Below are positions 1 through 64,000 of a DNA stretch of 64,000 nucleotides, piece after piece (the stretch's first letter is position 1; each line of letters starts with the position of its first letter). Below the pieces are notes generated by a model that searched no databases, was not told the DNA's origin, and was given only the letters and a program-made list of their open reading frames with translations. Source of the stretch: Erinaceus europaeus (taxonomy: Eukaryota > Chordata > Mammalia > Eulipotyphla > Erinaceidae). The position numbers were made by a program, and so were the translations under genes. The stretch covers positions 65,357,254-65,421,253 of the forward strand of contig NC_080168.1 of NCBI RefSeq assembly GCF_950295315.1, read 5' to 3'.

Positions 1-382
1 AAAGAAAATAAAATTGATCTATGTATTTTGCCACATTAAGAGAAACTCAGAAGAAAAATATGGCTATTCAGTGCTTATAGAACAGCATTTGAAAGTTATT
101 TATTATGCATTTATGATTTTTTTATTTCTAGCACACAGAATTTTTAAATCCTTAGCACACATAATTTAAAAAAATTCTATATTGTGAAGAATTGCTACAA
201 AAAGCTTTCAAAAGATAGCCTACTTAGTGGTAGCATTTAGGAAACTTGTTTGTGATCAGGAACAAGAGCAAACTGCCTGCTATATCACCTCCTTCAGTCC
301 CAAGTCATAACAGAAATGCTGAAAGATCAGTGCTATAGTAAAAAGAAATTAGAGTCAGAAGGATTAAAAAAGAAGAAATCAC
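1..382. other. AT-rich unique DNA
   Basis: AT-rich sequence with stop codons in all frames. I recognise no repeat, exon or RNA gene in it. Confidence 0.6.
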
Positions 383-622
383 TTTTTTTTTTTTGCCTCC
401 GGAGTTACCACTGGGACTCAGTGCCTACACTATGAATCCACTGCTACTGGAGGCCATCTTTTTTCCATTGTTGTTGTTGAATAGGACAGAGAGAAATTGA
501 GAGAGGAGGGGAAGACAGAGGGAGAAACAAAGACATTTACAGACCTGCTTCACCAGTTGCAAAGCAACGCCCCTGTAGGTGGGGAGCCAGGGGCTTGAAC
601 TTGGATATTTGTACCAGCCCAG
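383..622 (-). repeat. Family A SINE, antisense, 5' truncated
   Basis: The plus strand opens with a T-run and GCCTCC, the reverse of the family A tail (GGAGGCAAAA). The reversed CT-rich block (GACAGAGAGAAATTGAG) and TGGGGAGCCAGGGGCTTGAAC follow. The promoter head is decayed or missing near 620. Confidence 0.85.
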
Positions 623-639
623 GCTCAGAAATCAAATCC

Positions 640-799
640 TGACTATCCACAGATGCTATGAATACATAGAAAAGAGGACCTAGTAGGGGTTGATTGTTAT
701 GTGGAAAACTGGGAAATATTATGCATGTAAAAACTATTGTATTTACTGTCAACTGTAAAACGTTAATCCCCCAATAAAAAAAATTTTAAAGTGACTTTT
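640..799 (+). repeat. L1 3' end, type A
   Basis: It contains GAGGACCTAGTAGGGGTT, GTGGAAAACTGGGAAAT and CCCCAATAAAAAAAA. The same block occurs in reverse at about 30640-30750, directly after an L1 ORF2. This is a short 5'-truncated L1 tail. Confidence 0.75.
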
Positions 800-1391
800 T
801 AAGTTAGCATGTAAAGATCAAGATGTAAAATAGTAAGTGCACTGTGTTCAACTGCAATGAACAAAAAAATTTAAAATGCACTATCATTTTCAACACTGTC
901 TGATCACAACTTTCTTGAGAATGAACTTAAAGAAAGCCATGTAAGACCTCTACACAGAACTTCATATAGGCTAGATCAAATAAGTCAAAAATAATGGGTG
1001 GGTAATAATGCACTATCCCTGCTCCTCAAACTCCTAGTTTCTTTTTATGATGATGAGGATTTTGATGTATCATGAAGTGGTGATTCTTTAATTTTATTTT
1101 ATCAAAAGGTTAAATGTAAGTCAAGGATATGCAAGACTTATCTGAAAGAAAACTGGGAAAGAAGGTTACTAGTCCAAATGTCATCTGTAAAGACCAATAT
1201 AAAGTGGCAGTAATTAAGACAAAAATACTGGCTTAGGCATCAATAGATGTCTATGGAGCAAAGTAGAGTCTACTATACATCCCCATATCTAAATTTAATG
1301 CACAGGCGATGCTATACAACAACATAGAAAATAATAATATAACTAAGAGTTAATGTGGGGCAATTAAAAATACAAATGAATATAAGAAAAT
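800..1391. other. AT-rich unique DNA
   Basis: No repeat family, exon or structured RNA recognised. Confidence 0.5.
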
Positions 1392-1682
1392 GCCTTTTTT
1401 TTTTCTTTTTGCCACTAGGGCTATCTCAGGCTCGGTGCCTGCACTGCAAACCCACTGCTCCTGATGACCATTTTTTTCCATTTTATTGGATAAGACAAAG
1501 AGAAATTGAGAGGGGTGGGGGAGACAGGGAGAGAGAAAGAAAGATAAACATCAATAGCTCTTCTTCACTGCTTATGAAGCGACCCCCCTGCAGGTAGGGA
1601 TCCAAGGCTTGAACCAGGATCCTTGTACCAGTCCCTGCACTTCATACTATGTTTGCTTAACCTGTTGGCAATCTCCTGGCCC
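1392..1682 (-). repeat. Family A SINE, antisense
   Basis: A poly-T and GCCACTAGGG tail is followed by the reversed CT-rich block and the tRNA-like head, where GCTTGAACCAGGATCC is the reversed B-box region. It ends at GGCCCC near 1682 and is clearly diverged. Confidence 0.85.
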
Positions 1683-1742
1683 CCAGGAAATATATTCTAC
1701 TTCAAATTACATGCAAATGTCTATTTTAAGTAGATCAAATAT

Positions 1743-2046
1743 CTTTTTTTCTTTTTTATTAGTGATATAATAATGATTGACAGGATTATGGTGTAAGAGG
1801 GGTATAATTCCACACGGTTCCTACCACCAGAGCTCCATATCCCATCCTCTCCATTGGAAGCTTCCCTATTCTTTATCCCTCTGGGAGTATGGACCAAAGA
1901 TCTTTATGGGGAGCAGAAGGTGGGAGGTCTGGCTTCTGTGATTGCTTCTCCACTGGACTTGGGTGTTGACAGGTGGTTCCGTACCCCCAGCCTCTTTCTG
2001 TCTTTTCCTAGTGGGGCCGGGCTCTGGGGAGGTGAGGTTCCAGATC
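1743..2046 (-). repeat. L1 3' UTR (type B), antisense
   Basis: It matches the start of the antisense L1 tail at 25543: TTTTATTAGTGAT, CCACCAGAGCTCCAT, GGGAGTATGGACC and TGGCTTCTGTGATTGCTTC. It is 5' truncated after about 300 bases. Confidence 0.8.
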
Positions 2047-2850
2047 TTAATGTGAAAGACAAAACATTAAATTTCTAAAATATAATCAAATATATACATT
2101 ATCTAATGGAGGGAGAGGTGTTTTTAGCCACAACATGAAAATTATTCACCTTAAAGGGAAAAGAAACTAGACTGTATTCAAATTAAAATCTTAAATACTT
2201 CAAAAGGGATCAAAGAGAGTGAGAAATGAAAGTACAGAAAGGGGGGAGTTCTTGGAACTACTAACATGCTCAGAAGCTCCTGCCCAGAAAGAAGGCCTGC
2301 CCATTGAGGGCAGAGAGAGCCACAGGAAGGAAAAATGGGTAAGACCTCCACTGCAAAAGTGGATATCCAGATGACTGTTCCATTGTTATCAAAGAAATGG
2401 CACAGAACCACAATGCAATACCATGACACATTCGGCAGGACCACTGGATGGAAGACTTAGAAAAACAATTGCTGAATGACTGGAGTTCAGTTCTGGTGGA
2501 AATGTGTTGCTATCTACCGAAGTTGAACATACCTGCTTCTTCTCATCCTGCAGGCAGTTGAGCCCCTCTAGAAGCACCAGAGCTCAAAGACGAGAATATT
2601 CCTGACAACAGCATAACCGCAAACCACAAGCTCTCTGGATGTCCAGCTGTGGTCTGTTCATCCCAGTGAAACTTGTTCATCATTGAAAGCAAACTGTAAT
2701 TACTCACTACACTTGAGAAAGCGTCCCAGATAGATTGTTAAGTAAAACAAGTCAGATACTAAGGACTGTGTCCAGTAGTACTGACAATACTCACTGAGGA
2801 AACAACCTGAGATTAAAGTAATTGTAAGTCAGTAGTCTTGATCATTGAGT
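2047..2850. other. Mostly unique DNA
   Basis: AT-rich sequence with no host exon recognised. It contains the old L1 piece listed at 2385-2580. Confidence 0.5.
2385..2580 (+). repeat. Ancient L1 ORF2/3' remnant
   Basis: AAAGAAATGGCACAGAACCACAATGCAATACC resembles the conserved L1 block encoding '[13 protein letters not shown]'. CTATCTACCGAAGTTGAACATA further on also resembles old mammalian L1. It is heavily diverged; the call rests on recalled L1 consensus. Confidence 0.5.
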
Positions 2851-2859
2851 AGAAATACT

Positions 2860-3052
2860 CTTTCTTTAATCTTTTTATTGGCTAGAGACAGACAGAAACC
2901 GAGAGAGAAGTGAGAGGTAGAGACTGATACCTGCAGCCCTCCTTCACCACTTTTGAAGCTTCCCCTCTGCAGGTGGGGACTGGGGGGCTTGAATGAAGGT
3001 CCTTGTGCCTGGTAATGTGTGTGCTCAACCAGGGGCACCACTGACTGACTCC
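2860..3052 (-). repeat. Family B SINE, antisense, with 9-bp TSD
   Basis: It reads as a reversed family B element: GAGAGAAGTGAGAGG, CCTGCAGCCCTCCTTCACCAC and GTGTGCTCAACCAGG. AGAAATACT flanks both sides (2851-2859 and 3053-3061), marking a normal retroposition event. Confidence 0.85.
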
Positions 3053-3083
3053 AGAAATACTTTATTTAAAAAAAAATCTATTG

Positions 3084-3300
3084 AGGCCAGGTGGTGGTGC
3101 ACCTGGGTAAGCACAAACATTACAGTTCTCAAGGACCCAGGTCCAAGCCCCTGGTTCCCACCTGCAGGGGAAAAGCTTCATGAGTGGTAAAGTAGGGCTG
3201 TAACTTTCGATCTCTGTTTCTTTCCCTCTATATCCCCCCCCTTCTCAATTTCTCTCTATCGCTATCCAATAATAAATAAATAAAATTTAAATATATATTT
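3084..3300 (+). repeat. Family B SINE
   Basis: Head GGCCAGGTGGTGGTGCACCTGG, then ACCTGCAGGGGAAAAGCTTCATGAG, a CT-rich stretch, and the tail CCAATAATAAATAAATAAA. Confidence 0.85.
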
Positions 3301-3677
3301 ATTTTTACAAGAGCAAGAGCCAAAAGAACTGTGTGCTCAGTTGACAAGATGTTGGAAGCACAGTACCAGTGAAATATAGAATGCTAGGATTAAATATGCA
3401 CTCAGAGACACTCAGTAGGTGGGTGATAAAGTCTTAACTACACACTCATATGTTCATGGAAAGGAAAGGAACTCCTTATCTCTGTGTCTGCGTAAATATA
3501 CTCAGTTCTACATTTTCCTATATTTTCTTTCCATCCAGAAAATACAACTATGGAGTAAAGATAATTCTTGATGGATAATGTTAGGGATGCCTGTTATGGG
3601 AGAGGCTGCATCATTTGCTCAAATCAAACAGCCAGTTTGGGAATAAAAGTCTCACTGGCATAAGTAAATTGCATGTG
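3301..3677. other. Unique DNA
   Basis: No repeat or exon recognised. Confidence 0.5.
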
Positions 3678-4257
3678 GGGGCCGGGCATTGGCATACCTG
3701 GTTAAGGGCACATAACAAAGAACCCATATTCAAGACCCCCCCCACTCCCCATTTTCAAGGGGGGAAGCTTCACGAGCAGTGAAGTGGGTCTGAAGATGTC
3801 TATTTTATTTTATTTGTTTTTATTTATATTTATTCTCTTTTGTTGCCCTTGTTGTAGTTATTATTGTCGTATTATTATTGTTGTTGGACAGGACAGAGAG
3901 AAATGGAGAGAGAAAGGGAAGACAGAGAGGGGGAGAGAAAGATAGACATCTGAAGACCTACTTCACCGCTTGTGAAGCAACTCCCCTGCAGGTGGGGAGC
4001 TGGGGGCTCGAACCGGGATCATTATGCCAGTCCTTGCGCTTTGCACTGCATTTAACCCACTGCGCTACTGCCCAACTCCCAAGATGTCTATTTTAATCTC
4101 TCCCTCTCTACCTCCCTCTCCCCTCTCAATGTCTCTCTGTCCTATCAAACAGAAAATAGAAAGGGAAAAAGAGGGGAAATGTTTGTCAGCATCTATGGAT
4201 TTGAGTGCTGGCACCGAGACCCAGCAATAATCCTGGTGGTAGTAAAAAAAAAAAAAA
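3678..4257 (+). repeat. Family A-like SINE split by a second SINE
   Basis: The first part (3678-3807) holds the head and AAGCTTCACGAGCAGTGAAG. The CT-rich second half and A-tail resume at 4096-4257. The flanks AGTAAATTGCATGT (about 3662) and AGTAAGTTGAATGT (about 4258) differ at two positions and look like its aged target duplication. The interruption is the antisense SINE at 3808-4080. Confidence 0.85.
3808..4080 (-). repeat. Family A SINE nested inside another SINE
   Basis: Antisense family A element flanked by a perfect 15-bp duplication AAGATGTCTATTTTA (3793-3807 and 4081-4095). The duplicated bases belong to the outer SINE, so this insertion is younger. Confidence 0.92.
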
Positions 4258-4259
4258 GT

Positions 4260-4903
4260 AAGTTGAATGTCACTTCTCTGGCAGTGTTGTTCTCCATCTT
4301 CACATCTCTATCTCTAACAGACAGATGCAGATCTGCCATTAGACTAAGAGGTACAAGTGGGGACACAGAACTGTCTTCAAGTAGGTTTTTCCATGTCCCC
4401 ACCAAAGAAAGTTCCTGTGTCCACACCTCAGGAAGAGAAACTAAGCCCACGCACAGGGACTCACCACCACCCACTCCTGGCACTCCCAACTGTCATGTTT
4501 GGGGAGTGGCTTCAGTGAGCCTGCAGGCATGACTAATGACCATTCTGAAATCCCCAGGACCCCCCACTGGAGTCAGAGTCAGACCCAGCACAAGGAACCA
4601 GGAGAGGCAGTGACCTCTCCCTCCTCTAAGGGAAAATAACTGCTGTCCTTTGCTTCCCTGTGAAAGGAGCTGTGAGAGCTTGCAAGACAAGTTTTTTAAG
4701 GATCCACGGCCACCACTGGGGGCCCCACTGGGCAGGGAAGGACCTTGTCTTGTGTCATCAAACATCGCCACAATGGACACCGACCTGGGCAGTCTCACTC
4801 CCTCAACTTTATAAATTCCCAACCATGGAGCATCCCAGACTTCTCTCTGTGGACAAGAGATTAAATCATGCCACTGACCACCCAAATTTTTGTAAAGATT
4901 AAC
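4260..4903. other. Unique DNA
   Basis: Open frames of up to about 130 codons exist on both strands, but none has a recognisable domain. No exon called. Confidence 0.5.
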
Positions 4904-4904
4904 C

Positions 4905-5105
4905 TATTGGGGCCAGCAGGGGGCTCACCTGGTAGAGTGCACATTGCCACAGGCAAGGATTCAAGTTTAGACTCCAGGCCACTACATGGGAGTGCCTGTT
5001 AGGGAGTTGCTTCCCAACTGGCAAGGCAGTGCTGCTGTGTCTCTTCTCTCTCTGTCTCTCTCTCCATCTCTATCTTTCTGTCTCTCACCCTCCATCTGAA
5101 TGTGG
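4905..5105 (+). repeat. Family D SINE
   Basis: Head GGGGCTCACCTGGTAGAGTGC, a middle with CACTACATGGGAGTGC, and a TCTCTCTCTGTCTC stretch. Its head carries a CTCF-like core listed separately. Confidence 0.7.
4912..4926 (+). promoter_or_regulatory. CTCF-like motif in SINE head
   Basis: GCCAGCAGGGGGCTC matches the CTCF core consensus CCASYAGRGGGCRC with few deviations. Binding is not shown by sequence alone. Confidence 0.4.
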
Positions 5106-5371
5106 TGAATGTCTGGCCCACAGGCTGTGAAATCAGTTGTTCTGGCCCTGCCAAAACAACCACAGGCAGGACTCGTGACTTCATAAACCTAGGAGCTTTT
5201 TTTTTTTCATAGCAACATTAAGAGCAATTAAGTTGATAATTTATATGGCCTACGAATGACATTATAACTATCCAGATGGCTCTTGGCAGAAAAAAAAAAA
5301 ACTTCCCCACCCTAATCTAGAGGAATAAGAAAAATATATATTTATTATAAAAGAAAATAAGAAAATGGAAA

Positions 5372-5470
5372 GAGACCAGAGCACTGCTCAGCTCTGGGAT
5401 AAAGTGATGTGGACGATTGCATCTGGGTCTCTGGGGCTTTGGACATGCATTTGGTGTTCTCTCTTATCCA
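5372..5470 (-). repeat. Family C SINE fragment, antisense
   Basis: CCAGAGCACTGCTCAGCTCTGG followed by GGGGCTTTGGACATGCAT resembles the reversed 3' half of family C, as at 37015. A younger SINE directly follows it. Confidence 0.55.
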
Positions 5471-5482
5471 ACAGTTGATTTT

Positions 5483-5660
5483 TTTGTTGGTGCTTGTGTT
5501 TTTGTCTTTGCTTCCTTATTTGATAGGACTGAGAGAAATTGAGAGGGGAGAGGAGATAGAGGGAGAAAAAAAATACACCTGTGAAGGGTTTCCCTTGCAG
5601 GTAGGGAGCAGGGACTCGAACTGGGGTCCTCCTGCATTTAACCAGGTGTGCCACCTCCCA
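5483..5660 (-). repeat. Family B SINE, antisense, with 12-bp TSD
   Basis: Reversed CT-rich block, CCTTGCAGGTAGGGAGC and AACCAGGTGTGCCACC. Flanks ACAGTTGATTTT (5471-5482) and ACAATTGATTTT (5661-5672) differ at one position. Confidence 0.85.
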
Positions 5661-5672
5661 ACAATTGATTTT

Positions 5673-6636
5673 AATGTAAAATAATCCTCAGGGTTGTCTT
5701 ATTGATAATAGATTGTAGGGAACTGAGCGAAATTTATCTGTACCTGTTTTGGCCCCATCACTATAACCCAAGCCTATAGATGGTCAGATAGACTGATGAG
5801 TGAACAAAACCCCTCTACCCCAAAATCAACATCTTCAAAATACATCTACCATTTAACAAAGGTCTTTGTTTCCCTAAATCATCCACCATAGGATTTCCCT
5901 GTGATATACACTCTTTCTGGTGCACATTTTTCCTTTTCATTTTGATCCATCAAGGATTTAAACCAAGTCAAATACCAAGTCAGGTCAGGTTGAGTTTGGA
6001 GTATTTTACTGTCTTGTTTCTTCTGTTTCAACTGCTGCAGAAGAATGTGGAGCAGCTCCAGTTTGATCTGATTCACAGACCTTTTAGAGAGAGCGAGATT
6101 GAGAGTTGCAGGGGGAGGGGGGGGATGTGTGCTGTATCTTGTCCACAGTGCCATAGGAAAGTGAGAACTCAAATCCTAAATCTGTTAAAGGACTTCCTCA
6201 TGCTCTTTAGCTCATGGTTGGATTTTGGTTAAAACTCCTGGTTTACATAGAAGCAGCAGATTCTGGGGATTTTGACAAGCCAGGAGACACTCTTAGAGCT
6301 GATGTGGAAAAAGCCCATGGTGTCTCTGATATGGCAGCCAACAGTCTCGTGAAAGGGCAAGACTGTTGTAAACCAACTCCTAGACTCTGTGAGTGGCTTG
6401 GGAGGAAAGAGACAAGGAACAATGCTGTGGCAATTATTTGATCCTAGTGTAAGCCCTGGAATACTTGGGGTAGATTGGTGAATTCGTTCCCCCCCTTAAA
6501 ATTGCTATCCTTCAAGGCAGAAATAGCTTTCCCCTTCAAATCTGAGTCTTGATCTTATGTAGAGAAACTGCTCAGAAAAATCTACACTTGACTCTATCTT
6601 TTAGAATCAGACCATTTAGAGTGTTGCTTTAAAAAT
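5673..6636. other. Unique DNA
   Basis: No repeat family or exon recognised. Small open frames on both strands show no domain. Confidence 0.5.
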
Positions 6637-6645
6637 TTCAAGAAG

Positions 6646-6975
6646 AGGGGTTGGGTGGTAACGCAGCGGATTAAGCGCACATGGCATGAAGCACAAGGAC
6701 TGGCATAGGGATCCCGGTTCGAGTCCCTGGCTCCCTACCTGCAGACGGGTCACTTCACAGGCGGTGAGGCAGGTCTGCAGGTGTCTTTCTTTCTCTCCCC
6801 CTCTCTGTCTTCCCCTCCTCTCTCCATTTCTCTCTGTTCTATCCAACAACAACAACATCAATAACAATAACAACAATTAAACAAGAGCAAAGGCAAAAAA
6901 AGTGGCCTTCAGGAGCAGTGGATTCATAGTTCAGGTACTGAGCCCCAGCAATAAACCTGGAGGCAAAAAAAAAAA
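6646..6975 (+). repeat. Full-length family A SINE with TSD
   Basis: A good reference copy. An A-box-like head (GGTAACGCAGCGGATTAAGC) and an exact B-box GGTTCGAGTCC at 6716-6726 show a tRNA-derived pol III promoter. A CT-rich stretch, a CAACAACAACAACATCAATAAC stretch, and GGAGCAGTGGATTCAT through CTGGAGGCAAAA follow. TTCAAGAAG flanks it (6637-6645 and 6976-6984). Confidence 0.93.
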
Positions 6976-6984
6976 TTCAAGAAG

Positions 6985-8469
6985 AAAAAATTTTTTCAAG
7001 AAGTCATTCATCATAAAAAAAAAGATCAGTATGGTTTTAGTATTTCTCAGACTTTGAAATGAGCTTTGGTTATACACAGAGTGTGTAACCAGGAGAGTCT
7101 TTTGAAGTTTTATTTCTCTTTCTTCTTGTGCACTGATGAGACTTGATTTCCCATTGTCAGCTTCTTATCCTTCCTCCCAAAATTACTTTCAGAAGACTGT
7201 TGGTTTTGGCATGGCTGTTTGTACACTGAACTTCTCTGTCATGTTCTAAGCATAAAAAGCACTTCATCAATAACAATAATATCCCTAGTTCACAGCTCCT
7301 TTCCTTTGTAATGCAGAGACACATCTTTCCTCATATGGCTTTCCAACCAGCCCTCGTGAACTTGGCAGGCTGCAAATGATCCGTCCATCATCCAGGCTTC
7401 TTGGACACCAGGAAGTCCGAGTTCAGGCCAGGTCTTCCATCTGTGTGACATTATTCTTTCCATGGCACCCAAGCCATCCCTTCCAGTGCCTGTCCCCCAG
7501 TTCTGCTCTAGGAACATGGCGAAAGCACATGTGAGCTCAGGTTTCTCACTGGCTCACCACTGCCCTTCTCCTTTCAAACCCTGCCCTGGGTAGATTTTGA
7601 CCTCTGAGTGTCTCTGGACTTACATAATGTATTTGTTCTTGTCAGGGCAACCAAGTAAAATACAACACATCTGAGGAAGAGGTGAGTGGGAGAACACAAA
7701 TATGTATGAGCCTTTTGAATCATCTCCCCAGAACAATGGTTCTCAGAAACTGGAGCCGGAAAAGACAGACCCATGAGGTCATCTCTGGTCCACCCCCAGG
7801 CCAAAGCAGGTTCAAGCCCAGAACTCAGTAGCCAAGCTGGCCTTAACCTCCAGCCTGGCTTTCAGCCTCTGGATGTATCTGCCAGAGGGCAAATGGCAGA
7901 GGGAAGCTTGGTCACTCACTGACTGAGGGTCCCTGGGCAGAAGGCACAGACCCCTCATTAGCCACTACTCAGTTCTCCCCAATGGATTTGGTGTGATGAG
8001 GATCCCTTCCCAGCTGCCTAGACAACTAGGAAGCAACTGTCCTCCAGTGGCTGAGTTTGCTTTATCAGCTGTCAGTGTGAGTCCACTGACAGAGCAGGGC
8101 CGCAGCCCAGGCCCTCCCGGCAGTCACTGAAAGCGTGTGCCTGTGATGGCTGGCTGGAGAGGAAGGCCCCTGGAAAGGTCACACTGAGCATGAGGGTGTG
8201 ATCAGATGTGCCAACTCCAGGCCTCGCTTCCCTCTCTCTTCTTTCCTAGTTTGTCTCTGAGTCAAAATGTCAGTCCACTGGGGAGCTGGGAGTGGCCAGT
8301 GGTCCCCAAATGTCCCTTAAGTACCATGACTGTCTGAAGAATAACACTGACATAGAGAAGCATCTTTCCCTGCACTTCTTTCTCTGACTCTGTTTCAGGA
8401 AGGAAGGCTTCATTCTACACTTGTTCAAAACAGTCCCAGGAGAGAGCAAATAGTGTGCCAATCGCTTAC
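6985..8469. other. Unique DNA
   Basis: No exon recognised. A block at about 8016-8133 has a diverged second copy at about 10252-10407 (see findings). Confidence 0.5.
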
Positions 8470-8638
8470 CCAATAGGATGCATGCCTTTTCATGTGTGTG
8501 GCCCAGGTCCCAGCCCCAGCACCATGTGGGAGTATCACAACACTGGGAGAAGCTCTAGTGCTGTAGTGTCTCTCCCTCTTGTCAGAATGAAATGATCAGC
8601 TTGGGAGTGGTGAAGTCCCATATACACAAGGTCCCAAT

Positions 8639-8672
<34 letters not shown>
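8470..8672 (+). repeat. Family D SINE with A30 tail
   Basis: GCATGCCTTTTCATGTGTGTGGCCCAGG, CACCATGTGGGAGTATCAC and CTCTAGTGCTGTAGTGTCTCTCC are family D features. An uninterrupted 30-base A-run (8643-8672) ends it. Confidence 0.65.
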
Positions 8673-8674
<2 letters not shown>

Positions 8675-9249
8675 ACTTAGGTGTTTTGAAACCCTTGGGG
8701 GAAGAATCTTGTGTAGAGTTGAGGAGGGAGGTTCAAGAACAGCTAGGTCCTACTCTGATCATTCACCACCCAGTGGGCAAGGTGCCACACCTCCCTCAAC
8801 TTGCCTCCAAAACTGGCAGGACAGCATTTTGCCTGGAAGAGATTTTCTATTTCTAAACCTTTCAGAGGAACCCAAAATAGCTGTTTATTTTTAGCAAAAG
8901 CTCTAGGAAAATGTCAAAAAAAAAAAAAAACCCATCCTCTTTGACTGATTTGCCAAGATGCCCTGCACCTCTCTGGGTGGAGAGCCAGCCTCCCTGGATC
9001 CTTTGCCTCTCAGCCCAGAGCTAGGTCACACTGGTCTGCAGAGTGGGGTGGGGGAAGGTGCAGGGTCCATCCTGCAGGTGCTTGGGCAGCCTCCTGGGCA
9101 GGACCCTCTGTTGCTCCCTCACTCCCCAGTCCTACCCAGACACCACATTCCACTGATGTCATCTTTGAGAAATACTGCTTTCTTTTCTAACTTGCAAGGT
9201 CTTAAAGATCTCACATCCAGAGCTCATTTTTTCATCTAGAAGTCCTTGT
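8673..9249. other. Unique DNA
   Basis: No repeat or exon recognised apart from a short A-run near 8915. Confidence 0.5.
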
Positions 9250-9418
9250 TGGGCTGGGGAGGTAGCTCAGTGTTAGAGCACAGGACTTGCATGCCTGAGG
9301 CCCTAGAAACTCAGTTTCAGTCCCCAGTGCCACACCATGTGAGAGCTGATCAGTGCTCTGATCTCTTCTCCACTTCTCTCTCTCATAAATATCAATAAAT
9401 CTATCTTAAAAATAGAAA
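9250..9418 (+). repeat. tRNA-derived SINE, ID-like head (family D group)
   Basis: GGGGAGGTAGCTCAGTGTTAGAGCACAGGACTTGCATGCCTGAGGCCC is tRNA-like, with an A-box (TAGCTCAGTG) and the degraded B-box GTTTCAGTCCCC. The tail ATCAATAAATCTATCTTAAAAATAG follows. It is not a tRNA gene: there is no matching acceptor stem and it runs on into a SINE body. Confidence 0.75.
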
Positions 9419-10790
9419 TGTTATTGTTGGCTCAGGCCTCAGAAAGGCTTCTCTAAGTAGCCTTGGATTTTGACTCCACTTCCTCTGAGGCCACACTGTT
9501 GAGCCTCTGACCTTTGCCACCCTTTCCACCTGGGGGCTTTTCATCCTGTGAGCCACCATCTTTTTCCTGAGCAGCTCCTCCTAGCAGCCCATGTCACCCT
9601 GCCTTGCACCCTCTCCCTCTGTACCCCTCCTGTGGCCTCACTGTCCCTTGACCAGACAGTCATAGGAGCCATTAAGATGCCTATCTGCCCTGGAGACTTG
9701 GGGACAGGCTTGCTTCACCCCGCAGACCTCCACTGATGGTCCTCTGAGCCATTGGGTGCAGAGCAGGGTCTACCTGGGAACCTCGATGGCCATAGATTCA
9801 CATGCACCAATGACTTCCTCTCTCGGTGAAAGCACTGGGAGAAGGGGGTGGGGATGGAAAATTTAAGTAACGGCTTTCCCTACTAATCTTTGAGCACATT
9901 AAATGGAATCAGAATAGAGTTCACTCTCTACTCGATTTGTTCCAGGGTATTGAAAAAATAAAATAAAATAAAATAAAATAAAAGGCTGCCAGTTGTCTCT
10001 GGGTGAACTGGAGAGTACTCCTTGGGCAAGAGTAGGATAGTGTGAGGGCAGTGAGGGCAGCCCAGGACAGAAGGCCACCTCTGGAGGGCAAACTCACCAG
10101 GAGGTCACACCACTTCTTGGCACAAGCAGCCCCAGTGGCTCTGAGGGATCTGGCCCCTCACCACAGTCTTCTGTGTGAACCATCATGACAGCCAGGCCAC
10201 ACCACCCTAGCGGTCACCTTGAGCTGGGCTCCTCTCCGGCACCTCTTGTTTGCTGCCTAGACGACTGAGAACCAGCTCTCCTCCAGTGGGTGAGAGCAGA
10301 GCAGGGAATGTGAGGTTGCTTTGTAAACGGCAGTTGTCTGTGTGAGCCCACGCAGGGCAGGGCGGCCCCAGGCCCTCCTGGCAATTGCTGCAAGGTGTCC
10401 CTGTGAGCGGGGTCTCTGCACCTGAGGCCAGGCCTGGTCCACAAACCTGTTAGACTTTGCCTTAGAACCCCCAGTCCCCCCAGCAGTGAGCGGTGTGAGA
10501 GGTGCTTCCCACAGCATGGGGCTGAGAAGATGCAGCACTCCAGTTGGTATTATCCAAAGCTTGCACCCAGACTTCAGCCTGGATGTCCCAGACCCCGTTC
10601 CTTCCAGAAGCCATGAGGGGTGCTTCTCTGGAGGCCCCTCTGACATGGCTCCTCCTCCAGAAAGCACCCTCTGAATGGAGGGAGGTCCCTCTGGCAGATT
10701 CCCCCCGGAAGCTTCTGTTCTGCCCAGATGACCAGCTCCACACTGCCGCTTTCCCACAGAGAACATTGATTTTTGCTTACAGTAAATGTG
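9419..10790. other. Unique, GC-richer DNA
   Basis: No confident exon. A minus-strand open frame of 192 codons (10257-10835) partly overlaps a SINE and has no recognisable domain. Confidence 0.5.
9954..9983 (+). repeat. (AAAAT)n microsatellite
   Basis: About five to six tandem AAAAT units. Confidence 0.9.
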
Positions 10791-10794
10791 GGGA

Positions 10795-10955
10795 CCGGTG
10801 AAATAGCTCACCTGGATAGTACGCTGCTTTGTCATGTGTGCAACCCAAGTTCAAGCATGGCCCCCACCACACTGAAGGGAGCTTCAGAGCTGCGGTCTCT
10901 TTCACTCTGTCTCCCTTTGCCTCTCTATCTTAAAAAAAAAATAAAAAAGGAAAAG
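10795..10955 (+). repeat. Family D SINE
   Basis: Head GAAATAGCTCACCTGGATAGTACGC, GTGTGCAACCCAAGTTCAAGC (B-box-like), a CT-rich stretch, and an A-rich tail near 10931. Confidence 0.75.
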
Positions 10956-13319
10956 AGCCAGTGTGGGCCTCTATCCACATTGTTCTCTGAAACAGTCATA
11001 TACAAGGGAGTGTAAAATGAAAAAAAAATTCCGTTGGGTATCTTTTTCACAAAATTGTTTTCAATTGCTGTTTAACCTAATTGCTTTGCTGCCATAGAAA
11101 CACAACTCACCACAAGCCTTTCCCTAAAGTCCAAATATTCTTCCAGGGCCACAGGCTTCAGTGGGCCTGGGATGGGAACCAGAAGCCTTCTCCCTGCCCA
11201 CACATCTGCATGCCCTCTTTGTGCCCCTGGTATCTGAGTCCTCATCCTCCTCGCCCCCAGGGGACTCAGCCTGTGTGAATGAAGCCCCAGCCACTGAGGA
11301 AAACCCCTTCACATCCCCAGTGTAGCAGGCAGCTTCTGCCCTTCATATCTCTCCTTGAAAGTCACTCAGAGCTGACTTTCGCACCAGCACCCATAAATGT
11401 CTCTGTCATCCCAGCCTCTGCAGAGGCCTTGAAGGATGGCTTCTAGTTGGAGCAGACCTGCCCATTCCCACTGGGATCACTGTGTAGACTGGGCTTTCAC
11501 AGCCGCTTTTATAGGCAGCTTTCCCCATGGGAAATGCTGTGTGTTGCTTTACCAGCACAGAATCATCCACTCACAAAACACCTGAAAGGGAAAGGCACTC
11601 CTGAGGGGCTCTGAAGGTCAGTGAGCCCAGGAGGAGGGTGGATAGGGATCTTCTGACCTGAAGACGAAAGCTCCCTACCTGTAAGAGTGAAGAATGTGGT
11701 CCATGGAGTTCACTGCCCTGACCCAGAGCTAGGCTCTGCCAAAACTAGGTCAGCAAATTGGGTAAAATTACTTCTGAAAGTGTTAGCACACATAAAATAC
11801 CTCAAGTACCTGGAGGACAGCAAGCACCACCAGGATAATCACTATGATTAGTCATGGGCTACCGGAGGAAGGAAGAACACAGTGTTCTTGCTGTGTCCCG
11901 CCCACCCCGCCTGCTGGGCCTCACCACAGCTGCAGGCTCTGCAGGATGCCGCTTATTGGGGTGGTTCTACCTGCCAGCCGGCCTCGGGGAGCTTGTGACC
12001 TGTCCAGCCTCGTGGCCTTCTCTCAGATCACACATGCAGGCATCATCCCTCTGGGGTGGGGACGGAGGAGCTCTCAGGACACCTGACTCCATGATGAGAA
12101 TAGCAGAGCCAGCCTTCTAGCCACTACGTCTAAGGCCCAGCCAGATGTTCCTTCAGTGAAAATCCCCTTCCTGAAAGCCAGTGTGAGTGGATGTTGAACT
12201 AGGGGTTGCTGGGAACTCCAGTTCCCAACCTGTACATTCCACCCCTGTAAATGGCCGTGCCACTGGAATTCCCCTCTGAGGCTCAGAGCAGCCCAGGGAG
12301 GCCCACTGTGACTAAGAGGCCAGACTAGAAACCGTCAGCACCATAAAAAGGAAAATATGCGCCCGCAATGGTTCCCCTGCTTCTCCATGGGAAAGTGACT
12401 GGGCCTCCAGGACCTGGGGTCTGGGAGCAGCTGGACACAAACCCCCACCATGAAATGCAGCAGACAAGAAGGGGGGCTCAGGGCTCAGTGCTCCCCCAGG
12501 ACTCTGAGCTCACCTAGAAAGCTGGCTTTCTAGATCCCTTTAGAGCCCAGAGGAACCCACGCTTCACAAAGGGCAACAGACTCCTGGCTCCTCCTCAACA
12601 GAGAGCAGAGATGCCAAGTGGGGGCTGGGTTTGCAAGCAGAAGGAAGGAGCAAGGAGGGAGCTGAAGATAAGCCCACTCCTTACCATGGGCCCATCAGGG
12701 GCCTGAGGCTTCACTTGGTTCCCTTCTCCATGGATCTGTCTCTGGAGGACAGCCCACAGCTTCCTCATGCACCACTGAGAGCAGACTCACCTGGGACAGA
12801 ATGGGGCCTGTTGCCCATCCAGATCAGGGGTAACCCTGCTGTGGCTCTGGGCAGCAGCCACGTGCAGCGGACTCCAGCTCCCGTGCCCATGAGTCCTGCC
12901 GCAGCCTGGGCACCAGATGCTGGGCTGGCTGTGAACTTGCTGCTGCCACCCCAGTGGTCAGTGCTGAGGGCTCTGATTTACCCAAACCCCTCAAAGTGCT
13001 TTTCAAATGTTTGGGTTCAGCTGAAGCCTGAAGTGTGTTCAGCCTGCTCTCTCTCTCTCCCTCGTTTCTCAAGCCTCGGTGAGCTTCCAGGGAAATTTAA
13101 TCCATATGTTTCTGATATAGTTACACTTAACTCATCAAAACGTTGTTTTGTGAAAACCACTGGGTGTCCAGGGCTCTTTAGGAGTCCTTTTAATGGAGCC
13201 TTTGAAAGCTTTTTTTTCTTAGAAACAGGAAGCATTGTTGGTGCCAAAAGTTAAAAGAACTTGAACCTCAAAAAAAAAGTCAGAATCCTATCTGGAGTTC
13301 CAAACCCACAGGTTTCCAG

Positions 13320-13338
13320 GGGGGGGGGGGGGGGGGCG
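13320..13338 (+). repeat. Poly-G tract
   Basis: About 17 consecutive G followed by CGGGGCGG; G-quadruplex-prone and likely length-variable. Confidence 0.8.
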
Positions 13339-14112
13339 GGGCGGTTCTAAACTTGGCAAGCCATTCCATGTTTTGCGAGCTAAAAGCCTATAAACAGAAC
13401 CTGAGCGTGAGGTCGCACCTCCCTGCTACCTGATGGGAGGTGTAGAGCAGATGCACTTGCCAGGGAGCCAGGGTGATCTCTCAGCACACACGCCCAAGAA
13501 GGAGGCCCCTCAAAGCCTGTGCAGGGGCAGCTGAGTCCCATCCCTGCCTTGAGGTGACTGGGCTTGTCTCAGTGCTGGGGAAATTACAGGCTCCCCAGTG
13601 CTCCTAAATCCAGGCTTTTTAAAAATAGAAAGTGTGAGATTCAGGCCAAAGGTGCTTTGTTGCTGCAGAGCTGGGAATGGAAAGCAGAGCCAGGAGTGTC
13701 TGTCATAAAAGCAGGGTTGGCAGCTGCTGCAGAGAGAAGGTGACCCTGGGGGCTGCTTCCCTCCTTCCCGGCCCCCTGCCCTGGCCCTCCTGTCTGGGGT
13801 CTCTAAGCTGCTCCTACAGAGACCAGCTAGCCCTCTACTAGCTTGGGCCTGAGTGCCATAGGCCATCTGCCTTCGACTGTACTGATGCAGAGCCTACCAC
13901 TCGCAGTGAAGTACTGCCCACCCGCCTGGAAGTGTCCTGGGCCCAGTGGCTCTGTAGAGTGCTGGCTGGCTTTTGCCATGTGGCCATAGCTTGCTCTTCT
14001 TTCTACAGCTCCACACCAGAGGCCTGTTCCTGGCTTCTTTGCCATCCCAGCCTCCCTCTCCAAGCAGTAGTGCCACCTCGCTGGTAACTCAGAGACTGTG
14101 CAACCCGTTAGC

Positions 14113-14135
14113 GGGGGGGTGGGTGGGGGGGGGGG
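14113..14135 (+). repeat. G-rich tract
   Basis: Runs of G separated by single T (GGGGGGGTGGGTGGGG), a G-quadruplex candidate. Confidence 0.75.
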
Positions 14136-14359
14136 TCAGTTCCCATGCACTTGCCCCACTGAGCTTTCTCTGAGTGCAGTGCACTGCCCTGAAGTCTTTG
14201 TGCCAGGACCCAGATCCCAGTGGCGTTTTACATCATGAAAGTCTTCATGAATGGAATGAGTGCCCTTCCAAAATGGGCCCTGGGGAATTGGCTCAGGGTT
14301 CCAACTCTGTGTGGAACCCCAGGTTCCACCTCTGGCAACACATTAAAAAATTCAGCTGG

Positions 14360-14707
14360 AGTGGGGGCGGTAGTGCAGTGGGTTAAGAGCACATGGTGTG
14401 AAGTGCAAGGACCCAAGCAAGGATCCAGGTTCAAGCCCCTGGCTCCCCACCTGCAGGGGAGCTGCTTCACAAGCAGTGAACCAGGTCTGCAGGTGTCTAT
14501 CCTTCTCTCCCTCTCTCTGTCTTACCCTCTTCTCTCAATTTCTCTCTGTCCTATCCAACAACAACAGCAATAACAATAACAAGAAGAACAAAAACAACTA
14601 TACACAAGGGCAACAAAAGGGGGGAGTGGCCTTCAGGAGCCATGGATTTGTAGTGCAGGCACCAGGCCCCAACGATAACCCTGGAGTAAAAAAAAAAAAA
14701 AAAAAAT
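14360..14707 (+). repeat. Family A SINE, first of a tandem pair
   Basis: Complete element: head GGGGGCGGTAGTGCAGTGGGTTAAG, CAA/AAC stretch, and an A-rich end. TTCAGCTGG (14351-14359) precedes it and TTCAGTTGG (14708-14716) follows it. Confidence 0.9.
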
Positions 14708-14716
14708 TTCAGTTGG

Positions 14717-15040
14717 GGGCCAGGCAGTAGTACACCAGGTTAAGCACACATACTGCAAAGCACAAGAACTCATGTCAAGAACCCTGGTTCCAAGCTCTGG
14801 TTCCCCATCTACAGGGGGGGTTGCTTCATAAGCGGTGAAGCAGGTCTACAGGTGTCTATCTTTCTTTCCTCATCTCTGTCTTCCCCTCCTGTCTCCATTT
14901 CTCTCTCTTCTATCCAACAACAACATTGGAAAAAAGATGGCCAGCAGGGGCAGTGGATTCATAGTGCAGGCATTGAGCCCCAGCAATAACCCTGGAGGCA
15001 AAAATTAATTAATTAATCGATTGATTAATTAAAATAAAAA
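14717..15040 (+). repeat. Family A SINE, second of a tandem pair
   Basis: Head GGGCCAGGCAGTAGTACACC and tail CTGGAGGCAAAAATTAATTAATTAATC. It starts directly after the flank of the previous copy. ATTCATTGAG at 15041 may be a third, decayed copy of the same target site. Confidence 0.88.
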
Positions 15041-15099
15041 ATTCATTGAGTGTGGATGGCAGAGATGCCTTGGTGTCTGTCTCTGTCTCATTAGAAAAA

Positions 15100-15180
15100 G
15101 AGCAAACCGGGCCTGGAAGCTGTGACAGTGGGAGAGCACAGGCCTTACATGCCTGAAGTCCCAGGTTCATGGGTCACACT
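15100..15180 (+). repeat. Family D SINE fragment
   Basis: GGGAGAGCACAGGCCTTACATGCCTGAAGTCCCAGGTTC matches the ID-like head at 9250; the body is not retained. Confidence 0.5.
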
Positions 15181-17161
15181 GCCCCATTGCACACAGGCAA
15201 ACAGGCAGAAGGGCTGAGTTGGCCTCTCCCACACTCATATACCCAAGCCCACTCAGGACCCCAGGCCCTCCTTGCCTGCTTGGCTACCTTTGCCCCACCT
15301 CTCTGGTCAGCCAGCTCCCTTTTTCACCTCCCCCAGGCATCCAGGATGCTCTGTGTACAAGCTCTGAGAGAACACTCCCCAGAGCGTCCTAGACCTGACT
15401 TCTCTGAGTATCTTGGGATCTGAACTTGGGAGCAGAGAAATGCCATACTGTCTCCTCCTGACCGCTCCTGACTGGCCAGGCCTGCCAGACCCCCTATCAG
15501 TCTGGACCAACTATCTCACAAATGCCCCAGGAAGAAAGGCTCTCTGATGGCTGGAAGGACCTGGCATTTATAGAACAACAGTGCCCTCTGCTGACCAGGC
15601 TTAGGACACCACATGGTGCTCAGAAGGAAGGACCCTGCCTGATGCCTCCCCCCTCGTGCAAATGGCAGCAGCTGTGCACAGAATCCACAGGGATTTTGTA
15701 CCTGATTCTGAAAGACTGTGCATTTGGAGCAACCCTGACTGCTCTAAGTTTCTAGGTCTTGGAGACTTCCCTGGTAGCACAGCACCAAATAAAAGCCACT
15801 CTGGTTCGCCTGGGTTCGAGGCATCGGATCAACTCCTGGCCTGTCAGACCACCAGACATGTAGTCCTAAGGCCCAAGGCTGCAGGGTCAACCCTTACAGC
15901 ACCTTATGCCAGAGCAGGGCCTTTCCCTCTCCTTCCTCTCTGCTTCCTCTCTCAAAATCAATTAGTGGGCTCACTTTTTAAAATTCTTTCTAAATGATGT
16001 TCCTGTATTCCTGGCCCCTAGGGCCAGGACACGTAGCTTGTCCCTATGTCTTTTCTCTCAGGCCCCAGGTGGAGGCTCCATCTCACCCTGACTCCTTTCC
16101 ATCTGGAATAGTTCTCTGCTTTCACAGAGGCCTGGATTGACCACAGCCAGGTCCTCTCTCATCACGCCATGTGATGGGACCCGAGCCCAAGCAGCCATGG
16201 CTCACAGCAAGGAGGGTTTTTTTGTTTGTTTGTTCAGACTTGGTGATGGAGAAAACCCACAGAGGCCTTTTCCAGGGAGACTGGCACAGAGCTGCAGCTC
16301 CCTGGGGATTGTGTGTCTGTTTCCTCCATCGCTCAATTAAGGAATTACCAGCAAGTGGAGCAGAGGTGGCGCTGGGCAGCTAGTTGCTGGGCCCGCAGGG
16401 AAAAGACTTAGTCCGCCACCCACGCAGATCACCAGAGCCAGGCCCCAGAAGAACCTCAGATCCTGGGTTTTGAGGGTGGAGTCTTCTGAGATAAAAGCTA
16501 TGGAGATCCATGTTGGTAATTTTTTGTCATTAAAAGCAGACCACAGAGGCAGAGCTGCTGCAGACTCTCCCGCTGGCATGGAAAACCACTGCCAGGCTGG
16601 TCTGCTTGATGCTGGGCACTTGCTGGATGCCTCCCCTGGCCAGTCATACCTGAACCAGCAGGAATGTCCACCCAGCTCTGCCTCCCATCTCAGCTCTGAC
16701 CTGTGACAGCACCCATTGAGCCACTTGGGGAGGGGCAGTCTCTGGAAAGCCAGCTGTCTTGACATACCTGTCCTAGTGTCATTCTAGCAGGCCCCAGGCA
16801 CCTAAATCCCCTGCTGGAGGGGTGCCGTGGTGGTGAAGCAAAAGTAGTGGGGCCTGCTCTCTTCACAGGAAGCTCACACAAGTGGGTCACGCTCTTGTTA
16901 CTATCACTGATCATCAGTGACTATCACTAGTCACTGATCTGGCATATCTGAGCAGGAATCTGCTGGCTCTGGGCCTCCATCCCTCATCTTTAAGATGGGA
17001 TCAGTGATTCCCTCTCCTAGAGAACCATGTGGACATAGAGACTGTGACACACACCACCACCACCACCACTCCTGGCGTGTTTTCTTTGGCTACAGCAGGG
17101 CCACTTGCAGAAGAGCTTTGGGTGGGATCCCGGATCTTGGCAGGCTGCAAGGAGCCTTGTG
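15181..17161. other. Repeat-poor DNA
   Basis: Short features only: a GTTT run near 16220, a CAC-repeat near 17050 and ATCACTGATC repeats near 16900-16940. Open frames of up to 142 codons lack recognisable domains. Confidence 0.45.
15581..15596 (-). promoter_or_regulatory. CTCF-like motif
   Basis: GTGCCCTCTGCTGACC; on the minus strand GGTCAGCAGAGGGCAC fits the CTCF core (CAGCAGAGGGCAC). Confidence 0.4.
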
Positions 17162-17167
17162 CCCTCC

Positions 17168-17497
17168 TGTTGTATGCTTTACATTGGTTTGTTCTAGCTC
17201 TCCCCCGCCAAGAGAATTGGATCAGTCCTGTTAGTTTCGCGGGCCTGCTTGGCCCCGCCCCTAGGAACCCCGACAGAGTTCCAGAGTGGCAGAGTTAGAG
17301 AGGGTGCTTGGCGCTGCTGTGGGGGAAAGAGGCAGCAGAGTTCTGTTTGGTGATTAGTTTGGTTTAGTTTATGAATCGTTGTTCCTGAATAAAGAAATAC
17401 AGCTTCCTTGCCCAGCCGTATGTCTCTGGTCGGTCGTCTCTGTTACCCGCCCGTGAAGCTAGCCCGGCCAGCTGGAGCCTCCGAAATTTTAACAACA
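17168..17497 (+). mobile_element. Solo ERV LTR (class II-like), 330 bp
   Basis: It begins TGTTGTATGC and ends TTTTAACAACA, so it has TG...CA ends with the short inverted repeat TGTTG/CAACA. AATAAAG at about 17390 is the polyadenylation signal. A perfect 6-bp target duplication CCCTCC (17162-17167 and 17498-17503) points to a class II (betaretrovirus-like) integrase. There is no internal sequence, so it arose by LTR-LTR recombination. It is related to the LTRs at 23243 and 52020 (shared TTAGTTTCG, CCAGCCGTGTGTC-like and AACAACA blocks). Confidence 0.92.
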
Positions 17498-17976
17498 CCC
17501 TCCACCGCCACCTTGGTTACTGCTACAGAGTGACCTCAGCGGGGGACACAGTGCTCCTGGCAGGAAGGAATGTGCCTTCTCCTCCTGTCTTCTCCTGGCA
17601 GGCACAGATCTGTTGAAAGGCCGAAAGGCATTCTGGGTTTGGAGCTATACATTCTTTATTTTTAAACTTTATGTATTGGGAGGCTAACTCGGTATAGAGC
17701 ACATACATTTTTTTTATTATTTCTTTATTGAGAAATTAATGTTTTACATTCAGCAGTAAATACAACAGCTTGTACATACAGAACATTTCCCACTAGGTCC
17801 TCTGTTATCCTTCTTGGATCTGTATTCACCCCACCCACCCACCCCAGATTCTTTTACTTTGGTGCCATACGCCAATTCCAGTTCAGGTTCTACTTGTGTT
17901 TTCTCTTCTGATCTTGTTTTTTCAACTTCTGCCTGAGAATGAGATCATCCCATATTCATCCTTCTGTTCCTGACTT

Positions 17977-18618
17977 CTTCTAGCGTTTGCCCTTCTTCCG
18001 TAGCCAGTCAACAGCATCAGGTTGAGCCTGATGTAAAGTTTCAAGACCTCCTTTGAATCTGGAGAGGTGGCAGTCATTGACTATGTGGGTCATAGTCTGT
18101 CTGTAGCCGCAGGGGCAATTCGGGTCATCTCTGGCTCCCCAGCGATGGAACATAGTGGCGCACCGGCCATGGCCTGTTCGATAGCGATTGAGGAGGGCCC
18201 AATCATAATGTGCTAGGTCAAAGCCGGGTTGACGCTTGCAGGGGTCTGTGATGAGGTGTTTGTTCTTTACCTCAGCTGACTGCCAACTCTGTTTCCAAGA
18301 GACTGGAACAGAGAAGTCCAGTGTAGGCATAGGGGACCAGATTGGGTGACGAGACATCAAGCGTTGGACAGGGTGGGCGAAGATATCCGCGTATATTGGC
18401 AGGTCCAGTCGAGCGTAGACGTGGGAAATGAACTTAGATGATGCTGCATCCCAACGAATATCTGGCGGGGCGATGTTGCTAAGAACTGGCAGCCATGGAA
18501 CCGGGGTGGAACGGATGGTTCCAGAAATTATCCTCATGGAGGAATATAATTTGGAATCGACCAAGTGGACAGGGGGGCTACGGAACCATACTGGGGCACA
18601 GTATGGTTTCTGACAGTA
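17977..18618 (-). mobile_element. Non-L1 non-LTR retrotransposon fragment (Jockey/R1/RTE-like), nested in L1
   Basis: About 640 bp absent from the paralogous L1 at 30903-30930, which reads straight across the junction. TGTTCCTGACTT (17965-17976) and TGTTTCTGACTT (18619-18630) flank it, a 12-bp target duplication with one mismatch. On the minus strand it is 5' truncated and ends within a few bases of the stop codon (CGC TAG AAG), with no poly(A) tail. L1 insertions end in poly(A), so this element probably used its own or another machinery. At the 5' junction CAGTATG(G)TTTCTGA occurs twice in tandem, possible filler. Confidence 0.85.
17980..18618 (-). pseudogene. Reverse transcriptase C-terminal domain fragment, frame intact
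   Basis: The frame is open from the insertion's 5' junction to TAG at 17980-17982, about 213 codons; no ATG marks its true start, since the element is truncated. Landmarks in order: CAPVW near residue 6, LVDSKLYSSMRIISGT, WLPVLSNIAPPDIR, RYRTGHGRC near residue 145, then CPCGYRQTMTHIVNDC (C-x-C-x7-H-x4-C knuckle) and FKGGLETLHQAQPDAVDWL. From family knowledge, CAPVW/MRIISG, RTGHG and a cysteine-histidine knuckle mark the region after the reverse transcriptase core in Jockey/R1/RTE-like elements of invertebrates. L1, CR1/L2 and BovB tails look different. The polymerase core is missing, so the fragment is not itself mobile. The absence of stops suggests a recent insertion. Clade assignment is from memory of motifs. 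Confidence 0.75.
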
Positions 18619-19325
18619 TGTTTCTGACTTATTTCATTTAACATGAATTTTTCAAGGTCCATCCAAGATTGGCTGAAATCAGTGAAGTCACCATTTTTTA
18701 TAGCTGAGTAGTATTCCTTGTGTATATATACCACAGCTTTCTCAGCCACTCATCTGCTGTTGGACACCTGAGTGGATTCCAGGTTTTGGCTATTACAAAT
18801 TGTGCTGCTGAGAACATGTGTGTACACAGATCTTTTTGATAGGTGTGTTGGGTTCCTTAGGATATATCCCAGGAGAGGAATTGCAGGATCATAGGGTAGG
18901 TCCATTTCTAGCCTTCTGAGAGTTCTCCAGACTGTTCTCCACAGAGGTTGGACCAATTGACATTCCACCAGAAATCCAGGAGGGTTCCTTTCACCCCACA
19001 ACCTCTCCAGCATTTGTTGCTGTTACCTTTTCTGATGTATGACATTCTCACAGGAGTGAAGGTATCTCACTGTTGTCTTTATTTGCATTTCTCGGACAAT
19101 CAAAGACTTGTGGCATTTTTTCATGTGTCTCTCAGCCTTTTGAATCTATTCTGTCGTGAATATTCTGTCCATGTCCTCTCCCCATTTTTGGATGGTGTTA
19201 TTTGTATTCTTGTTGTTGAATTTGGTAAGCTCTTTATATATTTTTATTATTAAACTCTTGTCTGATGTATGGCCTGTAAAGATTTTCTGTCATTCTGTGA
19301 GGGGTCTCTTGTTTTGGATAGTGGT

Positions 19326-19480
19326 CACACACATTATCATGATGTGTCAAGATCTGGATTCAAGCCCCTGCTCTCAGTGTCCCCACCCCACCAGCCTTCT
19401 TTCTCTTGCTGTGTGGAATTCTGCACCAGCACAGTCTGTCCCAAGTCCTCAGCCCTTCTCTGTCTCTCTCACCCCTTCAA
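19326..19480 (+). repeat. SINE remnant split by the L1
   Basis: GTGTCAAGATCTGGATTCAAGCCCCTGCTC resembles a SINE B-box region. Its head (GGGAGGCTAACTCGGTATAGAGC) lies at 17678-17700 on the other side of the L1. Diverged. Confidence 0.4.
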
Positions 19481-20739
19481 TACACCAGCAGGGATCTGAG
19501 AGCCAGTAAGGAAACGTGGTCAGGAGTAGCACTTGGAGATCAGGCTGGAACCTCCTTGCTTCCTCTTTCAGCCCTCCCCTTGCCCTTAAGGACTCTGCTA
19601 GAGGAAGAAAAGCCTGGAGATCACTTTGAAAAGACACTTCAAGGCTCAGGGCTGCTAGGGTGGAGGGTGCAGCCCCTTGAACACAGTGCCAGGCAAGGGT
19701 ATCAAGGAGCGCACAGGTGGACAGGCTGTACTGTGTGTGGGCTCCTGGGAGAGGCCCAGGCCTGAGCAGCCCAGTGTCAGGCCTATGCAGAGCTGTGTGG
19801 TCAGATCCCTCAGTGACCTCTGTTGGGGTAACTGGGCCCACCTCCAGCCAGAACCTACTCATCTGTCATATTGAAGAGAGACACAGTCACCCACTGACTG
19901 TCCCCAGGTCTGGGGTTCACCAGTTGTCAGAGTGGGCCCAACATAATCAATACCTGGTGGTTTTAAAACTGGTGAGGGGCGCCCTCCTGTGGCCTCTGGG
20001 GAAATAGATCCTTCGTCTCTTGGTGTCTGAGATGGTCCCCAAAGGGTCTCTAAGCAGAGAGCAGGGTCTCCTGCTGCCCAGAGCGTAGGGTCCCAGCTGG
20101 TGGGGGAGAGGCAAAGGCTGGGGTTGGACCCTGCACTGGGGTCCTCCCTTGCAAAGGGTGTACCTGGGGCCTTGCACCTTCTCTCCACATCCTCAGCTCC
20201 TGTCCTCCCCAGGGTCCTGGCTGGAAGACTTAGTGAGACAGCAGAGATGAATAGTAAAGTAACACAGACTGGCCTACGATGCCTGCATGACTCTGCTTGA
20301 AGATGTGGTTAAAACAGGAGGGAGAGGCAGAGCATCGCTCAGGCACGTGTAGTGCTGGGCGGAGGGAGGAATTCAGGAGGAATTTTGTCCTCCCACCGAG
20401 CCACCTCCCTGCCACAAGGAGGCCTCCCCGCCATCACTGTGATTGTGCCACTACCTGTGACTCTCACAAGAGAAGAGCTGAGTTGCTACTTCTTCCTTCT
20501 GTGATTCAGAACTGTCTTCCCCACACTCTTGCTGTGTGCAACTTAACTGTCTACACAGCTAGTGTCTCCTGTAGTCCGTGGCTTCAGGAACCCTCCTTGG
20601 GTCCTTTCATAAGAAGTCATCCACTCCCCTGCCCCGTGTGTGTTTCAATTAACTATTGATACAAGCAATCTCATCCGACTAAGAGAATGATTCCACACTG
20701 CTCACAAGGACCAGAGTGTACATTGAAGTCTTAAAACTA
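19481..20739. other. Unique DNA
   Basis: No exon or repeat recognised. Open frames of up to 137 codons show no domain. Confidence 0.45.
19979..19994 (-). promoter_or_regulatory. Strong CTCF-like motif
   Basis: GCGCCCTCCTGTGGCC; the minus strand reads GGCCACAGGAGGGCGC, very close to the CTCF core CCACNAGGGGGCGC. Occupancy unknown. Confidence 0.5.
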
Positions 20740-20940
20740 ACTTTCTGGGGGTTAGGAGTCAGCTCACCTGGTGAAGTGCATGCCTTGCCTTGCACCCGGC
20801 CCAGGCTTAAAGCTGGACGAGGTTCCTGGGCTATGGTATTGTCTATCTACTTATCCATCTCTGTCTGGAAATAAGAATGAGAAAGAAAGCCAAGAGCAAT
20901 GAAACCATGAATGCCTGAAGCCTAGACACTGAGAATTAAA
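20740..20940 (+). repeat. Family D SINE
   Basis: GTCAGCTCACCTGGTGAAGTGCATGCC head, a TCTGTCTGGAAATAAGAATGAGAAAG tail and an AAATAAATAG end. Confidence 0.65.
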
Positions 20941-20979
20941 TAAATAGGTCAAAAAAATCTAGATGTTAAAAAGTAAATT

Positions 20980-21200
20980 AGGACTGCAAAAACAGCTCAC
21001 TGGGTAGAGTGCATGCCTTATCACAGGTGTGGGTGGCCCTTACCACATGGGAGGTTCTGTGGCACCAGAAGAAACTCTGATGCTGTGGTGTCTGCCCCCC
21101 CCCCCCGCCCCCAATATCCCTACCTGAATGAAACAGTGAAGCAGCATAAACTGGTGAAATTGACAGGCCCTGGCTCTGTCAAAAAAGAAAAAAAGTCAAC
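20980..21200 (+). repeat. Family D SINE
   Basis: CAGCTCACTGGGTAGAGTGCATGCC head, CACATGGGAGG middle, a C-run near 21096, and an A-rich tail at 21181. Confidence 0.65.
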
Positions 21201-21330
21201 TAACCTTCCATTACAAAGAATAGTGCGTTTCTGATCATCAGGAAATCCTCACTTCACATCATTATCACTAGCTCTTGGGGAGTTAGGAGTTTCTTTTCTG
21301 TTGTTTGTTTTTTCATCACTGGCTCATTAC

Positions 21331-21713
21331 CACTTTTTTTTTCTTTTCTTTTTCTTTTTTCCTTTTTGCCTCCAGGGTTATTGCTGGGGCTCAGTGCCTG
21401 CACTACAAATCCACTGCCATTTTTCCCACTTTGTTGCCCTTGTTGTTACCCTTGTTGTTGTCATTAGTTTGTTGTCATTAGTTTGTTGTCATTGCTGTTG
21501 TTACTGGATAGGATAGAGAGAAATCGAGAGAGGAGGGGAGGTGAAGAAGGCAAGAGAAAGACAGACACCTGCAGACCTGCTTCACTGCCTGTGAAGGGAC
21601 GCGTTCCCCCCCCCCCCCGCGCCCCATGCAGGTGGGGAACCAAGGGCTCGAACCAAGATCCTTAGGCCAGTCCTTGCACTTTGCGCCATGTGTGCTTAGC
21701 CCACTCTGCTACT
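21331..21713 (-). repeat. Family A SINE, antisense, expanded linker
   Basis: T-rich start, GCCTCCAGGGTTATTGCTGGGG, the reversed linker, CT block and head ending CCCACTCTGCTAC. The linker contains tandem copies of GTCATTAGTTTGTT, making it longer than other copies. A C-run lies near 21607. Confidence 0.9.
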
Positions 21714-21875
21714 TTTTTTAAGATAGAAGAAGAAAGAGAGAGAGATCACATTACTTTTTTTTTTTTTTACAACAGAATGAGAGAGAGATACCAAATCACA
21801 GGAGCGTCCTTTAGTGTCATGGGGACCAGGAGCTCAGACTCAGGTGGTGCACATGGCAAAGCAGATAAGAAGGGG
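21714..21875 (-). repeat. Probable family D SINE, antisense
   Basis: Purine-rich GAAAGAGAGAGAGA, a T15 run, then AGGAGCTCAGACTCAGGTGG with GCACATGGCAAAGCAGATAAG. Poorly preserved. Confidence 0.35.
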
Positions 21876-22830
21876 AGACTACTCTGAGGGGAGCAGTGGG
21901 GCAAAAGCTGCCATCTTCACAGAGGCCAGCAGACTAGGGATTAGGAGTCAGGGAGTAAGGAGGAGGAGGGAAGAGCCGTTCAACAAGACAGAGGCCATCT
22001 AGGTGTGATTGCCCAGTGCCCTTCTGAGAACAGCTTTTGCTACTGACCCAACAGTAACTCACTGGATAAGCTTCAGACCTGGCATCAAGCTAAATAGGTG
22101 GAGAGCTCAGAAGACTGAATGATGAAAATCAAAAATAGAAATGACTACAACCCAAACTCTCTGTGGCTGTATTGTATTACGTATGGCAGTGTTTTCCAGC
22201 AAGAGCTCCATAGAGCTCTGCTGCAGTGTGGCCTTGCCATTCATCCCTCCCTAGCAAGAAGAGGAGTGTAATTCCCCTGCCCTTGAATGGGGGCGGTGGT
22301 GGTGATGGAGGTGGTAAAGTGTGGCTCCTTTCAGAAATAAGGTGCAAGGTGTATTGCTGGCACAGAATGAGTCCCCAAGGAAGATCAGGTCACACCAGCT
22401 TCCCCTTTGTCTGCTTGGTCTGGGATCCCTTGTGTTCAGGTTGGGAAGCTCAGTGCCCAGACACTGTCACACTGTCAGGCCATCAGTGCCGCAGCCAGCT
22501 TCTAGCCAGGAGAATGAGCAGGCCAGACCAGGCCAGGCCATCCCATTCAGCTGAACTTAGAAATGAGAGCAGCCCCCACCAGAGTTTGCCCACACATGAT
22601 TGAGGGCTGGCTGATGGCATGTAAGTTTCAGTAGTGCATAGTCAACTTTGTATGTACTACAGTGAGAGTTCATCCGCCCTTCTCCACAAAATTGACACCT
22701 GATTCACCCACTCCTCTGCCCCTTCCCTTCTGATGATCACTCATTCATTCTGATAGTCTAGAGGTTTTTGTTTGTTTTTGTTTGGTTTGTTTTGTTTTTG
22801 TTTGTTTTTGTTTTATTTCTTTATGTAGAT
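21876..22830. other. Unique DNA ending in a GTTTTTT-rich stretch
   Basis: No exon recognised. Positions 22765-22830 are T/G-rich low complexity. The L1 target site GAAATCAGACATTTCTT starts at 22831. Confidence 0.5.
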
Positions 22831-22847
22831 GAAATCAGACATTTCTT

Positions 22848-24316
22848 CCCCCACACCTATGGACATCTAATCTTTGATAAGGGGGCCCAAAGTATTAAAT
22901 GGAAGAAGGAGGCTCTCTTCAATAAATGGTGCTGGGAAAACTGGGTTGTAACATGCAGAAGAATGAAACTGAACCACTTTATCTCACCAGAAACAAAAAT
23001 CAACTCCAAATGGATTAAAGACCTGGAGGTTAGACCAGAAACAATCAAATACTTAGAGGAAAACATTGGTAAAACACTTTCCCACCTAAACCTCAAGGAC
23101 ATCTTTGATGAAACAAACCCAATTGCAAGGAAGACTAAAGCAGAAACAAACCAATGGGACTATATCAAATTGAAAAGCTTCTGCACAGCTAAAGAAACTA
23201 CCAAAAAAAAAAAAAAAAGAAAGAAAGAAACTATCACACAAATGTTGTATGCTTCACATTGGTTTTGGTCTCACCCCCCGCCCCGCCTCTGGGAGATTGT
23301 GGTATGGCCCCTGCTAGTTTCGTGGGCCCTCTTCTCCCCGCCCCCAGAACCCCTACAGACTTCCAGAGTTCTTGAGGCAGCCGCCAGAGGAGAAGGATGC
23401 AAGACAGATCTGTGTGGTGATTAGTTTGGGGAGTCCCTCTGTGCCGCCAGAGCAGTGGAGCAGAAAGACAGGAGAGCACATGTTTGCCCACTCGTGAATA
23501 AAGATTAAATTGCGTTCTCAGCTCAGCCGTGTGTCTCTGGTCGTCTTTGTTACCCACCTGTGAAGCCAGCCCAGTTATAACAACACACAAAGAGACACCT
23601 CACAGAATGGGAGATCTTTACATGCCATACATCAGACAGGAGACTAATCACCAAAATATACAAAGAACTCAGCAAACTTAGCACCAAGAAAGCAAATAAC
23701 CCCCATAAATGGGCAGAGGATATGAACAGAACATTCACTCCAGAGGAGATCTAAAAGGCTAACAGACATATGAAAAACTGCTCCAGGTCTCTGATTGTCA
23801 GAGAAATGCAAATAAAGACAACACTGAGATACCACCTCACTCCTGTGAGAATGGCATACATCAAAAAGGACAGCAGCAACAAATGCTAGAGAGGCTATGG
23901 GGACAGAGGAACCCTTTTGCACTGCTGGTGGGAATGTAAATTGGTCTAGCCTCTGTGGAGAGCAGTCTGGAGAACTTTCACTAGGCTAAATATGGACCTT
24001 CCATATGACCCAGTAATTCCTCTCCGGCCCCAAGGACTCCATAACACCCAACCAAAAAGATGTATGTACTCCTATGTTCATAGCAGCACAATTCATAATA
24101 GCTAAAACATGGAAGCAACCCAGGTGCCCAACAACAGATGAGTGGCTGAGAAAGCTGTGGTATATATACACAATGGAATACTATGCAGCTACTAAGAACA
24201 ATGAACTCAACTTCTCTGACCCATCTTGGTCAGAGCTAGAAGGAATTATGTTAAGTGAACTAAGTCAGAAAGATAAAGATGAGTATGGGATGATCCCACT
24301 CATCAACAGAAGTTGA
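22848..24316 (+). pseudogene. L1 ORF2 C-terminal remnant
   Basis: Conceptual pieces include '[20 protein letters not shown]', 'MKLNHFISPETKINSKWIKD' and 'VRPETIKYLEENIGK' before the LTR. 'CTAGGNVNWSSLCGEQSG' and 'WYIYTMEYYAATKNNE' follow it. These are the usual L1 ORF2 C-terminal blocks. Several in-frame stops lie beyond the LTR, so it is non-functional apart from being truncated. Confidence 0.9.
23243..23585 (+). mobile_element. Solo ERV LTR (class II-like), 343 bp
   Basis: TGTTGTATGC start and ATAACAACA end, with a perfect 6-bp target duplication CACAAA (23237-23242 and 23586-23591). The block TTTGCCCACTCGTGAATAAAG holds the poly(A) signal. It shares the GGAGAGCACATGTTTGCCC block with the right-hand LTR piece at 52645, so those two are one subfamily. 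It sits inside an L1 ORF2 and is therefore younger than that L1. Confidence 0.93.
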
Positions 24317-25542
24317 GAAAGAAGATCAGAAAGGGAAACTAAAGGCAGGATCTGACTAAATTGAAAGTAGGGCACCAAAGTAAAAACCCTGTGGTGAGCG
24401 GGAGTCCCGGTAGACATGCGGCTTCCTGGGCCGGTAGGGGGGTGTGGGTGGGGGTGGGTGGGAGGGATAGGACACAATCTTTTGGTGATGGGAATGGTGT
24501 TTATGTACATACCTATTAAATTGTAGTAATATAAATCACTATTTAATGAATAGGAGAGGGGGAAAATTGTATGTCTAACAAAGGGACTTTTCAAAGTTAA
24601 CCCAATTACCAAATAATGTGATGATAACAGTAACTATCCATTGTCTCCTTGAACCCTAAGACAGCAGGAACCTCACATTTCCACTATAGAGCCTAAACTT
24701 CCCCAGTCCTGGGATCCTAGGGTAGGGCCCACTTCCCCATATGCTTCTCCCAATTATTATCAAATAATATTGCATCCGCTGATTGCAACCTAATCAACAC
24801 AACGAGTGCCACCCCAGAATGCTTCAGACTGTGTCCAGAGACTTCAGGTGTGGAACGACAACCCATCAGCTTCATCACTCGGGTGAGACCTTTCCTTTCA
24901 TAGTATTCTCTAATTCCATCCCAGGTGGTTCACTTCCTAACAAAGTCCCAAAACCTAGATATAGACCAGGTTCCAGGAGATAGAGTATATGTTCACACGT
25001 ATCCATAAACTAGGGCAAATATATACCTGAAAGCAGTAGTACACTAGAGTTTGCAGTGAGTACCCCCCAACACTTCCTCTCCACTATTCCAACCTTTGGG
25101 TCCATGATACTTCAACAATTTGTTTGGCTTTGTATGTTAACTCTCTTTTCAGCCACCAGGTTCCAGATGCCATTAGGATGCCTGCCAGGCTTCCCTGGAC
25201 TGAAAACCCCACCAATGCATCCTGGAGCTCTGCTTCCCCAGAGACTCACCCTACTAAGGAAAGAGAGAGGCAGACTGGGAGTATGGATCGACCAGTCAAC
25301 GTCCATGTTCAGCGGGGAAGCAATTACAGAAGCCAGACCTCCCACCTTCTGCAACCCACAACGACCCTGGGTCCATGCTCCCAGAGGGATAGAGAATGGG
25401 AAAGCTATTGGGGAGGGGATGGGATATGGAGATTGGGTGGCGGGAATTGTGTGGAGTTGTACCCCCCCATCCTATGACTTAGTTAATGTCTCCTTTCTTA
25501 AATAAATAAATTAATTTTAAAAAAAGAAATCAGACATTTCTT

Positions 25543-27446
25543 TTTTTAATTTTTATTTATAAAAAGGAAACACTGACAAAAACCGTAAGATAAGAGGAGT
25601 ACAACTCCACACAATTCCCACCACCAGATCTCCTTATCCCATCCCCTCCCCTGATAGCTTCCTATTCTTTATCCTTCTGGGAGCATGGACCCAGGGTCAT
25701 TATGGAGTGCAGAAGGTGGAAGGTCTGGCTTCTGTAATTGCTTCCCCACTGAACATGGGCATTGACAGGTCAATCCATACTCCCAGCCTGTATCTCTCTT
25801 TCCCTAGTGTAGCAGGGATCTGGAGAATTGGGGCTCCAGGACACATTGGTGGGGTCGTCTGCCCAGGGATGTCTGGTTGGCATCATGGTAGCATCTGGAA
25901 TCTGGTGGCTGAAAAAAGAGTTAACATATAAAGCCAAACAAGTTGTTGACCAATCATGAACCTAAAGGCTGGAATAGTTCATATGAAGAGTTGGGGGGTC
26001 TCTGTTTTGTAGATAGTTAGTAGACCTATTTTAGTTTTTTTCCAAAGGGCCTACAACTATACTAGTTTTTTTTTTTTTTTCTGAGCCTGACATCTGATAT
26101 GCAGGTGGGTCTGAGTTATTGTCTGGGGAGAGGATATCATGGCTGGAAAAAGGACCAGAAAGCTGGATTAGGGAAGAGAGTAGCTCCCAAATATGGGAAA
26201 GGTGTATATATATTGTTGACTGTAAACCCTATCGATTTGATCTGATCTGGGGCCCATATTCAGCTTAAGAGGCTATGTGACCTTTGCATCCTTGTAGATC
26301 TGAGCTCACATTCTGTGGTCATGAGTAGGAACATTCCAAGCTGCCCTAATTTCAGGACCCACGTTCCTCAGGTGAAACACAGAGTATGTTGTCTAGCCTC
26401 CCTTTGAACGATGGAACATTCTCTGTCATTGTTGATCCACGTTGAGGGTAAGGTCCTATGGGGTCCCACAAAGGAGTCTATTATATTGTTTCTGATAGAG
26501 ATGACCAGTAACAATGGAGAGAGGGATCTATTTGAGGTCTAGACCCATCATGTCTGTTTGGGAATCTCGACTCCCCAACTAGGGCCCCAGCTAATGGGGT
26601 GGCCTGATAGTGATTAAAGAGTCATCATTAAAGTATGCCAGTCTCTTTCCCTTATTCAGCTTTTGCAGTCCTTACTATGATAAGGTTAGCTTTGGAGTGA
26701 GTCAGGGAAGTATAATAGGAAGTAGGTGAGGAGGGTATCTAAGTCTAAGGAGATACTATTTCATTAGGAACTTTATGGTGTCCTTTTATTTCTTTCTACT
26801 TGTTTGCTACATATACTGACTCTGCAGGCTATTGTGCACTTTTGCTTTCAGGTATATATTTTGCCCTAATTTATGGATACATGTGGACATATGCCCTATC
26901 TCATGGGACGTGGTTTATATCTAGGTTTTGGGACATTGTTAGGAAGTGAACCACCTGAAATGGAATTAGAGAATACTATGAAAGGAAAGGTCTCACTTGG
27001 GTAATGAGGCTGAAGGGTTGACATTCCATGCCTGACATCTCTGGACACAGTCTGAAGTGAAGCATGCTGGAGTGTTACTCGTTATGTTGATTAGGTTTGG
27101 ATCAACAGATGCAATATCTTGTTCTATGGAAAACTGGAAAATGTTAGGCATGTATAAATTATTGTATTTACTATTGAATGTAAAACATTAATTCCCCAAT
27201 AAAGAAATTTTAAAAAATAAGAAAATACAAAAAAGAAACTGATTTACTCCAATAATATTATATTTTTCAAATAACTAATAAAAATAAAAAATATGCAATA
27301 TCATTTGGAATGAATTGAGAGAAGCATGCAGGAAAGTGAGCCCCACCTTAGAGGTTCCAGGACTAGGGGAAATATAGGCTCTATAGAGGAAGCAGGAATT
27401 TCCTGCTGTCTTGGAGTTTAAGAAGGCAATAGATAGTTATTGCTGT
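25543..27446 (-). mobile_element. L1 3' UTR (type B), antisense, sharing the target site of the neighbouring L1
   Basis: Poly-T start, then the reverse of the type B UTR seen at 24640-25520, in a longer version of about 1.7 kb. GAAATCATACATTTCT at 27447-27462 matches GAAATCAGACATTTCT at 25526 with one mismatch, so these are its target duplication. The sense L1 at 22848 later used one copy of the same site. A small sense-strand L1 tail is nested at 27119-27292. Confidence 0.85.
27119..27292 (+). mobile_element. L1 type A tail with possible 3' transduction
   Basis: GGAAAACTGG...ATTCCCCAATAAAGAAATTTTAAAA is a type A 3' end. About 60 bases of non-L1 sequence and a second A-rich end follow. ATGCAATATC flanks it (27109-27118 and 27293-27302), and the surrounding UTR resumes exactly after the second copy. 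Confidence 0.8.
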
Positions 27447-27549
27447 GAAATCATACATTTCTAGGGCTGGTGTCTTTCTCTGCCAGACTTATTTCACTAA
27501 TCCTGACACCTCCAGTTCTAGCTGTGTTATTGCACATGACAACATTTCC

Positions 27550-28205
27550 CCCTTTTTCTTTCTTTTTTATTATTTTTATTAGTGATTTAATAATGATGAA
27601 CAAGATTACAAAACTATGGGATAAGAGGAGTACAATCCCATACAATTCCTGACATGAGAGTTCCATGTCCCATTCCCTCCATTGGAAGCTTCCCTATATT
27701 TTTATCCCTCTGGGAGCATGGACCAAACATCTTTATGGGGTGCAGAAGATGGGAGGTCTAGCTTCTGCAATTGCTTCTCTGCTGGACATGGGTGTTAGCA
27801 GGTGGATCCACACTCCCAGGCTGTTTATATCTTTCCCTAGTGGGGCAGGGGTGTGGGGAGGTGAGGATCCAGGACACATTGGTGAGGTCTTCTGCCCACC
27901 GAAGTCAGGTTGGCATCATGGTAGCTTCTGCAATTTGGTGGCTGAAAAAGCATTAAGATATAAACAGAACAAAATTTTTAATGATCAGGAACTTGAAGGT
28001 AATAATGTAACAAGTAAGATTTGGAGTCTTCATGTTGGAAGAAGCTAAGAGGTCTATTTTAGGTTTATTCTATGGGGCCTATGACTTTACTTATCCTTCC
28101 TGAGCCTGACAACCAACATGTAGGTGGGCTAGGAATATTGTTTGGGAACATGGTGTCAGAGTTGGGAACAAGAAAAGTATATAAATAGGAAGAGTATATA
28201 AATAC
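27550..28205 (-). repeat. L1 3' UTR (type B), antisense
   Basis: It starts TTTTTTATTATTTTTATTAGTGATTT and runs through CCATTGGAAGCTTCC, GGGAGCATGGACC, CACATTGGTGAGGTC and TGGTGGCTGAAAAAGC, as in the copies at 1743 and 25543. 5' truncated. Confidence 0.82.
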
Positions 28206-28207
28206 CA

Positions 28208-28320
28208 TTATCTATAAACCCCACTTTTATTTGCCTCCAGGGTTATTGCTGGGGCTCAGTGCCAGCGCTACGAATTCACTGCTCCTGGAGGCTATTTTTC
28301 CCATTTCATTGCCCTTGTTG
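28208..28320 (-). repeat. Family A SINE 3' fragment, antisense
   Basis: TTTGCCTCCAGGGTTATTGCTGGGGCTCAGTGCC through CATTGCCCTTGTTGT covers only the 3' quarter of family A. Confidence 0.8.
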
Positions 28321-30470
28321 TATACAGTAATTTTTGTGACTTTTCAAGTACTGGCTTCCATAATGCCAGAATTAATCTTCATTGCAGAAATCTGCTGATA
28401 AACAATAGATTGCTTTTTGATGTTCACTGCTAATGATTGTTGCCTAGGGCTAAGGTATATAATGAGCTACGTTTGTAGAATGACTTTCTTTATTTCTTGA
28501 TGACATTCACTTTTATAGCCGACTCATCCATCAAGTTTAATCAAAACATAAATGACAAGCATCAGACAAAGCATACTGATTGCCATTTTAGATCAAGAAA
28601 CTGGCATGAGTCATAGATTCAATTCACATAAAATCTGACAACTCAAGGAAATTTACCACACTGGGTCTGTTATTTTGAAAGTTGTCAGGGGATCAAAAAC
28701 TGATGATTAGTAGATAAAACTTAGTGAGCACGATGAGAGACAGTGTTTGGAGTGGAAGGGGGGAGGAGAAAAAAAGTGCGGTGTCCTCTGATTCCCTAAT
28801 GACACCATCAGTTATAAAGCTGACATCGCATGGCATAGCTCAATATAGCCACAGACTTTATTAAAAATTCCTTTGTCTCTATTTAAAAAACACCATAAAT
28901 CAAAAATTTATTTCTGTTTTAAGGTGGCAGACCAAGTCGGAAACCAAACATATGCGCACTGTCTAGTATTCCTGAGTCCCAGTTTGTCTTTGAAAAGCAC
29001 CTCTGTTCATTCCTTGAGTCTGTAGACACCCATGGGTACCCATCCGTGACCACACACTTTGTTGCACCCTGTGAAAGGTGACTGTGCAAAGCTCCTCTGC
29101 ACCTTGCAGATAACAGTTCTCTCACAGTCACCCATAGAGCACTTCTGTGTTCCATGTCCTATATCTGTGGACAGGCTTTCACCATGATGAAGCAAGCTCT
29201 TGTCCCTCACTTTTGGCAGTCTTGCTTCCACCATAGTTCCACTTCCATTCCCCTTGGAGTGTCCCAGGGCCAGTTATTTCTGTGAAGCTCCCCACACCAG
29301 TCAGCCACCCCTGCTCTCTGGGGTCCACCCCACACTCTTGAGTTATTCTGACTTGGAGCAGGTGTCTCACGCTGCTGCGCCAGTTGCTACTCTGGCCATA
29401 GCCGTCCCCTGCACTCTGATGTTACAAGAGCCTACCCAGATCTCCGGACAGCTTCAGACTTTGCTCCATATCTCAGAACTGTAGATTTGTCCCCCAAAAG
29501 GCCCATTTCCAGGTACCCCCATGTCACTCTGCCATCAGAATCCAGACCCTGGCCCCTGGAAAATGCCCGTCCCTGCCATTTTCTGAGTGATGTGGTTTTG
29601 ATGTTGTTTGCCCAGAGCGGGTAGTTTTCTGTGCATTGCTCACAGCCCAGTGCTGCCCTGTTCACCTGCAGAAGACCCATATGTCCTTGATTAGCAAAGC
29701 CTCTTCTTCAGGCTTTTTTCAGTAAGTGTCCAAGGTTTGAACTTAAGTAAAGGAGTTACATGAAGTTTCCAAAACACAGAAGTTGGGGCAAGATGCCAAG
29801 CTCTTCTCTAGAGGATGAAAGTGTTTTGCCAGCTCATGTTCCAGGCCCGTATGTGGCTTCACTCTAGTCCTTGTTGCATAAGTAGATGGGGCTCCAGAGC
29901 CCCCAGCTTCTGCAGGAGCTTACTTCTTGCTCCTCTCCCTGTGTCCCTGAAGGCTGTGCTTGTGTCTCATGTCTTGAGTTGGAGATACCTGCCTGCTCCA
30001 TTGCTGTGCTGTCCCCTCCTGGTCACTCCTGTCCCTCTAGATATCCAAGGTGTCTGTGGCACAGGGTGCAGAGGAGAGGCTAGAGTTTCCATGAGGTGTT
30101 TCACTCCAATTCCCAATTATTCTGGCTGTTTTCATAATATTTGCTCTATAATTCCATGTATTCGGCTCCCTGATTGCAGCCAGTAGAGCTTATGGTGGGA
30201 AGAATTGATTCTGCCCTCAAGTCCATGGGCATAGACATAAGGCAATCAGTGAAATCTACCACCTGGACCAGGAATTGGCTCTGAGATGGCCAGGTCAGCA
30301 AAAAAGCAAGAAGATACTGACTGGAGTACTTGATGAATGTGTGTCACCAGATGAGAGATGGTAATAACATTCACCATTTCACATACCACCAAGCTTTGGG
30401 TGGACCAGATGCAAGGCAGGCACCCTTCCTGGTGAACTTGCTCTCTGGGCCCTAGATATTATATATATTT
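28321..30470. other. Unique DNA
   Basis: About 2.1 kb without a recognised repeat or exon. The segment 29741-29801 has a second copy at 37168-37228 (see findings). Open frames of up to 123 codons show no domain. Confidence 0.45.
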
Positions 30471-30477
30471 TTTTTAT

Positions 30478-30610
30478 TTTAGGGCAGTGGTAGATAGCAT
30501 AATGGTTATGCGAAGAGACTCATGCCTGAGTCTCCAAAGCCCTAGGGTCAGTCCCCTGAACCACCATAAGCCAGAGCTGAGCAATGATCTGGTGATAATA
30601 ATTATCTTTG
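30478..30610 (+). repeat. Family C SINE
   Basis: AGCATAATGGTTATGCGAAGAGACTCATGCCTGAG head, GGGTCAGTCCCC, and CACCATAAGCCAGAGCTGAGC. Related copies lie at 46925 and, reversed, at 37005. Confidence 0.8.
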
Positions 30611-30834
30611 CAGTATTAAACCTACTTTCTTTTTCCTTCCTTTATTTTTTTATGTTTTACATTTGACCGTAAAATACAATAATTTGTACATGCATAACAT
30701 TTCCCAGTTTTCCATATAACAATACAACCCCCACTAGGTCCTCTATCATTATTTTTGGAGCTGTATTCTCTCCCCCACCCCCACCCCAGAGTCTTTTACT
30801 TTGGTGCAATACGCCAGTTCCAGTTCAGGTTCTA

Positions 30835-33800
30835 CTAGTGTTTTCTCTTCTGATCTTGTTTTTCAACTTCTGATGACAGTGAGATCATCCCATATTCATC
30901 CTTCTGTTTCTGACTTATTTCACTTAACATGAATTTTTCAAGGTCCATTCAAGATCGGCTGAAAACAGTGAAGTCACTGTTTTTAATAGCTGAGTACTAT
31001 TCCATTGTGTATATATACCACAACTTGCTCAGCCACTCATCTGCTGTTGGACACCTGAGTGGCTTCTAGGCTTTGGGTACTACAAATTGTGCTGCCAAGA
31101 ACATATATGTACACAGATCTTTTTGGATGGGTGTGTTGGGTTGCTTAGGATATATCCCCAGGAGAGGAGTTGCAGGATCATAGGGTAGATCCATTTCTAG
31201 CCTTCTGAGAGTTCTCCAGACTGTTCTCCACAGAGGTTGGACCAATTGACATTCCCACCACAGTGTAGGAGGGTTCCTTTCACCCCACAACCTCTCCAGC
31301 ATTTGTTACTATTACGTTTTCTGATGTATGACATTCTCACAAGAGTGAAGTGGTATCTCATTATTGTCTTTATTTGCATTTCTCTGACAATCAAACTTGT
31401 GGCATTTTTTCATGTGTTTCTCGACCTTTTGGATCTATTCTGTGGTGAATATTCTGTCCATGTCCTCTCCGTATTTTTGGATGGGGTTATTTGTCTTCCT
31501 GTGGTTGAGTTTGTCAAGCTCTTTATATATTTTGCTTACTAAACTCTTGTCTGATGTATGGCCTGTAAAGATCTTCTCCAATTCTGTGAGGGGTCTCTTG
31601 GTTTGGATAGTGCTTTCTTTTGCTGTGCAGAAGCTTTTTAATTTGATGTAGTCCCATGGGTTATACTTGCTTTAGTCTTCTTTGTAATTGGATTCGTTTT
31701 AGTGAAGATGTCTTTAAAATTTATGCGGAAAGGAGTTCGGCCAATATTTTCCTCTAAGTATCTGATAGTTTCTGATCTAATATCCAAGTCCTTGATCCAC
31801 TTGGAATTTACTTTTGTATTTGGTGAAATACAGTGGTTCAGTTTCATTCTTCTGTATGTTTCAACCCATTTTTTCCAACAAACATTTGTTGAAGAGACTC
31901 TGCTTTCCTCATTTAATAGTCTGGGCACCTTTGTCAAAGATTAGATGTCCATAGGTATGGGGGCTTACTTCTGGGGTCTCAGTTCTATTCCACTGGTCAG
32001 TGTGTCTATTCATGTCCCAGTATCAAGCAGTTTTGATGACAATGGTCCTATAATAGAATTTGAGATCAGGGAGTATGATGTCTTCAGTTCTTCTTCTCAA
32101 GATTGTTTTGGCAATTCTAGGTCTTTTCTGATTCCAGATAAATATTTGTAGATTTGTCCTATTCTCCTAAAAAATGTAAGTGGGATCTTGATGGGGATAG
32201 CATTAAATTTGTATATGGCTCTGGGTAGTATATTCAGTTTGATGATGTTAATTCTTCCAACCCATGAACATGGAATATCTTTCCATTTCTTTGTGTGTTT
32301 TTCAATTTCCTTGAATAGTGACTCAAAATTTTCAGTATACAAGTCTTTCACTTCTTTGGTTAGGTTTATTCCTAGATATTTTATTGTTTTTGTTGCTATA
32401 GTAAAAGGAATTGATTTCTGGATTTCAACTTCTTCTAACTTATTGTTTGCATACAGGAATGCCACTGACTTTTGAATGTTAATTTTGTAGCCTGACACCT
32501 TACTGTATTGCCTGATGATATCCAAAAGCTTCTTGCTGGATTCCTTAGGTTTTTCTATGTATACTATCATGTCATCTGCAAATAGGGAGAATTTGACTTC
32601 TTCTCTTCCAATCTGTATGCCTTTAATTCCTTGCTCCTGCCTGATTGCTATGGCAAGAACTTCCAACACTATGTTGAATACTGATGGTGATAGTGTTGAA
32701 TAGTAATGGTGATAGTGGGCAGCCTGGTCTAGTACCTGATCTGAGGGGAAATGCTTCCAGTTTTTCACCATTGAGTATAATGTTGGCTGTAGGTTTGCTA
32801 TATAGAGACTCCACTATCTTCAGGAATTTTCCATCTATTCCCTTTTTTTTTTTTTTTAGTATTTTGATCATAAAGGGATGTTGTATTTTGTCAAAGGCTT
32901 TCTCTGCATCTATTGATATGACCATGTGGTTTTTGGTCTTGCTTTTATTGATGTGGTGGATCACGTTGATTGATTTACATATATTAAACCAACCTTGCAT
33001 GCCTGGGATAAACCCCACTTGGTCATGATGAACAATCTTTTGAATATACTGCTGTATCCATTTGGCTAGAATTTTGTTCAATATTTTAGCACCTATGTTC
33101 ATCAGAAATATTGGTCTTCAGTTTTCTTTTTTGGTTGTGTCCCTGTCTGCTTTTGGTATCAAAGTGATGTGGCTTCATAGAAGCTGGAAGGGAGTATTCC
33201 AGTGTCTCCAGTCTTCTGGAAGACTTAAAAGTAGAGGTATTAGCTCTTCTTTTGAAGATTTTGTAGAATTCATTTGTAAAACCATCTGGTCCAGGACTTT
33301 TATTCTTGGGAAGGATTTTAATAACTGTTTCAATTTCATTAGTTGTGATGGGCCTGTTCATGTTATCTAATTCCTCTTTACTTAATTTTGGAAGTTCGTA
33401 GATATCTAGGAAATCGTCCATTTCTTCCAGGTTCTCTAGCTTGGTGGCATATAGTTGTTCATAGAAGTCTAGCATGATATGCTGAATTTCTGCAGTGTCT
33501 GTTGTGATATCTCCTCTTTCATTTATGATCCAATTTATTTGGTTCATCTCCCTTTTTTATTTTTTGAGTCTGGCTAAAGGTTTGTTGATTTTGTTCACTC
33601 TTTCGAAGAACCAACATTTACTTTCGTTGATCTTTTGTATGCTTTTCTTATTTTCAGTGTTATTTATTTCTGCCCTAACTTTAGTTATTTCTGTCCTTCT
33701 GGTTACTTTAGGGTCCCTTTGTTCTTCTTCTTCTAGGTCTTTAAGGTGTGCAATCAGGCTGTTTATTTGTGCTTTTTCTTGTTTCCTAATGTGTGCTTGT

Positions 33801-34990
33801 AAGGCTATAAACTTCTGTCTTAGTACTACTGCCTTAGCTGTGTCCCAAATATTTTGATAGCTTGTGTCTTCATTTTCATTGAACTCTCAAAACATTTTGA
33901 TTTCTTCCTTTAGTTCCTCTTTGACCCAGTAGTTGTTAAATAGTATACTTTTGAACTTCCACATTTTGGGACTCTTTTAAAAAAAAATTCAAAGCATTTA
34001 TTTATTTATTCCCTTTCTTTTGCCTTTGTTTTTATTGTTATAGTTATTATTGTTGTTATTGATGTCATTGTTGTTGGATAGGACAGAGATAAATGGAGAG
34101 AGGAGGGGAAGACAGAGAGGGGGAGAGAAAGATAGACACCTGCAGACCTGCCTCACCATTTGTGAAGCGACTTCCCTGCAGGTGGGGAGCCAGGGGCTTG
34201 AACCAGGATCCTTCCACCAGTCCTTGCGTTTTGCGCCATGTGCGCTTAACCCACTGTGCTACCATCCGACTCCCCATTTTGGGACTCTTACTAATCTTTT
34301 GTTTATTGTGAAGTGTTAGTTTAATTCCACTGTGGTCTGAGAAGATGCTTGGGATGATTTCAATGCTCTTGAGTTTGCTGATGCTGTCTTTGTGGCTAAC
34401 ATATGGTCTGTCCTTGAGAATGACCCATGTGGACTTGAGTAAAATGTGTATTCCAGTTTCTTGGAGTGAATGACTATGAAAATGTCCAATAGTTCTAGTT
34501 TATCTATCTCCTCATTTAGCTCCCTCATGTCTTTATTGATTTTTTTGCCTGAATGATCTGTCAAGTTGAGAGAGTGGGGTGTTGAAGTCCCCTACTATGA
34601 CTGTGTTGCCATTAATATATTTCTGTAGCTCTTTCAGTAGATGTTTGATGTACTTAGATGGCTTCTCATTGGGTGCATAGATGTTAATAATTGTTAAGTC
34701 CTCTTGATTGACTGGTCCTCTGAGCATTAAGTAGTTTCCATCCCTATCTTTTTTAATTTTATTTATTTTAAAGTCTGTTGTGTCAGATATGAGAATAGCT
34801 GTTCCTGCCCTTTTTGTGGGCCATTGGCTTGTATGATAGTTTTCCATCCTTTCACTTTGAGTCTGTGTTTTGTCTTGTTGAATCAGGTGGGTTTCCTATA
34901 GACAACATATTGTTGGGTTGTGTTTTCTCATCATATTGTTGTGTGCCTTTTAATAGGTGAATTCAGCCCACTGACATTTATTGATATCAA
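30835..34990 (-). pseudogene. L1 ORF2 pseudogene (endonuclease-reverse transcriptase)
   Basis: Reading right to left, an endonuclease part includes 'GLNSPIKRH'-like sequence, 'NIYAPNEKPSKYIKHLLKELQ' split over frames, and a GDFNTPLS block near 34570. The reverse transcriptase part follows with '[19 protein letters not shown]' (near 32930) and the catalytic '[12 protein letters not shown]' (near 32580). The C-terminal part holds '[10 protein letters not shown]' and '[13 protein letters not shown]'. Stop codons and frameshifts separate these blocks and the SINE at 33977 splits them, so the protein cannot be made. Stop codon at 30835-30837. Confidence 0.92.
33977..34274 (-). repeat. Family A SINE in L1 ORF2, perfect 15-bp TSD
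   Basis: Antisense full-length element with a well-kept head (GCGCCATGTGCGCTTAACCC reversed). CATTTTGGGACTCTT occurs at 33962-33976 and 34275-34289. The surrounding L1 reads continuously when it is removed. Confidence 0.96.
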
Positions 34991-35070
34991 AGACTGAAGA
35001 TATTTTAACGCCATTCTTGTACAGTTTTAGAGTGTTCTGATATATGGCCTATTTATGGAGGTCTGACTGT

Positions 35071-36138
35071 TTATAGAAGACCTTTCAGAACTTCTTTCAG
35101 GGTAAGCTTGGTGATAACTGATTCTTTCAACTGTTGCTTGTCTGAGAATGTTTTGATGCCTCCATCTAGTCTCAATGACAGTCTAGCAGGATTCAGTAGT
35201 CTTGGTTGAAAGCCTTTCTCATTGAGCACTCAATAAATATCTTGCCATTCTCTTCTGGCCTGTAGTGTTTGTGTGGAGAAGTCTGCTGCTAATCTTATAG
35301 GTTTTCCTCTGTAGGTAACTGTTTTTCTCTTGCAGCCTTCAGGATCCCTTCTTTATCCTTATTCTTTTCCATTCTAAATATGATGTGTCTTTAAGTCTGG
35401 GTTAATTCTGTTTGGGACCCTCTGGGCTTCTTGAACCTTTATGTCTTTGATGTTGTCTAGACTAGAGAAGTTCTCAGCTATTATGTCCTGAAGAATGCTT
35501 TCTTCTCCTCCCTCTCTTTCTTCCTCTGGTAAGCCAATAATGTGTATATTATTTCCTTTGAAGTCATCCCATAGGTCTCTGTTGTTGTTTTCAGTATCTC
35601 TTAATCTCTTTTTGAGATCTCTTACTTCTTTTTTAGTTGTCTCTAATTCTGTCTTGCTAATTCTGTCTGATCTTGCTAATTCTGTCTGATCTTGCTAATT
35701 CTGTCTTCAGTCTCATTTATTCTATTCTCTCTCCCCTCTACTGTTTTCCGGAGTTCATCTGTTTTGTTACCCTGTTCTGATACTGTTTTAGCTTGTTCAG
35801 CTAGTTGTATTCTCTCTCCCCTCTACTGTTTTCCAGAGTTCATCTATTTTGCTACCCTGTTCTGATACTGTTTTAGCTTGTTCAGCTAGTTATTAGCTCA
35901 GTTATTTCAACTTTCAGTTCTCTAATAACCTTGAGATAATAATTTTTCTTCCAGAGTCTCATTTGTTGTTTCTGCATTTCTGATGACAATTCTTTCAAAC
36001 TCCTGTGATTATTTCCTTAACTAGTGTTTGGATGTTAACCTCATTATTTTGTGCTTCAACCTTTGGGGGGGGGGGGCTTTTAGCTGGACTCTTTTCCTGG
36101 TTCATTTCTCCAGTATTTCTTCTTGTTGATTTAACCAT
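35071..36138 (-). pseudogene. L1 ORF1 pseudogene, expanded coiled coil
   Basis: ORF1p is the RNA-binding chaperone of L1. The start codon on the minus strand is at 36138 (peptide begins MVKSTRRNTGEMNQEKSP). The coiled coil (about 35600-36050), an RNA-recognition part near 35400-35600 ('NIHIIGLPEEE') and the C-terminal part ('LQARREWQDI', 'PARLSLRLDGG', 'KTFSDKQQL') are recognisable. The span is 1068 bp against 906 bp for the ORF1 at 59215-60120. The excess falls in the coiled-coil region, which holds an 85-bp tandem duplication and 19-bp repeats. A G-run near 36065 and stops break the frame. Confidence 0.88.
35723..35892 (-). repeat. 85-bp tandem duplication in L1 ORF1 coiled coil
   Basis: Copies at 35723-35807 and 35808-35892 differ at only a few positions. 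TCTGTCTGATCTTGCTAAT repeats (19 bp) lie just before, at about 35648-35705. 85 is not a multiple of three, so the duplication shifts the frame on its own. Confidence 0.88.
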
Positions 36139-36419
36139 TTTATTTAGTATATTATGAGGTTCCTCTATCAGTACTTTTCAAATTACTGATCACTCTTGCC
36201 TGCATTGACTTGTGTCTAAGTAAGGTAATTAAGAGGGTTCACAGTTGTGGAAATTGACAGTTGTTTCAATATTGTTTTAATCCCTGAGTTGGAGCTCAGT
36301 GGCTTCAAAGCTTCTTTTTCTCTTTTTCTTCCCTGTAGGATATGGGAGCCTGAGGGCTTTTAAACTATAAGTAGGCTTCTTAGCTTAATCAGTGACTCCT
36401 GACCGAAGAGATAAAGCAG

Positions 36420-36480
36420 GGTGGTGGGGCAGAGATAATCCAGTGGTTATGCAAAGAGACTCTCATAGCCCCATAGCTAG
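36420..36480 (+). repeat. Family C-like segment within L1 5' region
   Basis: GGGGCAGAGATAATCCAGTGGTTATGCAAAGAGACTCTCAT resembles the family C head at 30490. It may be an insertion, or the L1 5' UTR may share ancestry with this SINE head. Confidence 0.5.
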
Positions 36481-37004
36481 GCCACTGAGGTATAGATCTT
36501 CTCTTGAGTTTCCTGGTTAGTTCTTTGTCCCCTGGTGTCAACACAGGGCCTCCCTCCCCACCCCTCTGCCCCACTGCTCCAGATTCTGAGGACAGTAGCA
36601 ATGGAGACTCACAGTAGCATTTAGTGAGTCTTAGGGGAGTCCTCTCCTCTCTTCAGCCATCTTTTTGTTGGTGAAAAAGACTGGTTGGTGTCTCAACTCT
36701 TAAACTGCCAGACTGTTACCAGACATTTAATCTCTCCCTAGGCTCCTCTCTATCCATGAGCCACACGTGTTTGCACTCACCAGTGATTTGATGGGTTCCT
36801 GAAATCATTCTAGTCCTGTCTTGTTGCAGTCCCAGGTGGTCTCCTTTGGTATTCCTAGTTGACCCAGGAGATACAATAATATTTTTTAGTTTATAATTTT
36901 GCACTAAAGTTTTTTCTTGCCCCAAAATCACTCAGTATAATGTAGTTGACTTGTTACATTTGTTTACTTTCAGCAAGAGAGGTGGTTGGAAACCCTTCTT
37001 CATT

Positions 37005-37135
37005 TTTTTTTTTTTTTACCAGAGCACTCCTCAACTCTGGCTTATGGACTTTGGAGCTTCAGGCACAAGAATCTCTTTACATATCCATTGTTCTATCTCC
37101 CCTGCCTAAATACATTTTTTAAAAAAATAGCCATT
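37005..37135 (-). repeat. Family C SINE, antisense
   Basis: T-run, ACCAGAGCACTCCTCAACTCTGGCTTATGG, GGAGCTTCAGGC and CTTTACATATCCATTGTTCTATC: a reversed family C element. Confidence 0.75.
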
Positions 37136-38194
37136 TTATTCCAGGAAGGCCAGATGATTCAGACAGGACTTAAGTGAAGGATTTACATGAAGTTTCCAAA
37201 ACACTGAAGGTGGAGCAAGATGCCCAGCACCTCTGCCTGTTACTCACTGTTATATGTAATTACGAGGACTTAATGATGAAAACTCACCCATCTGTCAACA
37301 AACACATACCGACCACCATGTCACATGCGACCATGTCCATGGCGCACTCAGCCAGGAACTGGGGCCAAACAGGAGATGCTACCAGGGAGGCCCCTATGTG
37401 AAGGGGCTGTGGTGTGGTCCAGTCCAGAAGGAAGGCAGTTGGAACCAATGAGCACTGTATGCATTATGCAGGATCTCTGGTGCTGTTAGACAGGGAATGG
37501 AGCCCAGTTCCATCCCACAGGTGGTTAAGGAAGGCCCCACTAAGAAGGGAAGGCGCCCTGCACAGAGGCTGTGCTGAGAGTCATCAGTGCGGTGTCTGCA
37601 GGAGGACCAGCAGAGAGCAGAGACCTCGATGGAGCAGCATCCTGGCTGGGTTGTGTGGGTGGGGAGCAGCAGGACAGGTGAGGGAGACCTGGTGCAGGTA
37701 TTTTCCTGACAGATGGCAGAGGAGTCCACTGGAGGCAGTGCACTGCTTTGCTGTGTGTGCAACCCAGGTTCAATCCTTTGCTCCACGCACACGTGGGTAA
37801 GACCTTGATTAAACTCCTGTCCTCCCCTGGGCCCAGTCTCCCTGTCACTCATCTCAAGACAGTCATGCCCCATCTGCCCAGCTGCTCTGTGTGGCTCTCC
37901 ACGTGGCTCCTAACCCCTCACCCCCACGTGTGCACTCCAGTCACAACCACAGTCCCTGGCACACCTTCTTCCCTCTGGTGGTTCCTAGATGATTGGATTT
38001 CTGTGTCTGTTGATGTGTGTCAAAGGTTCTAGCCAGGGTGGGTGTCAGATCCAGCTCCAGGTCAGAGTCAGTGTTGGTGGGTGCAAAGCAGAAGGTGTGG
38101 CGGGACCCAGTCTATTGGCGTCCAGATTCACGCTCAGGTCCTGTCTTTGCCCAGGCTTCTGCTTGACCCACTTGAAGCACTGGCCTTCATCTTT
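37136..38194. other. Mostly unique DNA
   Basis: It contains the 61-bp duplicate block at 37168-37228 and a probable family D fragment at about 37730-37800 (GTGCACTGCTTTGCTGTGTGTGCAACCCAGGTTCAATCC). No exon recognised. Confidence 0.45.
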
Positions 38195-38330
38195 TCTTTT
38201 TAAGGTTTACTTGTTAGTTTTTGAGAGAACAGAATAGAGCACCACTCCTGTGTGGGTGGTGCCAGGGCTTGAACACAGGACCTCAGGCACTCGAACCCTG
38301 TGCTCCAGCCCCTGCTCAGCTGCACCCGCA
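38195..38330 (-). repeat. Family D SINE, antisense
   Basis: TTGAGAGAACAGAATAGAGCACCACTCC, GTGGTGCCAGGGCTTGAAC and GACCTCAGGCACTCGAACCC form the reversed head. Confidence 0.65.
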
Positions 38331-38519
38331 GCCCCCTTCACAGGTCACTGGTTCTCAATGTCAGCTGCATCACATTCACTAACCTAAAATCACAGACCTG
38401 TGACAATAGGCTGAGAAGATTTCCCTCTTACCTGATCTGTAAGCCTTTATTAGGCAGAACCCTGCGAGTCAGAAGTAAAGCAGGAAATGTCTTGGCCAGC
38501 AGAGAAGGGTGGTCAGTGA

Positions 38520-38665
38520 CAGGGTGCAGGATGTATTTGAGGCCCAGAGTTTGATCCCCAACCACACACATGGTGGAGTGGTGCTCTGGCCTCTTTCCCT
38601 CTCGAAAATAGGGAGAGAGGGAGGGGAGGAGGGAGGGAGGAAAAGACTGAAGGAAAGGGAGAGAA
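38520..38665 (+). repeat. Family D SINE fragment with GGGA-rich tail
   Basis: GAGTTTGATCCCCAACC and CACATGGTGGAGTGGTGCTCTGG followed by GGGAGAGAGGGAGGGGAGG. Confidence 0.55.
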
Positions 38666-38669
38666 GATG

Positions 38670-38870
38670 TCAAGGACAATGACATAGCTCACTTGGGCAG
38701 TGCACTGCTTTGCTATGTGTGCAACCTAGGATCAAGCCCAGCCCCCTGCATTAAAGGAAGCTTCAGTTCTGTGGCCCTTTTCAATCTCTGTCTTTACCTG
38801 GAGGGAGGGAGGGAGGGAGGGAGAGACAGAGAGAGAGACAGAGAGAGAGAGAGACCAGAGTGAGAGATGC
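38670..38870 (+). repeat. Family D SINE with GGGA/GAGA microsatellite
   Basis: ACATAGCTCACTTGGGCAGTGCACTGCTTTGC head; its CT stretch is replaced by (GGGA)n and (GAGA)n at 38800-38855. Confidence 0.65.
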
Positions 38871-38884
38871 TGGGAGAAGTAAAG

Positions 38885-39147
38885 AAATAAGAACAGAAGA
38901 GAAAACACAAAGCAGAACTTGGAATGGAGTTGGCATATTGCACTAAAGTAAAGGGCTCTGGGGTGGAGGGTGGCTTTTAGGTCCTGGTGCCTGATGGTGG
39001 AGGAGGACCTATCCTGGGAGGGGGAGAATGTTTTACAGAAAACTGAGAAACTTTTTATACATGTACCCAACAACTTTATTTACTGTAAATTAATTAATCC
39101 CCAAGATAAATAATGTGAATATATACTGCTGCATAAATGAACCTCAA
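38885..39147 (+). repeat. L1 3' UTR remnant, old type A
   Basis: AGAAGAGAAAACACAAAGCAGAACTTGG, CACTAAAGTAAAGGGCTCTGGGG and CAGAAAACTGAGAAACTTTTTATACATG match type A tails. Tail TTAATCCCCAAGATAAATAA. Confidence 0.75.
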
Positions 39148-39242
39148 AAAAAAAAAAAAAAAAAGAGCTGAACCTGGGAGTTCACTCCTCAGCATCATAC
39201 AGGCAGAAAGACCTTTTCATTCTCTAGTGCCATATGGAAAAT

Positions 39243-39442
39243 AGGGGGCGAGTGGTGGTGCACCTGGTTGAGTGCACTTGTTACAATGCACAAGGACCTG
39301 GGTTCAAGCCCCTGGTCCCCAATTGCAGGGAGAAAGCTTTGCAAGTGGTGAAGCAGTATTGCAGGTGCCTCTCTATCTCTCTCCCTATCCCTCCCGATTT
39401 CTGACTGTCTATCCAATAAATAAAGATAATTAAAAAAAAATA
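39243..39442 (+). repeat. Family B SINE, well preserved
   Basis: GGTGGTGCACCTGGTTGAGTGCAC head, GGTTCAAGCCCC (B-box), AAAGCTTTGCAAGTGGTGAAGC and CCAATAAATAAAGATAATTAAAAA tail. Confidence 0.9.
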
Positions 39443-39491
39443 GAAATAAGAGAACTTTTGAGTGATCCAGGTCTTACTAGCAACAAACTTT

Positions 39492-39497
39492 TTTTCT

Positions 39498-39529
<32 letters not shown>

Positions 39530-39852
39530 TTTGCCTCCAGGGTTATTGCTGGGGCTCTGTTCCTACACTACATATCCACTGCTCCTGGAGACCGTCTTTT
39601 CCCATTTTTGTTGCCCTTGTTATTATTATTGTTATTGATGTTGTTGTTATTGAATAGAACAGAGAAATTGAGAGAGGAGGGGAAGACAGAGAGGGGGAGA
39701 GAAAGATAGATACCTGCAGACCTGCTTCACTGCTTGTGAAGCGACTCCCCTGCATGTGGGGAGCCAGGGGTTTGAACCAGGATCCTTCCTCCAGTCCGTG
39801 CACTTCACACCATGTGCTCTTAATCCACTGAGCTACCTACCGCCCAGCCCCC
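39492..39852 (-). repeat. Family A SINE, antisense, 13-bp TSD
   Basis: Full-length reversed element. AGCAACAAACTTT flanks it at 39479-39491 and 39853-39865. Confidence 0.94.
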
Positions 39853-40137
39853 AGCAACAAACTTTCTGCTGCCCTCCGACCTCCATCCTGTTGATCACTT
39901 CAGGGCTTCCTCCTTGGAAGCAGAGGTTCATGTCACCTGACCTGGGTGCCTCACAGCTCACCTCTCCTCTGCCCTTGAGGCATAGCCTTGTGTCATCCCC
40001 CACTACCAGGACTGTCTGCAGGGTGCCCAGGAGTGTTGTAGCTGAGCCATGCCTGCAGAAAAGCAGTCTTGCCACTCACAGTGGCAGGTGCTACAAAAGC
40101 AAGTTTAGTCCCTTAGGACACACTGAACTATGTTTTC

Positions 40138-40260
40138 TAGTGGCCCAGGAGGTGGCTCAGTGGTGGAGTGCCTGATTTGAAAACATAAGGTCCATAGGGC
40201 AGTTCCCAGTGTTGCATGTACCACAGTGATGCTCTGATTCTCTTACCTCCTTGTTAATAG
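40138..40260 (+). repeat. Family D SINE fragment
   Basis: GGAGGTGGCTCAGTGGTGGAGTGCC head and TGTACCACAGTGATGCTCTGATTCTC. Confidence 0.6.
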
Positions 40261-40264
40261 ATAA

Positions 40265-40930
40265 CAACTCTTTTAAAAAAATCATGTATCAGAATTATAG
40301 GGGTCTCAAAAGGAAAACAGGAAAAGAAGAGACCAGAAACCGTAATCAGAGAAATAATAACAGAAAAATTTTCCAGTTCCTGGATATGGTCAGTATGCAG
40401 ATGTTCAGGAAGCAGAGAACTCTCAAATCCCTAAATCCAAACATATACACCAAGTTACATCTTTGTGAAACTATCAACAGTCAAGAACAAAGAAAAAAAG
40501 TGCAAGCTTCTGGGGTAAAGAAGAAAGTGACATCTAAAAGGCAGTGTAGTCAGACTTTTCTGCAGGAACTGTGGAGGCCAGGAGAGAGTGCTGTGGTATG
40601 TTCAAGGTTTTAAAAGACAACAAGTGCCAGCCATGTATACTTCACCCTGCAAAAGTGTCATTCAAATAGGAAGAAACAATCAAAACAGTACCAGACATGC
40701 AAAACTAAAGGAGTTTGCCACCACCAGACTGTCTTGGAAGAGGTACTGTAAGGAGTGCCACAGAGAAAGAAACAGAGAACACTGAACTCTCAACAAGGCA
40801 GTGCTCAGTAAAGCAGACTCAGGAATACATGCCATAGAACTATACAATAGCTTGAACGTGTGAAAGGGAAGAAGAAATGGATAGATGCTGTTCAAACAGA
40901 GGCAATGAAGAAAGAACAGTTTTACAAAAG
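40265..40930 (+). pseudogene. Ancient L1 ORF1 remnant
   Basis: ATCAGAATTATAGGGGTCTC, AAATAATAACAGAAAAATTTTCC, AACTGTGGAGGCCAGGAGAG and GGAGTTTGCCACCACCAGACTG resemble the RNA-recognition and C-terminal coding blocks of old mammalian L1 ORF1. Frames are broken throughout. It predates the hedgehog-specific L1s here, judging by divergence. Confidence 0.7.
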
Positions 40931-40943
40931 ACTCTCTTAGATG

Positions 40944-40962
40944 TATATATATATATATATAT
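40944..40962 (+). repeat. (TA)n microsatellite
   Basis: About nine TA units. Confidence 0.9.
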
Positions 40963-41034
40963 GCAGTCATGTATAGACTATATAATAATCGTATGTCTAA
41001 CACATCATATACAACTTATTAAATGATGTCCTTT

Positions 41035-41215
41035 TAATTTTTTTCTTTATTTGGTGGACTAATGGTTTACAGTCGACAATAAAATACAGTAGTTGATACA
41101 TGTGTAGTATTTCTCAGTTTTCTGCAGAACACTCTACCCCCCCCCCCACCCAGGTCTTTCTCTGCCAAAATGACTTCATCTTTTTCTTTAGTACTTTGTA
41201 ATCTTTCCTACATCC
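41035..41215 (-). repeat. L1 3' end, antisense
   Basis: TTCTTTATTTGGTGGACTAATGGTTTACAGTCGAC, GTATTTCTCAGTTTTC and a C-run; older relative of the type A tail. Confidence 0.7.
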
Positions 41216-41255
41216 TTTTTCTCATCATCTTTATTATATGTGACACCTTGAGGTT

Positions 41256-41322
41256 TTATGCTGGTCCTTGCACTTTGCGCCACGTGTGCTTAACCCGCTG
41301 CGCCACCGCCCGACTCCCTGTG
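41256..41322 (-). repeat. Family A SINE head only, antisense
   Basis: TGCTGGTCCTTGCACTTTGCGCCACGTGTGCTTAACCCGCTGCGCCACCGCCCGACTCCC: an excellent copy of the tRNA-like head without the rest of the element. Confidence 0.8.
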
Positions 41323-41344
41323 ATCTGACTTTCAAACCTCTTTC

Positions 41345-41637
41345 CTTTCTTTCTTTGTTGGATTAATGGTTTACAGTTGACAGTAAAAATGCAGTCGTTC
41401 GTGCATGTGTAGTATTTCTGTTTTCCACATAATAATTCAACCCCCTCCTTCTAGGTTCTCCTCTGCCATCATGTTCCAGGACGTGAACCCTTCCCCCCCC
41501 CCCCCACTGCAGAATCCTTTACTTTGGTGCAGTACACTAACTCCACTCCAAGTTCTGCTTTGTGTTTTCCCTTCTGTTCTTACTTTTCAACTTCTGTCTG
41601 TGAGTGAGATCATTCCAGATTCATCCTTCTCTTTCTG
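41345..41637 (-). repeat. L1 3' end, antisense
   Basis: GGATTAATGGTTTACAGTTGACAG, CATGTTCCAGGACGTGAACCC, TACTTTGGTGCAGTACAC and GAGTGAGATCATTCC: 3' UTR plus the last ORF2 codons. Confidence 0.78.
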
Positions 41638-41679
41638 TTAAACTTTTATATATGCAGCTGGGGCCTCTGGCACATATGA

Positions 41680-41845
41680 TTTCACTACTCTGGGCTTCTT
41701 TTTCATTTGGAAAGAGAGGAAGAGAGATACCACTGCTCCAGAGATTCCTCCAGAGTTATAGCACCTCCCATATGGTGCTGGGGTTTGAACCTAAGGCACA
41801 CTCATGACAAGGCACATGTCTTAGCCATTGAGCTGTCTCTCATGG
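41680..41845 (-). repeat. Family D SINE, antisense
   Basis: GGAAAGAGAGGAAGAGAGATACCAC, CATATGGTGCTGGGGTTTGAACC and CATTGAGCTGTCTC: the reversed body and head. Confidence 0.65.
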
Positions 41846-42189
41846 CAACTTGTGAACATGACCTAGATGAGTCTTCTGTGGAATCTATATGTAGAAAGAA
41901 TTTTAAGAACGAGCAAGCCAACAAAAGTGGTGTGTTCAAGAGCCTGCACCCCCTTGACCTTGAACTTGCCCTTGCCCTGGATTTGGTGTGGTATCTCCTG
42001 GAGACCCTGGAACCCCACAATCACCACCACTACCACCACTTCTGGAAGCTCTGGGAACAGCTCTGCAGTCCAGTAGGGAGAGAAAGGCATTCTCTTCTCC
42101 AGCCTCCATCTTGAGCTTAAAGTACTGTTGTTGGTGTCAGCTGACTCCAGCAGGAGCCCCTTGTGTCAGGAGAAAACTTGATTTCTAAG
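41846..42189. other. Unique DNA
   Basis: No exon recognised; a CCA-repeat near 42020. Confidence 0.45.
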
Positions 42190-42345
42190 ATCAGGAAAGG
42201 GCTCAGCTGATGGAGCACAGGACTTGGATGTCTGAGCCTCCTGGCTCCATCCCTGCCATGGCAGACACTGGAGTGGTGTCCTAGCTTCTCTCCCTCCAGC
42301 TCTCACTCAGATGAAACTCTGTATCATGTGAAATAAAGCATGTTT
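42190..42345 (+). repeat. Family D SINE
   Basis: GGGCTCAGCTGATGGAGCACAGGACTTGGATG head and CTCACTCAGATGAAACTC tail. Confidence 0.6.
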
Positions 42346-42349
42346 TGTA

Positions 42350-42660
42350 GTCATTTTATTGGGGTGGAGGTGGATAGTTTATAGCACAGTCGTAGACTCA
42401 TGGGTAAAGTTTCTCATCTCCCTGGGGTAGGTGTCTGCAAAACACTCTCAACCCCACCATAGGTGCCCTCTACCATCATGCACCAGGACCCCAATTACTC
42501 CCCATCACCAAACCCCTCCCTGACCTTCCTCCCCAGAGTCCTTTGCTTTGGTGCAATACACCAAACCAGTCTATGCTTCAGTTTGTGTTTTCCCTCTCTG
42601 TGCTTACCTTCCACCTGTGAGAGAGATCAGCTTGTATTCATCTTCTTCCTTTTCTTATCT
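42350..42660 (-). repeat. L1 3' end, antisense
   Basis: CTCTACCATCATGCACCAGGACCCC, TCCTTTGCTTTGGTGCAATACACC and TGTGTTTTCCCTCTC: the same 3' UTR order as the neighbours. Confidence 0.7.
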
Positions 42661-42663
42661 CTT

Positions 42664-43565
42664 TTTATCATTTCTTTATTAGGGGATTAATGGTTTACAG
42701 TCAACAGTAAAATAAAATAGTTTATACATGTGTAACGTTTCCACACAACAATGCAATCCCCACTAGGACCTCCTCTGCCATCATGTTCCAGGACCTGAAC
42801 CCTCCCCTACCCCACCCTAGAATCTTACTTTGGTGCAATACACCAACTCCAGTCCAAGTTCTGCTTAGTGTTTTCCATTATGGTCTTGTTTTTCAGCTTC
42901 TACCTACTCCCCTATCCCAGCATCCTTTACTTTGGTGCAAAACACAGACCCAGTCCAAGTTCTGTTTTGTATTTATTTTCAATTTTTTTAATTGGATTTG
43001 TCTCACTTAGGGTGCCTTTAAAATTTAGATGGAAATGAGTTCTGCCATTATTTTCCTCTAAGAATTTGCTAGTTTCTACTCTAACATCCAAGAGTTGTTG
43101 AAATCCCCTGCTACTACTGTGTTGCTGTTAATATATTGCTGTAGCTCTTTCAATAGATGTCTGATGTATTTGGATGGCCTCTCATTGGGTGCATAGATGT
43201 TAATAATCATTAAGACCTCTTGACTGCCTCTGAGCCTTAAGTAATGTCTATCCCTGTATTTTAAAAATTTACTTATTTTAGTTTCTATCATATCAGATTG
43301 AGAGTAGCTGTTGCTGCCCTTTTTTGTGGTCCATTGGCTTGTATGGTAGTTTTCCATCCTTTCACTCTGAGTCTGTGTTTGCCTTGTTGAGTTAGGTGAG
43401 ATTCCTGCAGACAGCATATGGTTGTATTGTGTTTTCCGATCCATCTTCCTACTTCCTTTTAATAAGCGAATTCAGGCCATTGACTTTTATTATAGAATGA
43501 AGATATTTTAATGCCATTATTATAGAGTGTTCTGATATATGGCATGTTTATGATATGATTGCTTA
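42664..43565 (-). mobile_element. L1 with large internal ORF2 deletion, antisense
   Basis: Tail at 42664 (TTTCTTTATTAGGGGATTAATGG), 3' UTR with a partial repeat of its AGCATCCTTTACTTTGGTGC block near 42920, then ORF2 sequence. At about 43092-43097 the C-terminal block (ending CTAACATCCAAG on plus) is joined directly to endonuclease sequence (GTTGAAATCCCC on plus). About 2.9 kb of ORF2 is missing compared with the L1 at 30630. Confidence 0.82.
43000..43450 (-). pseudogene. L1 ORF2 endonuclease remnant
   Basis: Minus-strand peptide blocks include 'TQSERMENYHTSQWTTKK', 'IINIYAPNERPSKYIRHLL' and 'VVAGDFNNS', typical of the L1 endonuclease domain. Just beyond GDFN the frame enters C-terminal sequence because of the deletion. 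Confidence 0.85.
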
Positions 43566-43574
43566 TAAGAGACC

Positions 43575-43720
43575 TTCCCCCCTTCTCTCTCAATTTCTCT
43601 CTGTCCTATCCAATAAAATGGGAAAAAAAATGGCCACCAGGAGAAGTGGATTCATAGTGTAGGTACTGAGCCACAGTAATAACCCTGGAGGCAAAAAGAA
43701 AAGAAAAGAAAAGAAAGGAG
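43575..43720 (+). repeat. Family A SINE 3' half
   Basis: TCTCTCAATTTCTCTCTGTCCTATCC, GGCCACCAGGAGAAGTGGATTCATAG and ACCCTGGAGGCAAAAAGAAAAG. The tail became an AAAAG repeat. Confidence 0.85.
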
Positions 43721-43734
43721 AAAGGAAGAAAAAT

Positions 43735-44844
43735 AAAAGAAACATACCCTCCAACCCAGCTCTTTCTAGCTCACACTCTTCTCCTGCGTAAGCATAGATT
43801 ACCACGCAGGAGGGAGGGAGATACCAGATCCTTCTGTGGCCAGTGCATGGAAATTGCCCACATTTGAGTCTGGAAGCAGCTTCACCATTCTTGTGGCCAC
43901 TGAATTGGTGTGGAAGACGAGGTGTCTAACCAAGAGCCCCACTTGACATGTTCCTGCATCACCAACAAGTGTTCTGGGGGCTTCAGTTACGCTAGCTGGT
44001 ATAGCTTTCAGTAGGAGAGAAGCCCAACCTGGAACCTTGCACCAAAACAAGCAGTGACTTCTTCAGTGTCAACAGAGAGGAACAAATGGCAAACAGAGGT
44101 GTTTTCTCAGAGACTCAGGTGTCTTCCACTGTCCTCTCTGAAAACACTGCTCCAGGCCCAAGCGCTGCCGCAGTAGGTTGCAACACCTTTTTTCTTGCAG
44201 GTCTTCACACCTGCACATTCCCACTGCTCCCAGAAGACTCCTTTCCTCCCTTTCCTCAAAATAGAAGATGAGAGACAAAGAGAGACAACACAGTACCACC
44301 CACCTACCACTCATGACGCTTCCTGTTTGCATGATGCTCCCATGGGGTGATGGGGACTCAGACCCCTCAGTCATGTGCTCCACTGGATGAGCTGTCTCCC
44401 ACCCCTAGGATTGTTTTGATTGTTGGAAAAAGGAGCTTGTGCTGCCGACAGTGGGGGTCATGTGTCAGCTACATACTGAATGCACTGGTGGAAAGCAGGG
44501 AGTGCCAGTCAGAGGTGTCCTCGCACCTGTGCAGACCCCCTTGCCTGGGAGCACTGTACCACTGCTGTGCCCATGTGGCTTCATGATTCACTGGGTCTGA
44601 GGTCCCAGCTTACGGTGGCAGCCTGGGTGTGCAGTGGCTCTCAGTGCCCTGTGGCTGACAATTGGGTGTTTCCAGGTCCAGCCCCACCTTTCAGGCGAGG
44701 GAAGGTCTCTGCTGGTGTACGCTCAGCCTTCCTCCAGATTACAGGCTCCTGCACAATTCTCTGCGGCACCAGAGAGTGAGCCCAGGGCCTTGCACATGTG
44801 TGACACCACTAGGGCCTCCTGGGCCCAACTGCTGCTTTATTTCT
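43735..44844. other. Mostly unique DNA with one SINE
   Basis: A probable antisense family D element lies at about 44255-44405 (GATGAGAGACAAAGAGAGACAAC, CTCCACTGGATGAGCTGTCTCC). Elsewhere open frames of up to about 104 codons have no domain. Confidence 0.45.
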
Positions 44845-45000
44845 TAGAAGGAAGAGAGAAGACAAGAGAGTCAGCCTAGCACTGCTCCACATCCACAAAG
44901 CCTGTCCACAGTGCCCTCATGTGGTGCTGAGGCTTGACACCAGGGCTTCACACATGGCAAGGCATGGGCTCTACCAGATGGACTATTTCCTTACCCCAAG
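44845..45000 (-). repeat. Family D SINE, antisense
   Basis: GAGAGAAGACAAGAGAGTCAGCC, CTCATGTGGTGCTGAGGCTTGAC and GGCTCTACCAGATGGACTATTTCC. Confidence 0.65.
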
Positions 45001-45039
45001 ACCCCACATGTTTATAACTGGTTAATTATTTTTAATTTA

Positions 45040-45385
45040 TTTTTAATTCTATTTATTTATTTTATTTTATTTGCTTCCAGGGTTATTGCTGGGGCTCGGT
45101 GTCTGCACTATGAATGCACTGCTCCTGGAGGCTGTTTTTCTCATATTGTTGCCCTTGTTATTGTTGTTATTGCTGCTGTTGTTGGATAAGACAGGGAGAG
45201 ATTGAGAGAAGAGGGGAAGACAGAGAGGAGAGAGAAAGACACCTGCAGACCTGCTTCACCTCCTGTGAGGCGACCCCCTCCCTTACAGGTGGTGACCTGG
45301 GGGCTTGAACCGGGATCCTTACACCAGTCCTTGGCTCTTTGCACGATATTTGCTTAACCCGCTGCACTACTGCCCGGTCCCCCAT
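45040..45385 (-). repeat. Family A SINE, antisense
   Basis: GCTTCCAGGGTTATTGCTGGGGCTCGG to the head CCCGCTGCACTACTGCCCGG. Nearly full length. Confidence 0.92.
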
Positions 45386-45389
45386 CCTA

Positions 45390-45705
45390 TAACTTTTATG
45401 CAGTCATCTGTCAAAGGGCATTTTGGTTGTTTCTAGGTTTTTACTATGAACATGGGGGTGGATATGTCCCTTCGAATCAGTGTTATTATATCTTATTATA
45501 TGACCTAGTAGTAGAATTGCTGGGTCATATGGCATTTCCATTTGTATTTGTTTAAGGGTTTTCCATACTGTTTTTCATAGTGGTTGTACTAATTTTCACT
45601 CCCACAAGCGTGTAATAGAGTTCCTCTCTCTCCACATTCTCTCTAACACTTACCTTCTCTTCTTTTATTGATGGAGCCCATTCTGACTGGTGTGAGAAAT
45701 GTTTA
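45390..45705 (-). repeat. Older mammalian L1 ORF2 3' part, antisense
   Basis: GAATTGCTGGGTCATATGGC, TTTAAGGGTTTTCCATACTG, CTCCCACAAGCGTGTAATAGAG and CATTCTGACTGGTGTGAGA are classic reversed L1 ORF2 C-terminal blocks, of a different subfamily from the hedgehog L1s here. Confidence 0.8.
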
Positions 45706-46634
45706 ATTATTTAAATCAGGCAGAGAATGTTTCTTATGGGGGGGCAGAGCAGCATGCTAGCACAGGAAGTGCTGGGGATAAAATGGGGAGTCTCAGGCAG
45801 AGAGTGCAGGGGTCACTCTCCACTATCCCCCACTAGCTTGGCCTCCCACTCAGCGTGGGTTTCTTTGCACTAGGCTTCAGCTAAGGACCGTAAACATCAA
45901 CTCCAAGTCTTCTTGCCTGGGTCAGGTGTCCTACCAGGGAAAAGGACGTACTGTAAATATGGTATAGAAGCTCTATGGTTGTACTAAGTCACCTATCTGT
46001 TCTCCTGGCAAAGACAGAAGAATACAGTTAGCTGTGGCTACACCAGCTGAAGAGCCACTGCAGACAGCCATGGTGAGCACCCTGCTTCTCAAAGTCGACT
46101 GGATGAGCCACTGGCGGTCACTTTCCTGCCTGATGCTCAGGACTCTCATTTGTGTCTACTCTAGAAAGTTGCATCCCTCCTCATTTATTATTTTCAGTGA
46201 CACATATAAAGTGTAACAGCAACAACAACTCAAGCACAAAATATCAAAAGTGAGCTGCTTCTTTTAAAAAATCATGTAGGTCATATCTGGTGCTGGTTCT
46301 AGCTGGAGGCCAGCAGGAGGTTCTCAGCACATGCAGTGCAGATTCCTCAAGGCACAGTGTCGCTCCATTTTGTCCACAAGCAGAAAAAACAGTGAGTGAC
46401 AATCAGACAGAGGAGGAAGGCAAGATGGAAGTGCCTGGGATGTAAAGGCTCTACAGAGATGGCTAGCTGCCACTCTCTGAGACAAAACACCTTGTCATTC
46501 TTGGGGCTGACACACACTGGCTGGCAGAGCAGAGAGCCGGGTATTGGGGCCCCTGAGAGGAACTCCAGACAGTCAGACATGATCATCAAAGCAACAACAG
46601 GATCACACAAGAGGCCTGTCCATTTCTAGGCTAG
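45706..46634. other. Unique DNA
   Basis: No exon recognised. GGCCAGCAGGAGGT at about 46308 is a weak CTCF-like match. Confidence 0.45.
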
Positions 46635-46832
46635 AAGAGATACATGATAGGTAATTAATGAATAAATAGACGGTAGATTACTGGTGAATAGTTGATAGAT
46701 TAATAGATAAATAATTGATATGTGGATGGCCAGATAATAGATTAGAGATAGAATTGATAAAGTGGCTGAGTGTGTGGGTGGATGAGTGGTTGTGGGCAGA
46801 TGGGTGGATGGATGGACAGGAAATAATGTCTA
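46635..46832 (+). repeat. Degenerate GATA/GGAT tetranucleotide satellite
   Basis: Imperfect GATAGATTAATAGATAAATAATTGATA units pass into GGGTGGATGGATGGAC. Confidence 0.8.
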
Positions 46833-46924
46833 TCCCACAGACTATCATTCACAGTGGAATATTACTTTAAAAACAATGTTCTTCCATTTGCAACCATGTA
46901 GCGTGTATATGAATTAAAAAGCTG

Positions 46925-47095
46925 TGAGCTGGGGCTGGGGAGGCAGCATAATGATTCTGCAACAGACACTCCTATCTGAGACTCTGAGCTCCCAGGTTAG
47001 GACCCCAGCCCAGCAGAGCAGGGCTCTGGGCTTTCTCTCTGTATTTCTCAGTAAATTAAATCAAATGTATTTTTAAAAATTTATTTTTAAAAAAG
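46925..47095 (+). repeat. Family C SINE
   Basis: GGGGCTGGGGAGGCAGCATAATGATTCTGC head, CTGAGCTCCCAGGTTAGGACCCC and a T/A-rich tail. Confidence 0.7.
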
Positions 47096-47754
47096 CTGTG
47101 AGCTCATAACAGCAAGGAGCAGAATGGTGGCTATCTTTGGTGGGAGGATGGAGAGAAGTTGGTAAAGGGAGCTCACTTTCTGTAGTTAGATGTTAAGTTC
47201 TGGGCATCTCATGCACAGCATAGTGGCTAGGCTTCATAGTACTTCTGTGCTTAAAAAGTGCTGTTATCTCTTGAGTGGTTCCTACCACAAAAAAAGAAAA
47301 GAAAAGAAAAGCAAACCATGTGTGGTGATGGATGTCTCAATTTAGTTATCTGTGGTCATCATTTCACAGCTTTTACACATCAGATGTCATCCTCTGTGAT
47401 ACCTTAAACATATATGTTTATTTGTCAGATACACCTCAATAGAGCTGGAGTGATGCTCAAGAGAGGATGGGGGACACTTTTAGATGGCACTGTAGTGTCT
47501 GCATGTCTCCTGGTTGAGCCACGAGATATTACAGGCTTGGGGTGGACATGATGCTGTTCTCTGTAGTGTTGCTTAAAAACATTCACTACAATCCTTATTT
47601 TAAGGAGAAAATATGAATATGTACATGGAAAGTATTATATGCACACTATATATATATATGAATCAAGACTTTCTGCAACACAATTGAGAGACAAAACATA
47701 TTTATTTCCTAGTAGGCTCTTGTGCCTGCTCAATTTTACTGCTCCCAAAAAGCA
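47096..47754. other. Unique DNA
   Basis: AT-rich; short AAAAG repeat near 47290. A decayed SINE is possible at 47440-47570 but unproven. Confidence 0.4.
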
Positions 47755-47945
47755 TTCGTTTCTTTTTAATTTCAGATAGAGATAGGGAGGGAGGGAGACA
47801 GAGAGGCAACACAGCACTGCGGCATTGTTCATGGAGCTTCCCCTGGGGCTATGCATGGTGCTATCCTATGGTGCTGGTGCTTGAACCTGGGTCCTCACAC
47901 ATGGTAAAGGGTGCATTCTGCCAGATGAGCTATCTCTCGGCCCCA
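47755..47945 (-). repeat. Family D SINE, antisense
   Basis: AGATAGAGATAGGGAGGGAGGGAGACAG, GGTGCTGGTGCTTGAACCTGGGTCC and GCCAGATGAGCTATCTC with GGCCCC end. Confidence 0.7.
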
Positions 47946-48234
47946 CAGGTGGGATATTTATTTTATTTTTTTCAGTGAGAAAATGCCTTGAGTGGACACT
48001 TTCTACTTAAAAGATCTGTCAGTAACCAACAGGAGAGTGCATTCTCCATCACCAGTCAGTAGGAACATCACTTTTGAGAAGGCTAGACTCCAAAGGACTG
48101 GCAGAAATGAGCTCTTGGAGCAACCATTCCCCCTGAGTGTCAATATGAGCACAGTCATTTCACAAACCGGCCCTTCTTTTTTTAAAAAAAAGTAGGCATG
48201 CGCTCCCCCAACCCATTCTGAAATACTTGTTTGT

Positions 48235-48425
48235 TTATTCATTTACTCATTTACCATCTTATTTATTTAGAGTAGAGACAGAAATTGAGAGAGAAGTGGG
48301 AGAAAGAAAGACACCTGCAGCACTGTTTCACCACTTCTTGTGGATAGGGACTGGAGGCTTGAACTTGGGCCCTTGTGCACTATAATGTGTGCACTCAACC
48401 AGGTGTACCACTGTCTGGCCTCCCT
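48235..48425 (-). repeat. Family B SINE, antisense
   Basis: TTATTTATTTAGAGTAGAGACAGAAATTGAGAGAG, CACCTGCAGCACTG, ACTCAACCAGGTGTACCAC. Confidence 0.82.
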
Positions 48426-49202
48426 GAAATAGTTCTCAGTGGGGAGTGAGAGCAGATACACAGAAAAGGCTTGTGCCCAGGTATCCCTGGCAGCTACACA
48501 CAGACAGAGTGAGTGCCCAACGGAACTATATGTTCTTTTCATACCAATAGATAAACTGAGCCATGCAAAAAGAAGTGCCAATACATGCCACAATGTGAAT
48601 AAAAGCAAGCAAGCTCCTAGCACAGAACATTCCAGAACCCACAAAAACCCTGTGGTGACCTAAGTTAGGACAGCGATTACTTCCAGGAGAGCCAAGGGTT
48701 AGCAAGGGAGCTTTCCAAGCCAGCAGAAGTAGGCTACACCGAGATTGGATAGCAGTGTGTGTGGTGGACACTGGTGCCCGCCCAGCCCCCCATGTGCACT
48801 GCACGAGGTCAGAGGAAAGGTGGAGAGCAAGGGACATTTCTCCTTTTCTGCTGGACAGGCCCAGTGTCCCTCCCCAAAAGGGGACTGACTTCAGAAAAGG
48901 CTGGCGTGTGTGTCTATTCTGTCAGCTGTGAGAGCTCCACACCCAAAGTGGCACCTGGTGAATGTCTTTTTTCATGGGATGAATACTTATGCTGCTGAGA
49001 GCTGCTACTGTGGTCATCAGAGCATGAGTTTAAGTGCAAAAAAGGGAGCAGGAAGCAAACAGTCACTTGGACATGGGTGAATCATAGCTGAGTGCCACCC
49101 AAAACAAAACCTAGTTTTGTTTCCAACTAGAAGAGTCATTCTTAATTACTTTATTAATTTTAGTTGTTTGCAAGACTTGCAGACACCACTTCATATGTTT
49201 GT
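48426..49202. other. Unique DNA
   Basis: No exon recognised; open frames of up to 125 codons on the minus strand partly read through the neighbouring SINE. Confidence 0.45.
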
Positions 49203-49215
49203 AAAATAGGCTCAG

Positions 49216-49516
49216 TCTGGGGGCCAGGTGGTAGCACAGCAGGTTAAGCACACATAGTGCAAAGCGCAAGGATGGCCAAAGGATCCCGGTTCAAGCCCCC
49301 AGATCCCCACCTCCAGGGGGGGGGTTGCTTCACAAGTAGTGAAGCAGGTCTGCAGGTGTCTGTGTTTCTCTCTCACCTCTATCATCCCCTCCTCTCTCAA
49401 TTTCTTTCTGTCCTTTCCAACAATAACAACAAACAAAAAATGGAAAAAAGATGTCCGCCAGGAGCAGTGGATTTGTAATGCAGGGCCTGAGTCCCAGCAG
49501 TAACCCTGGAGGCAAA
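49216..49516 (+). repeat. Family A SINE, 13-bp TSD
   Basis: GGTGGTAGCACAGCAGGTTAAG head, CCCGGTTCAAGCCCCC (B-box), G9 run, and an AACCCTGGAGGCAAAA end. AAAATAGGCTCAG at 49203-49215 and 49517-49529. Confidence 0.93.
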
Positions 49517-49549
49517 AAAATAGGCTCAGCCTTTTAATAATACATTATC

Positions 49550-49710
49550 TGAGTCTGGGAGGTGGCCCACCTTACCCAGCAGAGTGCATGCCTTACTGTG
49601 TGTAAATGTTGGGTTTGAGGCCAGGGGACAGCACCAGAGGAAGCTGTACAGCTGATGGAGCACTGTTGAATCTTTCCTCTCTACCTCTCCACCTCTCCTC
49701 ATGCTTAAAA
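49550..49710 (+). repeat. Family D SINE
   Basis: GGGAGGTGGCCCACCTTACCCAGCAGAGTGCATGCC head and CTCCACCTCTCCTCATGCTT tail. Confidence 0.6.
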
Positions 49711-51360
49711 AACAAAAATATTTAATGAGATTATAAATGTGAAACATCTTACATAGAGACATCCAGGCCATTCAAGCAGACTCAAGGCTGATACGGATGA
49801 TGATGGTCCCATACTACACTTACATCCTACCCAGGAGAGTGTCAGCACTCAGACAATCTTCAGGAGGCTGGAGGCAGAAGGACTTGAGTAGACTCCTTTT
49901 TCTATCTTTGTGGACTCACTGCCAAATCCCTGCATCTGACTGAAGATCAGACCGTTGGAAACTCTCTGCAGAGGACAGTCCTAGGCTCCCACATGCCCCG
50001 GAGGCTACCAGCTCTTCATTCAAGCTGAGCCATGCTGGCACCCCACCCAAGGAGGAAAGTAGGCCCCCAGCACTGGTCTATCAGCAGGCTCCGGGCTTCC
50101 TGCTGAGTGGTGGCTGGAATGCAGAGTAGAGTTGATCTCTACTTTTGTCAAGAACCCAAGCAAGCTTGAGCATTTCTGAATGAGTGCATAAGTGTTATTC
50201 ATAGGATCTGGGCACACCAGGCTAGAGGCAGATTGATTTCCAGGCAAAGGCTGAAGTGGCCATCTCCAGCCTTTCAGGAAGGTGACCAGGGATTAAGATG
50301 ATGGAGAATAGATGCTGCAGCGGCTCCCATTAGAGGCCTTCTGCGAGCTCAGTGCGCGTGGCCGCCAAATCAGCAGGTCTGCCACAGGCTGGCAAAAGAT
50401 GACAAATGTATTCATGTGGTGAAGACAGCCTGGACCTAGTTCCTTGGCACAGGCACCATCATGCGAGCTGCTTGACACAGTACCAGCTTCATAGGGACTT
50501 CAGCACAGCTGGACTCTCCAGGCCAAACTGAAACTATCCTGCCTTCTGCCATGTATAGGGCTTGGGATTAAGCTCTGTGTGGTCTTGATAATCTTTACCT
50601 GTGGCCATGCTCAGAGTCTGATCAATAACAAAAGTAATGATAAAACCTGTGCTGCACTCTGTAAGATTGATCATAATGGAACAAGCAATGTCAGTAATGC
50701 AGAATTTTTCAGGAGGCTCCAATAGGAATAAATTGTTTCCCCCTTTATCTACACCATTTCCTTTAGTATTCCCCCTAAAATACAGAGAAAGAGTGGTGGT
50801 TCCCACAGGGAGGGGCCACCTTAGATAGCATAATTAATAAATGGAAAGTTTTGGTACCCACATAGATACAATGGGCCTTTTAATCTACCACCCACCACTA
50901 TGCTCCCACTTCCTTATGCAGGAATAGTACATGAGAACCTAGGTCACATAGTGAGCATACAAGAAAGATGGATTCCAGTTAGAAAGCTTAACTTTATGGA
51001 GAGGCTGGCCAGGTCAGCATCACTTGGTGCCTTCTCAGTAAGGAACAAAACAAAACTCCTTGATCAAACAATGGAACAGATTTTATGAAAAATGGGCTGC
51101 TCAATTTGTTTAAGTTACCTAGAAACATAACAAGCTTGAACTTTCTATGAACCATGGCTTCTGATGCATAGGGGCAAGAGGATTGCATTAATATACACGT
51201 AGAATATTAATCTTAATCAATAGGGCATTTGCCTAACACACAGGTACAGGAATAACAAAAGACATAGAAACTGTGATGTGATCTCTAGGGAGAAAAGTGC
51301 CCCTGGAATGTGAATGTTCCACAAAGCAGGAGTTGTTCCCTACCTGTGCTGTTCTTTCTT
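49711..51360. other. Unique DNA, possibly old ERV-related at its end
   Basis: No exon recognised. A minus-strand open frame at 50534-50806 (90 codons) has no family I can name. The last few hundred bases may be U3 of the LTR-like element at 51361. Confidence 0.35.
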
Positions 51361-51655
51361 GGTGATTTTTTGTTTTAATAATCAAAGCCTTGATGATGTA
51401 TATATTAGTGACCAAAGCTTTAGTGATTTTTGTATTAATAATCAAAGACTTGGTGATTTTTGTTTTAATGATCTAAGCCTTATGAGACTATAAAAATAAA
51501 GTTCTGCTTGAGTATGACAGAGATGTCTGCTTGGGCTTGATTCAGCATCAACTCACTCATCTCTCATTCTTCCTCATTCTGCGCCAACACCTATCCTCTT
51601 TCAGGTTACCCTAATAACTTGCTGGAGCTAGCCCCCGGTAGCTCCCTCCACATAT
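51361..51655 (+). mobile_element. LTR-like segment with 30-bp direct repeats
   Basis: Four imperfect 30-bp units (51361-51480; core GTGATTTTTGTTTTAATAATC) lie just upstream of CTATAAAAATAAAG at 51488, a TATA-like and poly(A)-like sequence. A pyrimidine-rich stretch ending CTCCCTCCACA follows. Enhancer-like repeats, TATA and AATAAA in this order fit an ERV LTR (U3-R-U5). I could not fix the 5' end or a target duplication, so the identification is tentative. Confidence 0.45.
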
Positions 51656-52013
51656 GCCAGTTGGCCACTTGGAAAGGTCCAAAGGGGCCCACTACCAGTA
51701 TTTTCCAGACTCCAGCCTGCCCTCAGATGTGACCAGGATCATGTTAGCATTAGATTAGAGAATGAACAGAGTTAAAAATGTTTTTCTTAGATGAATTTTC
51801 ATGAGGCTGTCCATTCCTAACAGTTAGGGAAGGCATAGCTGCAGATCTTCCCTGGGCTGAGCCGGAAGGCTTTCTTGCCTCTTCTGCAGTGCCCCAGGCC
51901 CCACAGTCCAGCATTCTCCCAAGGCCCTCACATTGTTGTATGTGGGTGGCTGTGTCCACACTAACCAACTAATGACAGCTGAGTACTGTTGGGCTGTTTA
52001 CTTTTGTGAAGCA
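51656..52013. other. Unique DNA
   Basis: No repeat or exon recognised. Confidence 0.45.
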
Positions 52014-52019
52014 GCCCCA

Positions 52020-52311
52020 TGTTGTTAAAGTTTCGGGGGCTCCAGCAGGCCAGGCTAGCTTTGCGGTGGTGAACAGAGACTCGAGGACACACGGCTGGGC
52101 TGAGAAGCTGCAGTTTAATCTTTATTCACGAACGGGCAAATCACCACACCATGTGCTTCCCAATCATTCTTCCTCCGCCTCTGCTGCTGGGACTCTGGAC
52201 GTCCTTAGCATAGGGGGCAGGGAGAAAGAGGGGCGTGAAACTAGCAAGGACCAAACCATTTCTCTCAGAGGTAGGGGGAAGGGGACCAAACCAACACGAA
52301 GAATACCAACA
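52020..52311 (-). repeat. Complete ERV LTR (3' LTR), 292 bp
   Basis: On the minus strand it runs from TGTTGGTATTC to CTTTAACAACA and carries GTGAATAAAGATT as poly(A) signal. A polypurine tract (minus strand AAAAGAAAAGGGGGAAT, 52312-52328) precedes its start, which identifies this as the downstream LTR of a minus-strand provirus. Confidence 0.92.
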
Positions 52312-52644
52312 ATTCCCCCTTTTCTTTTTAACTAAATGACCACAGTATCAGGGGTGTGGGGTGAACAGAAACCTATATCATACAGGCATTTTCAAAAAAA
52401 AAGAAACTGACACAAACATGGAGAAACATGTAAACGAGTAACAAGAACCAGTGTGCTGCCAAGGGAAGGCCTGAGGGGACCATTTTTTGCTTCTGGGCAA
52501 AACTTTATCAGCTTAAAAAAAACATTTCCTGCCTCGGGGGGGGCGTACTTGCCTCGACGGGCATTTTCTAGCATGGGGGGAGGGTGAGGCCTAGAGTCCC
52601 AAGGCATGGCTGCAGTCAGTCTTTGAGAAACCCAGCAGCACACG
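52312..52644 (-). pseudogene. 3' end of ERV internal region
   Basis: About 330 bp between the two LTR parts. It holds the polypurine tract and a minus-strand open frame of 83 codons (52392-52643) with no recognisable gag, pol or env motif. It may be the 3' noncoding end of the provirus. The junction with the right-hand LTR lies near 52641-52648. Confidence 0.6.
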
Positions 52645-52794
52645 CCAGAGGAGAAAGACAGGAGAGCACATGTTTGCCCGCTCGTGAATAAAGATATACA
52701 GCTTCCCAGCCCAGCCGTGTGTCCCCGAGTCTGCCTCTGTCTACCACCACAATGCTAGCCCGGCCTGCTGGAGCCCCCAAAACTTTTAACAACA
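52645..52794 (+). repeat. Partial ERV LTR (R-U5 side), different subfamily
   Basis: CCAGAGGAGAAAGACAGGAGAGCACATG, then CTCGTGAATAAAGAT and U5 ending TTTTAACAACA. It matches the solo LTR at 23243 (GACAGGAGAGCACATG block) better than the left LTR, which lacks that block. Confidence 0.85.
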
Positions 52795-52800
52795 GCCCCA

Positions 52801-54099
52801 GTGCTTAAAGTCCTGCATGCATCACTAATGGCTGAATGTCAGCATCTGTGGTAAACAGAAAGATAATGGAAGCAAAAAATATGCAATTCATAGTCTCTTA
52901 CTATCTTAATCTTGTAAGATAGGCAGCCACAGCTCTTCTTGGAACACTCTGTTAAGTTACCACAAAAAGCACAAAGTATTCACCTTCCTTCCTGCCAAGA
53001 GTCGGCACATAGGGTCAGACCCATGCAGAATGATCTCCTTGTGGCAGGGGTGCATGGCTATGGCAGGTCAGCAATTCCCCAGAAGTGCAGGCCACAGAGA
53101 GAGAACCCCTAGGCAAGCTGTTGCTGGGAGTCTTGGGCAGAGGGTGGGGAGGAGCTGAGTGTGAAGGGTAGTTCTGTGATGCTGGGAGTGAGCAGTCTGG
53201 GCAGGGGACAGGAGCAGAGGCCTGGAGGGCCAGCAGCACTGGGAGCAAGGGTCTGAGAGCTGGGCACTGTCCAGGAAACCCCGCTATGCTCTTTTCTGAA
53301 TCAGCAGCTCTGCTGTTCATCCCACCACTTTTCTAGTCAACTGTGAAGCTCTTGGGAGCCCTGGCCTACTTACTTATATATGCCAGGTCTGAGTTACGTT
53401 TTAAAAGTAGCTGACACTCTAGAGACAGCCTGGTCCTTTGAAGCCCTAGTTCTGTTCTGTTTTGTTCTGTTGCTCCTTGCTGAAATCAAATTAGTTTCTC
53501 TCCACCTCCACCCTTTCCCCCCTCCCTAAGATGTCAGCTCCTTTGTTTAATTCCTCAACAAAAGGAAAAACTTTACTCATAGCTGTAGTCTCAATATAAT
53601 CTCCAGAAATCAATCTGTCAGCATTTCTGTTTCCAGGAATTATTATACTTGTTTTACCCACAGACAAAATCAGTAACACTGGTGATAAGCAACAGTTCCA
53701 GAACCCAGTTTCAGGTGTGACTCCTCAGATTAGCACAGTGACTGGGAGAGAAACCCAGACCACTGCTATAATTCTACACATGTGTTTTCTTGTGTGTGAG
53801 TGTGGAGGTGGGGTTTCACATTGCTTGATTTCACCACTCCTGAGATGGCTTTTTCATTAAGATAGGGAAGACCACACTATGTCTGAAAATAGACTATGTT
53901 TAGCATCATGTGGTAGAAACTCAGTCTGAGACACCCCTCCCCCCAGTACTGTGGCTCCTCCCATGTGCCAGGAACTCCTCTGCTGCAGCCACTGTGCAGA
54001 AGTGTGGATCCAGGGGTGACTTTGCCATTAGTATGCCTGTCCCCTCACACACAAATACACTTGTCTCACAGAGATGGTTGATGTCAATGACAGAACAGT
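52801..54099. other. Unique DNA
   Basis: No exon recognised. A minus-strand open frame at 53491-53679 (62 codons) is unidentified. A decayed family D element may lie at 53780-53960. Confidence 0.4.
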
Positions 54100-54300
54100 G
54101 CAGGGCTACAAGACAGCTCACCCAGTAGAGTGCATACCTCTGCACACTCAAGGACCCAAACACCACATAGAAGCACCACACACGGCACCAGGAAGAACCC
54201 CATGACTGGAGCTGTGCTATGGTGTCTCTTTCCTCCCTCCCTGTCTGTCGGTCTCTCTCTGAAATGAAAACACCCACCAGAAGCAGTAAAACCATACATG
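54100..54300 (+). repeat. Family D SINE
   Basis: AAGACAGCTCACCCAGTAGAGTGCATACC head, CTGTGCTATGGTGTCTC and CTCTCTCTGAAATGAAAAC tail. Confidence 0.7.
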
Positions 54301-54344
54301 TGTGAGGCCCACCAAGGGGTTAAAAGAACAGCATGAACTAGAAT

Positions 54345-55018
54345 TGTGGAAGAACAGTCATGCTCTTCTGTTGGGCTAGCGATGCGAAAGAGAGATGACC
54401 CAGGAACAAAGCTCATGGTGGCTAGGCAATTCAAATCTTTATTCATTCGAGCATCCCAGAGTCGGGCAGTAGCACACCTGGTTAAGGCACGTGGTGCCAA
54501 CCACAATGGCTGGCATCTATCTCCTCATCCACCTGCATGCTTCTCCAGGCCAGAAAATGGAAGAGGCAAATCGGAAATGGAAGTGACTTGACAATACCAT
54601 ACATGGTTAGGAAAGGGGCAGAGAAAGGTGAAAGGGGGCTGGGAAAGGTAGGGACTTCCTTAGCAACTGTTGCTAGGGGTTCAACTGGTAGGATTAATAC
54701 TGCGGGGAATTAGGGAGGATACCTTTAGTCATTTGTAAGACAAAGCTGACGATTGATATGTAGATAATAAAAGGGCAGGCCATAGTATCAAGGAATGCAC
54801 GGTGGAGCAGGGGGAGCTGACTTAATGTTTTAAGGAATGCCAGGCTCCTGGAGACAGAAAAATTCAGGGTGCATTGTGAGGCAGGGAGTCTGATAAGACG
54901 AGGCAAACCTTGGGGGTTCTTGTGTCCCTTTTTGCTCAGACTCTCGGTAGAGAGAGAGACTGATAGGATAGACGCACCCCTCAGGTCAAGCCCTGCCAGA
55001 CTCTATGACATCCTCACA
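54345..55018 (-). mobile_element. Probable ERV LTR, antisense, with SINE piece inside
   Basis: On the minus strand it ends ...CTGTTCTTCCACA at 54345, with GAATGAATAAAGATTTG (poly(A) signal) 90-110 bases before that end, as in an R-U5 region. The upstream limit is uncertain (TGTCATAGAG or TGTGAGGATG near 55010-55018). I found no matching target duplication. A family A head (GAGTCGGGCAGTAGCACACCTGG) at about 54470 indicates a decayed SINE inside. Confidence 0.5.
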
Positions 55019-55744
55019 ATTTCCCTACACTCTTCTTGCTTCAGTGTCTTCAAGGGTTCTTTCTGTGCAAAGCAAGGTTCACTTCCCCTTCCTTCCCATT
55101 TGGGTTCCACTGGGCAAGCAGGGAGCCACTGTCTTTCAAGGAAGCATTTGGAAGAGGATGCCTCTCTTCTTCACCATCTGAAAAGGACTCCAGTGTTGGG
55201 GAGGGGCCAAAGGGAGCCAGACATGAACCATCCTGCACACGCAGGGACACAGACCCCGCTCTGTGGGTGCAAGGAAGCAAACGGTGTTTCTGTCACCAAA
55301 GCCACTGTCCCTGTGACTGAAACTTAGCAAAGCTGCCTGCCGTGGGCAAGATCATCTTGGCCACCTTGGCTGCTAAAGCACTCTCATAACAACAGCCAGA
55401 AAGAGAGCCATGTTTAAGCTGGATTCTCTTGGTTTGATTCCACTGGGACCACAAAAATGAAACAGAAATAAAGGAAAGGAGGGAGGGAGGGCAGGAGGAA
55501 GGGGAAAAGAAAGAAAAAAAGAAAATCAAAGACTATAGTTGTCAATGTTTGCAGCAGAAGAAATGGATACAAGCTAGAGATCCTGTGGTCTTGCTCCTTC
55601 CTGCCAGACTGCCCTCTTCCACACAAGCAAGCAAAGAAACCCAGTTATTTGCAGCCATCCCTACAACAGTCAGTAAGAGCTAACTTCACTGGTGATGGCT
55701 GCTTTATCTTTTACTGACTTTCAGGATGCACTGAAATCTATGTC
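55019..55744. other. Unique DNA
   Basis: No exon recognised; a GGGA/GAAA-rich tract lies at about 55470-55525. Confidence 0.45.
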
Positions 55745-55905
55745 TGGGGTTTCTACTCTTTTTTAAAGATAGATTTATGGGTGTGTTTGTCACTGAAAGG
55801 GAGGGACAGACCAGAGCACCTCTCCAGCCAGGGCACATGGGAGAAGTGACATTGGCTACAGGTTTGCAAAGCCTGCGCTCTCCACGCTGAGCCAGCCAGC
55901 CTCAA
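55745..55905 (-). repeat. Family D SINE, antisense
   Basis: AAAGATAGATTTATGGG, GGGAGGGACAGACCAGAGCACC and CTCTCCACGCTGAGCCAGCC. Confidence 0.55.
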
Positions 55906-55959
55906 TGCTGGCCTTCCTGTCCTCTTTCATCAATCTGTCCATTCATGTGGCAGCACCAC

Positions 55960-56095
55960 TGTCGATTTTATGTATTTACTCTTGCCCAGAGCACCACTCA
56001 GCTCTGACTCCTGGTGATGCCGAGGGTCACACCTGAGACCTCTCACATCCAGTCCAAGGTCCTGCCCTTGTTCAGCTTTCCAAGCCTCCACTCTG
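55960..56095 (-). repeat. Family C/D SINE, antisense
   Basis: CCCAGAGCACCACTCAGCTCTGACTCCTGG, GGTGATGCCGAGGGTC and GACCTCTCACATCC. Confidence 0.55.
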
Positions 56096-56204
56096 TTTTT
56101 AAAGTGGCTTGTTTTCATTGTAGTATCACTCTCCTTAATTATTAACATTCTACTAGTTTTAATACAGTGCTTTCTCTCTTCTGGTTATTGTTCTCCTTTT
56201 CCAG

Positions 56205-56300
56205 CTTTCTCCTCAGTCTTTTTCCTTGTGGGGGAGGATTGAACTCAGTGCCTCTCACACACAAAACATGTGCTTCACTCATGAGCTACGTCCACAGCCC
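56205..56300 (-). repeat. Family D SINE head, antisense
   Basis: GGGGGAGGATTGAACTCAGTGCC, CTTCACTCATGAGCTACG and CACAGCCCC. Confidence 0.6.
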
Positions 56301-58699
56301 CTAATTGTCTCCTTGACCTGAGGTAGACTTGGGTTCTGCGGTATAGCTCAGTAGGGAGCCCAGCCATCTACAGTAAGGGAGTAGAGGCACCATGGATATG
56401 GCACGGGTCCACAGTGCAGCGTGCAAAGTTGTGGAGCATATTGTGTAGCTGTGAGCATTTCAGCATGAAACATGGGTTATCTGGGCCCTTGGGGAGTGGT
56501 CGTGTCCTGTTGTGGAGTCTCCTTTCTCCACAGGGTCCTCTGAGAGCATCTCTGCAGAGGCTACTTGTCCCAGCAGCCAGTCTTTGTGTGTCAGGCTTGG
56601 TGTGACTGTATTGTCTAAACGTGCCTGCAAGTTTAGACAGGGCCACCTCAGAGGCCTGGCCTGGTGAGTGCTGCCAGCACCTAGAAAGAATTTGGAGCAT
56701 GGCTGCGTTTCTCCAAAGCGCCACTAGATGGACTCCACCTGCTATGTTCTCAGAGCCCCTGAAGGGAAGGTCCAGCCAGCACTCCTGAAGCACCAGCAGG
56801 TTCACAGGAGAAAGGAGAACCCTGTGTTCTGATCTCCCTTAGACAGAGTGGATGATGGCATTTCTAAGGAAGGAACACATAGCCCTGACAGGAGCCACCA
56901 GGAGCCTGGATGGCTGGCTGAGAATGTTCAGAGCAGCCTCTGCACCTTGTGTAGCCGCCCAGCCAGCTCTGTTCTTGGTAGCACTGCAAGAAAGCATCAG
57001 GGCAACCTGGGAGGAGAGCAGACAAAGTAGAGCATCTTGGGAGGAGTGGCTGATGTCTTGCTCTGGGTTTGAGCTTGTTGGGAATATGGGTACAGATTGA
57101 AGGCTCTCTTGGTTAAACCACCCCCTTGCCCACTTGGGGCTTCCAGATTCCAATTGGGGTCAAGAGAGAACAGGAGTGAAGATGCAGAGAATGAACCAAA
57201 GGCTGTTGAGGTAGAACAACTGATGGTTGGTGGTGTCTGAACTCAGACAGAGAGGGGGCAATGGCTTTGAGGGAAGTAGACAAGCAAAGATGGGTAACAT
57301 CCATAGCTGGTGTTTGGCAGAGAGAGGTAGAGAATGCCTCCAGAGTTCCAAAGCCAGAGCCTTGGGGGGGGGGGGGGTACCCATTCCCAAGGAAAAGAAG
57401 CAACAGTACAAGGAACTGGGAGCTCTGGCACACTTTTTCACATGAGTGTTGGTACAGCCAGAGGCCGTCCCTGTGGGAATATTAACTAGACAGAGATCAT
57501 TCTGAAGAATTTTGGTCAAAGAAGAAGGACCCATGGAATCTTTATTCTCTCCAACTCCACCAAACACACACACACACAAAAATAGTTGTGGGAAAATAGT
57601 CTTTCTTCAAGGAAACATGGAAAAGGACTCTGCCACAAGCCATAGGCCAGAAGAGGTCTCTGTCAAGTGCTGTGAAGTCTAGACTAGGTGAGAGGAGGAA
57701 GTCAGCCCTGGAACCCTCCCTCCAGGATTGTGGGTTTCCACAGGAGTTCACCTCAGCAGCTCGCTCAACACACCTTTGACCTATATGTTTAGCTCTGTGG
57801 AGATGTGGGAGGACAGGGTGTGGGGTGATGCAGGATGATGCCTGAGGATGTGAGGAGGGCTGTCAGGGAACCAGTCACTGCTGCTCTGTGCTGTGAGGGG
57901 TGAGAGACAGGTAGATAGATGGTGTGGCCCTGCATGCAAGAGAGGGGAGCTAGAGGGTGTTGAGGGGAGGCGCCACAGCACCGCAAGGCCTCTTCCTAGG
58001 TGATGTGGGTGGAAGAGGGAGGGGAAGCCCTTGTGACGGGGCTGCACAGACCTTGGAACTTTAAGAACTTCACTATTATCCTCAATCACTCCCAACCACA
58101 GCTCTTGACTTTATTTATTGATTCATTTTCAGCAAGTGGCTGCCTGCCATTTGAAGATGAGTAACAATTCTAAAGAAACTAGCATGAGTTCACACATAAA
58201 GTGTTTCCAAGAAAGAGACAGAGACTGAAAGAGAGAACACACAAAAGTAGAGAGCATATGGGGGTGGGAAGACACTGATTCTGTTTGGAAAAGACTAAAA
58301 GTTGCCTACATGTTTGTGGGACTTACCACCTGGCATCATTCCCTCTTGTTATAGTGATAGTACCTACTTGCCTTCACAAAACCAAATTCTTAAAAGAAAA
58401 TGCCCTCCTTCCCTCAGGATAGCACCTCAGCCACAGAAGGACTCAGGAAAGAGCCTGAGTCTGCATTAGCCAACTTCTGAGAAGCTTGCTAAGTCTATGC
58501 AACACTGGGCTTAGACAAAACCTACCTCTCTGATTTCCAATAGGAATCAGAGTTCTAGAAGTGTTGGTAGTCATTTTACTGCCACCCCCCCCCCAGAAGA
58601 GCTCTTGTCTAAGAATGTCCCCAGCACCAAAGACATTGGCTTCAGGAGTGAGTGGGTATAGGTGTGGATAGGTGAGGGGAGGGGTCTATTCTGAGCATG
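56301..58699. other. Unique, GC-richer DNA
   Basis: 2.4 kb without a recognised repeat or exon. Includes a poly-G tract (about 57364-57377), a short CA-repeat near 57565 and a CTCF-like site at 56718. Open frames of up to 145 codons have no domain. Confidence 0.45.
56718..56734 (+). promoter_or_regulatory. CTCF-like motif
   Basis: GCGCCACTAGATGGACT fits the CTCF core CCASYAGATGG in forward orientation. Confidence 0.45.
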
Positions 58700-58716
58700 C
58701 AGTTCTAACCTTATGT

Positions 58717-59115
58717 TAAAAATCTCCCACTATTATTGTATTACTATTGATGTATTTTTGAAGTTCTTTCAGTAGGTGTTTGATGTATTTAGATGGTCCC
58801 TCATTGGGTGCATAGATGTTAAGTCTTCTTGGCTGATTCATCCACTAATCATTATGTAATGGCCTTGCCTATCTTTTATTACTTTATTTAATTTAAAATC
58901 TATTGTGTCAGAGATGAGAATGGCTGTTCCAGCTTTTTTTTGTGGTCCATTGGCCTGTATGATAGTTTTCCATCCTTTCATTTTAAGTCTGTGTTTATCT
59001 TGTTGTGTCAGATGGGATTCTTGCAAGCAGCATATGGTTGGGTTATGTTTTCTGATCCATCCTCCCACTTTGTGCCTTTTGATGGGTGAGTTTAAGCCAC
59101 TGACATTTATTGATA
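58717..59115 (-). pseudogene. L1 ORF2 N-terminal endonuclease fragment
   Basis: The first ~130 codons of ORF2: 'SGLNSPIKRH', 'GGWIRKHNPTICCLQESHL' (with the catalytic E of the QE motif), 'GWKTIIQANGPQKKAGTAIL' and 'PSKYIKHLLKELQ'-like sequence, ending in the GDF block. No in-frame ATG is visible upstream, which is common for L1 ORF2. Confidence 0.85.
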
Positions 59116-59214
59116 TTATGGATTTAATGTATTGTAGTATTGTTAATGTAATGTATTGTTCAACGAATTTTTATTTGCTCTGATATATTGCAAGTATTAT
59201 AGTGAAGTTCTTGT

Positions 59215-60120
59215 TTATAAGAGGTCTTTTAGAACCTCTTTCAGGGCCGATTTGGTGATGGTTGCTTCCTTTAACTGTTGTTTGTTTAAGAAGGTTTTGA
59301 GCCCTCCATTTAGTTTGAATGAAAGTCTAGCAGGATATATTATCCTTGGTTGAAACCCTTTTTCATTCAGGGCTCAATAGATATCTTGCCATTCTCTTCT
59401 GACTTTTAGAGTTTGAGTGGAGAAGTATGCTGATAGTCTTATGGGTTTTCCCCTGTATGTGACTTTTTGTTTTTTCTCTTGCAGCCTTTAGGATCCTTTC
59501 TTTATCCTTACTTCTTCTCATTGTGACTCTGATGTGTCTTGGTGTCTTCAGGTCTGGGTTGATTCTGTTTGGAACTCTCTGGGTCTCTTGAATCTTAATG
59601 TTCTTTCTGTTATTCAGGTTTTCTTCTATAATTTCCTCTAGAATGTTTGCTTCTCCTTCCTCTCTTTCTTCCTCTGGTAGGCCAATTATATGAATGTTAC
59701 TTCTTTTGAGATCATCTCATATGTCTCTGTTGTTGTTTTCAGTGTCTCTCAATATCTTTTTGAGCTCTTTCACTTCTTTCTTAGTTTTCTCTAACTCATC
59801 CTCTGTCTGACTAATTCTGTTTTCTGCTTCTGTTAGTCTGCTTTCCCTTCCCTCAGCTTCTTTCCTCAGTTCAGCTATTTCAGCTTTCAGTTCTCTAATT
59901 GCCTCAAGATAATCAGTATTTTCCTTGGGGGTCTCAACTGTTGTTTCCCTAATACTGCCATTCTTTCCTCCAATGTTGTTTTCATTTCCGTGATTAATAA
60001 GTTTATTATTGCTTGTACACTTTTCTTATCTATGGTTACTTCTGGCTGATTTGTAGTTTCTTCTGGGCTCTTGTCTTCATTCATTGGAGTAGCAGTTTTA
60101 TTTGCTCTCGATCTACACAT
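59215..60120 (-). pseudogene. L1 ORF1 (RNA-binding chaperone), frame broken
   Basis: ATG at 60118-60120 (MCRSRANKTATPMNEDKSPE) and stop at 59215-59217, 906 bp, a normal ORF1 span. The N-terminal part and start of the coiled coil are open to 59887; the RNA-recognition block (about 59550-59760) and C-terminal block ('LKEVLKDLL' before the stop) are recognisable on the same strand but in shifted frames. It serves as the reference length for the expanded ORF1 at 35071. Confidence 0.85.
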
Positions 60121-60659
60121 TTTTTTTATTAATGTGTTTCTTATTTTTATGTTCTGTTGTTCCTCAGTTGTTGTGTTTTGAGTACAAGCAACACTGTACT
60201 AAATACCTTTATGACAAATGCAATCACCAACCTCAGAAATTGCAATAGCAACTGAAGCAAGGATTGAAGCAGTTTAACCACTACCAGTTAGCCAAACAAT
60301 GTCTCCAGTCTGTGAAAAAATAGCAACCAAGTCCAAGTGAAAAAGAAAGAGAAAGGAAAAAAGGGGTAGCAAGAATAGACAATTATGCAAATCTACTATC
60401 CACTGTATATTCTAGGGGTAGCAAGAAGAGAAAGGGAAGTAGAGCAGAGATACACACATAGAGAGTCCACTCTGAGTCAGATTTCTTCCCCAAAATAATT
60501 CACAAATGAGTATCAGTGAATTCAGAAAGCTGAAGAAGGAGGAAGGAAGAAAGGAAGACAAGAAAAAAAAAGGAAGAAAAACAAGAGAGAGAAAAGAAAA
60601 AATAAGAAAAAGAACTGTAATAAAGGAGCAGTGAAAGGAAAGTTTTTTAATTAATTTAT

Positions 60660-60948
60660 TTATTTATTTTATTAGTTTTTTATATTTATTTTTCCCCTTT
60701 TGTAGCCCTTTTTATTGTTGTTGTAGTTATTATTGTTGTTGTTATTGATGTCATCGTTGTTAGATAGGACAGAGAGGAGGGGAAGACAGAGAGGGGGAGA
60801 GACAGACAGACACCTGCAAACCTGCTTCACCGCCTGGGAAGCGACTCCCCTGCATGTGGGGAGCTGGGGGCTCAAATCGGGATCCTTGTGCCGGTCCTTG
60901 TGCTTTGCGCCATGTGCGTTTAACCCGCTGTGCTACCGCCCGGCTCCC
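60660..60948 (-). repeat. Family A SINE in L1 5' UTR
   Basis: Antisense, well-preserved head (GCGCCATGTGCGTTTAACCC reversed) and TAA/GTT linker. ATTAATTTATTT before and ATTAATTTTATT after are its likely target duplication. Confidence 0.92.
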
Positions 60949-61656
60949 ATTAATTTTATTTTTTAATTAGCTAGGAGGAGGGAGAAGGGGAGAGTGGGTA
61001 GAGGAGGTAGGAGTAGTGAAACAAGTTCCTCTCACAATGGATAAGATGTACGGTCCCCTAGCAATGGAAAATACACTAAGAGTTAATTCTGGTCAACCTA
61101 AAGGAGGGGGGGAAGAGATACACCTTTATATAATATTAATAATAAAATAGAGCGGGGTAAAAAACCTGTCCCAGATTGCCTCAAGCTGCCTGAGCAGAGG
61201 CAGCTGATTGTTAAGAAAGTAAAACAAACAAACAAAAAAACCAAAAAACCAAAAAAAAAAAAAAAAAAAAAAAACCACCTCAGGGCAGTCTTTCCCTTTT
61301 GTAGATCCAATTGGCCATTTAGAAAGAAAGAGGATGTAGGGTTTCAGAGAGGAATGGACTTGGAATGGAACCCCTGTAGAGCCAGGAATCTTGGTAAAGA
61401 AAGAAGCTCAGCAGGGAAGCCTGCTAGGAGCAGCTCTCTGGCACCCAGGGTCTGGTTATGGGGGGAGGGCAGGTTCGGGAATGATAAAAAATTTTTTCCT
61501 TTCTTTTTTCCACTGTATTCTAACCCAAACTGGGCTATATTCACCCCCTTGGTGTCACAGCTAGGACCCCGAATTCACTGTCCTGCTGAAGGCAAAAAAT
61601 TCTACCGTTTCCAGCAGTTGTTGTCGGAACTCAGACCAGAAGCTGCTTCTCAGTCT

Positions 61657-61666
61657 GCCATCTTGG
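61657..61666 (-). promoter_or_regulatory. YY1-type site at L1 5' end
   Basis: Minus strand CCAAGATGGC, 9-18 bases from the L1 start, where YY1 sets L1 transcription initiation in other mammals. Confidence 0.6.
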
Positions 61667-61799
61667 CTCCACCACAGTTCTAACCTTATGTAAACACATT
61701 CCTTAGGATTGTGAAGACTGTCTTCTCATTTAAAACTTGGGCAAATGAGTTGCAGACATAGCCTTAACTGAAGCAAAATAGATCTTTTTAAAAGTAATT

Positions 61800-62310
61800 C
61801 AGTGGTAATAGATAATATTTCTTGAATATTGTTGTTCCAGGCACAATCCCAAGCATTGTGGTGGTGCTGTTTGTTGTCATTGTTCTTACTGTTTTCTATT
61901 TTGCCACCAGCACTGGGGCTTACTGCCTGTACACATCCATCATTACCGGTGACCTTTTTTTACTTCTCTTTTATAGAGAGTGAGAGACAGAGAGATTTAG
62001 AGGAAGAGAGAAAGAGAGAAACCTGTAGCACCATCCATGAAGATTACCCTCTTCAGTTGGGGACTGGAGCTTGATCCCAGGTACATGGCATCATGTGCAC
62101 TCTAGCTGGTGAGCCACCATCCAGCCCCTAAGCATCCTGTGTGTTTGTGTCGCGTCTTATTTAAACATGAAAGCAAGTCTGTGTATAACACATTCTGTTG
62201 GTATTACTGCCACTGTCCAGGTGAGTGATGAGATAACCGAGTGGCTCAGATAAGATCATGCGTCCAGGCTCACAGAGCCAGTAGCCAGATGAACAATCAT
62301 TTGAGCCAAG
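61800..62310 (+). repeat. MIR interrupted by a SINE
   Basis: TTCCAGGCACAATCCCAAGCATTG, then after the SINE GTCTTATTTAAACATGAAAG and GATGAGATAACCGAGTGGCTCAGATAAG...CCAGGCTCACAGAGCCAGTAGCC. This order matches the MIR core (TGCCAGGCACTGTGCTAAG ... GAGGAAACTGAGGCTCAGAGAG ... CACACAGCTAGTAAG). Confidence 0.7.
61898..62128 (-). repeat. SINE (family B-like, long tail) inside MIR, antisense
   Basis: GCCACCAGCACTGGGGCTTACTGCC tail side, purine-rich middle, TTGGGGACTGGAGCTTGATCCC and GTGAGCCACCATCCAGCCCC head. Confidence 0.8.
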
Positions 62311-62679
62311 TGACCAAGGCCAAGGTTACAACTAGTAACAGCTAAAGGTGCTGCTGAAGAGACAGTACAGGACTGGAAACCAAGTAGGCCTGCCTAATGT
62401 GGAACAGATAAAGATATGGAAACTCTTCTCTAGACTGCTTGTGAGCCACACATCTCAAATACCTCTTATGTGGAAGCTGGGTCTCCTTGTCCTTTTCCAT
62501 ATTCATCATCTCTTCTAGAATTTTGTTCATATCTTTGTTCCTTGGAAATCTCTGAGATTCCTTGAACTTTCTTTAAAGCATCTCATTCATATTTTCTGGG
62601 TCTCCTCAAGTTCGGTTTCCATTGAAAAAATCTCCTGTTGACTTAATCTTCCTTTGGGTTTTTCTAAAGATGTCATGCT

Positions 62680-63150
62680 AGTCCTTATGCAAATAACTGA
62701 CAATTCTGTGAGAAAAGTGACTCAGACTATAAGTGAGATAGGGAGAGTCACGCCGCGATACAAAGCTGGTATGCATAAATCAATCATGTTTCTGTATACC
62801 AACACTAAGCATTTAGAAAGTCGCTATCATTTGTGATGGTAGCAAGCAATATAAAGTACTTTTATATTTATAAGTACTTTATATTGATTGCTACCATCAC
62901 AAATGATGTTGGGGTGCACTGTATCTGTACTCAAACATTTAGCAGCCTTAAGAAAATATTTTCCCTGATTAGTCTATAGATTAAACAGACTTCCAGTCAA
63001 AATTCTCCAAGAACTTCTTTCATTATGACTGTCTAACTAAACTAGAAGGCGAATGCCAATATTCACTATAAAACCACAATAAATGACAGTGAAATCCTGA
63101 AGTCAAGCTATAAACCATGCCATAAGGCATTCAGTCCAGAAAAAAGGCAT
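62680..63150 (+). repeat. Ancient L1 ORF2 remnant
   Basis: GGTATGCATAAATCAATCATGTTTCTGTATACCAACACTAAGC resembles the old L1 block '..AIQTKSVAFLYTNN'. After the palindrome, TAGTCTATAGATTAAACAGACTTCCAGTCAAAATTC resembles '[13 protein letters not shown]'. Frames are destroyed. Confidence 0.65.
62826..62907. repeat. 82-bp palindrome (36-bp arms)
   Basis: Left arm 62826-62861 and right arm 62872-62907 are reverse complements at 35 of 36 positions, separated by 10 bases (TTATATTTAT). It lies inside the old L1 remnant. Confidence 0.92.
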
Positions 63151-63194
63151 AGATATATAATAATCTGGTTGTTTATGAGACACTATGAACTGAA

Positions 63195-63391
63195 TGACAT
63201 AGCCTCATTTTTTTTAAAACGTGAATTTGTTTTATTTGATAAGACAGAGAGAAACTGAGGGGAGGAAGGCAGGGAGAGAGAGAGACAGAGAGACATCTAC
63301 AGCACTGACTCACTGCTGATGAAGCTTCCCCCCCTGCAGGTGGAGAGTAGGGGCTTGAGCCTGGGTTCTTGGACATGCTAAAACATGCACT
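63195..63391 (-). repeat. Family B SINE, antisense
   Basis: GATAAGACAGAGAGAAACTGAGGGGAGG, CCTGCAGGTGGAGAGTAGGGGCTTGAGC. Head truncated where the next SINE begins. Confidence 0.82.
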
Positions 63392-63620
63392 TGGGGGCTG
63401 GGGGTGGCACACCTAGTTGAGCACACATGTTACAGTGAACAAGGGCCAAGGTTCAAGCTACCGGTCCACCTGCAAAGGGAAAGCTTTGTGAGTGGTGAAG
63501 CAGGGCTGCAGGTGTCTCTCTGTCTCTCTCCCTCTCTGTCATCTCTGTCATCCCCTTCCCTCTTGATTTCTGGCTGTCTCTATCCAATAAATAAATAAAG
63601 ATAATAATTTAAAAAAATAA
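63392..63620 (+). repeat. Family B SINE
   Basis: GGGGGTGGCACACCTAGTTGAGCACACATGTTACAG head, AAAGCTTTGTGAGTGGTGAAGCAGGG, CCAATAAATAAATAAAG tail. Confidence 0.9.
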
Positions 63621-63639
63621 CCTCTAAAAATGTACAAAG

Positions 63640-63950
63640 GGGGCTGGGTGGTGGTGTACCCAGTAGAACATACATGCCCCCATATCCAAAGACCCAGGTT
63701 CAAGTTCCTAGCCCCACCTACAGGGGAGATGCTTCATGAGTAGTAGAGCAGTGCTGCATGTATCTCTCTTTCTCTCTTCTTTCTCCCCTGCCCCATCTCT
63801 ACTTCTCTCTCTCTCTAAATACATATACATATACATATACTTATACTTTTATACTTATACTTATACATATATATGTCAGAAAGAAAGAAAATGGGAGAAA
63901 AATGGCCACCTAAGAACAATGGAATCATCAGGCAGGTGGCAAAAAAAAAC
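63640..63950 (+). repeat. Family B-like SINE with expanded ATACAT tail
   Basis: GGGTGGTGGTGTACCCAGTAGAACATAC head and GATGCTTCATGAGTAGTAGAGC. The tail contains (ATACAT)n and (TTATAC)n at about 63818-63873, then ATGGCCACC. Confidence 0.78.
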
Positions 63951-64000
63951 AAAAAAGAAGTTTTGTAAGCTTGTAATAGGGTCACTAATCTTGGGATTTC

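Follow-up and report, generated by a model that had tools for sequence, protein, structure and literature searches.

A 5′-truncated retrotransposon copy, very probably of the Vingi type, inside an older L1 of the hedgehog Erinaceus europaeus

What interrupts an L1 element in the genome of the hedgehog Erinaceus europaeus with an open reading frame of invertebrate character, and does it represent a family that is new for mammals? We address these questions for a window of 64,000 nucleotides (the whole stretch of DNA that was analyzed, to which all positions refer). The insert is very probably a dead, 5′-truncated copy of a Vingi-type non-LTR retrotransposon, which landed in the 3′ region of an older L1 in the hedgehog lineage. 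The family is probably not new, a fitting one having already been published for hedgehogs under the name Vingi.

The host element is the 3′ part of an L1 on the minus strand (17708..19320, the upper limit being the extent that was compared), with its A-run side at the low end. It was delimited by blastn to two other L1 copies in the window and by a frame resembling ORF2. The minus-strand A-run lies at 17708–17715, and the minus-strand frame at 18750–19022 resembles what we take to be the C-terminus of L1 ORF2; together with the L1 copies in the window, these features bear out the L1 setting that had been proposed in a sequence-only reading of this DNA. One of the copies (30730..31609, minus strand) offers an empty site, as it carries the target 12-mer once, at 30905–30916, with the insert absent. 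The left flank, over its matched part, shares 88.5% identity with this copy, and the right flank 90.8%. The other copy (23590–24402) is more distant (76% and 79% to the flanks) and is likewise free of the insert.

Comparison of the junctions with the empty L1 copy places the insert at 17977..18618 (642 bp, minus strand), in the same orientation as the surrounding L1 and within its 3′ part. It is flanked by a target-site duplication of 12 bp, of which the copy on the element’s 3′ side reads TGTTCCTGACTT (17965..17976) and the one on its 5′ side TGTTTCTGACTT (18619..18630). The two agree at 11 of 12 letters, and agreement at 11 or more places occurred in 59 of 2,000,000 random 12-mer pairs from the window. 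The earlier description, namely about 640 bp interrupting an L1 with a 12-bp duplication and one mismatch, is thus confirmed and now has an empty-site copy of the L1 in the same window beside it.

In the element’s direction the insert starts with TACTGT, close to where the family motif EYCAPVW is encoded. These first letters belong to a short tandem repeat that mixes letters of the target with letters of the element (GTCAGAAACATACT followed by GTCAGAAACCATACT), so that, on our own reading, the genuine element sequence would start at about TACTGTGCC. At the 3′ end, a TAG stop is followed by three bases (AAG) and then by the target duplication, with no poly(A) tail at this junction. Neither a tail nor similarity to L1, the two features expected of an L1 copy, was therefore found: blastn of the insert against the window returned the insert alone, despite the several L1 copies present there, and thus also no further copy of the insert within the window. 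Insertion may have begun with a nick in the L1 made by the element’s own endonuclease, after which the RNA end (...AAG) could base-pair with a CTT at the nick. Reverse transcription would then halt around the YCAPVW codons, and a short tandem copy of neighboring sequence would arise as the second junction was closed.

The minus-strand frame at 17980–18633 comprises 217 codons from stop to stop. Its residues 1–5 derive from the L1 side, thus leaving 212 codons within the insert (17980..18618, minus strand, with the TAG). Frame, homology, and the ends of relatives identify these as the C-terminal part of a reverse transcriptase (RT) ORF with a C-x-C-x7-H-x4-C knuckle. An open frame of about 213 codons with this knuckle and with CAPVW, MRIISGT, WLPVLSNI, and RTGHGRC had been noticed from the letters, and all of these elements were found. 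The frame is beyond chance, as the best relative in the first protein search has E = 9.8e-70. Since 29 of the 30 aligned relatives (36–54% identical to the fragment) terminate no more than 3 residues from its end, its stop marks where the ORF naturally ends. No residue of the knuckle is missing: across the alignment with the 30 relatives, C173, H183, and C188 do not vary and C175 hardly does, and in a second alignment all four residues are nearly invariant (90% or more). At four conserved positions (residues 21, 30, 61, and 142), the fragment departs from its relatives. It codes solely for the part after the RT domain, matches no Pfam family at E <= 1, and is without function now.

Protein searches place the fragment among elements known mainly from invertebrates, as the sequence-only reading had expected. 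The first search gave 89 relatives at E <= 1e-3, three of which carry organism names: the turtle Trachemys scripta, Diaphorina citri, and Sitophilus oryzae. With the relative P0007 as query there were 1524 matches, and with an alignment as query 1324 (E <= 1e-3); in each case 7 of the 120 listed carry organism names. The name-bearing matches are arthropods, an eel, and a turtle; no mammal is among them (3 of the 89 rows of the first search and 7 of the 120 listed in each of the other two, the remaining rows being mostly metagenomic). In viral contigs no relative was confirmed with either the fragment or the metagenome protein P0126 as query, and phage records gave no match. Solved structures yielded none matching P0007 at E <= 1e-3, and with P0126 a distant match to the R2 and L1 ORF2 reverse transcriptases (best E = 4.7e-12), which does not settle the clade. 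When the fragment and 30 relatives (31 proteins) were compared with the window by tblastn, 2 of the 33 rows fell outside the insert. Both are weak matches (23–25% identity) of 32878–33225 to the RT part of two relatives, and this stretch is probably the RT part of an L1 (an ORF2 remnant).

The closest relative is P0126, a protein of 582 residues from a single metagenome contig of 2072 bp. It exceeds the length limit of the first protein search, which left it out, and is included in the P0007 and alignment searches. Its identity to the window fragment is 94% over 212 residues, with 198 of 207 positions shared from residue 11 on, and it has an RT domain; an intact near-copy of the element thus exists. 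Pfam finds RVT_1 in P0126 and no RNase H, which is also missing from all 11 other relatives scanned. The AP-like endonuclease part lies outside both the fragment and P0126. The relative P0132 does combine Exo_endo_phos_2 with RVT_1, but its match to P0131 starts only within the RT, and it may therefore be a chimaera.

Nine differences separate the window copy from P0126 in the 207 positions. At three of them (residues 21, 61, and 142), P0126 has the residue common to 27 or 28 of the 28–29 other relatives and the window copy differs; CpG decay would be compatible with two of these changes, R61W and R142H. At residues 41 and 106 the departure from the commonest residue (17 of 29 and 13 of 29, respectively) is on the side of P0126, and the remaining four differences are at variable positions. 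In a tree that took in relatives only, the window copy and P0126 pair with a support of 100/100, and the branch that carries the pair measures 0.6 changes per site. Their nearest neighbors are the metagenome proteins P0002, P0025, and P0189 (support 89/89), and an earlier tree without P0126, of the same scope, had P0002 and P0025 in this place (95/90). There is a small probability that the organism behind P0126 is not a hedgehog but, say, a parasite, and that the protein thus points to the donor of a recent transfer of this family into hedgehogs, or to a sister recipient. P0126 is worth following, because its source would turn out to be either hedgehog DNA from the host or a candidate donor.

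How old is the insertion? The insert has kept 26 CpGs, with an observed/expected ratio of 0.62; the ratio is 0.15 for the whole window and 0.08 for the L1 flanks. Part of this contrast would be explained if the master element was rich in CpG. In simulations, the chance of an intact frame was 0.43 at 1% divergence, 0.21 at 2%, 0.076 at 3%, 0.017 at 5%, and 0.001 at 9%, figures that vary with the rates chosen for the model (a sixfold weight on CpG, indels at 12% of substitutions, and 80% of indels frame-shifting). The right flank, for comparison, is at a K80 distance of 0.094 (685 sites) from the nearest L1 copy. High CpG and an open frame suggest a recent insertion, and CpG retention combined with the simulated frame decay makes it probably much younger than the L1. 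Recent activity of the family in this lineage, which had been proposed beforehand, is thus supported.

A family of this kind has a history in hedgehogs. Kojima, Kapitonov, and Jurka are said to have introduced the name Vingi in 2011 for elements expanding in hedgehogs. They reportedly placed Vingi beside Ingi as its sister, noted that it lacks RNase H, detected it in two hedgehog genomes but in none of the other mammals searched at the time, and favored horizontal transfer. To our knowledge, hedgehogs are the mammals that have Vingi, which has not been found in others searched. The insert resembles the Vingi of hedgehogs in host group, in recent activity, and in having relatives in invertebrates and reptiles. 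A further likeness is the absence of RNase H after the RT, a domain that Vingi is said to lack as well. We know of no difference between the two, which were matched by description. We use the name Vingi as a probable assignment, because host, domain make-up, age, and relatives fit. BovB, also a mammalian non-LTR element with horizontal transfer, differs in belonging to the RTE clade, and it too was set beside the insert by description.

The same holds for RTE1_Sar of the common shrew, a eulipotyphlan non-LTR element thought to be of invertebrate (nematode) origin, which belongs to the RTE clade and was not found in hedgehog reads in the study that describes it (PMC6542046). Vingi itself is reported from hedgehogs and reptiles (PMC5753468), and the available part of PMC3183009 counts hedgehog Vingi among likely horizontal transfers in mammals and gives 311 copies of Vingi-1N3_EE under 1% divergence in Erinaceus europaeus. 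Vingi elements are also reported from the locust (PMC3391268), and Anolis Vingi is given as the partner of a SINE (PMC3747384). For Atelerix albiventris, 4476 I-Jockey LINE copies are reported in a text whose available part does not use the word Vingi (PMC12026660), and PMC6036668 mentions neither hedgehog nor Erinaceus. The sequence-only reading had proposed a hedgehog non-LTR family, perhaps acquired by horizontal transfer. Its invertebrate type and recent activity stand; what it missed is that hedgehog Vingi was already published and its transfer already proposed, as the available parts of PMC5753468 and PMC3183009 indicate.

As to origin, vertical descent from early vertebrates with survival in hedgehogs, in place of horizontal transfer, is improbable but has some evidence on its side. 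Relatives are known in eel and turtle, the green anole has Vingi copies that have been counted (PMC7561263), and a single Vingi fossil of pre-amniote age is reported for human (PMC9004415). Against such descent stand the lack of mammals among the name-bearing matches listed, and nearest tree relatives that are metagenome proteins and not turtle or eel sequences, although the support for this placement is only moderate. Rather improbable is a hedgehog family distinct from the published Vingi-1, be it from another clade or a second Vingi lineage. The match to Vingi-1 by description only and the long branch of the window copy and P0126 leave some room for it, but a recently active Vingi is on record for hedgehogs (PMC5753468 and PMC3183009), and Vingi is matched in age, in host, and in the missing RNase H.

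The remaining two explanations we reject as scarcely credible. That relatives come mostly from metagenomes might hint at contamination or misassembly, but L1 bases are duplicated on both sides of the insert and the same L1 is present in the window with an empty site. The open frame would suit a host gene that has been domesticated, or a copy that L1 made of a cellular gene or transcript, but both are contradicted by the junctions, which show no poly(A) tail and a 5′ truncation inside an RT ORF, and by the departures at four conserved residues.

As a Vingi-type insertion, this single copy adds little to the published hedgehog family. It is, on the other hand, a clean example of a tailless, 5′-truncated insertion for which the window also holds a copy of the empty site.

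Other repeats accompany it. A 22-base motif of the hedgehog tRNA-type SINE has 9 matches with 4 or fewer mismatches in the window and none in 20 shuffled windows, which agrees with a hedgehog host, short of formally identifying the species. A stretch of 330 bp at 17168–17497 resembles a solo LTR (TGTTGT...ACAACA, with an AATAAA signal), is flanked by a perfect 6-bp direct repeat, CCCTCC (17162–17167 and 17498–17503), and would fit a class II endogenous retrovirus.
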